In this document: in pieces, positions 1 through 64,000 of the stretch | Layout: each line of letters opens with the position of its first letter | How positions within the stretch are numbered: position 1 is the stretch's first letter | Source: Nitrosomonadales bacterium | GTDB lineage: Bacteria; Pseudomonadota; Gammaproteobacteria; Burkholderiales; Gallionellaceae | Reading direction: 5' to 3' | NCBI GenBank assembly: GCA_016177795.1 | Contig: JACOUM010000010.1 | Location: 1 to 64,000 of the forward strand | Length of the DNA: 64,000 bases | Notes under the pieces: generated by a model | What the model saw: only the letters and a program-made list of their open reading frames with translations | What the model was told of the DNA's origin: nothing | Databases searched by the model: none | Position numbers and translations under genes: made by a program

Positions 1-114
1 AAAGCATTGGGTAAACCGCCGAAGGTCATCAACATCGCGATTGCGCATAAATTGTTGAGGCAAGCTTTCGCCGTGGCAACGGCCAATGCTCCTTTTTCGG
101 CAGAATATGCTTGA
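1..114 (+). CDS. IS110-family transposase, C-terminal end (partial, runs off window start)
   Basis: In-frame KALGKPPKVINIAIAHKLLRQAFAVATANAPFSAEYA*, resembling the C-terminus of IS110/IS116 transposases. Confidence 0.55.
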   Translation, partial: KALGKPPKVINIAIAHKLLRQAFAVATANAPFSAEYA

Positions 115-128
115 CGCCAAGCACAGTT

Positions 129-210
129 CATTGCGAGCGAAGCGCGGCAATCCAGCCATTAAAAATGCCTTTGATAAAATCATCTGGATTGCCGCGCTTC
201 GCTCGCAATG
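129..210. repeat. 27-bp perfect inverted repeat with 28-bp spacer
   Basis: CATTGCGAGCGAAGCGCGGCAATCCAG (129-155) and its exact reverse complement (184-210). Confidence 0.9.
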
Positions 211-287
211 ACCGCCGCAGGTTACATTTTTGTCATTTTTTGACATCATTTAACTGAGTAAGAGACTAAATATAACGAGGCGAATTT

Positions 288-1268
288 ATGTTGAAGCGGT
301 TTACGGCTGATTGGGCAGTGCCGATTGCGGATTTGATTCTGGCGCCATTGGTGTTCGTTGCGGCGGTATTGATGAAAATCGTGCGGCGCTTCGGTATCTG
401 GCGCATGCCGCTCAGCAAGGCCATTTTCAATCGCGTGGGAATTTACCCGATTCGCGATCATTATTACGAGCCGATGTACAACTACAGGAAGTATTTGCGG
501 CATTCGCTGCGCGACGAACGCAGTTTGCCGGGCATCGACCTCAATGAGGCCGGGCAACTGGGTTGGCTTGAGCAGTTCGATTATGCCGCCGAACTTGCGC
601 GCATCCCGCTTGATCCGGCTGCCGGCAGATTGTTCCATTACAGGAACCCGAATTTTGCGGAAGGCGATGCGGAGTGCCTGTACAGCCTGATTCGCCTGAA
701 AAAACCCCAGCGCATCATCGAGATCGGCAGCGGATTTTCCACCATGATGGCGCGCGAAGCCGTGGAGCAGAACCGGCGTGAGGATGCCGCCTACAGTTGC
801 CGGCACATCTGCATCGAGCCCTATGAAATGCAATGGCTGGATGCCGTGAATGGTATCGAGGTGATGCGCAGGAAAGTCGAGGAGATGGACACCTCGTTGT
901 TCCGGCAGCTTGAGGCAGACGATATTCTGTTCATCGATTCCTCGCACGTGATACGCCCGCAGAGCGATGTGCTGGCGGAATATCTGGAGATATTGCCGAT
1001 TCTCAGCCCGGGGGTACTGGTTCACATTCACGATATCTTTACGCCATACGATTACCTCGACCATTGGCTGATTGATGAAGTTAAACTCTGGAATGAACAG
1101 TACTTGCTGGAAGCCTTTCTGTCATGCAACCCGCAGTTCGAAATCATCCTTGCCTTGAACTTTCTGAGCCACAGGCATCCGGACAAACTGGCGGAGAAAT
1201 TCCCGATGTTGCGGGGGCAGGCGGAGCAGGCCGAGCCGAGGTCTTTCTGGATCCGGAAAGCCGCCTGA
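288..1268 (+). CDS. Class I SAM-dependent methyltransferase-like protein
   Basis: ORF with RIIEIGSGFSTMMAREAVE SAM-binding-like motif. Confidence 0.65.
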   Translation: MLKRFTADWAVPIADLILAPLVFVAAVLMKIVRRFGIWRMPLSKAIFNRVGIYPIRDHYYEPMYNYRKYLRHSLRDERSLPGIDLNEAGQLGWLEQFDYAAELARIPLDPAAGRLFHYRNPNFAEGDAECLYSLIRLKKPQRIIEIGSGFSTMMAREAVEQNRREDAAYSCRHICIEPYEMQWLDAVNGIEVMRRKVEEMDTSLFRQLEADDILFIDSSHVIRPQSDVLAEYLEILPILSPGVLVHIHDIFTPYDYLDHWLIDEVKLWNEQYLLEAFLSCNPQFEIILALNFLSHRHPDKLAEKFPMLRGQAEQAEPRSFWIRKAA

Positions 1269-1270
1269 TC

Positions 1271-2350
1271 ATGACCGCTAATCCGCATGGAACACTTGCG
1301 GCTGTTGCGGCACCGGATTTGAGGCTGCGCCAGAACAACTTCGACCTGCTGCGATTCCTGTTTGCCTTCACAGTGTTCCTGGTGCATGCCCATGTGCTGT
1401 CCGGAGCGGAGCCGCTTGCGGTATTGAGCGGACTCCTTTCCTCCGAGATCGCCGTCAAGTCTTTCTTTGTGGTCAGCGGCTTCCTGATTTTCATGAGCTA
1501 TGAGAACTCGCGCGACATCAGGAGCTATTTCGCGAAAAGGGCCAGACGCATCTATCCCGCCTATTTTTCCGTCATCATGATTTGCGCCGTCCTGGGGAGC
1601 GTTTTCAGTGTGCACACTTGGGGTGATTATTTTTCCCCGCAGCTTTTGAAGTATGTCTCAGCCAATCTGTTATTCCTCAATTTCCTGCAGCCGAACCTGC
1701 CCGGGCTGTTTGAAAGCAATTCACTGCAGGCGGTCAATGGCGCGCTATGGACATTGAAGATCGAGGTCATGTTCTACCTGTCGGTACCGCTGGTGGTCAT
1801 GGCCTTCCGCAAGCTCGGGCGGATGCCGGTGCTGCTAACCCTGTATATCTGTTCGGTGATTTACTCTGTGGGCATGGAGGGCTTGGCCGGCAAAACCGGA
1901 TCGGGTTTTTATCTTGAATTGCAGCGGCAACTTCCCGGACAGCTTGCCTATTTTATTGCCGGCGCGGCGGGCTATTACTACTTCCAGTATCTGAGCAAAT
2001 ACGCGGCCTGGCTGGTAGTCCTGGCCGTTGCGGCATTTGCCTTGCAGGCATGGCTGCCTTGGGCGGCTATCCAGCCGGCCGCGCTGGGAGTGCTGGTGGT
2101 GTTTTCCGCATGCGTCGTACCCTGTCTCGGAAATTTCGGCAAATACGGAGATTTCTCCTATGGGATATACATCGTTCACTTTCCGATATTGCAAACGCTG
2201 ATCGCCTATGGATTGTTCGGGAAATCTCCCTGGGTGATGCTCCTCCTGGCCGGTGCATTGGTGATCGCGGTGGCGTTCCTGCTGTGGCACTTCATAGAGA
2301 AACGATTCCTGCGCAAATCGTCCCATTATGTGGCAGCGAGCCATGGATAA
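1271..2350 (+). CDS. Acyltransferase family 3 (OafA/YrhL-like) membrane protein
   Basis: RQNNFDLLRFLFAFTVFLVHAH and many TM segments; ATG at 1271 preferred to the longer ORF start. Confidence 0.8.
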   Translation: MTANPHGTLAAVAAPDLRLRQNNFDLLRFLFAFTVFLVHAHVLSGAEPLAVLSGLLSSEIAVKSFFVVSGFLIFMSYENSRDIRSYFAKRARRIYPAYFSVIMICAVLGSVFSVHTWGDYFSPQLLKYVSANLLFLNFLQPNLPGLFESNSLQAVNGALWTLKIEVMFYLSVPLVVMAFRKLGRMPVLLTLYICSVIYSVGMEGLAGKTGSGFYLELQRQLPGQLAYFIAGAAGYYYFQYLSKYAAWLVVLAVAAFALQAWLPWAAIQPAALGVLVVFSACVVPCLGNFGKYGDFSYGIYIVHFPILQTLIAYGLFGKSPWVMLLLAGALVIAVAFLLWHFIEKRFLRKSSHYVAASHG

Positions 2351-2356
2351 GCGGCC

Positions 2357-3304
2357 ATGAAATTCCTGGTCACCGGAGCCAACGGTTTTGTGGGCAGATC
2401 GCTCTGCGCGGAATTGTTGCGGCAGGGATATGCCATACGCGCGGCAGTGCGTTCCGGCAATGCCCGAATTGATCATGCCGAGCAGGCGATAGTCGGCCCG
2501 ATAGGCGCCAAGACAGATTGGACAGATGCGCTGCGCGGTGTGGATGTGGTGATCCACCTTGCCGCGCGCGTGCACGTCATGCGCGAAACAGCGGGCGATC
2601 CGCTGGCCGAATTTCTGGAAGTGAACCTGCATGGCACGGAAAATCTGGCGCGACAGGCGGCGCGGGCCGGGGTGAGACGCCTGGTATATGTCAGCAGCAT
2701 CAAGGTCAATGGCGAGTCCACGAAGGGGCAGCCGTTTTCCGAATCCGACAACCCCGATCCGCAGGGGCCATATGCCGTCTCGAAATGGCAGGCCGAACAA
2801 GTCTTGCATCGTGTCGCCAAAGAGACCGGATTGGAGGTGGTGATCGTGCGCCCGCCGCTGGTATATGGCCCTGGGGTTAAAGGTAACTTTGCACAAATGC
2901 TCAAAGTGTTGAGTAGCGGCATTCCATTGCCCTTGTCTGCGGTGAACAATCTGCGAAGTTTGATCTATGTTGAAAACCTGATTGATGCTCTCATTGTCTG
3001 CGCCATGCAGCCTGACGCGGCTGGCAAAACCTATCTGGTGAGTGATGGCGAAGATATTTCCACACCCGACTTGTTGCGCCACATGGGGGACGCAATGGGG
3101 CATCCGGCCAGATTATTTCCACTGCCTCACGGGCTATTGAGATTGGGCGGCATGCTTTTCGGCAAGGCAGAGCAGGTCGAGCGTCTGCTGGGTTCGTTGC
3201 GAGTGGATAGTGGTAAAATACGCCGTGAATTGGGCTGGCAGCCACCCTATACGCTGGAACAGGGACTGCATGCTACGGCGGCTGCGTTCGCCGCTGATCG
3301 CTGA
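2357..3304 (+). CDS. NAD-dependent epimerase/dehydratase (UDP-glucose 4-epimerase-like)
   Basis: VTGANGFVGRSL Rossmann motif, YAVSKWQAE (YxxxK). Confidence 0.85.
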   Translation: MKFLVTGANGFVGRSLCAELLRQGYAIRAAVRSGNARIDHAEQAIVGPIGAKTDWTDALRGVDVVIHLAARVHVMRETAGDPLAEFLEVNLHGTENLARQAARAGVRRLVYVSSIKVNGESTKGQPFSESDNPDPQGPYAVSKWQAEQVLHRVAKETGLEVVIVRPPLVYGPGVKGNFAQMLKVLSSGIPLPLSAVNNLRSLIYVENLIDALIVCAMQPDAAGKTYLVSDGEDISTPDLLRHMGDAMGHPARLFPLPHGLLRLGGMLFGKAEQVERLLGSLRVDSGKIRRELGWQPPYTLEQGLHATAAAFAADR

Positions 3305-3503
3305 CTATTTATCCTGATAATCCATTAGATGAAGTCGAGCAAAATGACTTGTCAGCGTCTTTTGCCGGCTTAATCAGGTGGCTGGTAGTCTCATTGATAA
3401 CTCTATCAGAAGTTACATCAGGTTCGAAGCGAATTGATTTTGCCAAAACCTGCAAAATGGTTGTAGCTTTGATTTGAAATTGGAATAGGACCATCAAAAA
3501 ATC

Positions 3504-3632
3504 ATGATTCTGGTAACTGGCAGTGCAGGATTTATCGGCGCAAATTTTAGTTTCGGCATAACGCGCTTTTGCGCATTAGCCTTCACTGAAATTCGAGCAG
3601 AGAGCTTTGTTACTCAGAAAGCTGTCTTATGA
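3504..3632 (+). pseudogene. Duplicated 5' fragment of rfbB
   Basis: MILVTGSAGFIGANF matches intact Rfb[16 protein letters not shown] starting at 3629; then diverges. Confidence 0.8.
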
Positions 3633-4744
3633 TTCTGGTTACAGGCGGAGCAGGTTTTATTGGCTCGAATTTCGTGCTGGATTGGCTGGCCGAACATGAC
3701 GAATCGGTCGTCAGTCTCGACAAGCTGACCTACGCGGGTAATCTCGAAAATCTCGTGACGCTGAAAGACGATGAGCGCCATATCTTTGTGCGCGGCGATA
3801 TCGGCAACACCGAGCTGGTGGCAAAGCTGCTGAAACAATACCGCCCACGCGCCATCGTCAATTTCGCCGCAGAAAGCCACGTGGATCGCTCCATCCATGG
3901 TCCCGAAGATTTCATCCAGACCAACATCGTCGGCACCTTCCATTTGCTGGAGGCGGTGCGTGGCTACTGGTCCGGTTTGGCGGGCGAGGAAAAAACCAAT
4001 TTTCGCTTCCTGCATGTTTCCACCGACGAAGTATATGGCTCGCTCGCCAAGGACGATCCCGCCTTCAGCGAAACGCACCGCTATGAGCCGAACAGCCCCT
4101 ACTCCGCCAGCAAGGCCGCCAGCGACCATCTGGTGCGCGCCTATCATCACACCTATGGCCTGCCGGTGCTCACCACCAATTGCTCCAACAACTATGGCCC
4201 ATATCACTTTCCGGAAAAGCTCATTCCGCTGATGATCGTCAACGCGCTCGCGGGCAAACCGCTGCCCGTTTACGGTGATGGCCAGCAAATCCGCGACTGG
4301 CTTTACGTCAAGGATCACTGCGCCGCGATCCGCTGCGTACTGGAGAAGGGACGAGTAGGTGAGGTATATAACATTGGCGGCTGGAACGAAAAAGCCAATC
4401 TCGACATCGTGCATACCGTTTGCGACCTTCTGGATGAGCTGCGACCCTTGAGTGGAAAGTGGGAAGTAGGAAGTGGGAAAGACACCCACCCCACTCCCCA
4501 CTCCTCATTCCCTACTTACCGCTCCCTCATCACCTTCGTGGCCGACCGCCCCGGCCATGACCGCCGCTATGCGATCGATGCGCGCAAGATTGAACATGAG
4601 CTGGGCTGGAAACCTGCCGAGACTTTCGAGACCGGCATCCGCAAGACCGTGCAGTGGTATCTCGATAATCCGGGCTGGGTCAGCAACGTTCAGTCCGGTG
4701 CATACCGGCAGTGGGTCGAAAAGAATTACATGGGCCGCGCTTGA
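3629..4744 (+). CDS. rfbB: dTDP-glucose 4,6-dehydratase (with in-frame repeat insertion)
   Basis: Family motifs throughout ([44 protein letters not shown]); [23 protein letters not shown] insert near 4450-4515. Confidence 0.93.
4450..4513. repeat. Degenerate (GGGGAGT)n heptamer repeat, two opposing arms, inside rfbB
   Basis: gagtggaaagtgggaagtaggaagtgggaaag followed by acccaccccactccccactcctcattccc. Confidence 0.8.
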
Positions 4745-5646
4745 TGAAAATCCTGCTGTTCGGCAAAAACGGCCAGGTCGGCTGGGAGCTGCAGCGCAGC
4801 CTGGCGCCATTGGGCGAGCTGATCGCGCTGGATGCAAACAGCACGGAGATGTGCGGCGATTTCACCGATCCGGACGGTCTCATTCAAACGATCCGCAGCG
4901 TTGCGCCGGATGTGATCGTCAATGCCGCCGCCCATACGGCGGTGGACAAGGCCGAGAGCGAGCCGGAGCTGGTTCGTGCCGTCAACGCGTTGGCGCCAGC
5001 TGTGCTGGCATGCGAAGCAAAACTTGGCCGCGCTTGGCTGATTCACTACTCCACCGACTATGTGTTCGACGGGAGTGGTGACAAACCCTGGCGGGAGACG
5101 GATCCAACCGGACCACTCAATGTTTATGGTGCAACCAAGCTGGAAGGCGAGCGCCTGATTCAGGCGGCGGGTTGTGCATATCTGATCTTCCGCACCAGCT
5201 GGGTGTATGGCGCACGCGGCGGCAACTTTGCCAAAACCATGCTGCGTCTGGCGCAGGAGCGCGACAGCCTCAGCGTCATCGACGACCAGATCGGCGCGCC
5301 CACCGGAGCGGATCTGCTGGCTGACGTTACCGCCCATGCCATCCGCGCCGCACGGCAGCGGCCGGAACTGTCCGGGCTGTATCATCTGGTTGCCGCCGGT
5401 GAAACCTCATGGTATGGCTACGCCAGCTTTGTGCTCGACCATGCGCAACGCGCCGGCGTTCCGCTCAAAATTGCGCCGGGCGCGATCGAGGCAGTGCCAA
5501 CCAGTGCCTTTTCGACCTCCGCCAGACGCCCGCTTAACTCGCGCCTGGATACTGTGAAGCTGCAAAGCGCCTTTGGCCTGACCTTGCCCGTGTGGCAGAA
5601 TGGCGTGGCACGTATGCTCACAGAGATTCTGGTGAGTAGGGAGTAG
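4744..5646 (+). CDS. rfbD: dTDP-4-dehydrorhamnose reductase
   Basis: [39 protein letters not shown]; start overlaps rfbB stop. Confidence 0.92.
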   Translation: MKILLFGKNGQVGWELQRSLAPLGELIALDANSTEMCGDFTDPDGLIQTIRSVAPDVIVNAAAHTAVDKAESEPELVRAVNALAPAVLACEAKLGRAWLIHYSTDYVFDGSGDKPWRETDPTGPLNVYGATKLEGERLIQAAGCAYLIFRTSWVYGARGGNFAKTMLRLAQERDSLSVIDDQIGAPTGADLLADVTAHAIRAARQRPELSGLYHLVAAGETSWYGYASFVLDHAQRAGVPLKIAPGAIEAVPTSAFSTSARRPLNSRLDTVKLQSAFGLTLPVWQNGVARMLTEILVSRE

Positions 5647-5705
5647 GGAGTGGGGAGTGGGGAGTGGGGAGTGGGGAGTGGGGAGTGGGGAGTGGGGAGT
5701 GGGAA
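5633..5705 (+). repeat. Tandem heptamer repeat (GGGGAGT)n
   Basis: gagtagggagtggggagtggggagtgggg... repeated. Confidence 0.9.
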
Positions 5706-6052
5706 AACCGCACGAACAATTGGACGCATGGAAGATTGCTATGCAGCTGGTAAAGGCTGTATATCAAATGACTTCAGATTTTCCGGCGGAAGAACGCTAT
5801 GGATTAGCTCAGCAAATGAGGCGTGCGGCCGTGTCGATACCGAGCAACCTTGCCGAGGGTGCAGGCCGGAATGGTGCAAAAGAATATTTGTATTTCATCG
5901 GCATCGCACGCGGATCACTGGCGGAGCTGGAAACCCAACTCCAACTCGCGGTGATGCTCGACTTTATTAAACCAGACCACACCGCATTTGACTTGACTGA
6001 TCGTACCGGAAAATTACTGACTGGCTTGCACAAAAAATGGAGCACCCAATGA
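5657..6052 (+). CDS. Four-helix-bundle protein (S23 / 23S rRNA intervening-sequence protein family)
   Basis: [50 protein letters not shown]...[11 protein letters not shown]-terminus derived from repeat, true start uncertain. Confidence 0.85.
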
Positions 6053-6972
6053 CCCACTCCCCACTCCCCACTTCCCACTCTCCACTTCCCAGAAAAGGAC
6101 TCATTCTCGCCGGCGGCACCGGCACGCGCCTGCACCCGGTCACGCTGGCGGTCTCCAAGCAGCTGCTGCCGGTCTACGACAAGCCGATGATCTATTACCC
6201 GCTGACCACCCTGATGCTGGCGGGGATACGCGATGTACTGATCATCTCGACACCGCATGACACCCCACATTTCAGGCAATTGCTGGGCGACGGCAGTGCA
6301 TGGGGGATGAATTTGCAATATGCGGTGCAGCCTTCGCCGGACGGCTTGGCGCAGGCTTTCATCATCGGGCGCGAGTTTATCGGCAACCACCCTTCAGCGC
6401 TGGTATTGGGCGACAATATTTTTTACGGACATTCTTTGCATCGGCAACTGGAAAACGCGACGCAGCTTGCTGAAGGCGCTTCGGTATTTGCCTACCATGT
6501 GCGCGACCCGGAGCGCTACGGGGTGGTGGAGTTTGATGCAAGCGGACGAGCCATCTCGCTGGAGGAAAAACCATTGCAGCCGAAATCCAGCTACGCCGTT
6601 ACCGGGCTGTACTTTTACGATAATGCAGTGGTGGACATTGCCGCTGGCCTCAAACCCTCTGCGCGCGGTGAGCTGGAAATCACCGATGTGAACCGCATTT
6701 ATCTCGGGAAGAACAGGTTGTCCGTCGAAATGATGGGGCGCGGCTATGCGTGGCTGGATACCGGCACCCATGAATCGCTGCTCGAAGCCAGCCAGTTCAT
6801 CCAGACCATCGAGCACCGCCAGGGGCTGAAGATCGCCTGCCCGGAAGAAATCGCCTATCGCAAGGGGTTCATTGATGCCGCACAGCTGGAACGGCTCGCC
6901 GCGCCTTTGCTGAAAAGCGGCTACGGCAATTACCTGATGCAGGTGCTCAGGGAAAAGGGGATGCCAGAGTGA
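6049..6972 (+). CDS. rfbA: Glucose-1-phosphate thymidylyltransferase
   Basis: [38 protein letters not shown]; first ~17 residues encoded by repeat. Confidence 0.92.
6051..6092 (-). repeat. Heptamer repeat arm in opposite orientation
   Basis: cccactccccactccccacttcccactctccacttccc. Confidence 0.85.
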
Positions 6973-7514
6973 GAGCGATTCCAACCGCCATTCCCGACCT
7001 GCTGATTATCGAGCCCAAGGTATTCGGCGACGAGCGCGGCTTCTTCTTCGAAAGCTTCAATCGGCGCGAGTTTGCCGGGCTGGTCGGCCGCGAGGTGGAT
7101 TTCGTGCAGGACAACCACTCACGTTCGGCCAGGAACGTGCTGCGCGGCCTGCACTATCAAATCCGGCATCCGCAGGCAAAGCTGGTGCGTGTGACACAAG
7201 GCGCGGTGCTGGATGTTGCGGTGGACATCCGCAAAAGCTCGCCGACTTTCGGGCAGCACGTTGCGCTGGAATTATCTGCCGAGAACAAGCGCATGCTGTG
7301 GCTACCGGAAGGTTTCGCACACGGCTTTGTCGTCATCTCGGATAGCGCGGAATGTCTCTACAAGACCACCGATTACTGGTATCCGGAATACGAGCGCTGC
7401 ATCCGCTGGGATGACCCGGCACTGGCGATTGACTGGAAGCTGGAGGCGGCACCCGTGCTTTCTGCCAAAGATGCGCAAGGCAAAACCCTTGCCGAGGCGG
7501 AGTTGTTTTCCTGA
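6969..7514 (+). CDS. rfbC: dTDP-4-dehydrorhamnose 3,5-epimerase
   Basis: [41 protein letters not shown]. Confidence 0.93.
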
Positions 7515-7577
7515 CCAAGCGGCATTTCATATTGGAACCGGACAGACAAATAATGGATATCTCAATAAGGCCTGCAA

Positions 7578-8204
7578 ATGACGAATGAAAATACCTTCCC
7601 GGTTTCCGACAATGTGGTGTGGCACCATGCTACGGTGACACGCGCGCGGCGTGAAGCGCAGAACGGGCATCGCGGCGCCATTGTCTGGTTTACCGGCTTG
7701 TCCGGGGCGGGCAAATCAACCCTGGCGCATGCCGTTGAAGAGCATCTGCATCAGATGGGATGCAGGACGTTTGTGCTGGACGGCGATAATGTGCGCCATG
7801 GCCTGTGCGGGGATCTGGGATTCTCCGCGACCGATCGGGTGGAAAATATCCGCCGTGTCGGCGAGGTCGCCAAGCTCTTCATGGAGGCGGGTGTGATCGT
7901 GCTGACAGCATTTATTTCGCCCTTCCGCGAGGATCGCAACAAGGTGCGCGCCATGGTGCAGCCGGGAGAATTTGTCGAGATTTATTGCCAGTGTCCGGTC
8001 GAGGTGTGCGAGCAGCGCGATACCAAAGGACTGTACAAGAAAGCGCGCGCAGGCGAGATCGGGCAGTTCACCGGGATCTCGTCGCCTTACGAAGCGCCGG
8101 ACATGCCGGAACTGGCAGTGAATACTTCAGAGAGAAGTCTGCAGGATTGTGTGCAGCAGGTGGCTGCAGAAGTGCTGCGGTTTACGAAAGCGCGGCGCCT
8201 GTGA
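7578..8204 (+). CDS. cysC: Adenylylsulfate kinase
   Basis: [44 protein letters not shown]. Confidence 0.92.
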
Positions 8205-8231
8205 GGTTTGCAGCCCGTGCTGTTTTTGTCA

Positions 8232-9857
8232 TCAATGCACCAGCGTGAAGCTGACGCGTTCAAAATCGACTCCGTGCTCCACGCTGAACACCATTTTTAC
8301 ATGCTGTTTTTCGGCATTCTGGTGCAGCACTTCCACGACACGCCCCGAACTGAACCAGTCGCGCGGGATGACCAGACTGGCGGAAATTTTCAGTGCGGGA
8401 ACGGCTTGCAGGAGAAAGGCCGGGGCATGTTTGTCTGACACAGTCAGATTTACGCCGGTTGCGCGGATGCTGACCGGCTCGGCAGCACCCGGCAGATAAC
8501 GTACACCAATCTGTAATTGCCCGGCATGTGTCACGTTGGTCCATGCCGTGACCCCCAGCAGGAAAGCTTCCGCATCGCCGGGACGCAGCGCAATCAACTG
8601 GTTGTAGCTCAGCCGCCCGCCCAACGCGTCCTCGCGCGTAAGCCGCGCCCCCAGGATGCTCTCATTCTCAAAATTCCACGTTTCCAGCGGGAAACACATC
8701 TCGTGCAATTCCTTGTTGCGACCATCCTGCAACACCCTGCCAAAAGTTTCTATTTGCTTGCGTGCCGCGCTGCCGAGGGTGGCATCGCGTCCGGGCTGCG
8801 TGAACGGTTTGCCGGATATGTGTGCGTAAATTCCTTCCATCTTGTAGCAAAGCTGCGCGCGCTGTGCGACCGGACGCCGCTCGCCCAAACGCGCGCGCTG
8901 GTCTTCACACCAGCACTGGTGCAGAAAGACAAGAAGTTCGATGCAATCGCTGTTGCTGCAGTGTTCGCACAGGCCGGCTTGCCGTGGCGTCTGGCCCTGT
9001 TGTAGCAGAATGGTTTTTACGCGCAGCAATTTGGAGAGCGGAACCGTCGCCAGGTAGCGCATGCTGGCACTGTGCGTGACCTGCTTGACCGGCAGCAATC
9101 CTTGCTCGCCGGCCAAGTCTATCGCCAGCGGCTGCGCGTCTCCCTTGCTGACGGTATAGCTGTTTTTCACGGTAACCATATCGCTCCACTGCGCCAGCCA
9201 GTTGTCCAGCAATTGCAACTGCGAACGCGTGAGTTCCGCGGGGCGCGCATGGCAGGCGAGCAGGGTCTTGACATAGATACTGCGGCAACTGCTGAGCGGA
9301 TGCCTGCCGTTCAGCGGGTCCGGCACTTCCGTCGATTGCAGGTTCTGTTGCTCGGCAAAGGCATACAGTTCATTCAACTGATGCCACAGCTTGGGCTCAA
9401 ACTCATAGCCGGTGCGCAAATGCTCGAAGATTTCCAGCCCGCTGTAAAGCAGACAGCGCTGGCACAGCAGCGCGCCATGCTTTGCGAGCAGCTTGTCGCC
9501 GGCGATGTAGGCCTGCAGGCAACGCTGATAACCCAGCACCATGGACTGCCAAAGCTGCACGATGGCGATGAATACCATCAACTCGCTCTCGTTCAGCGGC
9601 AACGGTTTGGCGATGAGTTTTTTGGCGTAATCATCCTGCACATAGCCGACTGTCTCGCGCAACAGCTCCAGCGTATTCAGCCGTTCCAGGCCGCGCATCG
9701 GATAGCGGTTAAGTTCGTTGATCTGGGTAAGCAGCAGGCTGTGCGCCAGCTGCAAATTGGTCAGTTGCAGCTGGCTGAGCCATTGCGCGCAGCCCGCCGC
9801 ATCCTTGAAAAGCGGATTGGCACGATCGTCGGTCGGCTCGAGCGGAAGGGTCAGCAT
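8232..9857 (-). CDS. Conserved hypothetical protein
   Basis: Long ORF, start placed at MLTLPLEPTDDRANP; no firm family assignment. Confidence 0.55.
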   Translation of the reverse strand: MLTLPLEPTDDRANPLFKDAAGCAQWLSQLQLTNLQLAHSLLLTQINELNRYPMRGLERLNTLELLRETVGYVQDDYAKKLIAKPLPLNESELMVFIAIVQLWQSMVLGYQRCLQAYIAGDKLLAKHGALLCQRCLLYSGLEIFEHLRTGYEFEPKLWHQLNELYAFAEQQNLQSTEVPDPLNGRHPLSSCRSIYVKTLLACHARPAELTRSQLQLLDNWLAQWSDMVTVKNSYTVSKGDAQPLAIDLAGEQGLLPVKQVTHSASMRYLATVPLSKLLRVKTILLQQGQTPRQAGLCEHCSNSDCIELLVFLHQCWCEDQRARLGERRPVAQRAQLCYKMEGIYAHISGKPFTQPGRDATLGSAARKQIETFGRVLQDGRNKELHEMCFPLETWNFENESILGARLTREDALGGRLSYNQLIALRPGDAEAFLLGVTAWTNVTHAGQLQIGVRYLPGAAEPVSIRATGVNLTVSDKHAPAFLLQAVPALKISASLVIPRDWFSSGRVVEVLHQNAEKQHVKMVFSVEHGVDFERVSFTLVH

Positions 9858-9866
9858 GGTTATTTT

Positions 9867-10139
9867 GGAACCTCTGATTAAGTCCCACATGGCCGCGCAT
9901 TCGGCTTTGCGGGATGAGATGCAAGGAAGGCGACGAAGCGAATGGCCATCCCCTTCGCCAGGAGCCTGACACCGCAGATCGCCCGCAAAGCCAATGCCCT
10001 GAAGGGTTGCAACAAAGACTGGCGCTCGCGGCGTTGCGCTCCTTGGCATCGTAGAATAACTACGACCGGCGTCGCGCGCCTTGCGATCATCCAGTTTTTG
10101 TTAGCAACGCGGTTCATGGCGGACTTGATCAGAGGTTCC
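9867..10139. mobile_element. MITE-like non-coding element
   Basis: 19-bp terminal inverted repeats GGAACCTCTGATTAAGTCC / GGACTTGATCAGAGGTTCC (18/19), ~273 bp, no convincing ORF. Confidence 0.65.
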
Positions 10140-10200
10140 TTGTCTCAGGCGGATACTTTCCACGAGGCGCGCGCTCACGTCAAGCGCGCTGTTCTTTCGA

Positions 10201-13200
10201 CTATAGCAGCACGCGCTCAATGCCACCGTTATTCGCCTGCGCCACATAGTCTGCCAGCCAGTCCTCGCCAAGCAGATGCCTTGCTATTTCGATGACGACA
10301 TAGTCCGACGTGGTGCCGCTGTCGTCGTTGTAGCGCGACAAACCCTGATGGCAGGCCGGGCAGGAAGTGAGTATCTTGATTTCGCCGGCAAAGCCGTCGG
10401 CGCGCAGCGCATCGGCACCCTTGCGCATTTCCTCTTCCTTGCGGAAGCGCACCTGTGTCGCAATTTGCGGCAGCGACACGCCGAAGCTGCCGGCTTCGCC
10501 GCAGCAGCGCTCGTTGATCGGTACGTTAACTCCCATCAGCTCATTCACTACCTTGAGCGGCTGGTAGGTCTTCATCGGCGAATGGCACGGATCGTGGTAC
10601 ATGTAGCGCACCGACACGGCATCGCGCAGCGCTGGGGCGGGAGGTGCGCTGGCCTGCCGCTCGCAGCTGGTTGAGTTTATTTGGCTTTCATGCGGCAGGC
10701 GCATTTCATCCCCGCCTTGAAGTTTGATGTTTTTCTGGCTTTGGCCGCTACGCTTAACATTCGCTTCGCTTATGTTAGCCTCCGCCGAAAGGGCGTTACC
10801 CTTGCCAGCAAGGGTAACGCCCTTTTCCAGCAAATACTCATGGATGTCGAGCAGGCGGCAGCCGGGAAAGATTTTGCCGAACTGGTATTTCAGCAATTGA
10901 TCCATGCAGGTGCCGCATGACACGATCACCGTCTTGATGTCGAGGTAATTCAGCGTGTTCGCCACGCGGTGGAACAGCACACGGTTGTCGGTGGTGATCT
11001 GGCTGGCCTTATTGCCCTGCCCCGAGGCATTCTGCGGGTAGCCGCAGCACAGGTAGCCGGGCGGCAGCACGGTGATCGCACCGATCTCATACAGCATCGC
11101 CTGCGTCGCCAGCCCTACCTGGCCGAACAGCCGTTCCGAGCCGCAGCCGGGGAAGTAGAACACCGCTTCGGAGTCCTCGTTCAATTTATGCGGGTTGCGG
11201 ATGATCGGCACGATGCCGGGATCCTCGATGTCGAGCAGCGCGCGCGAGGTCTTCTTGGGCAGGTTGCCCGGCATCGGCTTGTTGATGAAATGAATCACCT
11301 TCGCGCGGCTGAGAGGCAAAACCAGCGGCGCACCGCCGACAGTGGCCGGCGGCCGTCTGGTCTGTGCCCTGAACAGGCCAAGGCGCTTGGCGATCCGGTG
11401 GCCGGTGCGCTGCGCCTTGTAGCCCAGCTCGATCATCACCTTGCGCAGCAGCTTGATGACGGTCGGATCGGTGGCGGTCAGGAACAGCATCGAGCCGGCG
11501 GTCACCGGGTTGAATTTTTTCTTTCCCTGTTTGCGCAGGAAATTGCGCATCGCGACCGACACGTCGCCGAAGTCGATGTCCACCGGACAGGGATTCTTGC
11601 ACTTGTGGCATATCGTGCAGTGGTCGGCGACGTCGCCGAATTCGGCGAAATGCTGGATGGAGACGCCGCGCCGCGTCTGCTCTTCGTACAGGAACGCCTC
11701 GATCAGCAGCGATGCGGCGAGAATCTTGTTGCGCGGCGAATACAGCAGGTTGGCGCGCGGCACATGGGTGTTGCACACCGGCTTGCATTTGCCGCAGCGC
11801 AGACAGTCCTTGAACGAATCGGCGATCTCGCCCAGCTCGCTCTTTTCCAGGATCAGGCTTTCCAGCTCCATCAAGTTGAAGCTCGGCGTATAGGCGCGTT
11901 CCAGATTGCTGCCCTTGAGCAGCTTGCCCCGGTTGAAGCGCCCTTCCGGGTCGATGCGCTGCTTGTAGTCGGTGAAGGCGGCGATCTCCTGCGCTTCGAG
12001 AAAATCGAATTTGGTGATGCCGATGCCGTGCTCGCCGGAAATCACCCCACCGAGGTCTTTCGCCAGCCGCATGATGCGATCCACCGCGGCATAGGCCTGC
12101 TGCAGCATCTCGTAGTCGTCCGAATTCACCGGGATGTTGCTGTGCACGTTGCCGTCGCCGGCGTGCATGTGCAACGCGACGAACACGCGGCTCTTCAGCA
12201 CGTTCTGGTGAATGTTGTTGCACTGGTCGAGAATGAGCTGGTAAGTCGCGCCGCTGAAAATATGACGCAGCGGCTCGCGCACTTCGCGTTTCCACGAGGC
12301 GCGCAGCAGGTGGCGTTGCACCGCATCAAACACGGTTTCACTCCCCTCTCCCGCGGGCGGGAGAGGGGTTGGGGGTGAGGGGGGAGCCGAGAGCGGTGCA
12401 TCGAGGTTGTCCAGCAGCCATTGCCAGCGCGTGCGCACTTCGGCAAGCAGCTGTTGCGCCGTCTGCGGGCGGTTGTCGAGCAACTCGGCATCGCCGAGTT
12501 GCGCATCGTCCTGGTAATGCAGCGGCAGTTCGCTGGCGAAAAATTCATCCAGCGCATCCAGCAGCTTGAGCTTGTTTTTCAGCGACAGCTCGATGTTGAT
12601 GCGCTCGATGCCGTCGCAATAATCGCCCATGCGCGGCAGCGGAATCACCACGTCTTCGTTGACCTTGAAGGCGTTGGTGTGTTTGGCGATCGCGGCGGTG
12701 CGCGCACGATCCAGCCAGAATTTCTTGCGCGCCTCGGCGGATACCGCGATGAAACCCTCGCCGCTGCGCAGGTTGGCGAGACGCACGATCTCCGAGGCGG
12801 CCGCCGCCGCCGCATCCGCATCGTCGCTCACCACATCGGCGATCAGCACCATCTTCGGGCGGGTGCCGCGCTTGGCCTTGGTGGCATAGCCGACCGCCTT
12901 CAGGTAGCGTTCGTCGAGATGTTCCAGCCCGGCCAGGAAAACCTTGCAGGCGGAGAAGGGGGAAGGGGGAATGCTGCATTTGTCGAATAATGCGGTGATC
13001 TCGACGATGGCGGGCACCGCCTCGTGCACTTGGCCGAAGAATTCCAGGCATACCGTGCGGGTGTGCGCATGGGCGCGGTGCAGGATGAAGCGCGCCGAAG
13101 TGATGATGCCGTCGCAGCCTTCCTTCTGGATGCCGGGCAGGCCGGAGAGGAATTTGTCGGTGACATCCTTGCCCAGTCCGGCCTTGCGGAATGCGCTGCC

Positions 13201-14250
13201 GGGAATCTCCAGTATCTCCGCTTCGCCGTGTGCAGTCGTGCCGTCCGCTTCGAAACGGCTGATGCGGAAAGTCGCGGTGGCGGCATCGTGGATCTTGCCG
13301 AGGTTATGCCCGATGCGCTCGACCTCCATCCACAGGCCGTCCGGCGTGACCATGCGCCACGAGGCGAGGTTGTCCAGCGCGGTGCCCCACAGCACCGCCT
13401 TCTTGCCGCCGGCATTCATCGCCACGTTGCCGCCGATGCACGATGCATCCGCCGAGGTCGGGTCGACCGCGAACACCAGCCCGTTTGCTTCCGCCGCTTC
13501 CATCACACGCCGCGTCACCACGCCCGCGCCGCAGCAGATGGTGGCATACGGCTCGTTCAGGCCGGGCAGCACCAGATGCTCCACCTCTGAGAACTTGTCC
13601 AGCTTCTCGGTATTGATCACTGCGGAAAATTTGTCCAGCGGCACGGCGCCGCCGGTGTAGCCGGTGCCGCCGCCGCGCGGGATGATGGTCAGCTTGAGTG
13701 AAATGCAGGCGCGTACCAGTGGCGCGATTTCCGCTTCGCTGTCGGGATGCAGCACCACGAACGGATATTCCACGCGCCAGTCGGTCGCATCGGTCACATG
13801 CGAAACGCGTGCCAGGCCGTCGAACTGGATGTTGTCGCTGCGGGTGATGCGCGACAGTGCGCGCAGCACGCGTTTGCGCAATTGCAGGGTCTGTTCGAAT
13901 TCGGCGGCGAATTGATCGACCGCCGCAGCGGCGAGTTCGAGCAGACGTTTTACCTTGGGGTTATTCTGGCGCCGCGCTTCGATGTCGTTCAGCCGGTGAT
14001 GCAGTGCGCCGACCAGCGCCTCGCGGCGCTTGCGGTTGGCGAGCAGGTCGTCCTGCAAATACGGGTTGCGCATCACCACCCAGATATCGCCCAGCACTTC
14101 GTACAGCATCTGTGCAGAACGCCCGGTGCGCCGTTCTGCGCGCAAGGTATTGATGATGTCCCATGCCTCGCCACCGAGAATGCGCAAGACGATCTCGCGG
14201 TCGGAGAACGAGGTGTAGTTATAGGGGATTTCGCGCAAACGTGCCGTCAT
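10201..14250 (-). CDS. Large FAD-linked oxidase / Fe-S (CCG-domain) oxidoreductase fusion (GlcD/GlpC-like)
   Basis: FAD-binding [48 protein letters not shown]; two CCG-like domains; start at [12 protein letters not shown]. Confidence 0.85.
10715..10835. repeat. Dispersed palindromic repeat (copy A), inside the oxidoreductase CDS
   Basis: GGCCGCTACGCTTAACATTCGCTTCGCTTATGTTAGCCTCCGCCGAAAGGGCGTTACCCTTGC-CA-GCAAGGGTAACGCCCTTT. Confidence 0.75.
12341..12384. repeat. Palindromic CCCCTCTCCCGC..GCGGGAGAGGGG repeat within CDS
   Basis: ctcccctctcccgcgggcgggagaggggttgggggtgagg; a related copy lies at 21376-21412. Confidence 0.7.
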
Positions 14251-14517
14251 GAAGTTCCTTTTGCAAGGCGCGCATTTTACCCGAATGTGGCGCGCCGCTC
14301 GACTTTGATGCGGATGAAGCGGAATGTTCCTGTCGCTGCCGGGCAATTTCACGGATAACCCGAGCCGGATACAGGATTAGGAAAATATCGATCATTGCAA
14401 TCCGCCGTCAATGTCGATCCGGTGTACCATTCCACCATGCCCTGGCAGCCTGCCATACTGACCGCGCATCGCGTTTTGTAACGGCAGGCCTGACCCGCAG
14501 CAAGCTACCCGGGGCGC

Positions 14518-15354
14518 ATGTTTCATCACCCTTGCTCCAGCTCTCCCGCGTCAAAAGGAGGGGTTTTGCAACAGATTGCCAACTTTAATTTGTGCACAGC
14601 TAGAACCGACATGACCAAGCCGGCTGACTTCAGTAAATCCGCGCAGCACACGCCACCGGGCAACGTGCTGTACCGTTCTCGCGTCGAAATTTGCCGCATT
14701 CTGCAATTTCTGGCGAGCGACAGTTGCCCTGTTTCGGCAGAAATCGGGAACAACCGCCTGTTTGTGTCCCATATTCTCTCCGTTGATTCCGGCGCCGGTT
14801 ATCTTGTTGTCGCCTATTCGGCGGATAAATCAGCCAACAGCGTGTTATTCGGCCTGCCTTCCCTGGAATTCAGCGCAAATCCCCACAGAGGGCACCTGGT
14901 GTTTCGGGTCTCGAGCCCTGTGGATATGCAGTTCGATGGCCAGCCTGCCATCCAGTTCGCACTTCCGCAGTCTGTCATCCTCAATCATCGCCGCAAACAG
15001 GCGCGTATTTCTGTGCCTGAGGATATATCGCTGCGCTGTGTCGCCGATGAGGGCGGCGTAATTTCTTTCGAGGCAAGGATTACCGACATCAGCCTGGGTG
15101 GCATGGGGGGGCTGCTCTATGGCGGCGACATCATACTGGAAGCGGGTACGATACTTAAAGGCTGCCGCATTATCATTCCGGGCGGCAAGGCCGTCATCGC
15201 CGATCTCGAAGTGCGCTATACGAAGAGGATCACCTCCCCGGACGGCACCTCTATCAACCGGGCGGGCGTGCGTTTTGTGCAAAAACCGGAGGGGATCGAG
15301 ACGTTGATCGACATGTTCGCCCGGAATCAGGACAACACGGCAACGCCCGGGTAG
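14518..15354 (+). CDS. YcgR-like PilZ-domain flagellar brake protein
   Basis: N-terminal YcgR-like region, NHRRKQARISVP and TDISLGGMGG PilZ motifs; start likely at internal MTKPADF. Confidence 0.78.
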   Translation: MFHHPCSSSPASKGGVLQQIANFNLCTARTDMTKPADFSKSAQHTPPGNVLYRSRVEICRILQFLASDSCPVSAEIGNNRLFVSHILSVDSGAGYLVVAYSADKSANSVLFGLPSLEFSANPHRGHLVFRVSSPVDMQFDGQPAIQFALPQSVILNHRRKQARISVPEDISLRCVADEGGVISFEARITDISLGGMGGLLYGGDIILEAGTILKGCRIIIPGGKAVIADLEVRYTKRITSPDGTSINRAGVRFVQKPEGIETLIDMFARNQDNTATPG

Positions 15355-15400
15355 ACGGCAGGCCGCGCCATCTGTTTTCAGCTGGTGTTGAAAGGCGGAA

Positions 15401-18115
15401 ATGAACGAACCCGTTGCATCCCCGGCGCATCCCGAACCCACACCCGGCTGGCATAGCCTGACGGCGCAGGAAGTATTGGGCGCGCTGGCTGCGGATCATG
15501 CCGGCCTGTCTCCGGACGAAGCGGCGCGGCGGCTGCAGCAACACGGTTTGAACCGTCTGCCCGCCGCCAGGCGTGATAGTTTGCCGGTGCGTTTTGCGCG
15601 CCAGTTCCACAATGTGCTGATCTACGTGTTACTGGCCTCCGCGCTGATTACCGGGCTGCTCGAACATTGGGTGGATTGCGGCGTGATCATCGGCGTGGTG
15701 CTGATCAACGCCATTATCGGGGTGATCCAGGAAGGCAAGGCGGAGCGCGCGCTGGATGCCATTCGCGACATGCTGTCGCCGAATGCCACGGTGCTGCGCG
15801 ACGGGCGGCGGCGCGAAATTCCGGCCGAGCAGCTGGTAGTCGGCGACATCGTGCTGCTGGCATCCGGCGACAAGGTGCCTGCCGATCTGCGCCTGATCGA
15901 AGTGCGCCAGTTGCGCGTCGAGGAAGCCGCGCTGACCGGCGAATCCGAGCCGGTGGAAAAGAATGTGGCCGCTGCAGATGCGCGTGCCGTGATTGGCGAC
16001 CGGCGCTGCATGGCCTATTCCGGCACGCTGGCGGTGTACGGCCAGGCGCGCGGTGTGGTGGTCGCCATCGGCGCAGCGACGGAAATCGGCCGCATCAGCG
16101 GCATGATCGCCGCCGTGACCAGCCTGGAAACGCCGCTGCTGCGCCAGATGGCGCGCTTCGGCCAGCAACTGACCAGCGTCATCCTGTTGCTGGCGGCGCT
16201 GACCTTTTCCTTCGGCGTATGGGTGCGCGGCTATGACTGGTCGGAAATGTTCTTTGCCGCAGTCGGTCTGGCGGTGGCCGCAATACCCGAAGGGCTGCCC
16301 GCGATCATGACCATCACGCTGGCCATCGGCGTGCAGCGCATGGCGCGGCGCAATGCCATCATCCGCCGGCTTCCGGCGGTGGAGACGCTCGGCTCGGTGA
16401 CGGTGATCTGCTCGGACAAGACCGGCACGCTCACCCGCAACGAGATGACCGTGCAGCGTCTCATCGCTGCCGGAAGGATATTCGAAGTCAGCGGCAGCGG
16501 CTATGCGCCGCATGGCGGGTTTGCCATTGCCGGACGCGAAGTGTTCGTGGAAGACTATCCCGAGCTGGCCGAACTGGGGCGCGCCGCCCTGCTGTGCAAT
16601 GATGCGGAACTGCTCGGTGGTGGCGATGAATGGGCGCTGGGGGGCGACCCCACCGAGGGGGCGCTGCTCACGCTGGCGGCGAAGACCGGTCTGGATTCGG
16701 CTTTCGAGCGCGAGGCATTGCGCCGTACCGACCTCATCCCGTTCGAATCGCAGCACCGCTTCATGGCCACGCTGCATCATGACCTGGAGGGACGCGGCTT
16801 CATCTTTCTCAAGGGTGCGCCGGAGCGGGTCATGGAAATATGTGACGCCGAACGCGCCGACGGCGAAGACCGGCCGCTGCGCCACGCCTGGTGGCAGCAG
16901 GCGATGCAGGATGCCGCGCAACAGGGTTTCCGGCTGCTCGCGATAGCGATGCGCCCCACTGCAAGCGAACAGCGCAGCCTCGGGTTTGCCGATGTGCAGA
17001 GCGGCTTTGCGTTGCTGGGCATTTTTGCCATTGCCGATCCGCCGCGCGAGGAAGCAATCCGCGCCGTGGCGCACTGCCGTGCGGCAGGCATCCGCGTGAA
17101 AATGATTACCGGCGACCACCTCGACACCGCCTGCGCCATCGGCGCACGCTTCGGCCTGGCGGCGGACGGCGCGCTGACCGGGGCGGAAATCGAGCGGATG
17201 GATCTGGCCGCGTTGCGTGTTGCGGTAGCCGGGGCCGACATCTTTGCCCGTGCCAGCCCGGAACACAAACTTAGCCTGGTGCAGGCGTTGCAGGCCAACG
17301 GCGAGGTGGTGGCGATGACCGGCGATGGCGTGAACGATGCGCCCGCATTGAAGCGCGCCGATGTCGGTGTGGCAATGGGGCGCAAGGGCACCGAGGCAGC
17401 CAAGGAGGCAGCCGAGATGGTACTGGCCGATGACAACTTCGCCTCAATCAGCGCGGCGGTGGAGGAGGGGCGCACAGTCTATGACAACCTGAAAAAATCC
17501 ATCGTGTTCATCCTGCCTACCAACGGCGGCGAAGCGATGGTCATCGTCGCGGCGATCCTGCTCGGCATCACGCTGCCGATCACGCCGGTGCAGATCCTGT
17601 GGGTAAACATGGTCACTGCGGTCACGCTGTCGCTGGCGCTGGCCTTCGAACCCCCCGAGGCGGGAGTGATGCGCCGCCCGCCGCGCGATCCGGCGGAGCC
17701 GTTGCTCAGCCGGTTTTTGTTGTGGCGCGTGTTTTTTGTGTCCTGCCTGATGGTGGTCGGCGCGCTGGGTTTCTTCCTGTGGGAACAGGCGCACGGCGCA
17801 AGTATTGAGGCTGCGCGCACGGCGGCGGTGAACGCGCTGGTGGCGGGGGAAATTTTTTACCTGTTCAATTGCCGCTTCCTGCTGGCATCCTCCTCCGGGC
17901 TGCGCGGCTTTACCGGCTCGCGCCCGATATTCGTCGCCATCGCCTCAGTCGTGTCGCTGCAGCTGCTGTTCACCCACGCACCCCTGTTCCAGCAACTGTT
18001 CGGCACGGTGGCGCTGGATGCCGCCATGTGGGGGCGCATTGCCCTGTTCGGCGTGCTGCTGTTCGCTGCGGTAGAGCTGGAAAAGCTGTGGTTCCGGCGG
18101 CGCTATGGCCGCTAG
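15401..18115 (+). CDS. P-type cation-transporting ATPase
   Basis: DKTGTLTRNEMTV, TGESEPVEK, MTGDGVNDAPALKRADVGVAMG. Confidence 0.93.
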   Translation: MNEPVASPAHPEPTPGWHSLTAQEVLGALAADHAGLSPDEAARRLQQHGLNRLPAARRDSLPVRFARQFHNVLIYVLLASALITGLLEHWVDCGVIIGVVLINAIIGVIQEGKAERALDAIRDMLSPNATVLRDGRRREIPAEQLVVGDIVLLASGDKVPADLRLIEVRQLRVEEAALTGESEPVEKNVAAADARAVIGDRRCMAYSGTLAVYGQARGVVVAIGAATEIGRISGMIAAVTSLETPLLRQMARFGQQLTSVILLLAALTFSFGVWVRGYDWSEMFFAAVGLAVAAIPEGLPAIMTITLAIGVQRMARRNAIIRRLPAVETLGSVTVICSDKTGTLTRNEMTVQRLIAAGRIFEVSGSGYAPHGGFAIAGREVFVEDYPELAELGRAALLCNDAELLGGGDEWALGGDPTEGALLTLAAKTGLDSAFEREALRRTDLIPFESQHRFMATLHHDLEGRGFIFLKGAPERVMEICDAERADGEDRPLRHAWWQQAMQDAAQQGFRLLAIAMRPTASEQRSLGFADVQSGFALLGIFAIADPPREEAIRAVAHCRAAGIRVKMITGDHLDTACAIGARFGLAADGALTGAEIERMDLAALRVAVAGADIFARASPEHKLSLVQALQANGEVVAMTGDGVNDAPALKRADVGVAMGRKGTEAAKEAAEMVLADDNFASISAAVEEGRTVYDNLKKSIVFILPTNGGEAMVIVAAILLGITLPITPVQILWVNMVTAVTLSLALAFEPPEAGVMRRPPRDPAEPLLSRFLLWRVFFVSCLMVVGALGFFLWEQAHGASIEAARTAAVNALVAGEIFYLFNCRFLLASSSGLRGFTGSRPIFVAIASVVSLQLLFTHAPLFQQLFGTVALDAAMWGRIALFGVLLFAAVELEKLWFRRRYGR

Positions 18116-18122
18116 CCGCCCG

Positions 18123-19331
18123 TTATTTGCCGTCCGTGGCCACTGCGGTTTGCAGCATCTCGAAAATGCCCGGGATGGCGGCCCCAACCCGGCTCCAGTT
18201 CGGGATGAGCGGGCTGCCCATGGGATTTTCCATGTACACCTGAGCAGCCATGGCGATCGCCTTGGCAAATGCCTCCACCGCTCTCGCCTCTTCATGCCGG
18301 TCGAACTCCAGGCCGTTGATCGTCGCATCGGCTTCGTATTTCATCAGCGTATCCTCTGCCTGTCTCAGGTAAGTCACCATCAATGATTTGAACAGCCCGT
18401 CCGAGAACACGACGCCGTCTGACGCCAGCGTCCTGAACAGGGACTTGCAGATGTCCACAGTCATCTTCATCAGGCCTTTGCTCGCGTCGTCGGCGGAAAG
18501 CGCCTGGTGTTTGTGCTCGTAAGTCGATGCGATATCCACCTGGCATACCCGGCGCGGCGAATAGTTGCGGTACACTTCGGCCAGCGAGCCGACCTCCAGC
18601 CCCCAGTCGCTGGGGATGCGGTTTACCCGTGCGACGTCCGTGGTCATGCAGAATTCCCCGGCCAGCGGATAGCGGAAGCTGTCGAGAAATACCAGGAAAC
18701 CATGCTGTCCGACGAGCTGCTGCAGGGAACGAACCAGCGGCGTCACCAGCAGCCGCGTGACCCGCCCGTTCATCTTGTTCGACACCCTGCTGTAATAGCC
18801 CTTGCAGAACACGTAATCCAGCGCCGGGTTGGCCACCGGATAGCACAGCCGCGCCAGCAGCTCGCGGCTGTAGGTGACGATATCGCAGTCGTGCAGCGCA
18901 ATTACGCTCGATTGCGCGCGCGCCAGCACATAGCCATAAGCGAGCCATGCGGAGCGTCCCTTGCCCGGCGGCCCCACGTCCAGACCGTTTCTGCCCAGGG
19001 TCTCGTATATTTCGCCGATGCGCTTGCCGTTGTTGTGGATGATATTGACCTCGGTGGCGATCGGCGCCATGAACTCGCGCACCATCTCTAGTTGCTGCTC
19101 CGAGGCTTGGTCCAGGGTGAGCACGATCTCCTTCAGGTACTTTACCTTGGACAGTTCCCGGACGATTCCCGGCATGGCCGGCCCCTCGAACTCCGAATAC
19201 AGCGCCGGCAGCACCAGGGCGACCGGCCTGGTCCTTGAGAAACCGTGCAATTCCGACTCCAGCCGTTCCAGTGAGGGCTTGCCAAGCTGGTGCAGCGTGG
19301 TGATGATTCCCGTCTGGTAAAAGTCCGACAT
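18123..19331 (-). CDS. GT81-like glycosyltransferase (glucosyl/mannosyl-3-phosphoglycerate synthase-like)
   Basis: ALVLPALYSEFEGPAMPGI, GPPGKGRSAWLAYGYVLA, ALHDCDIVTYSRELLARL. Confidence 0.75.
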   Translation of the reverse strand: MSDFYQTGIITTLHQLGKPSLERLESELHGFSRTRPVALVLPALYSEFEGPAMPGIVRELSKVKYLKEIVLTLDQASEQQLEMVREFMAPIATEVNIIHNNGKRIGEIYETLGRNGLDVGPPGKGRSAWLAYGYVLARAQSSVIALHDCDIVTYSRELLARLCYPVANPALDYVFCKGYYSRVSNKMNGRVTRLLVTPLVRSLQQLVGQHGFLVFLDSFRYPLAGEFCMTTDVARVNRIPSDWGLEVGSLAEVYRNYSPRRVCQVDIASTYEHKHQALSADDASKGLMKMTVDICKSLFRTLASDGVVFSDGLFKSLMVTYLRQAEDTLMKYEADATINGLEFDRHEEARAVEAFAKAIAMAAQVYMENPMGSPLIPNWSRVGAAIPGIFEMLQTAVATDGK

Positions 19332-19343
19332 GGCTACCCCCGT

Positions 19344-20048
19344 CTAAATGTGCTCGATCTCGTCTTTCGGTTCTTCCGCAGTTGTTTCCGTGGCCTCCCT
19401 TTCAATCATCCGTTTTGCCACGCCGATGCCGCCCACGCCGAAAGCAATGGAGAGCGCCACCACAATGCCGCCGAAAATAATCGAAAAGGCCGCGATCACG
19501 ATGTTGGGCGCGATTTTGAGCTGCTCCATGACCATCGCCAGCGTCATCACCGCCAGCAGGACGCGGACAGTCTCGGCCAGCAGCTTGGCGTAGTGGAAGC
19601 CGCTGTTTGCGGCGGTGATCAGCACCGCGCGGCTGACGAAACCTGCCAGGATATAACCGACCACCAGAATGATGGAGGCGGAAAAAACACGCGGCATGTA
19701 GCCGAAGAAATGCCCCACCACCTGGTCGATCGCCGCGACCTTGAGCGCGCTCAGCCCGACCATCAGCGTCACAATGGCCAGCAGCCAGAACACGATAGCG
19801 CCGAGGATGGCAGAAGGTTTGGTCCACACGTCGCCTTTGCGTATCAGGGTGGTGAACCCCATGCGGTCGGACCAGCTGTCAAATTTTACCGCGATCAGCA
19901 GCTTCACCACGATAATCCTGAGTATCTTGGCCAGCAGAATGCCCACCAGCAGGATTACCAGCATGGCCAGCAGGTTGGGTAAAAAGCTCTTGAACTTGAG
20001 AAACACTTCCTGCAAAGGCTCGAGCATCAGGTTCAGAAATTCTGTCAT
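19344..20048 (-). CDS. Small mechanosensitive-channel-related (conserved TM helix) protein
   Basis: LPNLLAMLVILLVGILLAKILR repeats and several TM helices. Confidence 0.65.
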   Translation of the reverse strand: MTEFLNLMLEPLQEVFLKFKSFLPNLLAMLVILLVGILLAKILRIIVVKLLIAVKFDSWSDRMGFTTLIRKGDVWTKPSAILGAIVFWLLAIVTLMVGLSALKVAAIDQVVGHFFGYMPRVFSASIILVVGYILAGFVSRAVLITAANSGFHYAKLLAETVRVLLAVMTLAMVMEQLKIAPNIVIAAFSIIFGGIVVALSIAFGVGGIGVAKRMIEREATETTAEEPKDEIEHI

Positions 20049-20066
20049 GATTTATTCTCCTCAGTG

Positions 20067-21326
20067 TTATTTCCAACGGGTTGCCAGGTAGTCCTTGCTG
20101 CTTTCAAATTCCATGCAGAGCTTTTCGATCTCGGCTTCCGCCTCGGCCGCTTCCATCTGCTCGGCGGCCAGAATGAATGAAGCCGTTTTTCCGACATAAA
20201 GCGGCGTCAGGGACTTGATCAGGTGTTCCGTTGGCAGCTTCTTCTGGTGAAAGGCGATGGCGTAATCATAGATGATCCGCGTCCACAGGCTGAGGGGGAA
20301 GTCAAACTCGCCATCGCTTAACGCGCCCAGCCGCTCCACCTCCCTGAGATCGCCGGCGCCGAGGATGTCGAGCCAGATCTCGCGCAGGTTATTCAGGCTT
20401 TCGCGAAACAGCTTCAACATCCTTGCGGTATTGACGTTGACGTGCTCCAGTCCGACGGTGTATTCAAAACCGAAGGTCGTTACCGGTTCGGAACCGCGGA
20501 TCGGCACCCAGACATCGGCATAGTTTTCCATCAGGTCGAAGGTGGCGCTGACCACCTGATAGAGCATGTTGCTCAGATCGGCGCCCGGATCCTTGGCATC
20601 ATGTATTTTTGCGCCGAGGAAGGATTGGGCAACCTTGAAGCCATTGGCGATTGCCGTCGTGGTCATCCAGATATCGATACCGAAGCGCGCGACATCCGAT
20701 TCCCACACATCCTTGGTCAGATAGAACTGCGCCAGCTTGCCGGAGAAACCGAAATCCCCGCCGATGGGCTGCCGCAACCGCTTGCCGTAGAGCGTGCGGG
20801 TGAGCGGATAGACGATGCTGTTGGTAATCGTCCCGTCGAACTTGTGCCGGTGGTAAAGCGGGGCAACATAGTCAAAGCCGCCGTTCAGCACCGGTTTAAC
20901 CAGCAGTTCGACCCACTCGGGCGTGATGCTTCTGAGATCGGAATCGACCACTACGCAAGCCTTCGCATCCAGTCTTTGCGCGATTTCGAAAATGGACCGG
21001 AAGGCGCTGCCCTTGCCGGGAATCCCCGAATAGGAGAAGGCCAGTTTGGAGATGGGCTTGACGCGATGATGCAGCAGAATGGCGTTGAAATCCTCGACGG
21101 AGGTTTTGTGCACGACTTCCATGGTGCCGTCGCTGGAGCCGCCGTCGGAATTCACGATCACCGCCTTGTGGTCGGGAAAGTATTTGGCCAGGCCGGCCTG
21201 TACCGCGCGCACCACATGGCCAATGGTGCGCGCGTTGTTGAAGCTCGGGATGCCGACGAGGATGTCGGCATTCCCTGCCTTCTCGATCTGCTCGTGTATT
21301 TCAGCCCTGAATGTAACGTTATCCAT
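20067..21326 (-). CDS. GT2-family glycosyltransferase
   Basis: DILVGIPSFNNARTIGHVVRAV...VIVNSDGGSSDGTMEVV; start placed at MDNVTFRAEI. Confidence 0.8.
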   Translation of the reverse strand: MDNVTFRAEIHEQIEKAGNADILVGIPSFNNARTIGHVVRAVQAGLAKYFPDHKAVIVNSDGGSSDGTMEVVHKTSVEDFNAILLHHRVKPISKLAFSYSGIPGKGSAFRSIFEIAQRLDAKACVVVDSDLRSITPEWVELLVKPVLNGGFDYVAPLYHRHKFDGTITNSIVYPLTRTLYGKRLRQPIGGDFGFSGKLAQFYLTKDVWESDVARFGIDIWMTTTAIANGFKVAQSFLGAKIHDAKDPGADLSNMLYQVVSATFDLMENYADVWVPIRGSEPVTTFGFEYTVGLEHVNVNTARMLKLFRESLNNLREIWLDILGAGDLREVERLGALSDGEFDFPLSLWTRIIYDYAIAFHQKKLPTEHLIKSLTPLYVGKTASFILAAEQMEAAEAEAEIEKLCMEFESSKDYLATRWK

Positions 21327-21375
21327 GGTCCGGATTGCCTCGTAAAACGTGAGGCTTGCGCAGCAAGCCATCGTC

Positions 21376-21412
21376 CCCATCTCCTGCTTGCGGGAGAGGG
21401 CGGGGTGAGGGA
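21376..21412. repeat. Palindromic repeat related to 12341-12384
   Basis: ccccatctcctgcttgcgggagagggcggggtgaggg. Confidence 0.6.
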
Positions 21413-21493
21413 AACGGGCATGATGGGGTTTTGTCACCAGGTGCAGCTATTTACCATGCCCGTCAGACTGCGTTTACCTTATCACGATAGCGG

Positions 21494-23635
21494 CTACGCC
21501 GCACCCCGCTTTTCCAGCAGCAGCACCTGCATATCCATGACGTTCGTGCCGGTTGGCCCGGTGATGAAATGGGTTTGCCCCCCCGACAAGGCGTCGAGTT
21601 GCCGGAAGAACGAGTAGGAATCATTGTCATCCAGATACCGGGCCGGATCGAGTCCGAGACTGCGCGCCAGTACGGACGTGTTGCCGTCGACGATTGCGCC
21701 CGCCGCATCGGTCGGACCGTCGCCGCCATCGGTGCCGGCGGAAAGCAGTGACACGCCTTCCAGGCCTTCGATCTCCAGCGCGAAGGCCAGCGCGAGTTCC
21801 TGGTTCCTGCCGCCTTTCCCCGTTCCCCTGACGGTGACGGTGGTCTCGCCGCCGCACAGCAGGCAGCAACGCTCGCCTGCCCGCAAACCGGCGCGCGTCG
21901 CGCGCGCGGTCTGTGCCAGAAAGCGCGCGGCGGCGCGCGCCTCGCCCTGGAGTTCCGCGCCGATGATTTTCGTGGCGAGCCCGAGTTGCCGGGATTTTTC
22001 CTGCGCGGCATCCAGCGCCAGGCTGATTGCGCCGACGATCACGTTGCGGGTTTTATCGAGGCAGCGGTCGCCGTCTTTCACCGTCTCGGGAACTTGCCCG
22101 CCCGCGCCTCTTTCCAGATGCGCCATGACGCGCGGCGGCATTTTTTCCCGCAGTCCGTATTTCGCGATCGCCGCCAGCGCCTGGTCGAAGGTCGAACCGT
22201 CCGGCGCAGTCGGCCCGGAGGCGATCACGTCCAGCCGGTCGCCGATGACATCGGAAAGCAGCAGCGTGACGACCTGCGCCGGGTAAGCCGCCTGTGCCAG
22301 CCGGCCGCCCTTGACGGCGGAAAGATGCTTGCGCACCGCGTTCAATTCATCGATGGATGCACCCGCCTGCAACAGCAAAGCCGTCGCCTGCTGCTTGTCC
22401 CGCAGCGTCATGCCCTCGGCCGGCGCAACCAGCAGCGCGGAACCGCCGCCCGACAGCAGACAGATCACCAGCGTCTTCGCATCGGCCGCCTGCACCATTT
22501 CCAGGATGCGTTTCGTGCCCGCTTCGCCCGCTTCGTTCGGCACCGGGTGGGCGGCTTCCACCTGCTCGATGATGGTCAGCGGCAACCTGTGGCCATCCTT
22601 CACGACAATCAGTCCGGCGGAGATGCGTTCGCCGAGCAAGGCCACGGCCGCCTGTGCCATGCGCGCCGTGGCCTTGCCGGCGCCGACCACGATGATGCGC
22701 TCGAATGCGGCCAGATCGAAGCGGGCATCGCCAACGTGCAGACAGCCATTTTCGATTTTTGCAAAGTTGAGTACTGCGCGGTACGGGTCGACGGCGGCGA
22801 GAGCGGCGTTGAAGATTTCGATCAACAGCCCGGTATTGTTCCCGGAGAGCAATTGCAGCACGGCTTCGTTCCAGCCGGCCGGCCCGGGAAGTTGCGTCTT
22901 CAGCAGATCGGGAACGGCGATGCGCGCGTCATGACTGCCGTCTGCGTGCCGCACCAGCACCGGGTGATCCACCGCTTGCAGCATCTGCAGGTCGTTCAGG
23001 TTGTCGCCCAAGCCGATGCTCGCGACCGCGCCATATTCATGCTGGTAGAGCGCTTTGAGCAGGTGCACGGCGCGCCCCTTGTCGTGATCGCCCATGATGT
23101 GGAAGAACTGCCCCTGGGTCCAGCGCAGGCCGGATTGTTCAATAGCCTGCAGAAAGTGCTCGTCGGGCGCACCGTCGAATACGAAAGGTTCGTCGAAGTC
23201 GCGCTGCTTCGACAGCCTGGCCTCTTCGCGGGAGAGCCCGGTCAGCGTGGCGACCTCCTCGTCGGTCATGTCCGCGAAACCGCGTACCCCGGCTCCGAGC
23301 TGCTGGCGAAGCCTGACAAACCGGCTCCTGATCTCGGCATAGGGTATGCCGAGCCGGATGAGGCTATAGCCGTCAAATGTTTCGGCTTCGAACGGCTCTG
23401 AAAAGTAGCCACGCGGAATGAATATCCCGCCGCCATTCTCGGCGATGAACGGATGCCGGTTATCCAGGCGCTGGCGATAACCCTCGATCTCCGTCCGCGT
23501 TTTACTGGAACACAGGACAAGCGGAATCCCGCGTGTCCGGATTGCATCGAGGGCAGGCTGCGCCGCAGTAAAGGAATAACTGGTCGAATCGAGCAGTGTT
23601 CCGTCCAGATCGCTGACGATGATCGTATCCGGCAT
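21494..23635 (-). CDS. Fusion of HAD mannosyl/glucosyl-3-phosphoglycerate phosphatase with MOFRL-type glycerate 2-kinase
   Basis: N-term IIVSDLDGTLLDSTSYSF...FIAENGGGIFIP; C-term VVGAGKATARMAQA, LISGGGSALL-like LLSGGGSALLVAP, GTDGGDGPTDAAGA. Confidence 0.85.
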   Translation of the reverse strand: MPDTIIVSDLDGTLLDSTSYSFTAAQPALDAIRTRGIPLVLCSSKTRTEIEGYRQRLDNRHPFIAENGGGIFIPRGYFSEPFEAETFDGYSLIRLGIPYAEIRSRFVRLRQQLGAGVRGFADMTDEEVATLTGLSREEARLSKQRDFDEPFVFDGAPDEHFLQAIEQSGLRWTQGQFFHIMGDHDKGRAVHLLKALYQHEYGAVASIGLGDNLNDLQMLQAVDHPVLVRHADGSHDARIAVPDLLKTQLPGPAGWNEAVLQLLSGNNTGLLIEIFNAALAAVDPYRAVLNFAKIENGCLHVGDARFDLAAFERIIVVGAGKATARMAQAAVALLGERISAGLIVVKDGHRLPLTIIEQVEAAHPVPNEAGEAGTKRILEMVQAADAKTLVICLLSGGGSALLVAPAEGMTLRDKQQATALLLQAGASIDELNAVRKHLSAVKGGRLAQAAYPAQVVTLLLSDVIGDRLDVIASGPTAPDGSTFDQALAAIAKYGLREKMPPRVMAHLERGAGGQVPETVKDGDRCLDKTRNVIVGAISLALDAAQEKSRQLGLATKIIGAELQGEARAAARFLAQTARATRAGLRAGERCCLLCGGETTVTVRGTGKGGRNQELALAFALEIEGLEGVSLLSAGTDGGDGPTDAAGAIVDGNTSVLARSLGLDPARYLDDNDSYSFFRQLDALSGGQTHFITGPTGTNVMDMQVLLLEKRGAA

Positions 23636-23742
23636 GAGTCCTTTCCTGTTATCCGGGTGCGCCAAGAGGGCAAGTGCGGCCCGGACGGGCTGGTTATCCG
23701 GGTGGCCGGTCGTGGCTATCGGCCGGCAAGCCTTGTTGGATA

Positions 23743-25713
23743 TTACCCGTTATGCAGCCACGCTTCCGCCTCCTGCAGCGCTTCCGGCAGGCCGAGCAGC
23801 ACCAGCACGTCGCCTGCCTGCAACACCATTTCCTCGCTCGGTTGCGCGCCGTGCACGCCGTGGCGGCGTAGCGCGTTCACCTCGACATTCAATGCCTCCA
23901 GGCCAACCTCGTGCAATCTTTTACCCACTGCTGCTGAGTCTTCCCTGAGCAGCACACTCAGAAAGCGCTGTTGCAGGCTTTCTGTCGCCTCTCCAACCTC
24001 GCCTTGCATGGTGCGCAGATAACCGCTGAATACCGCATAACGGCGCGCGCGGTTTTCCTGAACGCGGCGGATCACGCGGTTGAGCGGCACGCCCGCCATC
24101 AGCATGGCTTGCGAGGCGAGCATTACGCTGCCTTCCAGCACCTCGGCGACGACTTCCGCCGCGCCGGCATCCTTCAGCGCTTCCACATGGGTGTCGTCGG
24201 TGGTGCGCACTACCACCGGCAGGTCGGGGCGCAGCTCCTTGGTATGGCGCAGGATCGCCAGCGCGGAGTGCTTGTCGCTATAGGTCACCACCAACGCCTT
24301 GGCGCGCATCAAACCGGCGGCCATCAATACTTCGCGCTTGGCGGCATCGCCATACACCACGCTCTTTTTCGCGGCGATAGCCTCGTGCACGCGGCGCGAA
24401 TCCAGATCCAGCGCGATGAAGCTCAGGCCTTCATCTTCCAGAAAACTCGCCAGCTTCTGGCCGCTGCGCCCATAGCCGCACAGAATGATGTGTCCGCTGC
24501 TGCCCATGCTCTGGATGGCGATCTGGTGCATCTGCATGGCGCGGCTGGTCCATTCGGCAGCGGAAAACCGCCGCGCGATGGCTTCGGCATGTTGAATCAT
24601 GAACGGCGCGGCCAGCATCGACAGCAGCATCGCCGCCAGCACGATTTGCATGGTCGCGCTGTCGAGCAGGTGCGCGCCGTCCGCCAGCGTCAGCAGCACG
24701 AAACCGAATTCGCCGGCCTGCGCCAGGCCGATCGCGCTGCGCAACGCCACCCCCCAGTCGCCTTCGAAGGCACGCGCCAGCAGCGCCACAACCAGCGCCT
24801 TGAACAGGATCAGCCCGGTCAGCACCAGCAACACCCAGCCGAATTCCGCCATGACATTGCCCAAGTCGAGCTTCATGCCGATGGTGACGAAAAACAGGCC
24901 GAGCAGCACATCGCGGAACGGCTTGATATCCTCTTCCACCTGATAGCGGTATTCGGTCTCGGAAATCAGCATGCCGGCGACGAACGCGCCCAGCGCCAGC
25001 GACAGTCCCGCCAGTTCGGTGAAATAGGCCAGACCCAGGGTGATGAGCAGCACGTTGAGCATGAACAGCTCGGAGGATTTCTGCCGCGCCACGACGTGAA
25101 ACCATGAGCGCATGACACGCTGCCCGAACACCAGCAGCAGCAACAATACCGCCGCTGCCTTGAGCGTGGCGAAAGCCAGCGTGGCAGGCAGGTCTTCCGC
25201 GCTGGTCGCCAATGCCGGGATGATGATCAGCAGCGGGACGACCGCGATATCCTGAAACAGCAGCACGCCCATCATCTGCTGTCCGTAGGGCAAATTCAGT
25301 TCGGCGCGCTCGACCAGCATCTTGCTGACGATCGCCGTGGAAGACATCGCCAGCACGCCGCCCAATGCCAAGCCGGTGCGCCAATCCAGGTCGAACAGCG
25401 CAGCCACTGCCATGACCAGCAGCATCGTCACCACCACCTGCGCGCCGCCCAGACCGAACACGGTGCGCTTCATCGCCCTCAGGCGTGCCAGGCTGAATTC
25501 CAGGCCGATGCTGAACATCAGGAACACCACGCCGAATTCGGCAAGATGCTGCGTCCCCACCGCGTCGGGGATCCACGCCAGCGCGTGCGGCCCGATCAGG
25601 ATGCCGACGACGAGATAACCCAGCATCACCGGCAAATGCAGGATGCGGCACAGCACCACCACGATCACGGCGGTGGCGAGCAGAATGAGAACGAGTGAGA
25701 GCGAGTTTTCCAT
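23743..25713 (-). CDS. Kef-type monovalent cation:proton antiporter (CPA2) with TrkA-N/TrkA-C domains
   Basis: Multi-TM N-terminus, HIILCGYGRSGQKLASFLEDE Rossmann, C-terminal RCK_C. Confidence 0.88.
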   Translation of the reverse strand: MENSLSLVLILLATAVIVVVLCRILHLPVMLGYLVVGILIGPHALAWIPDAVGTQHLAEFGVVFLMFSIGLEFSLARLRAMKRTVFGLGGAQVVVTMLLVMAVAALFDLDWRTGLALGGVLAMSSTAIVSKMLVERAELNLPYGQQMMGVLLFQDIAVVPLLIIIPALATSAEDLPATLAFATLKAAAVLLLLLVFGQRVMRSWFHVVARQKSSELFMLNVLLITLGLAYFTELAGLSLALGAFVAGMLISETEYRYQVEEDIKPFRDVLLGLFFVTIGMKLDLGNVMAEFGWVLLVLTGLILFKALVVALLARAFEGDWGVALRSAIGLAQAGEFGFVLLTLADGAHLLDSATMQIVLAAMLLSMLAAPFMIQHAEAIARRFSAAEWTSRAMQMHQIAIQSMGSSGHIILCGYGRSGQKLASFLEDEGLSFIALDLDSRRVHEAIAAKKSVVYGDAAKREVLMAAGLMRAKALVVTYSDKHSALAILRHTKELRPDLPVVVRTTDDTHVEALKDAGAAEVVAEVLEGSVMLASQAMLMAGVPLNRVIRRVQENRARRYAVFSGYLRTMQGEVGEATESLQQRFLSVLLREDSAAVGKRLHEVGLEALNVEVNALRRHGVHGAQPSEEMVLQAGDVLVLLGLPEALQEAEAWLHNG

Positions 25714-25854
25714 CCGGTCGGGTTATTTTCTTCCGGACTCGATAATGCCGCACTAATGCGCGCTTTGCAAAGTCCCCTTTGCATCGGGGCAGGCCAATTA
25801 TCCGGGATGGTTCGGGAAACGACCGGGATGTGTTGCCGGGGGTTATTGCGGGAG

Positions 25855-25912
25855 GTATGCAGCGCTAATCAAGCGGCGGAACCGTGAAGCGTTCCGCCTG
25901 TTGATTGCATAC
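25855..25912. other. Large imperfect hairpin
   Basis: GTATGC-AATCAA-GGCGGAAC / GTTCCGCC-TTGATT-GCATAC stems with one bulge and one internal mismatch. Confidence 0.7.
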
Positions 25913-25961
25913 TGTCTGCAGGGTTGCTGCGCAAAGCACAGACCAATCGCTGCGCGGCGTG

Positions 25962-26013
25962 CTTACAGCCCGGCATCCGCGCGAAGCGCGGCTGCTTTGT
26001 CAGTGCTTTGACT
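25962..26013 (-). pseudogene. Duplicated metK 3'-end fragment
   Basis: Minus-strand [14 protein letters not shown] identical in protein to the intact metK C-terminus but recoded at most third positions. Confidence 0.88.
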
Positions 26014-26095
26014 GCGGCCGGTGCTGCGCACCTTAACATCGCAAGCGATGTTAGCCTTCGCCCGAATAAAGATAAGCACGCCTGCGGCGTGTGGA
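26013..26095. repeat. Dispersed palindromic repeat (copy B)
   Basis: GGCCGGTGC-TGC-GCACC-TTAACATCGC-AA-GCGATGTTAGCCTTCGCCCGAATAAAGATAAGCACGCC-TGC-GGCGTG. Confidence 0.85.
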
Positions 26096-26134
26096 TTGCA
26101 AGCGTTGCCTACAATCCAGCTGCTATATCTGTAT

Positions 26135-26218
26135 TTTGGCTACAGCCACCGCTTCGCGGTTTAACTTGCTTCGCAAGTTAGCCTGCGCCGAAGCACAGAT
26201 AAGCGCCGCAGGCGCGGC
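26135..26218. repeat. Dispersed palindromic repeat (copy C)
   Basis: GGCTACAGCCACCGC-TTC-GCGGTTTAACTTGC-TTC-GCAAGTTAGCCTGCGCCGAAGCACAGATAAGCGCC-GCA-GGCGC. Confidence 0.85.
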
Positions 26219-26219
26219 C

Positions 26220-27398
26220 TTACAGGCCAGCGTCAGCCCGCAGGGCTGCCGCCTTATCCGTGCTTTCCCAGCTGAACTCAGGCTCTTCGCGGCCGAAGTG
26301 GCCATAGGCGGCGGTCTTTTCATAGATCGGGCGCAGCAGGTCGAGCATCTGCACGATGCCTTTCGGGCGCAGGTCGAAATGCTTCCCGACCAGTTCCGCG
26401 ATTTTCTCGTCGGAAACCTTGCCGGTGCCGTAAGTAGTAACCCAGATGCTGGTGGGTTTTGCCACGCCGATCGCGTAGGAAAGCTGGATCAGGCATTTGC
26501 TGGCCAGACCGGCGGCGACGATGTTCTTGGCGACATAGCGGCCGGCATAAGCGGCAGAGCGGTCGACCTTGGACGGATCCTTGCCGGAGAATGCGCCGCC
26601 GCCGTGCGGAGCCGCGCCGCCGTAGGTGTCGACAATGATCTTGCGGCCGGTCAGGCCGCAGTCGCCCTGCGGGCCGCCGACGACGAAACGCCCGGTCGGG
26701 TTGACCAGGTATTTGATGTTGCCCTTCATCAGCTCCTTCGGCAGAATCGGCTTGATGATCTCCTCGATCACGGCATCGATTGCGGACTGCTTCATCTTCG
26801 GCCCGTCGGACATTTCCGGCGCATGCTGGGTGGACAGCACCACGGTGTCGATGGAGTGCGGCTTGCCATCCGCATAGCGCACGGTAACCTGCGATTTCGC
26901 GTCCGGGCGCAGCCAGTTCAGGCGGCCGTCGCGGCGCAATTGCGATTGGCGTTCAACCAGGCGATGCGCCAAGTGAATCGGCAGCGGCATCAGCACGTCG
27001 GTTTCGTCGCAGGCATAGCCGAACATCAGCCCCTGGTCTCCCGCGCCCTGATCCAGGGTGTCGTCATAAGCCTTGTTCACGCCCTGCGCGATATCCGGGC
27101 TCTGCTTGTCATAGGCCACCAGCACCGCGCAGCCCTTGTAGTCGATGCCGTATTCGGTGTTGTCGTAGCCGATGCGCTTGATGGTGTCGCGCGCCACCTG
27201 AATGTAATCGACATTGGCGGCGGTGGTGATCTCGCCGGCCAGCACGACGAGGCCGGTATTGCACAGCGTTTCGGCGGCAATGCGCGAATGCTTGTCCTGC
27301 GCTAGAATGGCATCGACGATGGCGTCGGAAATTTGATCCGCCACCTTGTCGGGATGGCCTTCAGATACTGACTCAGACGTAAACAAATATTCGCTCAT
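26220..27398 (-). CDS. metK: S-adenosylmethionine synthetase
   Basis: Full-length Met[54 protein letters not shown]. Confidence 0.97.
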
Positions 27399-27460
27399 GG
27401 TTCTCCGTTCGATCTCTACGGTAATTAAACAGGGCGCGCATTATAACAAACCGGATTCAT

Positions 27461-28354
27461 ATGTCCGCCTTCCTTTTTAAAACCGTTTTCCGCCTGTTCG
27501 CCTTGCTGCCGCTGCGTGCTTTGCACGGCCTCGGCGCATTGATCGGGCGGCTGACTTATGCGGCCTCCGCGCAGTATGCCGCGCGCACCCGGGAAAATTT
27601 GCGCCAAGCCGGCATAACGGAGGATGAAGCCCGCTACCGCAGCGTACTGTCCGCAACCATCGCCGAAGCCGGGAAAGGTATCACGGAGCTGGCATGGGTC
27701 TGGGGGCGGCCGTATGACGAGGTGCTCGGCGCAGTGCGCGAATGCGTCGGGCTGGAACACATCATCGCGGCGCAGCAACGCGGCAGGGGCATCATCTTCC
27801 TGACGCCGCACCTCGGCTGCTTCGAGATCTCCGCGCTGTATGCTGCGCGGCGCGTGCCGATCACCGTACTCTACCGTCCGCCCAAACTCGGTTGGCTGGA
27901 AGGCGTGATGCGCGGCGGCCGCGAGCGCGGCCAGGCGAAGCTGGCGAAGGCCGATGTAAGCGGCGTGCGCCTGCTGTACAAGGCGCTCAAACGCGGCGAG
28001 GCGATCGGCCTGCTGCCCGATCAGGTACCCAGCCGGGGCGAGGGCGAGTGGGCGGATTTCTTCGGCCGCCCCGCCTACACCATGACGCTGGTCGGGCGCC
28101 TCGCGCAAAGCAGCGACGCGACGGTGCTGATTGCTTATTCCGAACGCCTGCCGCATGGAGCAGGTTACGTGATCCATGTCGAGCCGCTGCCGCTGGATTT
28201 TGCCGCACCCGTGCCGCTGCAGGTCAACGCGGCGCTGGAACGCGTGATCCGCGCCTGTCCGGCGCAATACCTGTGGAGCTACAACCGCTACAAGATTCCA
28301 CGGGGAGTATCCGCACCCGCTCCCCACTCCCCACTTTCCACTTCCGCATCATGA
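27461..28354 (+). CDS. LpxL/HtrB-like lipid A biosynthesis acyltransferase
   Basis: GIIFLTPHLGCFEISALY, LLPDQVPSRGEGEWADFFGRPAYT; C-terminus APAPHSPLSTSAS encoded by repeat. Confidence 0.85.
   Translation: MSAFLFKTVFRLFALLPLRALHGLGALIGRLTYAASAQYAARTRENLRQAGITEDEARYRSVLSATIAEAGKGITELAWVWGRPYDEVLGAVRECVGLEHIIAAQQRGRGIIFLTPHLGCFEISALYAARRVPITVLYRPPKLGWLEGVMRGGRERGQAKLAKADVSGVRLLYKALKRGEAIGLLPDQVPSRGEGEWADFFGRPAYTMTLVGRLAQSSDATVLIAYSERLPHGAGYVIHVEPLPLDFAAPVPLQVNAALERVIRACPAQYLWSYNRYKIPRGVSAPAPHSPLSTSAS
28315..28346 (-). repeat. Heptamer repeat arm at the 3' end of the acyltransferase gene
   Basis: cccgctccccactccccactttccacttcc. Confidence 0.75.
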
Positions 28355-29223
28355 TGACCCGAATCGGCATTTTCCTGATGTGGCTGCTGCATTTCCTGCC
28401 GCTGCCGCTGCTGGCCTGGGTGGGCAATGCGCTGGGACTGCTGCTGTACCGGTCTGCGGCGGAGCGGCGCCATGTCGCGGCGACCAACCTGCGGCTGTGC
28501 TTCCCCGAGTTGAGCGAGGCCGAGCGCAGCCGCTTGGCACGGAAGAATTTCCAGGCCTTCGCGCGCAGCTTTCTTGAGCGCAGCATCCTGTGGTGGAGCC
28601 CGGCGTCGCGCATCCGGAAATACATCCGCGTCGAAGGGCTGGAACACTACAAGGCGGCACAAGCGCAAGGTTCGGTGATCGTTCTCGCGCCGCACTTCGT
28701 CGCGCTGGATGTCGGCGGCTCGTGGATGATCCAGCATGTCGATCTGGTCAGCGTATATTCCAGCCAGAAAAACCCGCTGTTCCATAAGATGCTGCTGCAT
28801 GGGCGCTCGCGCTTCGGCGAACAGAAACTGTACGTGCGCCAGCAGGGACTGCGCCCGGTCATCAAGGCGATGCGCGAGCGGCGCCCGTTCTACTACCTGC
28901 CGGACCAGGATCTGGCGACCAAGGACGGCGTGTTCGTGCCGTTCTTCGGCGTGCCCGCTGCGACGCTGACCACCGTGCCGCGCCTGGCCGAAATGACCGG
29001 CGCGCAGGTGGTGCCCTGCATCAGCAAGCTACTGCCCGGCGGCAAAGGTTATGAGGTACGCTTCTATCCGGCCTGGGAGAATTACCCGAGCGGCGATGTG
29101 ACCGCCGATACGCGCCGCATGAACGAATTCATCGAACAGCGCGTGCGCGAAATGCCGGAACAGTATTTCTGGCTGCACAAGCGCTTCAAGACGCGGCCAA
29201 GGGGTGAGAAGAAGCTGTATTGA
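28351..29223 (+). CDS. Second LpxL/HtrB-like acyltransferase
   Basis: VIVLAPHFVALDVGGSWM, YYLPDQDLATKDGVFVPFFGVPAATLT; ATG at 28351 overlaps upstream stop. Confidence 0.87.
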   Translation: MMTRIGIFLMWLLHFLPLPLLAWVGNALGLLLYRSAAERRHVAATNLRLCFPELSEAERSRLARKNFQAFARSFLERSILWWSPASRIRKYIRVEGLEHYKAAQAQGSVIVLAPHFVALDVGGSWMIQHVDLVSVYSSQKNPLFHKMLLHGRSRFGEQKLYVRQQGLRPVIKAMRERRPFYYLPDQDLATKDGVFVPFFGVPAATLTTVPRLAEMTGAQVVPCISKLLPGGKGYEVRFYPAWENYPSGDVTADTRRMNEFIEQRVREMPEQYFWLHKRFKTRPRGEKKLY

Positions 29224-29240
29224 CACCGCGCGAGGTCCGG

Positions 29241-29279
29241 TCACTCAACCGTAACGGATTTAGCCAAATTGCGCGGTTT
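29241..29279 (-). pseudogene. Duplicated glmS 3'-end fragment (second attTn7-like core)
   Basis: Minus-strand [12 protein letters not shown] identical in protein to the intact glmS C-terminus (60521-), with only synonymous differences. Confidence 0.9.
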
Positions 29280-29284
29280 ATGGC

Positions 29285-29339
29285 TTCGGCCGGGGCGTTG
29301 CCCCTTAACGTTCGCTCTGCTCACGTTAGCCTGCGCCGC
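29285..29339. repeat. Dispersed palindromic repeat (copy D), interrupted by the Tn7-like element
   Basis: GGCTTCGGCCGGGGC-GTT-GCCCC-TTAACGT...ACGTTAGCCTGCGCCGC. Confidence 0.8.
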
Positions 29340-29634
29340 TAGTCTCCGCCGTTAAAGTCGTAAATTAAATATATGAAGCAGCAAGGCTTACACGATGGTC
29401 AATTTTAAACAAATTTTTTGTAAAGTCGTAAATTCAGTTCACACTCTAAATCCAATACGTGCAAATCGAACGTCTCGAAACCTGCACTTCGCGAAGTATC
29501 ACTATCGACGCATAGGAGATGTTAGGTCTCATCCAAAGCAGACCTTTAGGTTTTTTATTTCGGCCGCCATTAAGCGAGGCGTATAACAATGGCACTCAGC
29601 AATCATGGCGCACTTATTGATTTTGATAGAACGA

Positions 29635-30459
29635 TTAACCAAAAGCTAATGCATCTAGAGAGAATAACTGATCTTCGGAAATAGAGTTTATCAATTCCTG
29701 TGGAAGGATCAACCAAGTCCCGATCGTTTCAATATATCCATATCCCTGTAGCGGGCGCTCAGACATGTCAAGCCGGAGGTGCTGAAGAGTGTCAATTGCA
29801 TTTGTATAATACGTAAGATGCAAGTTAAGTAAGAAATAATGGCTAAAAAAAACATCTAATTGTTTGTCGGCAATAGATTCGAGAATTTCTCTAAATCGCC
29901 AATTTTGAACAGGTTCAGTTTGGAGATACAAAAGCCAGACGAGAGCCATGCCAGACAAACTGTCCACCTTCCTAAGTGACAGCATCAAGCAGCGATCAAA
30001 TACTTGTTCCCGGCCATATTTTGTGACTAATTTAGCAACCTCTGTAGCGGCGTCAGGATCAATCCTAACTAAATCATTGGTATGTAGAAGTCGATCTATA
30101 CGCATTTGAACAATGCTGGGGGTGGGTGTTTGTTCCTGCAACATATCCCAGAACTCGGCCATGTAAATGGTCTGCGTACCATGAAATAAAGGGTGCTGAT
30201 TAACGGCGACAACAAGATCATGCATCCCGCGCCACCGAGGATCTTGACCAGCCGGCTTCCGTGCGGATTTACGAATCCATTCAAATGTTCTTGGCCTGAA
30301 GTCATTCGAACGGGAAGCCTTGCTCTCATCCGTCCAGGCAAATTCGTAATCGAGTGAGTAATCTGACCAACCACTACGTTGTTTAATTTCGTGGTACCAA
30401 ACCCACACCCTGGCCATTTCAGCCCAATGTTTTCTCTGTCCCCCGCGTTTCTTTGCCAT
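29635..30459 (-). CDS. Hypothetical protein
   Basis: 274-aa ORF with plausible composition; no family recognised. Confidence 0.55.
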   Translation of the reverse strand: MAKKRGGQRKHWAEMARVWVWYHEIKQRSGWSDYSLDYEFAWTDESKASRSNDFRPRTFEWIRKSARKPAGQDPRWRGMHDLVVAVNQHPLFHGTQTIYMAEFWDMLQEQTPTPSIVQMRIDRLLHTNDLVRIDPDAATEVAKLVTKYGREQVFDRCLMLSLRKVDSLSGMALVWLLYLQTEPVQNWRFREILESIADKQLDVFFSHYFLLNLHLTYYTNAIDTLQHLRLDMSERPLQGYGYIETIGTWLILPQELINSISEDQLFSLDALAFG

Positions 30460-30551
30460 GGTGTCACCCGAATAGGAATCCGAGTCACTCTAGACCTTCG
30501 CAGTAAAAATAGTCAAGATCAAACCAGATTAACTTAAATCAATATTCAACG

Positions 30552-30791
30552 ATGACCCAAAACTGTTCAAACAATCTGGCAAATCAACTGATTTCAAAGT
30601 ACGGCCCGACCATCGGTAGCCATGATCTCTACTCAGCCTTGGGGTTCAAAACTTATGCGGCTTTCCATCGAAGCCAGCAGCGAAGAGAGTTAGGCGTTCA
30701 TGTGTTTAAACTGCCTAGCCGGCGCGGCTGGTTTGCACTAACTTTTGACATTGCAACGTGGCTTGAAAAACAATCAAGTAATCAAAGATAA
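30552..30791 (+). CDS. Small hypothetical, possibly DNA-binding, protein
   Basis: 79-aa ORF with SKYGPTIGSHDLYSALGFKTYAAFHRSQQRRELGVHVF. Confidence 0.45.
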   Translation: MTQNCSNNLANQLISKYGPTIGSHDLYSALGFKTYAAFHRSQQRRELGVHVFKLPSRRGWFALTFDIATWLEKQSSNQR

Positions 30792-30948
30792 CAAAGTGGA
30801 AATCGATGTAATGAAGGAAGGGACGCATCTAATAGAATTCGTCTCCTGAATTAGGTAGTTATGCCCTTTGCTAGGCGGGCAAAGTCCAATCAACGAACAG
30901 GGAGATGACAATAGAAAAACAAATAAACCACAAATAAAAAACGCACGG

Positions 30949-31110
30949 TTTGCAGACCGCGCGCTTTTACATTCATAAATCTGGGGAAAACCAGACTTGA
31001 CTAATTGCAGGTCAAAGTCTACGAGCATATTCACTGCTCGTCAATCCCCCATTTTTAATTTTTGAAAGCCGCTTTTCGCGGCGCGGGATTCATCGTCCCT
31101 AAAAATGGAG
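30949..31110 (+). promoter_or_regulatory. Candidate structured RNA leader upstream of tnsA
   Basis: Consecutive hairpins (TCTGG..CCAGA; AGACTTGAC..GTCAAAGTCT; CGAGCA..TGCTCG) then CCATTTTTA/TAAAAATGG enclosing GCCGC..GCGGC and GGGA..TCCC; last stem overlaps the tnsA RBS region. Confidence 0.5.
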
Positions 31111-31117
31111 ATTTCAA

Positions 31118-32014
31118 ATGCGCACAACAAAAAGATTTACGCCGTCAGTCCTTACTCATTTCCTCAAAATTGGCCGAGGAACTGGTACTTTCGAAAACTA
31201 CATCCCTTGGCATCGGGTAGGGCGCAGCGACCCTTCCAGCATCGGTCGTTCGCATTTACAGATGTGGCGCGGAAGACAAAGGGAGCTGTTAAGCGACGGG
31301 GAGTGGGTTGGCCTATTTTTTGCGGTCTCAATGAGAAATCTAATTGATCTTACAGAGCAATTCCCTTTGTCCCTCGAAGGCGGCCAGCACGAAATGTCAG
31401 CATATCGCGTTGGCACGCCTCCATCCCGCCATCCTGGAACCTTAGACATTGCAAAGAGCCTTGGTGTTAAACATCCAAAAACCAATGAAAAGGGTTTGTC
31501 AGCGGACTGGGTGATGACAACTGACTTTCTTCTGGCAATTCAGCAACCAAGCAAGCAATTAGAGCTGGTTGCTGTTGCATTCAAACCAAGTGCAGATTTG
31601 AAAAACCGGCGGACAAAAGAACTTTTAAACATTGAGCGTGAATATTGGCTGGCCAGAGGCGTAACCTGGTTGCTCATTACTCCTGAGATATTTGATCAAC
31701 GCGTTGCCCTCCGTCTTAAAGACACGATGCCTTGGGCATTAAGTGATGCCAGTTCAGAAAGCGACCTAATCATTGCCGCCACCTTGGCCAAAGCACTTCA
31801 GGGACATTCACTGACACATGTTCTGGAGCAGCTTACTGCAAAGCTTGGCGACAATAACTACGCCCAACGTACTTTTTGGCAGGCTGTCTGGTGTGGAAAC
31901 ATCCCCCTAGATCTGCGACGAGGATGGCGCCCCCACCTTCCAATCTCCTTGCTCTCAGAACACGACTTCATGTCATTAAATCCAATTGCAAACCGGAGAT
32001 CATCATGGATCTGA
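31118..32014 (+). CDS. tnsA: TnsA-like transposon endonuclease
   Basis: RGTGTFENYIPWHRV..GRSH, LTEQFPL, STDFLL-like TTDFLLAI, VAVAFKPSADLKNRRTKELLNIEREYW, matching the Tn7 TnsA layout. Confidence 0.9.
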   Translation: MRTTKRFTPSVLTHFLKIGRGTGTFENYIPWHRVGRSDPSSIGRSHLQMWRGRQRELLSDGEWVGLFFAVSMRNLIDLTEQFPLSLEGGQHEMSAYRVGTPPSRHPGTLDIAKSLGVKHPKTNEKGLSADWVMTTDFLLAIQQPSKQLELVAVAFKPSADLKNRRTKELLNIEREYWLARGVTWLLITPEIFDQRVALRLKDTMPWALSDASSESDLIIAATLAKALQGHSLTHVLEQLTAKLGDNNYAQRTFWQAVWCGNIPLDLRRGWRPHLPISLLSEHDFMSLNPIANRRSSWI

Positions 32015-34248
32015 TGCATAACTCAGTTTTCAGGATATTGGCTGGCGACAATGCAGGTCTTTACCGTGTTGTGCTGGACGAAATTCAGCGTGGCTACACG
32101 ATTATTGTGCGACTGGATCCTGTGCTTACGGAAAATCAGCCGCGCCGTGGTCGCAAAAAACTCGAGACAATAAAAAATAAGCGCAGAAAAGCTCCCGCCT
32201 CCTTAGTCGGAAAATTAATTTTTGTAGATCGCTCCGAGCTTCAGGCGCTGGTTGACCAAAAACAGCTTTTATATATTCAGGTTGAAACCGAGTTGTTTCA
32301 GCTGTCTCCAAGCGATGAGCCTCAGTTTAAGAGGCGGTGCGAGATCATGAAAGGATTCCTTGATTTCGATAACGTGCGGGAAAAAATCATAATCGACCAA
32401 AACATCAGCGGCCTCATCGATGAAGCCATTACTAACACGGAAGTTAGCAAGCCCCTTGTTTACAAACTATTTTCGTTGCTTTGCCGTTTTGGATTTCACG
32501 AGTCCAGCCTCCGCCCACGTCGCGATCGATGTGGTGCGAAAGGCATCGCTCGTCCCTGCGATCCGTCCGTCCGCCAAAAGCCAGGAGCCAAGACCACCAA
32601 GCAGCGGGTCGCCAGAGCCTACGGACAAATTATTCCGCCTCAACAGCCTGGTATGAACACCGAATGGCGGAACCTGATCATGACTGCCGATAAACAAATC
32701 CCTACGCCCAAGCCCGCTATGCCGGCGCGAACCAAGCTCATTCTGGCCAGTGCCTTCGTCAAAAAATACCGGCAGGATGGCAACAAGCTAGTTGCCGTTG
32801 ATCCCACCCTTGGAGAATATCCGAATAACCGGCAAATTCGTCGTGTCCTTGAGACTGAAGTCTCAAAGCTTCAACAATTACTCGACAAAACAACAAAAGG
32901 CCACTTCGCCCGTAGCATAAGAGGACTCATGGGAAAAAACTGGCAGGGCGTTGCCGGCCCCGGCCACACCTGGGCGATAGATTCCACAATCGGAGATATT
33001 TACCTCCGTTCATCAGTAAACCGTGCCTGGATAATCGGTCGCCCAATTGTTTATATCATTGTCGATGTATGGTCGACAGCTGTTGTTGGATTCTACGTGT
33101 GCCTGACAGGCCCAAGCTGGGACACAGCAAAGGTCAGTTTGTTTTGCTCTGCGGCACCGCCCGAATTTCTCGGAGAACTCTGGGGGTATCAGCCAATGAT
33201 GTCACTCAGCCCTTCTCCAACGATGTGCGCCGCGCTTATGTGTGATCGTGGCGAATACTTGTCCAAGGCAGCTAGCCTCACAGGAGCAAAGTTAATTCCT
33301 TGCCTCAGCTATGCCCCGCCATATCGCCCTGATCTTAAAGGCTTGGTCGAGGTCTTACACCGCATAGAAAAGGATCGTCAATTTTTGTTTGTGCCGGGCG
33401 CAATCGACATGCGACGTCAGGAGTTTGAACTACGGAAGTTCAATCCCAATGAAGCTGTACTCACCGTTCGCGAGTACACCCAATATCTGTATACAATTTT
33501 CACAGAATACAACCTAACCGCAGATCGCACTCACAGGGTTGACGCTCACATGAAAGCAATCGGCGTTTTCCCAAGTCCCGCTGGCTTATGGCGTTGGGGG
33601 CATGAGATGGGAATTGGTGTGCGTCGTGACATACCTTTGTCCGAACTGATCACCAACTTACTTCCCTCTGAACAGGCTAGGGTGACGCGCAACGGAGTTA
33701 TGTTTGCAGGCAAACAATATGGCTCAGACGTTGTAGACGAACAGCAGTGGACTGCATATGCCAGAAACTTTGGTGGATGGGATATTGGCGCTAATCACTT
33801 CCCAGGATCTGTTTCTAAAATATGGGTACCCAACCCAACCGCAAATGGCCTGCTAGATCTCAATATTTCAGACTATTCAACCGCATCGCCTGAGTTGACC
33901 TTTGACGAAGTCGCCGATGCTTTTATGTTCGGCAAAATCAATAATGCCGAGGTTCAGCACGCCAAAACACTCCACGCCTTACAGTCGCTACGCAAAGTGC
34001 AGGAAATCGTTGCAAGCGCGAAAATTTTGACGGACGAGGCGCTTGCTCGCTACAGCGGTGCCAAGCCGAGCATGACTGAAACCCGCGCCTTTGAAACGTC
34101 CACCGCCCAGTCCACGCCTACGTCGGCAACTGCGTCTGGGGCAGATTCATCATCCAGCTGCAACAACGATGATGCCTATTTCATGCATATGGAGATGATG
34201 AGTTCGGTTTTGGCTGCCGTCAACGGCATGGAGAACTCAAATGTCTGA
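32005..34248 (+). CDS. tnsB: TnsB-like DDE transposase
   Basis: HTWAIDSTIGDIYL, MCDRGEYLS, APPYRPDLKGLVEVLHRIEK (DDE arrangement); follows tnsA. Confidence 0.92.
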   Translation: MDLMHNSVFRILAGDNAGLYRVVLDEIQRGYTIIVRLDPVLTENQPRRGRKKLETIKNKRRKAPASLVGKLIFVDRSELQALVDQKQLLYIQVETELFQLSPSDEPQFKRRCEIMKGFLDFDNVREKIIIDQNISGLIDEAITNTEVSKPLVYKLFSLLCRFGFHESSLRPRRDRCGAKGIARPCDPSVRQKPGAKTTKQRVARAYGQIIPPQQPGMNTEWRNLIMTADKQIPTPKPAMPARTKLILASAFVKKYRQDGNKLVAVDPTLGEYPNNRQIRRVLETEVSKLQQLLDKTTKGHFARSIRGLMGKNWQGVAGPGHTWAIDSTIGDIYLRSSVNRAWIIGRPIVYIIVDVWSTAVVGFYVCLTGPSWDTAKVSLFCSAAPPEFLGELWGYQPMMSLSPSPTMCAALMCDRGEYLSKAASLTGAKLIPCLSYAPPYRPDLKGLVEVLHRIEKDRQFLFVPGAIDMRRQEFELRKFNPNEAVLTVREYTQYLYTIFTEYNLTADRTHRVDAHMKAIGVFPSPAGLWRWGHEMGIGVRRDIPLSELITNLLPSEQARVTRNGVMFAGKQYGSDVVDEQQWTAYARNFGGWDIGANHFPGSVSKIWVPNPTANGLLDLNISDYSTASPELTFDEVADAFMFGKINNAEVQHAKTLHALQSLRKVQEIVASAKILTDEALARYSGAKPSMTETRAFETSTAQSTPTSATASGADSSSSCNNDDAYFMHMEMMSSVLAAVNGMENSNV

Positions 34249-35527
34249 TCCAAATTCATTTGACCCTTATTCCGGCAACATTCTGACTCAAGGCTTGGGC
34301 CCCATTCTGTCTCGGCAGCATGCCTTAACTAGGCTGACGTATTTGCCGCCACTCCCGCACGATATCGGTAATGTGCCGAAGCACATCAGGATGCATCAGC
34401 TAATGATGTTGCGCGATTTTCACATACCCTCCATTGAGGGAGGAAGACTCGTTGAAACCATCGATTTGATGGTTCGACCGGGCTACCGCTACCGCGATCC
34501 AAAATCTGCTCAGACATGGGGATTCATCGGTGCCGAGCCAATGCTTCAAAAAACAACGAGAGCGCCTGCGACAGCAGCTGTTGTCGTTGGTCATTCGGGA
34601 ACCGGAAAGACAGAAGCCATTCTGCGCGGACTCAATTGCTATCCCCAACAGGTCATAACCCACGACACATTCCCGCATCTTGTCGATAAACATCGTCAGG
34701 TTGTCTGGCAGTCTGTTGATGTTCCTGCCAGCGGCCACTCATCAGATTTGGCAGCAAATTTGATGATGACCTGGGATGCAACGATGGGGGAATATTTTCC
34801 TGGCTCCCCTAGGCGGTTTGAGGCGGCCCTTGCAAAGGATCGACGCGTTGGATCGAAGATGCTGGATGAATGGCGGCAGGTAGCAAGCAGTCACTTCCTA
34901 GGACTGCTCCATTTAGATGAGGTACAAAATTTTTTCCGCCTGCAAAGCCTCGAAAAACGTCGGAAACAAGCCAAAGAGGCAGGCGGGATGGAATTGAGTA
35001 TCGTGGAAGATCAGTGTCTCAAATGGATACTGACTCTGACCAATACCTGGCAGATCCCGCTGCTGTTGTCTGGCACACCCGATGGAATTGGAGCATTAAC
35101 AAAGCGCCTGAGTAATATTGAGCGTTTTGTCTCATCCGGTTATCACCAGTTTCCTCTCTTTGAAGATGCGAAGAGCCCCATGTTCTTTGAGGGATTTTTT
35201 AAGCAACTTGCCAATTATCAATTCGTGCAAAAACGTTTGGAGGTGACATCCGAATTGGCCGAGCTGATTATCAAGCTGACAGGAGGGATTCCGCGAATAA
35301 TCATCGCGCTTTGGATTGCCGCACATCGAGTTGCATTTGAGAGAAGAAAGGATGACTTAAGCTTGGATGACTTTAATCGTGCAGCGACAACCTATCTAGC
35401 ACCCATTGGCCCCGCAATTGCGGCCCTGCACAGTAAAGACCCGCAACGTATGGCACGATATGAGGATTTGGTCTCTCGTGATGATGGTTATTGGTCTACA
35501 TTTTGGTCTACAGTAAGTTCGATATGA
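34241..35527 (+). CDS. tnsC: TnsC-like AAA+ transposition regulator
   Basis: Walker A GHSGTGKTEAI, Walker B LLHLDEVQNFF; overlaps tnsB stop. Confidence 0.92.
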   Translation: MSDPNSFDPYSGNILTQGLGPILSRQHALTRLTYLPPLPHDIGNVPKHIRMHQLMMLRDFHIPSIEGGRLVETIDLMVRPGYRYRDPKSAQTWGFIGAEPMLQKTTRAPATAAVVVGHSGTGKTEAILRGLNCYPQQVITHDTFPHLVDKHRQVVWQSVDVPASGHSSDLAANLMMTWDATMGEYFPGSPRRFEAALAKDRRVGSKMLDEWRQVASSHFLGLLHLDEVQNFFRLQSLEKRRKQAKEAGGMELSIVEDQCLKWILTLTNTWQIPLLLSGTPDGIGALTKRLSNIERFVSSGYHQFPLFEDAKSPMFFEGFFKQLANYQFVQKRLEVTSELAELIIKLTGGIPRIIIALWIAAHRVAFERRKDDLSLDDFNRAATTYLAPIGPAIAALHSKDPQRMARYEDLVSRDDGYWSTFWSTVSSI

Positions 35528-35539
35528 TTACCATCAACA

Positions 35540-36943
35540 CTAAGCACGGCATTCTTCCTCGGCTCTTGCACGGAGTTCCTGCGCCCGCAACTGTTCACGG
35601 CGGATTTTCGGGCTGAACTTGGTTGCTACAGGCCCCGTAGCCGAACTTGCTTCGCCCGGCGTAAGTTGCCGAGCTCGGCGGACACCCGTACCTCGCCCGC
35701 TTGGCCGTTGCATTGCTTGAAGTGCACGTGTCAAATCACAGCTGGCATTGCGTATCAAATCTTCCATCGCCCCTATGCTGATGTTCCCCTTTTCGGCACT
35801 GGCTTGTAAGGATTGTTTTTCTACGTAGAACGCAAACACCGCTTTAAATACGCTCTGATTGGCTTTTTGAATCAGATTGGGTAGCCCGATGGTTGCCAGT
35901 TTTAACGCCAGTGTCGGCTTGCTAACCGACAAACTCGATGCGATCGTTGAATAATTTCCACGCTCCTGAATATATGCGTCAAGCAACTCATCACGCGTAA
36001 ATTGAGCCGAAGGCTGGCGGGATATTGATGTGGAAGCTGCTGACGACTGGAGCGCATTCAATGCCATATACACGGATTCATATAGAACCGCAAAGGCTAA
36101 AACATAGGCACTTACAGAAGATGCCGAGGTCTTCAAATACAAAACCCCATCCATTTGGCTCAAATGCATCCCCTCTGGCTTATCCGTAAGTGCGGGCAGC
36201 ACCGTAGCTAACCATTTCCGTCCAAAAGCATTGACGATAGCATCGCTTAATAGAGGCGATTTAACCTTGCCACCGTGTGTCTGAAAACCCTGTGCAGATG
36301 CCTTTTCTTTTAAAGTTACCGACACGTGCTTCACGTCAAAAGGTTTCCGAGTATCCAATAAGTTGGAACAAATCTCGTTGTAACGCTGTATCGATTTATT
36401 GTTAAATGCCTGTTTTACCCATTGCTCATCGACGGATTGACAATGCTGCAACTGCACGGCTGGCGGCAACAGAAAGGCAGACTCATCTTCGGTATATTTT
36501 AGCGGTGTTGCATGCTTCGAACACCAAAGCATCCCTGGTATCTGATGTTCTCGCCGCCAATAGCTCTGACCATGAAACTCCTGATCTTCACGTACACACT
36601 CTGCACAGAAATAAGCCCCTGTTCTGGCCAGCTGCATTCCCGTTGACCATAGCATGGAGCGCTGTTGCTCGCCTCCATGCAACAAATCAGGCTGGTAAGA
36701 CGTAATACCGCGCCGGAATGGAAGGAGCGAATGTTGTCTCACGAATATTGGCACATCGGTGCCGGCTACTTTGCTGAGTAATTCCAAACACGACATTTCA
36801 CGCCTTGATTTATCGGCCACGCCGGCCCATATGCTCATTAACGTCACGGCATCTTTTTTTGTGGCACTCCCGTTTCTGCGCATCACACGCCCCAGATAGC
36901 CTCGATCTAATTCCTCGGGATAGGGTGAAGGTCTGGTCAGCAT
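35540..36943 (-). CDS. tniQ: TniQ-family protein
   Basis: YFCAECVREDQEFHGQSYWRREHQIPGMLWCSKHATPL zinc-finger motif. Confidence 0.88.
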   Translation of the reverse strand: MLTRPSPYPEELDRGYLGRVMRRNGSATKKDAVTLMSIWAGVADKSRREMSCLELLSKVAGTDVPIFVRQHSLLPFRRGITSYQPDLLHGGEQQRSMLWSTGMQLARTGAYFCAECVREDQEFHGQSYWRREHQIPGMLWCSKHATPLKYTEDESAFLLPPAVQLQHCQSVDEQWVKQAFNNKSIQRYNEICSNLLDTRKPFDVKHVSVTLKEKASAQGFQTHGGKVKSPLLSDAIVNAFGRKWLATVLPALTDKPEGMHLSQMDGVLYLKTSASSVSAYVLAFAVLYESVYMALNALQSSAASTSISRQPSAQFTRDELLDAYIQERGNYSTIASSLSVSKPTLALKLATIGLPNLIQKANQSVFKAVFAFYVEKQSLQASAEKGNISIGAMEDLIRNASCDLTRALQAMQRPSGRGTGVRRARQLTPGEASSATGPVATKFSPKIRREQLRAQELRARAEEECRA

Positions 36944-37308
36944 TCATCCACCCCCACCTGTGTTGGTGGCACTGAATCTCGCGGCAAACCCAATACGGCG
37001 AGCGACCTGATCACCGTAGACAGTGCTTTGGCATGCGAGGCAGATCCGTCCCAAGTCATTTTCAAAGCGCCAATCAGCTCTTCATTTGCACGGACGGCAT
37101 CAGCCGTCACGCCACCATCAAGGCGCTCTACATAAAGGCAGACTTCCTCAAAAAGCCTCGATGCTCGAAGCCCCTGCGCTTTCAAAATGCGACTGACCTG
37201 AGGCTGGCTGGCACCAACAGCTTCAGCAATTTCTGCCTGCGTAATGCCGTGTAACCGACATGTATGGGCTGCACGCATAGCGCGTGATTTTAAATCTGGA
37301 CTTATCAT
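36937..37308 (-). CDS. Small helix-turn-helix protein
   Basis: HGITQAEIAEAVGASQPQVSRILKAQG; overlaps tniQ start. Confidence 0.7.
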   Translation of the reverse strand: MISPDLKSRAMRAAHTCRLHGITQAEIAEAVGASQPQVSRILKAQGLRASRLFEEVCLYVERLDGGVTADAVRANEELIGALKMTWDGSASHAKALSTVIRSLAVLGLPRDSVPPTQVGVDEC

Positions 37309-37369
37309 TCATTAAGAATACATCAATGCATAAACGAATATCAAGCACAAAAAATATATAGCCCGAATT

Positions 37370-38695
37370 TCAGCCCAGCAAGTCTCCCGAATGCGACCTC
37401 GCAGACCGGCGATTCAGTGCTCGCTCAATGACACGCTGTGTCAGCGGCAAGCGATCCAACACCGAAAGCTTGGCTTTTAGCTCTGGGACTTGTTGATAGA
37501 GCTGCCATAACCGGATAGTAGATCGACCATTTATCGAACTGATAGCTAGTGCCGCCGCCTCTACCGCCATACTGAGCGCAATATCGCGCTGATCCCAGGC
37601 AATTCGTGCACCCCCTACCGAGCACTTACCTGCGCCACGGTCAGGCAGATTCTGCTGTAACCATTGCCAGTCGTTGCGGTAGAGCCAGGCATAGGCAGCG
37701 GGATTAAGACTACGGAGCAGCTTGATTCCAATGTTTCCATGTTCTGCCAACAGCATGCACCACCCTTCCCTCGCTTTTGTCCTCTCGCGCTCCTTGCGGC
37801 ATTGTTTCCATGCCTCATGCAAACCGATTTCACTTCTTAGCACCTGAGTAACCGTGACTATTGAGATTCCATAGGTCTGGGCTGCTATGTCCTTATCCAT
37901 GCCGCATCGAAGGCTAGCGATCAGCAATGATCGACGTTCACCCTTCAAAATTTTAGGACGCCGCGATACTTCGATATCACAGTTTGCAGCCCAAACCATG
38001 ATGGTTGCTGTATCAACCCCCAGCTGCTGTGCAGCGACACGTGCGGACTTACCCTCAGTTTTCATTAACTGGATCAGCTTGGTATTAATCGCATCAAATT
38101 TATCTTCTTCATGTGTGCTAACGACATCGGCCCTTGAATCATCAACCGACGGCACTAGGCCTCGAGGCAAAGCACGATACAAACGAATGAATGAACCCGC
38201 ATCGCCAAAGAGCCAGTCGATTATTAATATGTGCCGAAGGGGATGCGTTCCGCTACACATAGGCCGCAACAGTCGACCAATTTGCGCCTTTGATTCTTCA
38301 ATTGTTGAGGGAAGTGCGACAAGCTCAGGAATAAAACGAAGCAGCCGTGCATATTCCAGAAAGTTGGCTGCGATGATTGAGAGACGAAGACTTCCGCCCT
38401 CCGTCACCCATCCTCGTTGCGTTAATTCCGCACGGTAGGCGCGATACAAATAGTCGGGGTCAAGCTCAACGGGATTTGTTCCAGCAACCAAACCAATTGT
38501 AGTTCGAGCCAGAGAGGACAAGTTTGTCACCGTGACCTCTGTCAGACGGCTAATTTCCGGCGGTAATTCACGCAGCATGCCAATGCCAGGGAGATGCCAC
38601 AAGAAACGATCGACTCCCGTAGACTTGAGCAAAGATTCGCGTAAAGGAATGCCGTGCGTATTGCACCACCATACTGGTGCGTGTCTTTGTTCGAC
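37370..38695 (-). pseudogene. TnsD-like protein, 5'-truncated (C-terminal part retained)
   Basis: In-frame reading begins inside a TniQ-type zinc-finger remnant (RHAPVWWCNTHGIPLRES) then continues to NDWQWLQQNLP..RIAWDQRDIALSMAVEAAAL TnsD-like C-terminus; upstream in-frame TAG. Confidence 0.7.
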
Positions 38696-40074
38696 TGACT
38701 ATTTATATTCCACCTGGCTTTCCCGCGCTGGAAACCGAAGCAAGAAAATGTTGCTTAGATGCCTATTTGCGATGTGAGCCACAATTTGTTACTGATTTAA
38801 CTTCCTCCCTGCAACAGGCTGATGCCATCCTAAATGTGGGCTTCAGTGTGAGCTCTTCACATCCATGGACTGCTATTTCTTCAAATGGATGGATCGCACG
38901 AGTTTCGTCTGGCTCTATACCGCTACCTACAGAGATGGGGCAGCCCAATCCTATTGCTGCTTTATTTGCTGCCTCATTAGGAGTTACTGAGGTGTTTAAA
39001 CGCATATACGGTGTGCCCGCAAGCGTAGCTCCATTGCTGGACAAAGCCGAATTGTCCTTATTCGAAAACTCCACTGAGTTCGATTCTGCAGGCCCCTTGC
39101 TTCCGGACAACATCACTTTGCCGGACACGTTGCTCGTTGGGGGTGGCGCAATTGGCAATGGCATTGCACTTTTGATGACACAGTTACCAGTTGTGGGGCG
39201 TGTGCACATCGTAGACAAACAGAGTTACCAGGATGAGAACCATGGCACTTCCATATTGCTGGAAAAAAGTGATTGGATAGGGAATCCGAAGGCGGAACAA
39301 TTGGCCAAATGGATTACCCAAAACAGTACGCTGCATGCAACTGGAGACAAGGCATTTATCAGTGATGCACTGGGCTCAGAAGCAGTGAAATCTATGGCTA
39401 TAGATTTGGTCTTGAACGGCTTGGATAATGTTCAAGCTCGGCACGATTCGCAACTTGCATGGCCTTCAATAATAGTAGACGGCGGAATAAATGAAACCGG
39501 GGCTGCAGTCATCCAGCACAGATTGGACAATCAAGGATTAGCATGCCTAATTTGCGCCTTCAAATTGCCGATGCATGATATTCGCGAAAATCAACGTCAA
39601 CTAACTGGCTTAAATTCGTCTGTATTGTCTGACCAAGGGCGATTTTTAACCGAACAAGACATCATTGACGCCGATCCAGATAAGCAAACATGGCTAAGAG
39701 AAATGCTCAAGGAGAAACGTACAATTTGCTCCGTAGTCTCCGAAGCAGGTCTGCGCCGATTGGGAGTAAAAGCTGAAGATGGCTTTAGGCCGTCTGTACC
39801 TTTTGTTGCCACTGCCGCCGCCGCTATGGTCATTGCTGAAGCCCTTAAGGCATTTCTATACCCTGGCCGCCGCTACTCACAACGTTTCACAATTGGCAAC
39901 TTGTTTTTAGGCCCGCAGTCTTTGGCCAATTCAAGTAGACACGCAGAGCCGTCCTGCTCATGTGTCAGACATCGTACCCTAATCCACTCGTTACTTCAGC
40001 GGCGCAAGCATAAGTCCATCTCGCAGACTAACGCATCCTTCGGGCACACTACAGAAGTTCGCGGTCGCGCGTGA
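38677..40074 (+). CDS. ThiF/E1-like adenylyltransferase, probably 5'-truncated
   Basis: LLVGGGAIGNGIALLMTQLPVVGRVHIVDKQSYQDENHGTSILLEKSDWIGNPKAEQLAKWI; GTG start. Confidence 0.7.
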   Translation: MRVFVRLTIYIPPGFPALETEARKCCLDAYLRCEPQFVTDLTSSLQQADAILNVGFSVSSSHPWTAISSNGWIARVSSGSIPLPTEMGQPNPIAALFAASLGVTEVFKRIYGVPASVAPLLDKAELSLFENSTEFDSAGPLLPDNITLPDTLLVGGGAIGNGIALLMTQLPVVGRVHIVDKQSYQDENHGTSILLEKSDWIGNPKAEQLAKWITQNSTLHATGDKAFISDALGSEAVKSMAIDLVLNGLDNVQARHDSQLAWPSIIVDGGINETGAAVIQHRLDNQGLACLICAFKLPMHDIRENQRQLTGLNSSVLSDQGRFLTEQDIIDADPDKQTWLREMLKEKRTICSVVSEAGLRRLGVKAEDGFRPSVPFVATAAAAMVIAEALKAFLYPGRRYSQRFTIGNLFLGPQSLANSSRHAEPSCSCVRHRTLIHSLLQRRKHKSISQTNASFGHTTEVRGRA

Positions 40075-40168
40075 ATGACCGTTATCGAGCACATTGCCGC
40101 CATTTCTCCTAATCGCTAGTCAGTCCGTTTTGGCCGAATAGCGAATATCCCTTAACGCGTGCGGTTTG

Positions 40169-41065
40169 CTACAGAACGTTCTTGTAGGATTGTTCAATGA
40201 TCCCCAGCACGTAATCCAGCTCATCCATGGAACCGAGATAGATACGGCGATCCATGGTCCAGTTATAACCCTCGGGAATTTTTTCGACCTTGCCATTGGG
40301 GTCCTCGTAATCGATAGGCCTCAGATGAATTTTGATCTGATTCTTCCCGATATGGACTTCGGCAAAATTTCCCGAGGCCCGGAAAGCCACGTAAAACTGC
40401 GTGGCTTTCTCTTCGATATTCTCATCGAGTGCCAGCACTCGTTCGCGCAACGCATCAAACAGCTGCTGAACCGCTTCCGTTCCCTTGGCGCGGAGAATTC
40501 CCACGGAAGACTTCGGTGCCTCAGATACGTCGCTTGCCGGCTTTGCCAGTTCAAGCTTCTCGACCTGATCGCCCACGTTGACCCGCTCCAGCCCGAACAC
40601 ATCTCCTTCGTAGTATCGGTACTTGAACAACTCGATACGCAGCGGCACGACTTCCACCGTATCGATGTCGAACTTGCTGTAGCTTTCCGCGATACAGATT
40701 ACCCGCGGGTTGTTCCAGTCCAACTTGATTTTGTCCGCGGCCTCCCTGCCCAGCTTGTCCTGCACCAGCTTCTCGAAGAAGGCAGGCTTCTGGGTCTTCA
40801 GCCACTTGAGGTAGGAGAGCGCTTGGTTGATAACGTTGTCGTTCCTGTTTCGCTTATATTCGATGATGACCGGCGCACCGTTGGCGTCGATGGCGACTGA
40901 ATCGATTCTGCCGCCTGTGGTAGTGACGTATTCCGAGGCTAGAAAGCGTAGCTCCAGCGCCTCCATCAAGTTGCCCTCTAGCAATGCCTGGAGGTTCTTT
41001 TCTTTGTTCAGCGAAATGATATTCAGTTTCTTCAGCTTTCCGTTCTGCACCTTGAAGATAGGCAT
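40169..41065 (-). CDS. PD-(D/E)XK-type nuclease-like protein (DUF5655-like C-terminus)
   Basis: GGRIDSVAIDANGAPVIIEYKRNRNDNVINQALSYLKWL. Confidence 0.75.
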   Translation of the reverse strand: MPIFKVQNGKLKKLNIISLNKEKNLQALLEGNLMEALELRFLASEYVTTTGGRIDSVAIDANGAPVIIEYKRNRNDNVINQALSYLKWLKTQKPAFFEKLVQDKLGREAADKIKLDWNNPRVICIAESYSKFDIDTVEVVPLRIELFKYRYYEGDVFGLERVNVGDQVEKLELAKPASDVSEAPKSSVGILRAKGTEAVQQLFDALRERVLALDENIEEKATQFYVAFRASGNFAEVHIGKNQIKIHLRPIDYEDPNGKVEKIPEGYNWTMDRRIYLGSMDELDYVLGIIEQSYKNVL

Positions 41066-41393
41066 TCATTTCCCCCTGTTCATACTGGTTAAGCCGTGGC
41101 CACGGGTAATTTCATTTATGGGCAAGGAGCTGAAGTGAATCGCCCACGAAACAGTAGACACTTTACAACCTAATTGACTGGAATGTGCATCAATGCGGTT
41201 GTTTGAAAGTGTGTCACCATGTGTCAGCAATAGCCGAGGAGGGGACGGTCGGGGCTCCCAGACAGAACCCCCATTTAGTGTCGGATGCTTCATGACATTA
41301 GTATCTGCATAAATATTAGACTTTATCCAGGCACGATTCTTTTCAACCTTGAAACGGACTCTCACCAAGTAGAGCTACCGCCAATATGTTTTA

Positions 41394-42674
41394 CTACTCC
41401 GCAATAGGTAACTCATCCCACTCTGTCGTGTAATTCGGCGACTTCCGATCCCGACGCATCGCCCAGCGTTGTCGGATACCTGAGGCTGCGATTGTCAGGC
41501 TCCCATGCCCCATATTCCTGTTGATGGAATCCATGACCTTCATCAACTTGGCCGACTTGGCCTGTTCAGCTTGGTTGTCGAACAGCGTGGCCTGGATCAT
41601 TTCTTTTGGCTGCAACCCCATCAGCAGCACGCCACTTTTCTTGTAGCCGAAACCCATACGATAGATTTCTCTCAGCCCTTGTGTGGCGGCATTAACCAGT
41701 GCCACGGTGTCATCCGCAGGTTGTACCATCGGCACAACGATTGAGCGCTGGTATTGAGGGGCCTTTTCCTTGAAGGGATTGGTCTGGATGAATACACATA
41801 CACTGGCCGCAACAGAGCCATCCTTGCGAAGTTTTTCTGCTGCCCTTGTGGCAAAGTAAGCCACTGATTCGGACAACTCACCGAGGCTGGACACTTCCTG
41901 CCCAAATGACCGGGACACCATGATCTGCTGCCGGGGTGTACCAACGTCTTCCAGCTCTATGCAGGGAATGCCATTGAGTTCTTTCACGGTACGCTCGACT
42001 ACGACTGAAAACTGCTGGCGAATCTTGTTTGGATTGGCAATCCGCAATTCCTCGACCGTCTGGATTCCCATCGTAAGCAGTTTCTCGGAGATTTTGCGGC
42101 CAATGCCCCAAACTTCTCCAACGGGAATACTTGCGAACAATCTACTGCGCTCCACTTCAGCCAGCCGTCCGAAGTCGCATACGCCGTTATTTCCAGCCAG
42201 CCCTTTCTTGGCACAATGGTTAGCCAGCTTGGCGAGGGTCTTGGTGTCAGCAATACCAACACATACCGGAATGCCGACATTGCGTTTTATGGTCTTGCGG
42301 ATCGTTTGGCAGTAATCAGCCAAGGTGTCAGGTGCAAAACCACCCAGGTCAAGGAAACATTCATCGATGGAGTAAACCTCTTGCTTGGGCGAGAACGTAG
42401 CCAGGATCGACATGACCCGAGCCGACAAATCCGCATAGAGGGTGTAATTACTGGACAGGGCAATAATGTCGTGTTGCTTGGCGAGCTTCTCCAGCTTGAA
42501 CCAAGGCTCACCCATCTTGACCCCCAGTGCCTTGACCTCGTTGGAGCGGGCTACGGCACATCCATCATTATTGGAGAGGACAACAACAGGTTTGCCTTCC
42601 AGCTTGGGATTAAATACCCGCTCGCAGGAAACATAGAAATTGTTGCAGTCCACAAGGGCAAGCGGCATAGCCAT
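41394..42674 (-). CDS. umuC: UmuC-type translesion DNA polymerase V subunit
   Basis: [55 protein letters not shown]. Confidence 0.95.
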
Positions 42675-42698
42675 TCATCCACCAGGTTATGAGTCCAA

Positions 42699-43169
42699 TC
42701 AGACTTTATGGATGCTCCACTTCACTATGCCCCAGATGGAGAAATCCTGTTCAGGTTTGACCGGCATATCTGGATAGTCGGGGTGGGCGGCATGGAGCAC
42801 TGGCCCATTTGGGGTAAAGCGCAGTTGCTTTACGGTGAATTCGCCATCCACTACAGCAATTACGATGCAACCATCCATTGCCGGTAATGACCTGTCCACC
42901 ACCAGCAGATCACCGTCAGAGATACCCACTCCGCGCATGGAATCGCCTGCCACTCTCATAAAAAAGGTGGATTCCTTATGCTCAATCAGATGTTCATCGA
43001 GATTCAGGCGGCGCTCAACATAATCATCAGCTGGTGAAGGAAATCCTGCCGGAACTGCTCGGCGCAACAAGGCTCCATGACGCTGCACGAATTCCTTGTT
43101 CGGATGCGTTAGTGACAGTAGGGCAGAGGGTGTGGCACGGTGGCCACAGCTGAGGTTGGCTTGTTGCAT
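42699..43169 (-). CDS. umuD: UmuD-type peptidase S24 protein
   Basis: FPSPADDYVERRLNLDEHLI, RVAGDSMRGVGISDGDLLVVDRSL, KQLRF. Confidence 0.93.
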   Translation of the reverse strand: MQQANLSCGHRATPSALLSLTHPNKEFVQRHGALLRRAVPAGFPSPADDYVERRLNLDEHLIEHKESTFFMRVAGDSMRGVGISDGDLLVVDRSLPAMDGCIVIAVVDGEFTVKQLRFTPNGPVLHAAHPDYPDMPVKPEQDFSIWGIVKWSIHKV

Positions 43170-43173
43170 GGTA

Positions 43174-43788
43174 TTACTTCCTGTACTTGCGGATCAGGCC
43201 GACCAGTACGCCGAATATCTCCAGCGTTTCATTTGGGCGGATCACCGGATAAGCTGGGTTGGCCGGGCACAGGATGAACTTTCTACCCTCCTTGGCCAGC
43301 GTTTTGAGGGTAAATTCGTTATCGACAATGGCCACCACGATGTCGCCGACATTGGCAGAAAGGCGTTTTTCCACCACGGCAAGATCACCGTCATGGATGC
43401 CCGCATCGATCATTGAATCTCCCTTCACTGGAATAATCGTGGTCAGGGACGGGGTTTCGATTAGCAACTCGTCGATAACAAAATACTTGCCTTGGGTCGC
43501 AGTTACCGACATCGGCATTCCTGCCTGAACAGACGATTCAGCCAAGGGGCGGGCGAAGAACTGGCTTGTCGGAATCCACATGCCATCAGGGGTGCGCTCT
43601 ATAAAGCCAGCTTTGCCAAGCCGGTCCAGAATCGCTTTAACCCAGGACTTGGAGGCAATGCCGAATACCTCGCATAGCGAAGCGTACGAGGGAATACTTT
43701 TCCAGTCAGCGTAATAGTCTTGCAGCATCGCCAGATACTCAGCGTCTCTGGGATTGGACTCGGGTGTGGGGGTATCGAAATCAGTCAT
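43174..43788 (-). CDS. LexA-like repressor
   Basis: N-terminal winged-HTH-like region, PVKGDSMIDAGIHDGDLAVVEK, EFTLKTL; immediately upstream of umuDC. Confidence 0.85.
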   Translation of the reverse strand: MTDFDTPTPESNPRDAEYLAMLQDYYADWKSIPSYASLCEVFGIASKSWVKAILDRLGKAGFIERTPDGMWIPTSQFFARPLAESSVQAGMPMSVTATQGKYFVIDELLIETPSLTTIIPVKGDSMIDAGIHDGDLAVVEKRLSANVGDIVVAIVDNEFTLKTLAKEGRKFILCPANPAYPVIRPNETLEIFGVLVGLIRKYRK

Positions 43789-43802
43789 GACATCACCTAT
43801 AC

Positions 43803-43841
43803 AGAACGAACGTTCTTTACATCATAAAGAACGAACGTTCT
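43803..43841. promoter_or_regulatory. Tandem candidate LexA operators
   Basis: AGAACGAACGTTCT at 43803-43816 and again at 43828-43841, just upstream of the LexA-like gene. Confidence 0.85.
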
Positions 43842-43860
43842 GTCGTCAATCGAATCATGA

Positions 43861-44535
43861 CTAATTCGTAATCGGCTCGGCCAGCCCTGCGTCATCCCTC
43901 ACTCCGACGCGGTTGAGTTCGCGGGTGACAGGCCAAGCTTGCAGGATTTCAGGTTCGCATGGGTGAATCATAGCGAGTAATTTGTCAGCCAGCCGCTCCT
44001 GCGGAGACAGCCAGCTATCCCACTGGTCCGGACTGAGTATCACGGGCATACGGTCGTGGATAGGCTGCATGAGAGCATTTGCGTCGGTGGTGGTGATGCA
44101 GCAGCTTTCAACAGTTTCGCCTTCCTTGGGATGCCACGACTCCCATAGTCCGGCAAACGCCATCGGGTCACCTGATTTGAGACTGATATACCACGGTTGT
44201 TTGATGCGCTTCTCGGCCTTCCATTCATAAAAGCCGGAGGCTGGAATCAGGCAGCGGCGGGATTTGAAGGCGTTTCTGAACGAGGGTTTCTCTGCAACGG
44301 TTTCACCCCTCGCATTAACCAGTTTATTCCCAATAGTTGAATCCTTGGCCCAAGATGGAATCAGGCCCCAGCGCATCCTATGAAGATGCCGTTCACCTTT
44401 CTCATCCACTGTGATGGAGCATATCCGGGTCGAAGGTGCGATATTCCAGGAAGGCGACAGATCAAGATCGCCGGAAAAGTTGAAGTATTCGGCAAATTTT
44501 TGCGGATTCTCGTTCAGTGCGAAGCGACCACACAT
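43861..44535 (-). CDS. SOS response-associated peptidase (SRAP/YedK/HMCES family)
   Basis: MCGRFALNENPQKFAEYF, PSWNIAPST, RCLIPASGFYEWK, HDRMPVIL; start at Cys-containing MCGR. Confidence 0.92.
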   Translation of the reverse strand: MCGRFALNENPQKFAEYFNFSGDLDLSPSWNIAPSTRICSITVDEKGERHLHRMRWGLIPSWAKDSTIGNKLVNARGETVAEKPSFRNAFKSRRCLIPASGFYEWKAEKRIKQPWYISLKSGDPMAFAGLWESWHPKEGETVESCCITTTDANALMQPIHDRMPVILSPDQWDSWLSPQERLADKLLAMIHPCEPEILQAWPVTRELNRVGVRDDAGLAEPITN

Positions 44536-44548
44536 ATCAACCCTTTTG

Positions 44549-45064
44549 TTATGATCTTCGTTTCTGTTTCTGTTGCTTTCGCCAATCCCAAGGCGGAGTT
44601 GGTTCAGCATCCTGCCATAGCCCTCGCTTGGCAATCCTTGCTTTCTGCTCGGCATCAGCATAAACGGCTCGGTCTGATTCAGGCTGTTCGTTCTGATATT
44701 TCTTATAGTGCCACGCCATGCCTGCTTTGATCTGCTCAAGGTTGGCATCGACACCATCCACAAGTATCTTACCGACGGTGCGCCCGTATTTGTCCTTCTT
44801 GCTGTATTCGACCTGAACCTGACGGTTGAACACCAGCGCGGCAAGGGACTGTTTGGATTTGTTGCCGAATGCCTGCTTTTTCTCCGGTGCATCGATGCCC
44901 ATCAGCCGGATTTTGAATTGAGTATTGGTGGTATCCAGGACGGTCACGGTATCGCCATCAGCCACGCCTACAACACGTCCATACAGGGTATCGGCAACCG
45001 ACACATTGGCGAGCAGCAACGAAGCTGCCAATAGCAGAATTCGGGTAAAGTAGTGTTTCGTCAT
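44549..45064 (-). CDS. Thermonuclease (SNase-like) family protein with signal peptide
   Basis: RVVGVADGDTVTVLD, IRLMGIDAPEKKQAFG, DKYGRTVGKI. Confidence 0.9.
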   Translation of the reverse strand: MTKHYFTRILLLAASLLLANVSVADTLYGRVVGVADGDTVTVLDTTNTQFKIRLMGIDAPEKKQAFGNKSKQSLAALVFNRQVQVEYSKKDKYGRTVGKILVDGVDANLEQIKAGMAWHYKKYQNEQPESDRAVYADAEQKARIAKRGLWQDAEPTPPWDWRKQQKQKRRS

Positions 45065-45076
45065 TGGAGGCCCACC

Positions 45077-45355
45077 ATGTCTGACTTATCGACGTTTGAA
45101 CAATACTACAAACTAGCCGACCAGCTTATTGAAAAATCCAGCAAAGAGGACATCGCCGAATGTGCAAGGTTGCTGGCGCTCAACGTTGCACACTATCAGT
45201 CCAAGTTTGGTGAGTTGCCGCTGGATGAGGCGCTGGCCATGATTGGCATGACCGAACCTAATGATGAACAGCTTGAGCTAATGTCTGCTGGAATGGAGGT
45301 ATTGGTTGGCGTACTGGGTAATGTCGTTACGGGTATCGGGCAAGAAAGGCACTGA
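45077..45355 (+). CDS. Small conserved hypothetical protein
   Basis: MSDLSTFEQYYKLADQLIEKSSKEDIAECARLLALNVAHYQSKFG. Confidence 0.55.
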   Translation: MSDLSTFEQYYKLADQLIEKSSKEDIAECARLLALNVAHYQSKFGELPLDEALAMIGMTEPNDEQLELMSAGMEVLVGVLGNVVTGIGQERH

Positions 45356-45375
45356 CGCAACAGTGACCAAACAAA

Positions 45376-45400
45376 AACCCCGGCGATCGACACCGGGGTT
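45376..45400. terminator. Possible terminator-like hairpin
   Basis: AACCCCGG..CCGGGGTT 8-bp stem; no clear T-run. Confidence 0.35.
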
Positions 45401-45631
45401 ACCTGATCAGGGTTCCACCCCCTCAGGCTGCACGATGGTTTGTTTTGATCCCGGCACTCATCGGCTGATCCGGGTCCTGTCACGGCTTTCGCCACTCACA
45501 GACCGAGCTGCTTGCGGGTTTTACCCCGGTTCGCACTAACAACCATATCAGCGATTAGTAATTTCTACCACCAAGAATTTCTACAATAACCCTCAGGTAC
45601 TTCTGGCTGGAGCGGTTGCAGGGTTTGGGGT

Positions 45632-45841
45632 TTGGCAGGCGTAAAGCCCTCGACCGCCACCATGAAGAAAGGCGCAAGCGTGGCTCTGGTTGGCTTCGGC
45701 ACCTTCGAGGTGCGCAAGCATGCTGCGCGTACTGGCCGCAACCCGGCAACTGGTGCCGAGATCAAGATCAAGGCTTCCAAGGTCCCGGCATTCAAGGCGG
45801 GTGCCAATCTGAAGGCTGCGGTTAACGGTGGCAAGAAGTAA
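45632..45841 (+). pseudogene. HU-type DNA-binding protein, C-terminal fragment
   Basis: [59 protein letters not shown]; the N-terminal half of HU is absent. Confidence 0.8.
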
Positions 45842-45928
45842 CCATTGAATTGCCGGGCAGCCGATTTGCTTGGCAGTCACGTAAATCAGTGCAAGGCCGG
45901 AAAGCTTTCTGGCCTTGTGCGCAACACC

Positions 45929-46162
45929 CTAGCGCTCAGTATTGTGCTTCTGATCTAAATCCGCGAGTTTTTCTTGCAGGGTGACTTCTTTGAGGTGCCG
46001 CCGTGGGTTGCCGCACATCCAGCAGCTGCAAGGGCAAGGGGTGTCTATTGCCATCCCAAGGTATTTGGGCTCGTTACGAATATCCCGGCCCCAGTGGAAG
46101 CGGCGCGCTTTGCCTAAACGGGCAGCATGATGCCGACGCAAGGCGCGTTTCATATCTTTCAT
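45929..46162 (-). CDS. Small Cys-rich conserved protein
   Basis: KRALRRHHAARLGKARRFHWG...CPCSCWMCGNPRRH. Confidence 0.6.
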   Translation of the reverse strand: MKDMKRALRRHHAARLGKARRFHWGRDIRNEPKYLGMAIDTPCPCSCWMCGNPRRHLKEVTLQEKLADLDQKHNTER

Positions 46163-46363
46163 AGGTTTTCTCCAGCTTACGGCCAGCCTCCCGGATGGGG
46201 CTGGCCAGTCGTATGGAGAAACCTGTGAAGTGAAAAATTGAAACAGCTTCAGCAACTACTGCCAAAGCTGCTCTATCCATATAAGTGCGCACCTTTAATT
46301 CCTTAAATTCTGACTATTCCAATTCATTCGGCCTTTGCTGGCGGTTCCAGTTCCCGTAAACAC

Positions 46364-46495
46364 TCACCATGCTCTCTGGATGGGGTAATCAGCATTTTTA
46401 TCATGACTACGGATCCACAAAGCAAATCCGACCAGTGCCATTGATCCAAAAGAAACAATTGCACACATGAGAATGAGGCCGATTTCGATGCTCAT
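46364..46495 (-). CDS. Short putative membrane peptide
   Basis: MSIEIGLILMCAIVSFGSMALVGFALWIRSHDKN. Confidence 0.3.
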   Translation of the reverse strand: MSIEIGLILMCAIVSFGSMALVGFALWIRSHDKNADYPIQRAW

Positions 46496-46593
46496 TTGAA
46501 ATACCCCTCCATTTTTATTACTTTGCATGCAATCGGTATATAATTGCCGCTTATCTATGATTCCACCATTTAACAGGTACATTATTACCGAAA

Positions 46594-46899
46594 ATGAGCA
46601 AACTACTTTTCAAAACCCCTCAAGAAATCCAAGTCGAGTTGGGTAGCCGACTACGTCGCTTGCGTCTTGACCGCAACTTGGATCAGATCAGTACCGCCGA
46701 GAAGGCAGGTATATCCGAGAAGGCGCTTCGCAATCTTGAAAGTGGGCACGGCTCAACGGTGGAAACTTTGGTGCGAGTATTGAAGGCGCTCGATTTTCTC
46801 CAGGGCATCGACATGCTTGCGCCGGAAATCACCGTAAATCCACTGGATATGTTGCGTCGCGCCAAAGCTCCACGCCAACGCGCACGACGTGCTGGATAA
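46594..46899 (+). CDS. XRE-family HTH (HipB-like) regulator without adjacent toxin
   Basis: LGSRLRRLRLDRNLDQISTAEKAGISEKALRNLESGHGSTVETLVRVLKAL. Confidence 0.8.
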   Translation: MSKLLFKTPQEIQVELGSRLRRLRLDRNLDQISTAEKAGISEKALRNLESGHGSTVETLVRVLKALDFLQGIDMLAPEITVNPLDMLRRAKAPRQRARRAG

Positions 46900-47603
46900 C
46901 CGGTCGGCCTAGCTCCGCCACCGATTGCCTGCTCGTGACACCCAGTAGCAGCGCTGTAAGTGTCTTGCCTGCTGTTTGTTCTTTTTCTGCTTGCCCCCAT
47001 CCTCAGCGCAATGGGGTGAAGCGTACCATGACACCCAAGCCAAAAAGGACGTAGCCAGACCAAGTGCGACTATAGATTCAATTGCCATTCCCGACCCCTT
47101 TGCTATCGCGACGAGCAGGGTGTTTCTTCTCCTCTCGAAGCGACCAAATCAATTACCAGCCTTCCCAACAGCCCGGCGCAAACTCTTTTTCGAGCTTATC
47201 CGTGATTGCAGTCCCTATATCGTCTGCCATGCCTCAGCATTTCTGCGCGCCAACCCCAGTACGCGCCGACCAACGGTGCGAAGTAAAGGCGGATACTGCT
47301 AATCAAGATATTGCGATAGTCCATTTAATGTCCCCGTGCTTCAACATTTCGATTTTGATTCTACTCGCCTCGATGAATTTTTCTACTGCAAAGTAAGTAG
47401 GTGGCAGTAAGCTGCTCTTCGTGAATATCAGCATCGACCTGAAGTGGAAGTTCAGGCTTTGTACTCCGACTGCTTCCTCCGGCCGCGCAGGCAAAGCTCA
47501 TGGCAATTTTTCTCGACTGCCTCCTTGTCGGCTATAGCAGACGTGGATGAACTCACGCATATACGTCCGCTACCAGCACAACAGCAGCCACAGCCTCAAC
47601 AAT

Positions 47604-50186
47604 TCAGTAGTCCTGCGCCAACCCACCATTAAAGAGACTCGCGGCATCCTTCGCTTTGGAAATACCTTTGCGTACATCAGCGTTGGTCAAATCAAGCACG
47701 CGCAATTTCCCCTTTGCCTCTGCAACGGATTCGATTCGACGATATGCCTGGGCATACTTCTCTGCGTATAACGCCAATCCTTGCAGCTTGGGCAATGCAT
47801 CTGCGAGATGTAGGCCGTGCGGGTCAACCAGATCCACCGCCACCTTGCCGCTCTGCTCGGCGAAGAAAAGAAAGTCCGGGCGGACGATTTTGTATTCTTC
47901 ATTCTCGACATAGGTGATGCCCAGCGAAGATTGGCCCGGCTGCTGCGGATTGCGATACCAGAAGCGGAAGCCGGTGCGTTTGACCTCTGTCTCAACAACT
48001 GTACGCTCCCACTCGTTCAGTTCGGCAGGGTACTTGCCATCCTTGTCGCAAAGCAGATGGTTTTTCCAAGTCGATAAAACAACCTCCATATTATTTTCAC
48101 GCGCCTTGGTTGCCTCGTAGCGAGATTCTGGTTTAGCTAAATCCACGCTCTGCGGTTCTGTGCTCATTTCGATGATCTGTCGGTAGGACTCCTTGCGGTC
48201 GTCGGTCAGCAGCTTGACCTGAGGCGCATACTTCGCGATCCATGCTTGTGCCAGCTTATCGGCTTCCGCATCAAAGTAGTCCTGAACCTCCGTAACCAGA
48301 CCCAAACCTGCGATGGTGACGCGCGCCTCGACAATGGCCTCCAGATATTCCTCTGGGTCGTCATCCATGCTGGCAACCTTCTGCGCCAGATGATCGACAT
48401 AGGTGCGCGCAATGTCCGGGCTGAAGATGCGCGCCGCTCTCCGATAAGCGTCGTCAATCACCGCCATGTCTGCGTCTTCCCAGAATTCGTCGAAGCTCTT
48501 TTCCTTGCCCTTCAGGTCGGCGATCACGGTCTTGCCCTCTACCGTCATTACTGACTTGCGCTTGGCCTCGATCTTCTCCTGCTGGCTTTCCTGAAAGGCA
48601 TCCAGCGCCTTGTGCATCTCGCCATGGGCCAGCCTGCCTGCGCCTGCGAGAATGTCATCAGACGCCAGCTCGTGAGCCAACGCAGTCAAGCGCTTCGCTG
48701 GTTTCGCGCCGTGCTGCGGGCGGGTTTGCGATGGCAATGCCTCGAAAGCTTCCCACACGGCAGAGGATGCGTCCGGGTGCGGCTTCACCTCCACGTAGTC
48801 GATAAGAATGCGCCCGGTTGGCGGCGCAGTGTCATCGCCGGCCATCAAAGTATCGACGACTTCCCTCACAGTTTTTTTGTTGAACTTCGGTAGCAAACAA
48901 TCCACTGCATTCAGCCGGTCATTGCCGGGTATGCGGCGCGCCAAGGGCGAACGCACCATGCGTCCCAACAACTGGGTGATATGGGTGCGGTCGTTGGCGG
49001 CACGGAAAGACACCATCACCTCAGCGCGCGGGCAATCCCAGCCGGTGCTGATGGCATCCTTGGCAATCAGCACGCGCACCCAGGTGGATTCCTGGACGCG
49101 CTGCGGTTCGATGTAGGGCACATCGCGGTTGCCGAACCGCTGCGTGGTGTGGTCGCCGAACACATGCGCCACGCTTGCAGCAGACAACTCGGGGTAACGC
49201 TGGAAGATGGTATCCAGTGCGCGCCCGATCTCGTTTGGGTCGGGCGTATTGGGTACCTGCAACACCATCAGCGGAACAACAACGCGCGCCTCCTCCTGCT
49301 GCTTGGCGTATTCGGTCCAGGCGGCGGTCGATTCCTTCAACTTGTCGGTCGCCCGCCGCACCAGCACGGTATCGAAATCGCCGGTCTCGTCCGGAATATC
49401 CAGCAGGATGGTGTCCTTGATGAGGCCGGACTCCTGCACCTTGTCTGCGTCCACCACCACGTTCGGCAACTTGATGTGCTTGCCTGCAAACTCAATGGCC
49501 TTGTTGAAACGCTCAACCGTCGCCGAGATACCCCATACCACCGGGATGCCGGGCACGCCGCCAGAGCCGTTGATGAGCCGTTGAACGATGGTGCCCTTTT
49601 CCCTTGGCGTGGCACCGCCCATGCCTCGGTGCGCCTCGTCCAGCACCAGATATAGAGTCAGTTCCGGGTCTTCAATGGTATTCTGGATCGTGTCCCAGAT
49701 AGTGTAGGCCCGCAGGTCGGGGCGGGTTTCCGGCAGCAGGTCGCCCGCCTTGGCCTCCATTTCCTCCTGATCGTGGCCGCGAACCAACAGGCTGTTCTTG
49801 CTCAGCTTCTGCGTGTTGAGGAAATAGATTTTTCCGGCATCGAACCTGGGGCGGTTGAAGGTGTTTTCCACCACCACCAGATCGGTGTGGTTGATGCGGT
49901 CACTGGCTTCCATCAAGCGGAAGCGGGTCTGTTCGTTCAACGAAGGATCGTCGCTGAACCAGATCACCACCGCGCCGGGGTCAGCGTCGAAGTCGAATTC
50001 GTCATCACCATGGAACAACGCCTCGAATGCAGCGGCTGCCATAACTGTTTTACCCGCACCAGTAACAGCGGTCAGGGAGAACGCAGTCTTGTCAGACTCT
50101 CCGTGCCAAAGGCGATGCCCTTTTCTAATATTGGACAATGCATCGCGCACAGCGTCCCGTTGGTAGTCTTTGAGGGTGAACTTCAT
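47604..50186 (-). CDS. Type III-like restriction enzyme Res subunit (DEAD/DEAH helicase)
   Basis: LKDYQRDAVRDAL, TAVTGAGKTVMAAAAFEAL, LDEAHRGMGG; next to a Mod-like gene. Confidence 0.85.
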   Translation of the reverse strand: MKFTLKDYQRDAVRDALSNIRKGHRLWHGESDKTAFSLTAVTGAGKTVMAAAAFEALFHGDDEFDFDADPGAVVIWFSDDPSLNEQTRFRLMEASDRINHTDLVVVENTFNRPRFDAGKIYFLNTQKLSKNSLLVRGHDQEEMEAKAGDLLPETRPDLRAYTIWDTIQNTIEDPELTLYLVLDEAHRGMGGATPREKGTIVQRLINGSGGVPGIPVVWGISATVERFNKAIEFAGKHIKLPNVVVDADKVQESGLIKDTILLDIPDETGDFDTVLVRRATDKLKESTAAWTEYAKQQEEARVVVPLMVLQVPNTPDPNEIGRALDTIFQRYPELSAASVAHVFGDHTTQRFGNRDVPYIEPQRVQESTWVRVLIAKDAISTGWDCPRAEVMVSFRAANDRTHITQLLGRMVRSPLARRIPGNDRLNAVDCLLPKFNKKTVREVVDTLMAGDDTAPPTGRILIDYVEVKPHPDASSAVWEAFEALPSQTRPQHGAKPAKRLTALAHELASDDILAGAGRLAHGEMHKALDAFQESQQEKIEAKRKSVMTVEGKTVIADLKGKEKSFDEFWEDADMAVIDDAYRRAARIFSPDIARTYVDHLAQKVASMDDDPEEYLEAIVEARVTIAGLGLVTEVQDYFDAEADKLAQAWIAKYAPQVKLLTDDRKESYRQIIEMSTEPQSVDLAKPESRYEATKARENNMEVVLSTWKNHLLCDKDGKYPAELNEWERTVVETEVKRTGFRFWYRNPQQPGQSSLGITYVENEEYKIVRPDFLFFAEQSGKVAVDLVDPHGLHLADALPKLQGLALYAEKYAQAYRRIESVAEAKGKLRVLDLTNADVRKGISKAKDAASLFNGGLAQDY

Positions 50187-50189
50187 GCC

Positions 50190-52355
50190 TTATTCCCCGT
50201 TAGCGAAACTGAAATTGGTCAGGTAGGACTCATACAGGCGCACCGGCTCCACGCCATCGGGCAATCGCTTGGCGATGGCCTGAAAGCGGCGGTCATCGTC
50301 GGTGACGATATAAGCGACGCGAAGCGCTTTGGCCTTGTTCACGGCCTTGATGAATGGCGTGGCTTTGTCCACTTCGGTCAGTAGACCGTAGGTATCTGCC
50401 ACTGCCCAGCCATCAACGGGCAGCTTGTCGATGCGCTTGCCGCGCGCCCCTGCACGCAACCACAGCAATGAAGCGATACGGGCATAGGCCAGATTATGGT
50501 TGACCGCATCCTTGGCCTCGTAGGTCAGGGTGAAAAACTCGGCGTTTTCCTCGAAGCCATCGGCCATCGGGAATTCATCGGTGAATTTGTACTCGCCCTT
50601 GATCGGCTCGCCGTCCAATGTTTTGCCAGTGATCGCGGCAGCCACGCGCGGCTTGGTGATGTAATCGCATATGCCGTGCTTTTCCCAGTCGGCATCGCCG
50701 GGGCGCATGCCTTGCTCGCGCAACGCCTTTAGCTCGTCGGCTGCAACTTCGTTATTGGTAACGGAGATGCATTGTCGGCGACCGCTGTCTTGGCGATTTA
50801 ATCGCATTACGGCATGGGCAGTAGTGCCGGAGCCGGAGAAGAAATCGAGGATGAGCGCCTCGGGTTTATCAATCACAAAGAAGCGGAGACAGTCCTCAAC
50901 GGCATAAAGCGACTTCGGAAAAGGAAACTTTCTTTCAGGAATAAGCGCTTTCAATAGATTTGAACCGTGGCGGGACGCGTCGTGTGCACCGACTCGCCAC
51001 GCTGTATTTGGTATTACACGCTTCTGAGTTTCAGGGTTTTCAACCACCACAGACCCGTCAGGTCTTTTGCCTATCGTTCTATAGACACCGTCTCTAACTT
51101 TTTTCTGTTCTCCAGCTTTTAGGTACGAAATTGACATTCCCTTTTCGGTAAACTTCCCAAGCCGCACAAAACCTGCTTCGTATGCTTTCCAAAGACTTGG
51201 AGGGGAGGCTTGCCAGTTGCCTTCGGACCCGTCTGACCGGATCGGCCAAACAGCTATCGTTCCAGTCGGTGCTTCAATGGTCTGGCGATCAATTCCAAGT
51301 GCGGGAGGCTCACCTACGGAATGCATGGCGCTACCATCCGTGGTGATGAATATCGGATAGAACAATTTAGGACGATCAACTCGTCGTGCATTCGTTCCAG
51401 TCCGCACAAGCATGGACCAGAGAATCTTGGTTGTCCGCTTATCTTCCGGATTGATTCGCCAATCATCTCCGAGTGGAACAGGCTTCGCACTTGCCTTGCC
51501 CATGAATACAAAGAAAATGTACTCGTCGGTTCTAGCAAACGCTCCTGGGCGCGTTACACCGGCTGGATTAATTACCGCACTGATCATCTGAATGCGTGCT
51601 TCCGGGAACGATTGCTCCAGCAACAGCCCAAGCCGCAAGTATTCCTTCTCGTCGATGGTGACGATCAGCACTGAATCTGCCGGATTCAGTAATTCTTTGG
51701 CCACCAGCAAACGCCGTTCCATCATCGCCAGCCATTTGCTGTGGCGGTACAGGTCATCGCCCTCGACGTAATCGTTGTTGTATTTCCAGTCTTTCGCGCC
51801 AGTGTTGTACGGCGGGTCGATGTAGATGGCGTCTACCTTTCCACGGTAGGTATAGGTCAGCGCCTTCAGCACATGGTAGTTCTCGCCATTGATGACCGTG
51901 TGGTACGGCTTGTCGCCGCCACGCTCCACTTTTCCTGTGCTTACCAAACCCGGATAGATGGTGTCACGGAACTCGGCCACAACCACCAAGTCCTCAAGCG
52001 CCACCGATTTCGTTTCTGCTACCGCAGCACCCAGCAGTTCCAGGTCGGCCAGCTTCTTTGCCTTGTGGATGGCCTTTACTTGCCACAGTCGCTGGTCACC
52101 CTTCTTGGCCGAGCCGCGCTCAGGCAGCACGCGCACCTTGTCGCCTTTGCGGATGGGGCGAAGCGGCAATTCAACCGCCTCAGGGCTATGCCGCTCGAAA
52201 TTCAAACCAAAAGGCAAACGCGAAGACAGAACCTTGAACTCCCTGTCCAAGTCTGCCCCAAGTTTGGAGTCTTTGGCTTTGGCTTGTGCAATCAAATCGG
52301 TCAGTCGTGACACAACAACTCCTGTTCCATCTTTAAGCAGCTCAATGCCGCACAT
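50190..52355 (-). CDS. Site-specific DNA methyltransferase (type III Mod-like)
   Basis: YIDPPYNTGAKDWKYNNDYV, LDFFSGSGTTAHAVMRLN. Confidence 0.9.
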   Translation of the reverse strand: MCGIELLKDGTGVVVSRLTDLIAQAKAKDSKLGADLDREFKVLSSRLPFGLNFERHSPEAVELPLRPIRKGDKVRVLPERGSAKKGDQRLWQVKAIHKAKKLADLELLGAAVAETKSVALEDLVVVAEFRDTIYPGLVSTGKVERGGDKPYHTVINGENYHVLKALTYTYRGKVDAIYIDPPYNTGAKDWKYNNDYVEGDDLYRHSKWLAMMERRLLVAKELLNPADSVLIVTIDEKEYLRLGLLLEQSFPEARIQMISAVINPAGVTRPGAFARTDEYIFFVFMGKASAKPVPLGDDWRINPEDKRTTKILWSMLVRTGTNARRVDRPKLFYPIFITTDGSAMHSVGEPPALGIDRQTIEAPTGTIAVWPIRSDGSEGNWQASPPSLWKAYEAGFVRLGKFTEKGMSISYLKAGEQKKVRDGVYRTIGKRPDGSVVVENPETQKRVIPNTAWRVGAHDASRHGSNLLKALIPERKFPFPKSLYAVEDCLRFFVIDKPEALILDFFSGSGTTAHAVMRLNRQDSGRRQCISVTNNEVAADELKALREQGMRPGDADWEKHGICDYITKPRVAAAITGKTLDGEPIKGEYKFTDEFPMADGFEENAEFFTLTYEAKDAVNHNLAYARIASLLWLRAGARGKRIDKLPVDGWAVADTYGLLTEVDKATPFIKAVNKAKALRVAYIVTDDDRRFQAIAKRLPDGVEPVRLYESYLTNFSFANGE

Positions 52356-52425
52356 AATATTTTCAAGTCACTCATCAACCGACCTCTTTCACAACACAAA
52401 TTTTGACTCCGGTACGTTTCGTTCT

Positions 52426-53514
52426 TTAGCTTGTAATTTCAAAAGAAAATTTATTAGTAGCCAGAGGATTCTCATTTGTCGAACTCTTATGCCTACTGCT
52501 TGTAACGTGAATGGCAAAACCATTTGCATCCGCAACAATCTTGGCAAGATGTAGACCAACACCACTGCCGGTTGCCATCTTCTTAGCCCACTTGCCTCGA
52601 AAACGCCTGGTAAAAATAAGTTCCAATTCTTCGGGTTCTATTAGCGGCCCAATCGATGTAACAGATACCTCAATTACCCCAGCGCGATCCACCAGACTTA
52701 CATGAACTTTCCCATCAGTTGTATATTTAACCGCGTTACTGATAAGCGCGAATGGTACAAGCTTAAAACTTTCATAGACGGACACATTTCGACGACACTC
52801 ACCGTTAAGAAATATTCGGACTGGCTGGCCATTTTCTTCAGAATAATCTGGGTTGCTCAAAATACTAACTAGCTTCCTTAGAAGACCATGTAATGAAATA
52901 TATGATTTTCGACCAAAGGAGGCTGCTGCCGGATTAAAGTAAATCGTTAGCAAATCAAATGAATCAGTCAGAAGGCCAGCAGCCTTCACGAGAGATTTCA
53001 AATCTGGCGGGGCCTGATCAACTTGTTCTTCGAGCGACCGAGATGTATCAGTGGTAACTAAACGGTTTGCAATACTCTCTATTTGCCGTCCCAGCCTAAT
53101 CGAGTCATGGAGTGGATCAAGCAGTTCAGATTGACGACGAAGAAATTCACCATCAATTGCTGTTAGAAGACTTGCCGTCTTGTTTGCCCAGTCTTGCACT
53201 TGTTGTGTATTAACCAAACGCCCCTTTAAAGCATCCTTTAGATGGGGCTTTGACGTATTAGGGTTATTTAAGCTTCGCACACCAAAAATTGTGACCAAAC
53301 ATTCTTTAACTTTGACTTGGAAATATGACATCCCAAAGGTGCACAACCCTTCACCCATACCAGCAAACGTAGTTGTGCAGGCTGGCGTATTGCCACACTT
53401 CTTCTGGCAAACACTGGATTGGTGCATATTATGGCCATCAAAAATGCCCTCTTTAACGGAAACTGGCCATGGCAAATGAATAGCACCCGATCGAAGCGCA
53501 TCAACTAATTGCAT
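52426..53514 (-). CDS. Histidine kinase-like ATPase (HATPase_c) protein
   Basis: FALISNAVKYTTDGKVHVSL (N-box-like), MATGSGVGLHLAKIVADANG (G-box-like); Cys-rich N-terminus. Confidence 0.75.
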   Translation of the reverse strand: MQLVDALRSGAIHLPWPVSVKEGIFDGHNMHQSSVCQKKCGNTPACTTTFAGMGEGLCTFGMSYFQVKVKECLVTIFGVRSLNNPNTSKPHLKDALKGRLVNTQQVQDWANKTASLLTAIDGEFLRRQSELLDPLHDSIRLGRQIESIANRLVTTDTSRSLEEQVDQAPPDLKSLVKAAGLLTDSFDLLTIYFNPAAASFGRKSYISLHGLLRKLVSILSNPDYSEENGQPVRIFLNGECRRNVSVYESFKLVPFALISNAVKYTTDGKVHVSLVDRAGVIEVSVTSIGPLIEPEELELIFTRRFRGKWAKKMATGSGVGLHLAKIVADANGFAIHVTSSRHKSSTNENPLATNKFSFEITS

Positions 53515-54295
53515 TACGAAGTACTCGCGTGTAGTCCATCAGCATATGGTTTAAAGCCAGGCTAGGTTTCCCCGCTGCAGTAATGTGAACTGGCACCTCT
53601 GAAAAAGGCTTCGATGTTGCAGCGAACTTTCTTACTTGACCAAGAAGAATGCGGCGTTTGTAGATACCCAAGTTTTTGGTCTCATTATCAAGTTCAGCCG
53701 CCAGCGCGTTTGGCCCCAACTTTTCTAGTGCCAGCGTATCGATGACATCTTGGCACTTCTGTGCATTCACAGGCTTCTTTTGCACATCATCCGCTTGCTT
53801 AAAGAATTCTGTGGCCGTTGGATCAAAAGTCTTACTTGATACAGCACAAATCTTTTGCCGTGAGTTTGCATCACGAAGCTTAGGCAACAGTTTCAACCCA
53901 CCTTCGTCAATATCGTCTTTTACAATGCCGTGAATATCCAGGAACAGCACGTCATACTCCGCGAGCCGAGCAATATCTTTCAGGCTTACTTGTTTGTATG
54001 TCTTAACGTTATAGCCAGCTTGTTGAAGCTCAGTTGTTGGGAAGTCACTTGGTCTATCGTCAACTATTGCCACCTCTGCAATTTTCCTTATCGTCTCTTT
54101 GCCATTCCATGTTGTCTCTATCTGAGTTTTTGTTAATTTGGCAAAACTAGGTGTCCCAAATATCACCATCCGATACTTATACAATCCGTATATAGAAGAA
54201 GGTATTCCGACTAGCGGAATAACAATTCCAAAAAAATTGGAAAGCCACCCGAGACTATTAAAAGTAGTTTCTAGATAAGTGAGTAATTCAGACAT
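53501..54295 (-). CDS. Membrane-anchored response-regulator receiver-like protein
   Basis: N-terminal TM (WLSNFFGIVIPLVGIPSSIYGLY), then AEVAIVDDRPSD...YDVLFLDIHGI receiver-like; overlaps the HATPase gene. Confidence 0.65.
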   Translation of the reverse strand: MSELLTYLETTFNSLGWLSNFFGIVIPLVGIPSSIYGLYKYRMVIFGTPSFAKLTKTQIETTWNGKETIRKIAEVAIVDDRPSDFPTTELQQAGYNVKTYKQVSLKDIARLAEYDVLFLDIHGIVKDDIDEGGLKLLPKLRDANSRQKICAVSSKTFDPTATEFFKQADDVQKKPVNAQKCQDVIDTLALEKLGPNALAAELDNETKNLGIYKRRILLGQVRKFAATSKPFSEVPVHITAAGKPSLALNHMLMDYTRVLRNAIS

Positions 54296-54325
54296 GGCTA
54301 TCCTTACACAGTATTCACGAATTCA

Positions 54326-54508
54326 CTATCGACTAATCGGCTTATACCGAATCCGCTTAGGCTTAGCCCCCTCCTCACCCAACCTCTTCCTCTTGTCCGC
54401 CTCATACTCCTGATAGTTGCCATCAAAGAACGTCCACTTCGAATCGCCTTCGCAGGCGAGGATGTGGGTGGCGATGTGGTCTAGGAACCAGCGGTCGGAT
54501 GAAATGTA
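54326..54508 (-). pseudogene. EttA-like ABC-F ATPase, C-terminal fragment
   Basis: Minus-strand ISSDRWFLDHIATHILACEGDSKWTFFDGNYQEYEADKRKRLGEEGAKPKRIRYKPISR*. Confidence 0.85.
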
Positions 54509-54853
54509 CCGGAGTCGAATTGTTTTTGCTACTCATAAACGCGAGTGACTGCTATTGGCCATAGCGGAAGTAGTGCGCCTCTATCCTGAATTTCGGCTAT
54601 GGCCGAGAACCTGCCTGTCTCTTCATCGGCCACAGCCGACCTTGAAACTCCGGTCTGAATCGGTCGGCATTACACCGGTTACCTGCCGCTCGGCTGCAAC
54701 TCGCGCTGAATGGCCAGTTTCCTCTGTGGCGTAGGACGGGACCCGACCCACTCTAGCCAGCCAATTCATGAAAAATTCGGCGACGGGTAAATGAGCAAAG
54801 CGGGCGCTGCCCGGTGTAAAGCTGAAGCCTTTTTACTGGTTTCCGTCTGAACA

Positions 54854-57139
54854 TCAGGCCGTCGGCGTCTGGTTGGCGCCACTCTGCGAGAGCAGCAGGC
54901 CAGCAATTTCCTCCAAGAGAGGACGCAGTTTCTCGTGGTCAGCTTGATCAACTGCTCTTTCAATGCGGGACGACCAATGTCCCTGCCTGTAAAGTGTCGC
55001 GGCTCGCTCCAGGATTTCGCTTGCTGCGCGATCGCTGATTTCCTGCGCCGGTGCGGACTCGCTCAACATACGAGTTGCTACCGCACTCTTGAGCTTCGAA
55101 ACCTGCTCATCTCCATTCATGAGGGCGAGTACGGCGAGACCGCACAGCCCCCTCTCCAAAATGCCCCATCCTGTTTGGTATCTTCCTCCCTTGAATGTCC
55201 AGGACAAAAGCATCTCTCCGATCTCATTCGAGATTTCCTCACAATCGCGATTGCTCGCATCCATTGCAGCCTCAAACAAGGTCTCTGTCATCCGGTAATT
55301 CTCGACGAACGTCACCGTGTCCTTGTCATCGGGGATCCAGCTCAAGGTCGCGATCAACCAGCGGGCGTGTTTCCGAAGTTTCTCCTGGCTGTGATCATCA
55401 CAAGCAGGCGCGTTTGACACCGCCAGCAGAATTTCTGTTATCCCCGTAATCCAGTGAATCATGTCGAACGCGAAATGGGACTTGGCTTTTACGGCCGCGA
55501 GCAGGATGTCCTTTTCCGTTTCGTACAGATCATCGGCCCATTGTTCGATATTGTCGATAATAGCCTTGGCGTCCGCGTTATCCTTTTCTGCGTTTGAAAT
55601 CGCATTGGCCAATGTGGTCAGCTGCGCCCGCAAGCTCTGTAAGCTCGTTGATGAGTAGTACGGCCCCAGGAATGTGCTGTGGATGCTGGAAAGCGGCGTG
55701 TCGGGGACGTTGAGGAATAATTTCGCAACGAAGGCGATGTCTCGCCGTACCTTGCCCACCGCGAAACGAATATCGTGATTCCTAGAGCGAAGCAGATCGA
55801 AAGTCAGGTTGGCAAGCTGTGTCATGCCTTCCATCGTGACAGGTCGATAATCCTCTTTCGCACATCCAGTGCATGCAATCAACGCGATCTTCTCGCTGAG
55901 CGCAGCGATGTCATCCGGTTTGCCACGGGCGAGGACATGCTGCGCCGACTGGCCCATGAGGCGTACACCTTCCAGCAATACGTCTGCCATGCTGTGAGGA
56001 ACCACACTTTGAACGGCGCTTGAAAGATAACCAGCAGCAATGAGCGCGTGACTTCTTGAGGCAATCGGGCTCGAATAATCAATGCCCAGATACACCTGCA
56101 CAAGGGCTGCCATCGCTTGCAGGTTTTGTTCTATTTGTTCTTCATCCCGGCGCGCAATCGCAACTTGGGCGTTTTGCCGCAGGTGTTCGAGCGTGTCGTT
56201 GATGAAACCGTCACTGGCGAGTGGATTTTCAACGAGAAAATTGTTGGTGTAAAAAGTTTTTCCCTTTGCTTCGACATATGCCGCGTTGATGCCGACCACG
56301 ACCCGTAAGGCGGCCCCCGAAATTTCGTGATCGCCCTGTTCGGCATACCGCCTGGCAAACGACATCGCATGTCTGACAGCCCGCTGTGCCCCCTGCGTCC
56401 AATGAGCGTTGAGTTGGAAGTAGATAGTGCGAGCCACATCGTGGGTGGAATCCAATGGCGACGGTGCTGATTTCGGCGTCTCCTCGGTCTCAAGAAGCGG
56501 TGCCGCACGCAGGGCACGCCGAACCCACGCCCGCAATTCTCTACGCGCGTCCTCGATCACGATGCCAAGTTGCTGCAATGGGTTTATCAGGGTCAGCGCG
56601 CGCCGGTATGCATACATGAAAAGCGCAAGCGTGAGGACGATTCCCCAACCAGCTGCCAGCACAACGATAGCCAGCCGAGATGCCTCAGTCACAACGGATA
56701 GAACGGCGACACTGATCGCCAATATGAAAGCCCCAGCGAACGCCCCCAGTAACTTTGAATCTGCACTCAGGCGTCGAAACAGTCCGTGAGGCATACGCTC
56801 GATGTTTACCTGCATGGCAAACATCACGAGGGACGAGACGATGGCGGCCGCACCGATCAGGGTGCTTCCCAAGTTGAGCACTAGCGAGCGCAGCGCCTCT
56901 ATCCCTTTTTCCGATGCGTAGTTGGCTTCTAACGCGGTTTGAATCGTCGGGGATAGATAGATGCTGAGCGCGAGAAGAAGCAGCAACAGTACGCCCAACA
57001 CAAGCCCGGCCCGCCGAGCCTTCCAGGCCGCAATAAGATACTGAGCGTTGTAAAGGTAATGCCAGAATTTGGCGTATCCCCGTCGAATCGCCTTTTTCGC
57101 ACGAGCCGCTAACAGGTGACTACTCATGGAGAGGCACAT
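54854..57139 (-). CDS. DUF2254-like large membrane protein
   Basis: TM segments in the first ~200 aa, LIGAAAIVSSLVMFAMQVNIERMPHGLFRRLSAD. Confidence 0.5.
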   Translation of the reverse strand: MCLSMSSHLLAARAKKAIRRGYAKFWHYLYNAQYLIAAWKARRAGLVLGVLLLLLLALSIYLSPTIQTALEANYASEKGIEALRSLVLNLGSTLIGAAAIVSSLVMFAMQVNIERMPHGLFRRLSADSKLLGAFAGAFILAISVAVLSVVTEASRLAIVVLAAGWGIVLTLALFMYAYRRALTLINPLQQLGIVIEDARRELRAWVRRALRAAPLLETEETPKSAPSPLDSTHDVARTIYFQLNAHWTQGAQRAVRHAMSFARRYAEQGDHEISGAALRVVVGINAAYVEAKGKTFYTNNFLVENPLASDGFINDTLEHLRQNAQVAIARRDEEQIEQNLQAMAALVQVYLGIDYSSPIASRSHALIAAGYLSSAVQSVVPHSMADVLLEGVRLMGQSAQHVLARGKPDDIAALSEKIALIACTGCAKEDYRPVTMEGMTQLANLTFDLLRSRNHDIRFAVGKVRRDIAFVAKLFLNVPDTPLSSIHSTFLGPYYSSTSLQSLRAQLTTLANAISNAEKDNADAKAIIDNIEQWADDLYETEKDILLAAVKAKSHFAFDMIHWITGITEILLAVSNAPACDDHSQEKLRKHARWLIATLSWIPDDKDTVTFVENYRMTETLFEAAMDASNRDCEEISNEIGEMLLSWTFKGGRYQTGWGILERGLCGLAVLALMNGDEQVSKLKSAVATRMLSESAPAQEISDRAASEILERAATLYRQGHWSSRIERAVDQADHEKLRPLLEEIAGLLLSQSGANQTPTA

Positions 57140-57142
57140 CGC

Positions 57143-58054
57143 CTAGGGTTCATTTCGTCTTGCATGGTGTGTCTCTACCAGAAATACCGCGAGTGTAGAT
57201 GCAGCCCCAACTGCTAACTTGGCATGCCGTGGGCTCAAGCCTTTTGTCTTCGCAACTTTTCCATGGCCCGTTCCGTATTTATTTCGCAATTCAGCTATAC
57301 CTTGTGTAATCGTAGCCAAATTGCTTAGAAGGCGCTTAATTGTTTCCGCCGCCTTTGCTTGGTCTTCAATATCATCGGGCGTGAGTTTCAATTCCTTACT
57401 CGTAAGTTTGACGAGCTGAGGAATATCCATGCTACTAGAGAACGCGACGTTCCGTTCATTCAATATGGTCTTGCAGCAAGTTTCGATCAGTTCCTTGGCT
57501 GTGCCGATGGCTAAACCTGGATCGGAATTGACGGCCGCTTCCATTCGCGTAATTTGTTGTGCCACATAGGTAACATCGCTACCGCTTAATGTCTCTCTTG
57601 CCGCTGATACTCCGGGCGCCCCAATTACCCCAACGTAGCGCCCGACAAATATTGGTTTGCCGGATAGACGCGCTCTTTCGACTAACTGAAACCCATCATT
57701 TTTCAAGAAACTGTTGTACAACTGGCATAACCGTTCGGCTTCCGTTACATCCGGTCGAACAACGGGATGTATGGTTTCACATAAGAAACGAAGTAGAACC
57801 TCGTCATCGCAATTCAGGAGATTGAATCTGCGGTCGTAGAAAACCCAGTCATCTTCCCAATCTTCAGAATTGTTGATTCGATGCTGCCAGATATCACCCG
57901 CAGCGTCAGGGAAGCGGCTATCTGTGGAAGGAAGGGCACTAAGATCAAACAGGCGCGACAAAAATTCTGGCTCCTCCAACCGACCAGCCCAATTGACTTT
58001 CTCGACTAAGATCGCGTCAACAAGGTCTCGTCTGGTAATTTGGCTGATCTTCAT
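57143..58054 (-). CDS. AbiJ-like abortive infection protein (Abi C-terminal domain)
   Basis: LAIGTAKELIETCCKTIL, LAELRNKYGTGHGK-like IAELRNKYGTGHGKVAKTKGLSPRHAKLAVGAASTLAVFLVETH. Confidence 0.78.
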   Translation of the reverse strand: MKISQITRRDLVDAILVEKVNWAGRLEEPEFLSRLFDLSALPSTDSRFPDAAGDIWQHRINNSEDWEDDWVFYDRRFNLLNCDDEVLLRFLCETIHPVVRPDVTEAERLCQLYNSFLKNDGFQLVERARLSGKPIFVGRYVGVIGAPGVSAARETLSGSDVTYVAQQITRMEAAVNSDPGLAIGTAKELIETCCKTILNERNVAFSSSMDIPQLVKLTSKELKLTPDDIEDQAKAAETIKRLLSNLATITQGIAELRNKYGTGHGKVAKTKGLSPRHAKLAVGAASTLAVFLVETHHARRNEP

Positions 58055-58076
58055 AGCTCCCTGACATGAACCCTAA

Positions 58077-59357
58077 CGAATGAAAGGGACTTCCCCGTCC
58101 CGAGGCTGCGGAGAAGTTTCCGCGAACGGCAACAAGTGCCATGATGGAATTTCGATCATTTCATCAACACCACGAAAGGGGAAGTCCATGAGCATTATCA
58201 CTGTAGGAATCGATCTCGCCAAGAATGTGTTTGCCGTGCACGGCGTAGATGATAACGGCAAGCCTGCACTGGTCAAGCCGAAAGTATCACGCGCGGATTT
58301 GCTGCCGCTGATCGCGCAACTACCGCCGTGCCTGATCGGCATGGAAGCTTGCTCCGGCGCACACCACTGGGCAAGACTGTTCCGGCAGCATGGTCACACC
58401 GTCCGGCTGATTGCACCCAAATTCGTCACACCGTACCGCATGAGCGGAAAGCGCGGCAAGAACGACGCGGCGGATGCCGCCGCCATCTGCGAAGCCGTCA
58501 CCCGGCCCAACATGCGCTTCGTGCCGGTCAAGGACGAACACCAGCAAGCCACCCTGACGTTGCACCGTACCCGTCAAGGCTTCGTCGAAGAACGCACCGC
58601 CCTGTACAACCGCCTGCGCGGCCTGATCGCCGAATTCGGCATCGTGTTGCCGCAGAAGATCGAGCGCCTGCGCATTGAGATCGGTGCCCATCTCGAAGAC
58701 CTGCCGGGCTGGGCCAACCGCTGCGTGGGCGACCTGCTCGCGCACGCCGACCGGCTGGACGAACGCATCGGCGAATACGACCGCGCCATCGCCCAGGTGG
58801 CGCGCGAGGACGAACGCAGCCGTCGCCTGATGCAACTACCCGGCATCGGCCCGACCACCGCGAGCGCCTTGCTGGCGAGCATCGGCATCGGGCACGATTT
58901 CGCCAACGGCCGCCAGCTTGCTGCGTGGATCGGCCTCGTGCCGGGCCAATACAGCAGTGGCGGCAAAGCCAGATTGGGACGCATCACCAAGGCCGGCGAT
59001 GGCTACCTGCGCAGCCTGCTGGTGCTGGGCGCGCGGGCCGTGCTCAACAGTCTGGGCGACAAGCAAGACCGGTTCAGCCGCTGGGCAAGGAACCTGGTTG
59101 AACGACGCGGCTACTGGCGCGCCGCGGTCGCCATCGCAGCCAAGAACGCGCGCATGGCCTGGGCGGTGCTGAAGTACGGCGAAGACTTCCGGCTCGCCCC
59201 GAATGCGGCCTGAGCCTCGAAGCAAAAACCGTCTACAGAAAAAGGAGGCAAAGAATCACGGCTGGACGCCAGCGTTGATGTGAAGCGGGTTGGACCCGCA
59301 CGGGGAGAGCCTGATCTACTTTAGGGAAGGATGTCACTTCCGACTAACGATTGAGGC
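58077..59357 (+). mobile_element. IS110-family insertion sequence (approximate limits)
   Basis: Transposase plus flanks; CTAACGAATGA near 58073 and CTAACGATTGA near 59353 suggest the junctions. Confidence 0.55.
58188..59213 (+). CDS. IS110-family transposase
   Basis: VGIDLAKNVFAVHGVD, GMEACSGAHHWAR, GKRGKNDAADAAAICEA, LMQLPGIGPTTASALLASIG. Confidence 0.95.
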   Translation: MSIITVGIDLAKNVFAVHGVDDNGKPALVKPKVSRADLLPLIAQLPPCLIGMEACSGAHHWARLFRQHGHTVRLIAPKFVTPYRMSGKRGKNDAADAAAICEAVTRPNMRFVPVKDEHQQATLTLHRTRQGFVEERTALYNRLRGLIAEFGIVLPQKIERLRIEIGAHLEDLPGWANRCVGDLLAHADRLDERIGEYDRAIAQVAREDERSRRLMQLPGIGPTTASALLASIGIGHDFANGRQLAAWIGLVPGQYSSGGKARLGRITKAGDGYLRSLLVLGARAVLNSLGDKQDRFSRWARNLVERRGYWRAAVAIAAKNARMAWAVLKYGEDFRLAPNAA

Positions 59358-59509
59358 CCCCGTGCGCGTCTTTCATCAGGGTCCGGGCAGAATGCTCAAC
59401 ATGACCGGTTGTAGTTTGGCAGTCCTTCACCTTCTCGCATCGCAACGGAAGCCGGCAACGTGATTGAGGATGAAACGATGGGACCGTAAAAACCAAAACA
59501 TCAGTTGCG

Positions 59510-59592
59510 TTGATGGGGAAGCCCTTGTAGTAGAGGTAAGGGGCGCGGAGTCGGCTGTTTCGGCGGAGCGTCCCTCTTGACCGCCATGTTAG
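59510..59592 (-). other. Candidate attC-like recombination site
   Basis: Minus strand GCCTAAC-ATGGCGGTCAAGAGGGACGC...GCGCCCCTTACCTC: R''-like core and imperfectly complementary arms; R' core not clear. Confidence 0.45.
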
Positions 59593-59627
59593 GCACTCGG
59601 CGACTGATTAAGAATACCTTTGTGTGG

Positions 59628-59963
59628 CTAAGGCGCATTGGAGATTTTATATATGGATATACAGATAAGAATAAAACCCAAGATGTCGAAGAGCGTGCCG
59701 AGAAAGTTTGGGTTTCTTGGGTGTCCGCTGATGATGCCACCGCCACCCATATAAACATTGGGGGGCATAATTTTCGTTTGAAGAGGATGGTTTATCCATT
59801 CACCGAGACCGACGAACAAAACCCCGAGACTCATAATGATCGCGTGTGCGTTTGCGATGCCCTTCAACTCAAAGGTCATTGCTGCAATTACCCCGGCAGC
59901 ACCAAGAACAACGAGCACATGATACCAGTACTCAATCTTCAACCCGGTCAGCGATTTATCCAT
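59628..59963 (-). CDS. Small membrane protein in integron-cassette-like context
   Basis: MDKSLTGLKIEYWYHVLVVLGAAGVIAAMTF...; GTTAGGC lies just upstream of the ATG. Confidence 0.7.
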   Translation of the reverse strand: MDKSLTGLKIEYWYHVLVVLGAAGVIAAMTFELKGIANAHAIIMSLGVLFVGLGEWINHPLQTKIMPPNVYMGGGGIISGHPRNPNFLGTLFDILGFILICISIYKISNAP

Positions 59964-60244
59964 ATGCCTAACAGTTAATCAAGAGACCCATGGGTCCGGA
60001 CGTTTTTAATATAGAGACAGGCATATTATGCATATATCACTTTGATTCCACATAATTGATTTATGCCTCTGTCTCTTTATTACATTATGAAAAAGGAGAC
60101 AGGCGTAGCCGGATTGTACACCTGCTCAAACGAGGGGCTGAGCAATCCCGGCTCGACCGTGAAGGCTTTTTTGGGTCACTTAGCGGACTATCGACTGACA
60201 AAAGGCAGCTGACCGCTTCGGCCGACTAGCCGACTTGGCAGGTA

Positions 60245-60278
60245 CTCGGCCTTATGTAGCGCGCTACATAAGACCGAG
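60245..60278. repeat. 34-bp palindrome with 22-bp perfect core
   Basis: CTCGG-c-CTTATGTAGCGCGCTACATAAG-a-CCGAG. Confidence 0.9.
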
Positions 60279-60449
60279 CAGCTGATATCTGCAACGACCA
60301 GACTAAGTGGCTTGCACACATTTTCTGCGGAGGAATTGCGGGCGTTGTGAGTGGCGTATTTCGCTAGAATGCGTATTCGATTATGCCTTCGTTCAAAGGG
60401 GGCAAACCCCAGTAGCAGGCGAACACCGGCTGTGAAATTTACCCCCTTC

Positions 60450-60484
60450 AATTTACGACTTTAATGGCTAATTTACGACTTTAA
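60450..60484. repeat. Tn7-like right-end TnsB-type binding motifs
   Basis: AATTTACGACTTTAA at 60450-60464 and 60470-60484, inverted relative to the left-end copies. Confidence 0.8.
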
Positions 60485-60520
60485 TTGTTTGGAACAGCCG
60501 CAAGCACCGCGCAAAATCGG

Positions 60521-62347
60521 TCACTCAACCGTGACCGACTTTGCAAGATTGCGGGGCTTGTCCACGTCGGTGCCCTTTTGCAATGCGACGTAATAGGCCA
60601 GCAGCTGCAGCGGGATGGTATGCAGAATCGGGCTTAGATAGCCCGCGTGTTCCGGCATTTGCATGATGTGGATGCCGTCCGCCGCGTGGATATGCGTATC
60701 CGCATCGGCGAACACATACAGTTCGCCGCCGCGCGCGCGCACTTCCTGCAGGTTGGATTTCAGCTTCTCCAGCAGTGCGTCGTTCGGCGCAACCGAGATC
60801 ACCGGCATGTCCTTGTCCACCAAGGCTAGCGGGCCGTGCTTCAGTTCGCCGGCGGGATAGGCTTCGGCGTGAATGTAGGAAATTTCCTTGAGCTTGAGCG
60901 CGCCTTCCAGCGCGATCGGGTAATGCAGTCCGCGCCCCAGAAACAAGGCGTGCTGCTTGTTGGCAAACCGTTCGGCAAGTTTGGCGATCTGCGGCTCCAG
61001 ATCCAGCACCTTCTGCACTGCGCTGGGAAGGTGGCGCAGCTCGTGCAGATACTGCTGTTCCTGTTGTCCGGTCAGATGGCCGCGCGTTTTGGCCAGTATC
61101 AGCGTCAGCAGGAACAGCGCGGCGAGCTGCGTGGTGAACGCCTTGGTCGAGGCCACGCCGATTTCAGGCCCGGCGCGCGTCAGCAGGCGCAGCTTGCACA
61201 GGCGCACCAGCGCGCTCTCCGGCACGTTGCAAATCGCCAGGGTATGGCCGTGCCCCTGCGCCTTGGCATGGCTCAGCGCGGCTTGGGTGTCGGCGGTCTC
61301 GCCGGATTGCGAGATCACTACCACCAGGGTCTTCGGGTTCGGCACGCTGGCGCGGTAGCGGTATTCGCTGGCGATCTCCACGCTGCAGCGGATGCCGGCG
61401 ATTGCTTCCAGCCAGTAGCGCGCCACCAGTCCGGCATGGTGGCTGGTGCCGCAGGCCAGGATCAGGATGCTGTCGATGTCGGCAAAAGTTGCCGCCGCTT
61501 CCGCGCCGAAAATGCCCGGCACCAGCGACTGGCTGTTGCACACCGATTCAAGCGTGTTCGCCAGCGCCTGCGGCTGCTCGTGAATTTCCTTCTGCATGTA
61601 GTGGCGGTACTGGCCGAGCTCGACGCTTTCGTTGCTCAGTTCGCTGGTCTGCACGGTGCGTTCGACCTGTTTGCCCGACGCGTCGAAGATGCGGTAGCTG
61701 CGCCGCAGCAGTTCAACCACGTCGCCTTCTTCGAGATACACCACTTGGCGCGTCACTGGCAGCAGCGCGGAAACATCCGAGGCGACAAAATGTTCCTCGA
61801 TGCCCACGCCGAGCAGCAGCGGACTGCCGCGCCGCGCGCAGATCAGCCGCTCCGGATCGTCCGCCGCGATCACGCCGATGGCGTAAGCGCCCACCAGCTC
61901 GGCCAGCGCCGCCTGCGTTGCCACCAGCAGCGAATTGCCGCGCGCGTAATGGCTGTGAACCAGGTGGGCAATGACCTCGGTATCGGTGTCCGAGGTGAAC
62001 ACATAACCCCCGGCGGTCAGTCTGCTGCGCAGTTCCTCGTAGTTCTCGATGATGCCGTTATGCACCACGGCGATGTGGTCGTTGCTCAGGTGCGGATGCG
62101 CGTTGCGCTCACTGGGTACGCCGTGTGTCGCCCAGCGCGTGTGCGCAATGCCGAGCTGTCCTTGGGTTTCGGCGCTTTTCTCGCTCAGTTCGGCGACGCG
62201 CCCGGTGCTGCGTACCAGTTGCAATTGCCCGCTGTTCACCACGGCCAATCCGGCCGAGTCATAGCCGCGGTATTCCAGCCGTTGCAGACCCTCCAGCAGG
62301 ATCGGCACGACATTGCGCTGCGCGATTGCGCCGACGATTCCGCACAT
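60521..62347 (-). CDS. glmS: Glucosamine--fructose-6-phosphate aminotransferase
   Basis: [33 protein letters not shown] ... [12 protein letters not shown]. Confidence 0.97.
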
Positions 62348-62355
62348 TTTTAGAG

Positions 62356-62393
62356 TTCCGGGAAGTGGGAAGCGGGAAGCGGGAAGCGGGAAA
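62356..62393 (+). repeat. Degenerate heptamer repeat upstream of glmS
   Basis: gttccgggaagtgggaagcgggaagcgggaagcggg. Confidence 0.7.
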
Positions 62394-62405
62394 AACACGC
62401 GGCTC

Positions 62406-63779
62406 TCATTTTTCACCTTTCACTTGTTTGGCTGGACGCTTCCATCCGGCAACCGTCACCTGTTTGCTGCGCGACAGGGTAAGTCCGCCCTGCGGCGCAT
62501 CTTTGGTGATGGTTGATCCGGCGCCGATGGTTGCCCCATTGCCCACCGTCACCGGTGCGACCAGCTGCGTGGCCGAACCGATGAACACATCGTCCCCGAT
62601 GACGGTGCGGTGCTTGTTCGCGCCGTCGTAGTTGCAGGTAATGGTGCCCGCGCCGATGTTGACGCAGCTGCCCACCGTGCTGTCGCCGATGTAGCTGAGG
62701 TGGTTGGCCTTGCTGCCCTGCGCGATCTCGCTGTTCTTGACCTCGACGAAATTGCCGATGTGCACATCGGCGTGCAACCGCGTGCCGGGGCGCAGGCGCG
62801 CATACGGACCGATATGGCAGTTGGCGCCCACTTCGCTGCTGTCGATCAGGCTGTACGGCGCGATGTGCGTTCCGTCTGCGATGCTGGCGTTCCTGATGAT
62901 GCTGTACGCGCCCACATGCACGTTATTGCCCAGCGCTACGTCGCCCTCGAAGATGCAGCCGACATCGATCTCGACATCGCGCCCGCAATTCAGTCGGCCG
63001 CGCACATCGATGCGCGCCGGATCGGCCAGCGTCACGCCGTGCGCCAGCAGGCGCGATGCCTCGACCTGCTGCCGGGTGCGCTCCAGCGCCGCCAGTTGCG
63101 CCTTGCTGTTGATTCCGTGAATTTCCCACTCGTGGGCGGGTTGTACGGTATGCACCGCGATGCCCTGTTGCACCGCCATGGCGACAATGTCGGTCAGATA
63201 GTATTCACCCTGTGCGTTGTTGTTCTGCAGCTTCGCCAGCCATTCGCGCAGCTTGCCGGTCGGTGCCAGCAGGATGCCGGTGTTTACTTCGCGGATCCCG
63301 CGCTGCTCCGGTGACGCATCCTTCTCTTCGACGATAGCGAGTACATCGCCCTGATGGTTGCGCACGATGCGCCCGTAGCCTGCCGGGTTATCCAGATTGA
63401 CGGTCAGCAACACCAGCCCGTCGCCCGCCTGCTGCATCTGGTGCAGGGTGCTGTGCTGAATCAGCGGCACGTCGCCGTACAACACCATTGTCTGCCCATC
63501 GTCTGCCAGCAGCGGCATCGCCTGCTGCACCGCATGGCCGGTGCCGAGCTGCGGTTCCTGAATGACGAACTTCGCCGGGTACTGCTGCATCGCCTGCGGT
63601 ACCGCTTCGCCGCCATGCCCGTACACCACGCAAATCTGCTGCGGCCGCAGCGCGACCGCGCAGTCCAGCACATGCTGAAGCAGCGGCTTGCCCGCCAGCG
63701 CGTGCAGCACCTTGGGCTTTTCCGAATACATGCGCGTGCCCTTGCCGGCGGCGAGAATGACGATATTCAACAAATTCAT
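62406..63779 (-). CDS. glmU: Bifunctional UDP-GlcNAc pyrophosphorylase / GlcN-1-P acetyltransferase
   Basis: [35 protein letters not shown]; left-handed beta-helix hexapeptide repeats. Confidence 0.96.
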
Positions 63780-63912
63780 ATTCTGCTTTCTGAAGATGCC
63801 TGATTATAAACACAAGCGATGGCCTGCGGGGGCGGCCGGGATTTAGGCCACCGCATTTCGTGGCGATCCGTTAAAATTGCGCAAATTTTTTTGACTACCC
63901 GATTCCGACATC

Positions 63913-64000
63913 ATGAACCTGTCTTCCAACGCCCCACCCGCCGAGCGACGCGGTAAAGTGCTCTCCACCGTCCTTTTCGGCAGCCGCTGGCTGCAAGTCC
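63913..64000 (+). CDS. YqhA/UPF0114-like membrane protein (partial, runs off window end)
   Basis: MNLSSNAPPAERRGKVLSTVLFGSRWLQV. Confidence 0.5.
   Translation, partial: MNLSSNAPPAERRGKVLSTVLFGSRWLQV

Follow-up and report, generated by a model that had tools for sequence, protein, structure and literature searches.

In the window, by which we mean the whole 64,000-nt stretch of DNA that was analysed, an intact glmS gene and a second copy of its 3' end, the latter adjoining a lipid A acyltransferase gene, are separated by a repeat, here called X, and by a Tn7-like element. The parts of this locus are listed below, T_new denoting the gene end in use, T_old a displaced end (the relic) and T' an arm that pairs with the start of T_new; gene names, here and elsewhere, come from models, not experiments.

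60521–62416, minus strand: intact glmS (NCBIfam TIGR01135, 867.6 bits)
60521–60559, minus: glmS T_new, the cassette-borne 3' end (last 39 nt), common to distant relatives
60501–60512, minus: T' arm of the glmS cassette (GCGCGGTGCTTG); the joined pre-insertion site matches X
60497–60512, minus: T' plus the first 4 nt of X (CGGC), severed by the Tn7-like element; the joined site matches X
29280–29339, minus: rest of the X core at glmS ('repeat copy D' of the earlier note; covariance-model match 29278–29342, 67.9 bits)
29241–29279, minus: T_old, the displaced glmS 3' end (sequence, direct-repeat listing, BLAST)
29221–29240, minus: inverted arm belonging to T_old (GCGCGGTGTC; from the sequence), overlapping the acyltransferase stop codon
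28351–29223, plus: lipid A acyltransferase gene (NCBIfam), convergent with the relic and next to it in G073 as well

The earlier note had read the minus strand from 29279 to 29241 as a glmS end with synonymous differences only, and both this reading and the encoded glmS peptide were confirmed from the sequence: the relic differs from the active end (60559–60521, minus) at 8 of 39 nt, and all eight differences are synonymous (P = 5e-6 under random substitution). The two ends form one of only three direct-repeat families found by a repeat search of the window, and a within-window BLAST comparison pairs them with E = 3e-7. The similarity that had been noted beyond the stop codon (GCGCGGTG) is real and represents the inverted arm of a hairpin, each glmS end forming a hairpin with its own downstream sequence. 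Furthermore, the junction between relic and acyltransferase gene is identical in G073, a genome of the same genus.

The Tn7-like element that interrupts X at this locus comprises the following.

29340–60496: Tn7-like element inside X (TSD GCCGC at 29335–29339 and 60497–60501)
29352, and inverted at 60451 and 60471: end repeats TTAAAGTCGTAAAT
31118–38632: transposition gene block (Pfam)
31118–32014, plus: TnsA-like (Pfam)
31876–34248, plus: probable TnsB, by position and size only, without a Pfam match
34241–35527, plus: AAA/TnsC (Pfam)
35540–36943, minus: TniQ (Pfam)
37370–38632, minus: TnsD (Pfam)

With TnsA, TnsC/AAA, TnsD/TniQ and a 5-bp TSD about 25 bp after glmS, the element has the hallmarks of the Tn7-like group; the insertion lies 19 nt plus the TSD beyond the glmS stop codon, and insertion at such a distance after glmS is established for Tn7. 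Its cargo (38677–59213), which includes an AbiJ-like protein, a ResIII helicase and N6/N4 methylase pair, a ThiF protein, S24 peptidases with a Y-family polymerase, an SRAP protein and an IS110-family transposase, is probably a defence and SOS-type island.

When the element is subtracted together with one GCCGC copy, as had been suggested, the joined flanks read glmS, intact repeat, relic and acyltransferase gene. The same glmS layout, without a Tn7-like element there, occurs in G073, G053, G048 and G005, all of the same genus, and G005 has three glmS ends with two repeats between them. Because excision restores an intact X, and because G073 has X and the relic without Tn7, the Tn7-like element is a later visitor that landed within X. 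The element itself did not make the relic, e.g., by carrying or duplicating attTn7: although it sits precisely between both glmS ends, its clean 5-bp TSD falls inside X, four relatives have the same layout without it, and metK and many other genes show the arrangement too. The architecture of intact end, repeat and relic described in the earlier note, its parallel at metK and its subtraction of the Tn7-like element all stand; what it missed is that the repeat and the active end probably make up one mobile cassette, and that the Tn7-like element arrived later, in the repeat. The relic would also be a candidate for the second attTn7 site that it proposed. As for the two observations that it had named as refuting, relic-bearing relatives also carry the repeat, whether complete or shortened, and duplication of the whole glmS gene does not fit.

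At metK, two such units are stacked.

26220–27398, minus: metK (TIGR01034, 592 bits)
26220–26265, minus: metK T_new, cassette lineage m1
26134–26194, minus: X of metK cassette 1 (covariance model, 65.8 bits)
26109–26136, minus: second metK end (NTDIAAGL and stop, shortened), lineage m2
26006–26067, minus: X of metK cassette 2 (covariance model, 49.5 bits)
25963–26008, minus: third, oldest metK end, within a 49-nt run identical to the active end of G013

The oldest metK relic of the window's genome (G000) is identical over 49 nt to the metK end in use in its sister G013, while the active end of G000 matches that same G013 end at 36 of 48 positions. Conversely, between G000 and G012 the metK body is 73–85% identical, T_new 98%, and the non-coding loop plus T' 95%, the nearest upstream mismatch lying about 6 nt before T; between G000 and G008 the glmS body is 72–78% identical, T_new 89% and the non-coding part 88%, and these steps at T, which concern short stretches, agree between metK and glmS, non-coding sequence included. 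Lineage m1 matches at metK wherever its position is comparable, and the older lineages m2 and m3 lie under it in the same or swapped order (G000, G009, G012, G020). At glmS, the relics of G073, G053 and G048 have an AGA arginine codon, typical of element-free relatives, where T_new has CGC. By these comparisons the active end is foreign and the relic native, and, because the metK T_new is common to a distant species and the oldest relic equals a sister's active end, the cassettes are horizontally mobile and gene-specific. A Campbell-type crossover inside T was considered and ruled out, T_new being of foreign type and T_old of native type from the first codons in G053 and G073.

A cassette consists, in order, of T_new (a substitute gene end including the stop codon), a loop, T' and X, after which the displaced T_old follows. 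It is about 130–190 bp long and non-coding. A hairpin is built from the gene's last codons, its stop codon and a short loop sequence (left arm and loop) and from T' (right arm), which is the complement of the first 8–18 nt of T_new and adjoins X. At the loci drawn from GTDB and the genus, the left edge of this hairpin marks the start of T_new, and T_old begins directly after X. The base before T_new is A in 30 of 30 cleanly registered loci, in which T' matches T_new at 73–100% of positions 1–10. Since the entry point is fixed (A/CAA or A/AAA, i.e., A/MAA, the slash marking the point of entry), T_new takes over the reading frame of the host gene, and the old end comes to lie beyond X; as in gene-end-restoring integrative elements, the old end is displaced, a new one is supplied and the frame is kept.

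T_new and T_old differ by 10–30%, largely at synonymous sites (across targets, 37% of the differences are nonsynonymous, vs. 75% expected for random change); older relics show many nonsynonymous differences as well. At positions at which T_new and T_old disagree, T' goes with T_new by 55 to 2 (p = 2e-14), and at argF of two species, in which the first T_new codons carry synonymous changes (CGTTTGCAT, CGCCTGCAC), T' is altered to match. These results weigh against the proposal that only X inserts, and that repair or replication slippage then duplicates the gene end in situ while fold-back makes T'. Such copying would account for the complementarity of T' to the start of the gene end and for the existence of arrays, and could account for the tRNA sites described below; it is nevertheless improbable in view of the 10–30%, largely synonymous, divergence of the two ends, of a T_new that is closer to the cassettes of other species than to its own old end, and of the 55 to 2 preference of T'. 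More improbable still is a tandem duplication of the gene end with later deletion and drift, which would explain the direct repeats and the metK arrays present in G041 but not the conserved, covarying X between the ends, the precise borders or the foreign affinity of the active end. In L148, L110, L156, L116 and L047, the first 8–15 nt of T_old are often scrambled, the remainder being near-identical to T_new; unequal crossing-over in arrays accounts for some of these scrambled starts, not obviously for all.

X itself is a conserved branched hairpin of about 60 nt with a GCCA end, of the form T'-C-GGC-GNA-GGC-(hairpin 1)-(hairpin 2)-GCC-GNA-GCC-A-T_old. In 43 sequences its covariation was 0.210, as compared with 0.074 when shuffled and at most 0.054 for slid structures, and none of 500 shuffles scored as high. 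The X positions of five loci had no match in Rfam 15, the search returning only a tRNA and chance matches. Shortened forms of X are found at the metK ends of G003, G044, G002 and G011 (L214, L212, L202 and L213), the smallest being C-GAT-GAA-ATC-A, in which a 3-bp stem carries a GNA triloop; because the shortened variants reach this form, they suggest that the essential part of X may be the C/A mismatch, the short stem and the GNA motif.

According to the covariance model, X is present in 58 of the 76 genomes of the genus, in 0 to 23 copies each, these genomes being mostly metagenome assemblies, the window's own (74% complete) included. Besides those at glmS and metK, the window has an X inside an ORF (10733–10791) and a degenerate one at 3545–3592. 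In a pattern scan of GTDB representatives, nearly all X records among the matches listed are named Betaproteobacteria; of 292 genomes sampled across the class, two had X, the window's own and another from its order. An 83-nt X used as query had no match in the plasmid and phage collections, and in IMG/VR one contig of 2.9 million has X, at an rpoD end. The bins of four X-bearing contigs (L122, L130, L144, L152) are titled Klebsiella pneumoniae or Bordetella parapertussis, titles that may not reflect their source.

Targets named by NCBIfam are HypD, CcmE, ArgF, NrdA, FtsW, ProB, transketolase (tkt), SmpB, acetyl-CoA synthetase, PstB and DnaJ, to which MetK, GlmS and tRNAs are to be added; in all, cassettes lie at dozens of genes in Betaproteobacteria, many of them essential. 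In a census of nine genomes, with X picked by the model, a second gene end accompanied 22 of 49 X when scored conservatively (threshold 15; null maximum 12); a further seven X scored 13–14.5. The 20–27 X without a clear second end are perhaps explained by decay.

Cassettes can swap gene beginnings too, since a degenerate unit in the window has a new start codon in T_new and the old start beyond X.

3504–3672, minus: cassette at the 5' end of the dTDP-glucose 4,6-dehydratase gene (3629–4744, plus)
3629–3672: new start of this gene (T_new)
3545–3592, minus: degenerate X (covariance model)
3504–3547: displaced old start (MILVTGSAGFIGAN)

In a further arrangement (type R), a short hairpin, CAACACGCC...GGCTTGTTG, is present and an intact copy is restored on the other side. 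Its sites include, with gene names read from the sequence, the anticodon loops of tRNA-Leu (CTCA/AAATCC) and tRNA-Ser (CTTGA/AAACC), xerC ends and the accC start. Type R needs an additional rule, and we count it against our main explanation, as we do the X that lack a clear second end and the many nonsynonymous differences of older relics.

That explanation, which we regard as probably correct, is that gene-specific inserts bringing replacement ends have spread horizontally and become stacked, the inferred mechanism being insertion of a folded circle; we consider it similarly likely that the glmS relic is an end displaced by a small non-coding cassette, which entered the gene 12 codons ahead of the stop. 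As T' agrees with T_new rather than with the sequence beyond X, the stem should matter in a form where T', X and T_new are contiguous, as in a circle. The mobile form would be such a circle, with T'-X-T_new folded up as a single long hairpin, and it would be inserted by a site-specific recombinase acting in trans, in a manner similar to that of integron integrase with its folded cassettes. Insertion at A/MAA would keep the frame and push the native end beyond X, and with stacking the newest cassette would lie nearest the gene. The match could also be kept by a T_new–T' hairpin in the integrated form or by repair between the arms. Insertion may be due to a host recombinase, e.g., XerC/XerD, to an enzyme that went unrecognised or to one since lost. 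In its most general form, i.e., a class of non-coding, gene-specific Betaproteobacterial cassettes that persist in essential genes because they bring a spare copy of the displaced end, and that a trans-acting enzyme inserts in the form of folded single-stranded hairpins, we give the proposal an even chance.

The main rival holds that the cassettes have no mobility of their own and that insertions of long standing have passed from species to species through natural transformation and homologous recombination, with a left crossover in the gene and a right crossover in the displaced end; we consider this unlikely, if a good deal less so than copying in situ. It makes a special enzyme unnecessary, and, as the donor's T_old is homologous to the recipient's active end, it yields newest-first stacking. 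Moreover, no candidate enzyme tracks X. The number of X was not associated with integron integrase (p = 0.15), Y1 transposase (p = 0.95) or reverse transcriptase (p = 0.15), in tests that ignore phylogeny and genome completeness, and all three are absent from G050, the X-richest complete genome (23 X), and from G064 (10 X). An IntI match above the cut-off is absent in ten genomes with 9–23 X, Y1_Tnp in the X-rich G050, G022, G057, G059 and G064, and RVT_1, the match sought for a retroelement (group II intron, retron, DGR), in G000 and G050. Tyrosine-recombinase motifs near X belong only to XerC, which is a target, and to IntI, in one case with X inside the gene. A search for longer, autonomous forms whose loop contains a gene found none within 8 kb in about 120 loci. 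Against homologous transfer, the left edge lies within about 6 nt of T in the metK and glmS comparisons despite homology that runs on for 1 kb, the downstream neighbour varies among glmS carriers (the acyltransferase gene in G000 and G073, parA in G005), and a mobile step is required in any case to bring one X to many unrelated genes and tRNAs.

Of known systems, integron cassettes (attC, IntI; attG secondary sites) share the folded hairpin site with an arm completed by the cassette's first bases, here the pairing of T' with T_new (55 to 2 over T_old), as well as arrays with the newest unit nearest the entry point; integron attC sites recombine as a folded single strand (PMC11023631). In contrast to integrons, X-rich genomes here lack the integrase, the cargo is the end of the target gene, and each cassette is tied to one gene. 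X as an attC site was rejected: despite a GGCTAAC..GTTAAG resemblance, it lacks the RYYYAAC and GTTRRRY boxes and its ends differ. The genus has ordinary integrons, and the canonical attC sites beside their intI differ from X. A chromosomal integron integrase lies a short distance upstream of glmS in G005 (L094/L245), G007 (L253), G013 (L258) and G020 (L273).

Genomic islands and IMEs in gene or tRNA 3' ends likewise displace an old end and supply a new one, and tRNA anticodon loops are among the targets here; however, they are kilobases long and encode an integrase, unlike these non-coding 130–190-bp units at many different genes. Tn7 and Tn7-like elements share the glmS end as a landing place, but recognise the gene end without replacing it and are here later visitors only. 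REP/BIME sequences (RAYT, Y1 transposases) are also short palindromes near gene ends and have a GNAG motif before the hairpin, but carry no gene-end cargo, and X is unrelated to the presence of Y1; REP families have GTAG or CGTC tags (PMC3733652). The N of GNAG, by contrast, is free in X. Rickettsial palindromic elements are short palindromes in coding genes, sometimes in frame, as is the X at 10733–10791. They are not known to bring along the end of the target gene. No description of such gene-end-swapping cassettes was found in open-access papers, and because only this literature was covered, their novelty is provisional.

If our explanation is correct, selfish DNA can inhabit the most conserved genes without harm and is a steady source of horizontally acquired, chimeric ends in MetK, GlmS, FtsW, SmpB, NrdA and tRNAs, although phylogenies treat such housekeeping genes as vertically inherited. 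The stacked relics would be a readable record of successive invasions, and the cassettes a natural example of precise insertion at chosen genes that bears on how integron cassettes may have begun.

Several individual X copies have an unusual setting. One lies within an integron integrase gene that is not restored (L132). In L308 (G073), a second X is nested, in reverse orientation, in the X at glmS. Finally, one X of the window is read through in frame, as in G013.

10733–10791, minus: X within the ORF 10201–14352, minus (covariance model)

This ORF encodes a 1383-aa FAD/Fe-S oxidoreductase, and the translated X resembles rickettsial palindromic elements.

Follow-up and report, generated by a model that had tools for sequence, protein, structure and literature searches.

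What does the hairpin-rich leader upstream of tnsA do in the Tn7-like element of this Nitrosomonadales contig? The window, that is, the whole 64,000-nt stretch of DNA that was analyzed, contains a Tn7-like gene set (TnsA, TnsB, and TnsC plus TniQ/TnsD genes). A simple search located no end repeats of the transposon, and the element ends were thus not found. The genes of the element and a weak candidate for the sense promoter of the leader transcript are arranged as follows:

30745..30774, plus strand: candidate sense promoter of the leader transcript, TTGACA-18-AACAAT
31118..32014, plus strand: tnsA (Pfam PF08722, 1.8e-12; resembles the Tn7 TnsA structure 1f1z, 5e-18)
31876..34248, plus strand: tnsB, an open frame whose true start is probably later (resembles the Tn7 TnsB structure 7pik, 2e-36)
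34241..35527, plus strand: tnsC (AAA ATPase)
35540-36943, minus strand: tniQ
36937-37308, minus strand: gene for a small HTH protein
37370-38632, minus strand: tnsD

Adjoining tnsD is a gene for a ThiF-domain protein (38677-40074, plus strand; PADLOC BilD match, 1.1e-24), a possible defense cargo of the transposon. The window also encodes a DUF5655/NucS-like protein (40169-41065, minus strand; match to PADLOC candidate PDC-S18, 1.2e-87) and an Rfam Proteo-phage-1 RNA (RF03044, 50.2 bits; 45426-45508, minus strand) with an HU-like gene nearby at 45632-45841.

The original prediction described successive leader stems, the last of which covers the ribosome-binding site of tnsA. All of these stems were found in place, together with the GGAG and the ATG that they lead up to. 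The sense-strand features of the leader, including a long-range pairing that we call helix K, are:

30980-30984/30991-30995, plus strand: SL1 hairpin TCTGG-GGAAAA-CCAGA, with the predicted target loop of the antisense RNA described below
30993-31001/31011-31020, plus strand: stem P2, AGACTTGAC/GTCAAAGTCT
31022-31027/31035-31040, plus strand: hairpin P3, CGAGCA/TGCTCG, in the spacer of the antisense promoter
31049-31057/31100-31108, plus strand: outer stem of P4, CCATTTTTA/TAAAAATGG, enclosing hairpins at 31068-31082 and 31085-31099
31068-31072/31078-31082, plus strand: inner hairpin of P4, GCCGC/GCGGC
within 31085-31099, plus strand: inner hairpin of P4, GGGA/TCCC
30983-30987, plus strand: 5' strand of helix K, GGGGA, sharing nucleotides with the stem and the loop of SL1
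31045-31049, plus strand: 3' strand of helix K, TCCCC, adjoining and overlapping the foot of P4
31107-31110, plus strand: tnsA Shine-Dalgarno sequence GGAG, with the tnsA ATG at 31118

The 3' end of P4 covers the GG of the Shine-Dalgarno sequence. Folding of 30930-31140 gave -60.2 kcal/mol, which is more stable than expected by chance (z -4.24; none of 200 shuffles was equally stable), and the upstream hairpin at 30937-30968 contributes part of this stability. The stems are not all compatible with each other. SL1 and P2 cannot both form in full because AGA (30993-30995) is common to both, and helix K is partly exclusive with the SL1 hairpin in the window because both use G30983-30984. Helix K and SL1 may therefore either combine into a pseudoknot or represent alternative states.

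The leader is also present in three tnsA relatives, L003, L014, and L005 (80, 71, and 62% identity), and the pairing, whose absence from such elements would have refuted the original prediction, is conserved in them. Over these four leaders, 96.4% of the paired cells can pair, compared to 19-50% for slid controls, and two-sided changes were observed in five pairs, a number reached by one of 500 shuffles. Four pairs with two-sided changes fall in P3, and in P4 the L005 leader shows full compensation of one pair, from U-A to G-C. Searching with a covariance model then yielded two more instances in another genus (L022 and L023; 54 and 50 bits), where the leader precedes a Tn7-like operon of another kind that opens with a 50-aa ORF, followed by tnsA. 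This ORF (L022, 1344-1500, minus strand; L023, 1642-1794, plus strand) follows the leader as its first cistron and overlaps or abuts the tnsA start. On the upstream side, both loci carry a BcepMu gp16-family HTH gene immediately before the leader (TIGR04111; L023, 1152-1397, 2.7e-23; L022, 1746-2021, 1.5e-24); in the window, this place is occupied by a different small ORF (30552-30791).

One further instance, L027, was found by a second covariance model (34 bits) beside an ArdC-like fragment. There, a core-type leader with the antisense promoter and terminator (1069-1140, minus strand) is joined to the ArdC-like C-terminal fragment, with no tnsA, which suggests a decayed element or a relocated leader. 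A 25-bit match within a protease gene (L024) was taken as false. In plasmid records, a DNA similarity search did not match the leader.

Within this close family, SL1 varies (UUGG/CCAA in L022 and L023, GCUUGG/CCAAGC in L027), and helix K, of the general form GGGGnA/UnCCCC, pairs perfectly in 7/7 sequences. The 5' strands in the seven leaders are GGGGA, GGGGGA, GGGGUA, GGGGAA, GGGAA, and GGGGGAA, and the 3' strands, located just before P4, are UCCCC, UCCCCC, UACCCC, UUCCCC, UUCCC, and UUCCCCC. The variable position is occupied by three pair types, G-C, U-A, or A-U. Both helix K and the Shine-Dalgarno-proximal P4 are based on the close family only, that is, on seven sequences, two of them near-identical, and P4 has mismatches in L022 and L023. 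When distant leaders were inspected by eye for a common pairing between the loop and the Shine-Dalgarno region, none was established. The conserved pairing at the tnsA Shine-Dalgarno sequence supports translational control, as far as can be judged from sequence comparison.

Invariance within the leader is greatest in two blocks, AGTCTA and CGTCAA, which on the minus strand match the boxes of a sigma-70 promoter. Together with a terminator, they delimit an apparent minus-strand gene for an antisense RNA of ~75 nt:

31039..31044, minus strand: antisense -35 box TTGACG, the invariant CGTCAA block (GTCAA in alignments A4 and A6)
31016..31021, minus strand: antisense -10 box TAGACT after a 17-bp spacer, the invariant AGTCTA block of alignments A4 and A6
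30935..31009, minus strand: predicted antisense RNA, ~75 nt, starting at about 31009 and ending at about 30935, deduced from promoter and terminator
30937..30968, minus strand: intrinsic terminator of the antisense RNA, a hairpin plus T tract; on the plus strand, it corresponds to the first hairpin in the leader

The promoter scan lists 31044-31016 on the minus strand with 9/12 matches, although single matches of this kind are weak alone. The predicted RNA consists of one target hairpin (anti-SL1) and the terminator hairpin, and its whole length is complementary to the leader, over a segment that begins at the stop codon of a tiny upstream ORF (uORF) and includes SL1. Its loop letters, UnCC, are those of the leader strand with which it would compete. 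In 18/22 loci, the antisense version of the terminator hairpin has greater stability than the sense version (mean difference 5.5 kcal/mol; Wilcoxon p 5e-5), a difference that is inflated by the prior selection of these 22 loci on antisense stability. The sense version is weaker because the G-U pairs of the antisense strand become A-C mismatches. A sense-strand terminator was rejected because nearly all relatives have their T tract on the minus strand. Downstream of the -35 box, the sense version was no more stable than the antisense version (p 0.74), and the fold z-scores of this region were mixed.

These boxes bear directly on a reading of the leader as a sense-strand element that responds to a ligand or protein, in which a three-way junction closed by GGGGnA/UnCCCC, with P2 and P3, would free or hide the tnsA Shine-Dalgarno sequence and the minus-strand promoter would be a by-product. 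The conserved pairing, the choice of partners available to UnCCCC, and the minimum-energy fold of the L005 leader, which takes the junction form, are all in keeping with such a switch. However, the letters that never change coincide exactly with the -35 and -10 boxes, which are 17 bp apart, distant elements keep the boxes and the terminator but lose the junction, and the leader has no match in Rfam at gathering or at permissive thresholds. A three-way-junction riboswitch or a ribosomal-protein-like aptamer was thus abandoned as the main reading once the invariant blocks proved to be promoter boxes, and we regard a riboswitch-like leader as quite improbable.

We assessed the recurrence of the putative antisense gene by a combined scan that required a promoter and, 45-100 nt downstream of it, a hairpin of -12 kcal/mol or lower with a T tract. 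Exactly one such pair was found on the minus strand in 11/11 tnsA leaders of this and related elements and none on the plus strand of the same leaders (0/11), compared to 4/660 dinucleotide shuffles and 1/202 tiles of the 64-kb window, the one tile being this locus. Since the scan settings had been chosen with these 11 leaders in view, a fresh set of loci was drawn from TnsA_N (PF08722) matches in 350 genomes of the order, of which 58 had usable upstream sequence; only this 58-locus set is independent of the settings. The promoter-terminator pair was present on the minus strand in 16/58 loci and on the plus strand in 1/58. The -10 box reads GATACT in 10 of the 16 positives, a sequence that was not among the scan criteria. 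Five positives (L066, L067, L096, L100, and L101) have neither GATACT nor the start-stop uORF signature described below; they may be due to chance and were left out of later counts. A relaxed scan added L072 as a positive.

On a tree of 73 TnsA sequences with 23 positives, the label changes six times, compared to 19.8 times in shuffles (0/500 as low). The positives comprise 11/12 rows of the clade that includes the window (support 100/99), 11/13 rows of a distant clade, and L099. In the distant loci, tnsA is followed by open frames that, read by eye, resemble Mu/TnsB-type transposases. The promoter-terminator pair is absent from Pseudomonas plasmid elements, the R721 element, and most other TnsA types, and the exact AUG-UAA/GATACT pattern is absent in 186 genomes of the class and 195 of the phylum, so that the strict form appears to have a restricted distribution, unless the pattern was drawn too narrowly. 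Among viral contigs of IMG/VR, L103 contains a correctly spaced series of elements (ATG-TAAAAAA, a perfect GC-rich hairpin, AGTATC, and GTCAAG; 6222-6337, minus strand), possibly a phage counterpart or a chance match. Two other candidates, L104 and L105, were rejected because they sit in coding sequence unrelated to tnsA; L106 was uninformative, and the IMG/VR pattern matches L028-L031 did not match model R2.

In an alignment of 11 divergent GATACT leaders, the conserved columns fall in the uORF region (a Shine-Dalgarno sequence, AUG-UAA, and an A tract), in the terminator hairpin, and in AGTATC and GTCAAGCC, the complements of the -10 and -35 boxes, respectively. The target hairpin between them varies freely, and in these distant leaders it does not include the -10 box. 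Variation of the target with retention of promoter, terminator, and uORF is the pattern expected of a self-recognizing antisense pair. The same pattern is at odds with the idea that the small RNA acts in trans, as a guide for target choice or on a host mRNA, and is complementary to the leader by location alone. A short, structured RNA beside transposition genes does recall the guide RNAs of CRISPR-associated transposons (CASTs), but TniQ and TnsD are available for protein-guided targeting and no cas effector gene was matched among the ten proteins scanned. Action in trans therefore appears very improbable.

The conserved uORF region corresponds in the window to the following features:

30899..30904, plus strand: Shine-Dalgarno-like AGGGAG of the uORF
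30905..30937, plus strand: uORF MTIEKQINHK*, with its stop codon at the 3' end of the antisense target

The ATG of this frame lies directly beside its Shine-Dalgarno sequence, and translation may in fact begin at the AUA two codons downstream. At the same site, the close family has a strong Shine-Dalgarno sequence and a short frame starting with AUA, AUU, or AUC. A start-stop AUG-UAA/UAG or a frame of two sense codons at most, preceded by a Shine-Dalgarno sequence, was found in 13/22 leaders compared to 1.5% of shuffles, and a Shine-Dalgarno-like block in 19/22 compared to 26%. In many of the positives the uORF lies just 5' of the antisense target; it does not reach P4.

Taken together, the anatomy of the leader, including the antisense gene, is strongly supported by these sequence comparisons, and the mechanism of antisense control moderately so; we infer from them antisense expression, the direction of its effect, and the role of the uORF. 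We consider it likely that the tnsA leader is the target of a transposon-made, cis-encoded antisense RNA that limits tnsA translation in the manner of the IncIα/IncB plasmids. A constitutive-looking sigma-70 promoter on the minus strand within the leader would produce the ~75-nt RNA, which would kiss SL1 and proceed to a duplex. With SL1 in the duplex, its GGGGnA strand would no longer be free to pair with UnCCCC, which lies next to the Shine-Dalgarno-covering P4; alternatively or additionally, the duplex could block the ribosome at the tiny uORF. The outcome would be less TnsA and probably less of the whole tnsABC operon, making transposase output self-limiting and sensitive to the copy number of the element.

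An antisense RNA that is real yet acts mainly on transcription, by interference between convergent polymerases or by attenuation in the leader, would agree with an antisense promoter that opposes the incoming sense polymerase in every positive locus and with an RNA that stops about 110 nt before the tnsA start. We find this unlikely, given an antisense unit of just ~75 nt with its own terminator, conserved close-family pairing that extends to the tnsA Shine-Dalgarno sequence, and the uORF signature at the far end of the antisense target. Antisense control of translation thus remains our preferred reading. The original prediction had suggested a translational switch, a trans-acting RNA, or a transposition regulator. 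Translational control agrees with the conserved Shine-Dalgarno pairing, but a stand-alone switch in the sense leader is improbable because the strongest clade-wide signal is the antisense gene on the other strand. The three-way-junction fold near tnsA looks like the target side of antisense control, and the minus-strand promoter and terminator, the GGGGA/TCCCC long-range pairing, and the tiny uORF are additions to the earlier description.

The closest parallel is provided by the IncIα/IncB plasmids (ColIb-P9 and relatives), with an antisense Inc RNA/RNAI, a leader peptide RepY, and a pseudoknot-activated repZ (PMC8383071, PMC10724649). Translation of IncIα repZ depends on a pseudoknot located upstream of its ribosome-binding site, and this pseudoknot is blocked by the antisense RNA (PMC8383071), which works through kissing (PMC10724649). 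Both systems have a short cis-encoded antisense RNA opposite the 5' part of the leader with its own promoter and terminator (here predicted), a target loop that can also pair with a strand beside the structure covering the Shine-Dalgarno sequence (here in the seven-member close family), and a short upstream reading frame. In contrast to the plasmids, the regulated gene is in a transposase operon (tnsA) and is no replication initiator, and the uORF is minimal, consisting of AUG-UAA in many relatives; it is located 5' of the target and stops short of the Shine-Dalgarno-covering stem. The leader thus resembles this system without being a member of it, the likeness being one of layout and mode.

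In the IncFII plasmid R1, the antisense RNA CopA is thought to act on CopT via the Tap leader peptide upstream of the main gene. Action through an upstream leader peptide is a feature that the tnsA module may share, whereas its tiny ORF is far from the tnsA start in most elements, with no translational coupling. The RNA-OUT of IS10/Tn10 is likewise a transposon-encoded antisense RNA against transposase expression (PMC5006887, PMC6601013), but it covers the transposase translation start, whereas the tnsA antisense RNA would span 31009-30935 with the ATG at 31118; the transposon here is Tn7-like, and the layout of uORF and terminator is different. An RNA-OUT in Vibrio VPaI-7, considered as a Tn7-like antisense RNA, is part of IS10 rather than of the Tn7-like genes. 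In CASTs, regulators such as CvkR likewise exert self-control over Tn7-like transposition genes, but CvkR, unlike the tnsA module, is a protein repressor acting at promoters with no antisense RNA (PMC9938897).

A search of literature covering few subscription papers found no earlier description of an antisense RNA for Tn7 or tnsA, the terms co-occurring incidentally. The antisense module in Tn7-like transposons is thus likely, though not certain, to be previously undescribed. It falls under antisense control of mobile elements, a known principle, of which the Tn7-like case is likely new. The conserved AUG-UAA uORF is unusual in itself. More tentatively, and with less than even confidence, we propose that the two distant Tn7-like clades share an exchangeable module of start-stop uORF, fast-changing antisense hairpin, and structured leader, which would tie the amount of transposase to copy number and divide the transposons into 'compatibility groups', in the way that antisense RNAs do with plasmids, with the ribosome on AUG-UAA as part of the sensor.

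Self-limitation of the transposase is poorly known in Tn7-like elements, including the CRISPR-guided relatives used for genome editing, and a 2023 paper stated that in situ control of CAST systems 'has remained largely unknown' (PMC9938897). If the present reading is correct, an antisense module in several Tn7-like lineages would provide a mechanism of transposase limitation and would predict cross-talk or immunity between related elements. It would also be relevant to engineering, because tns operons cloned without their native leader would lose this control.
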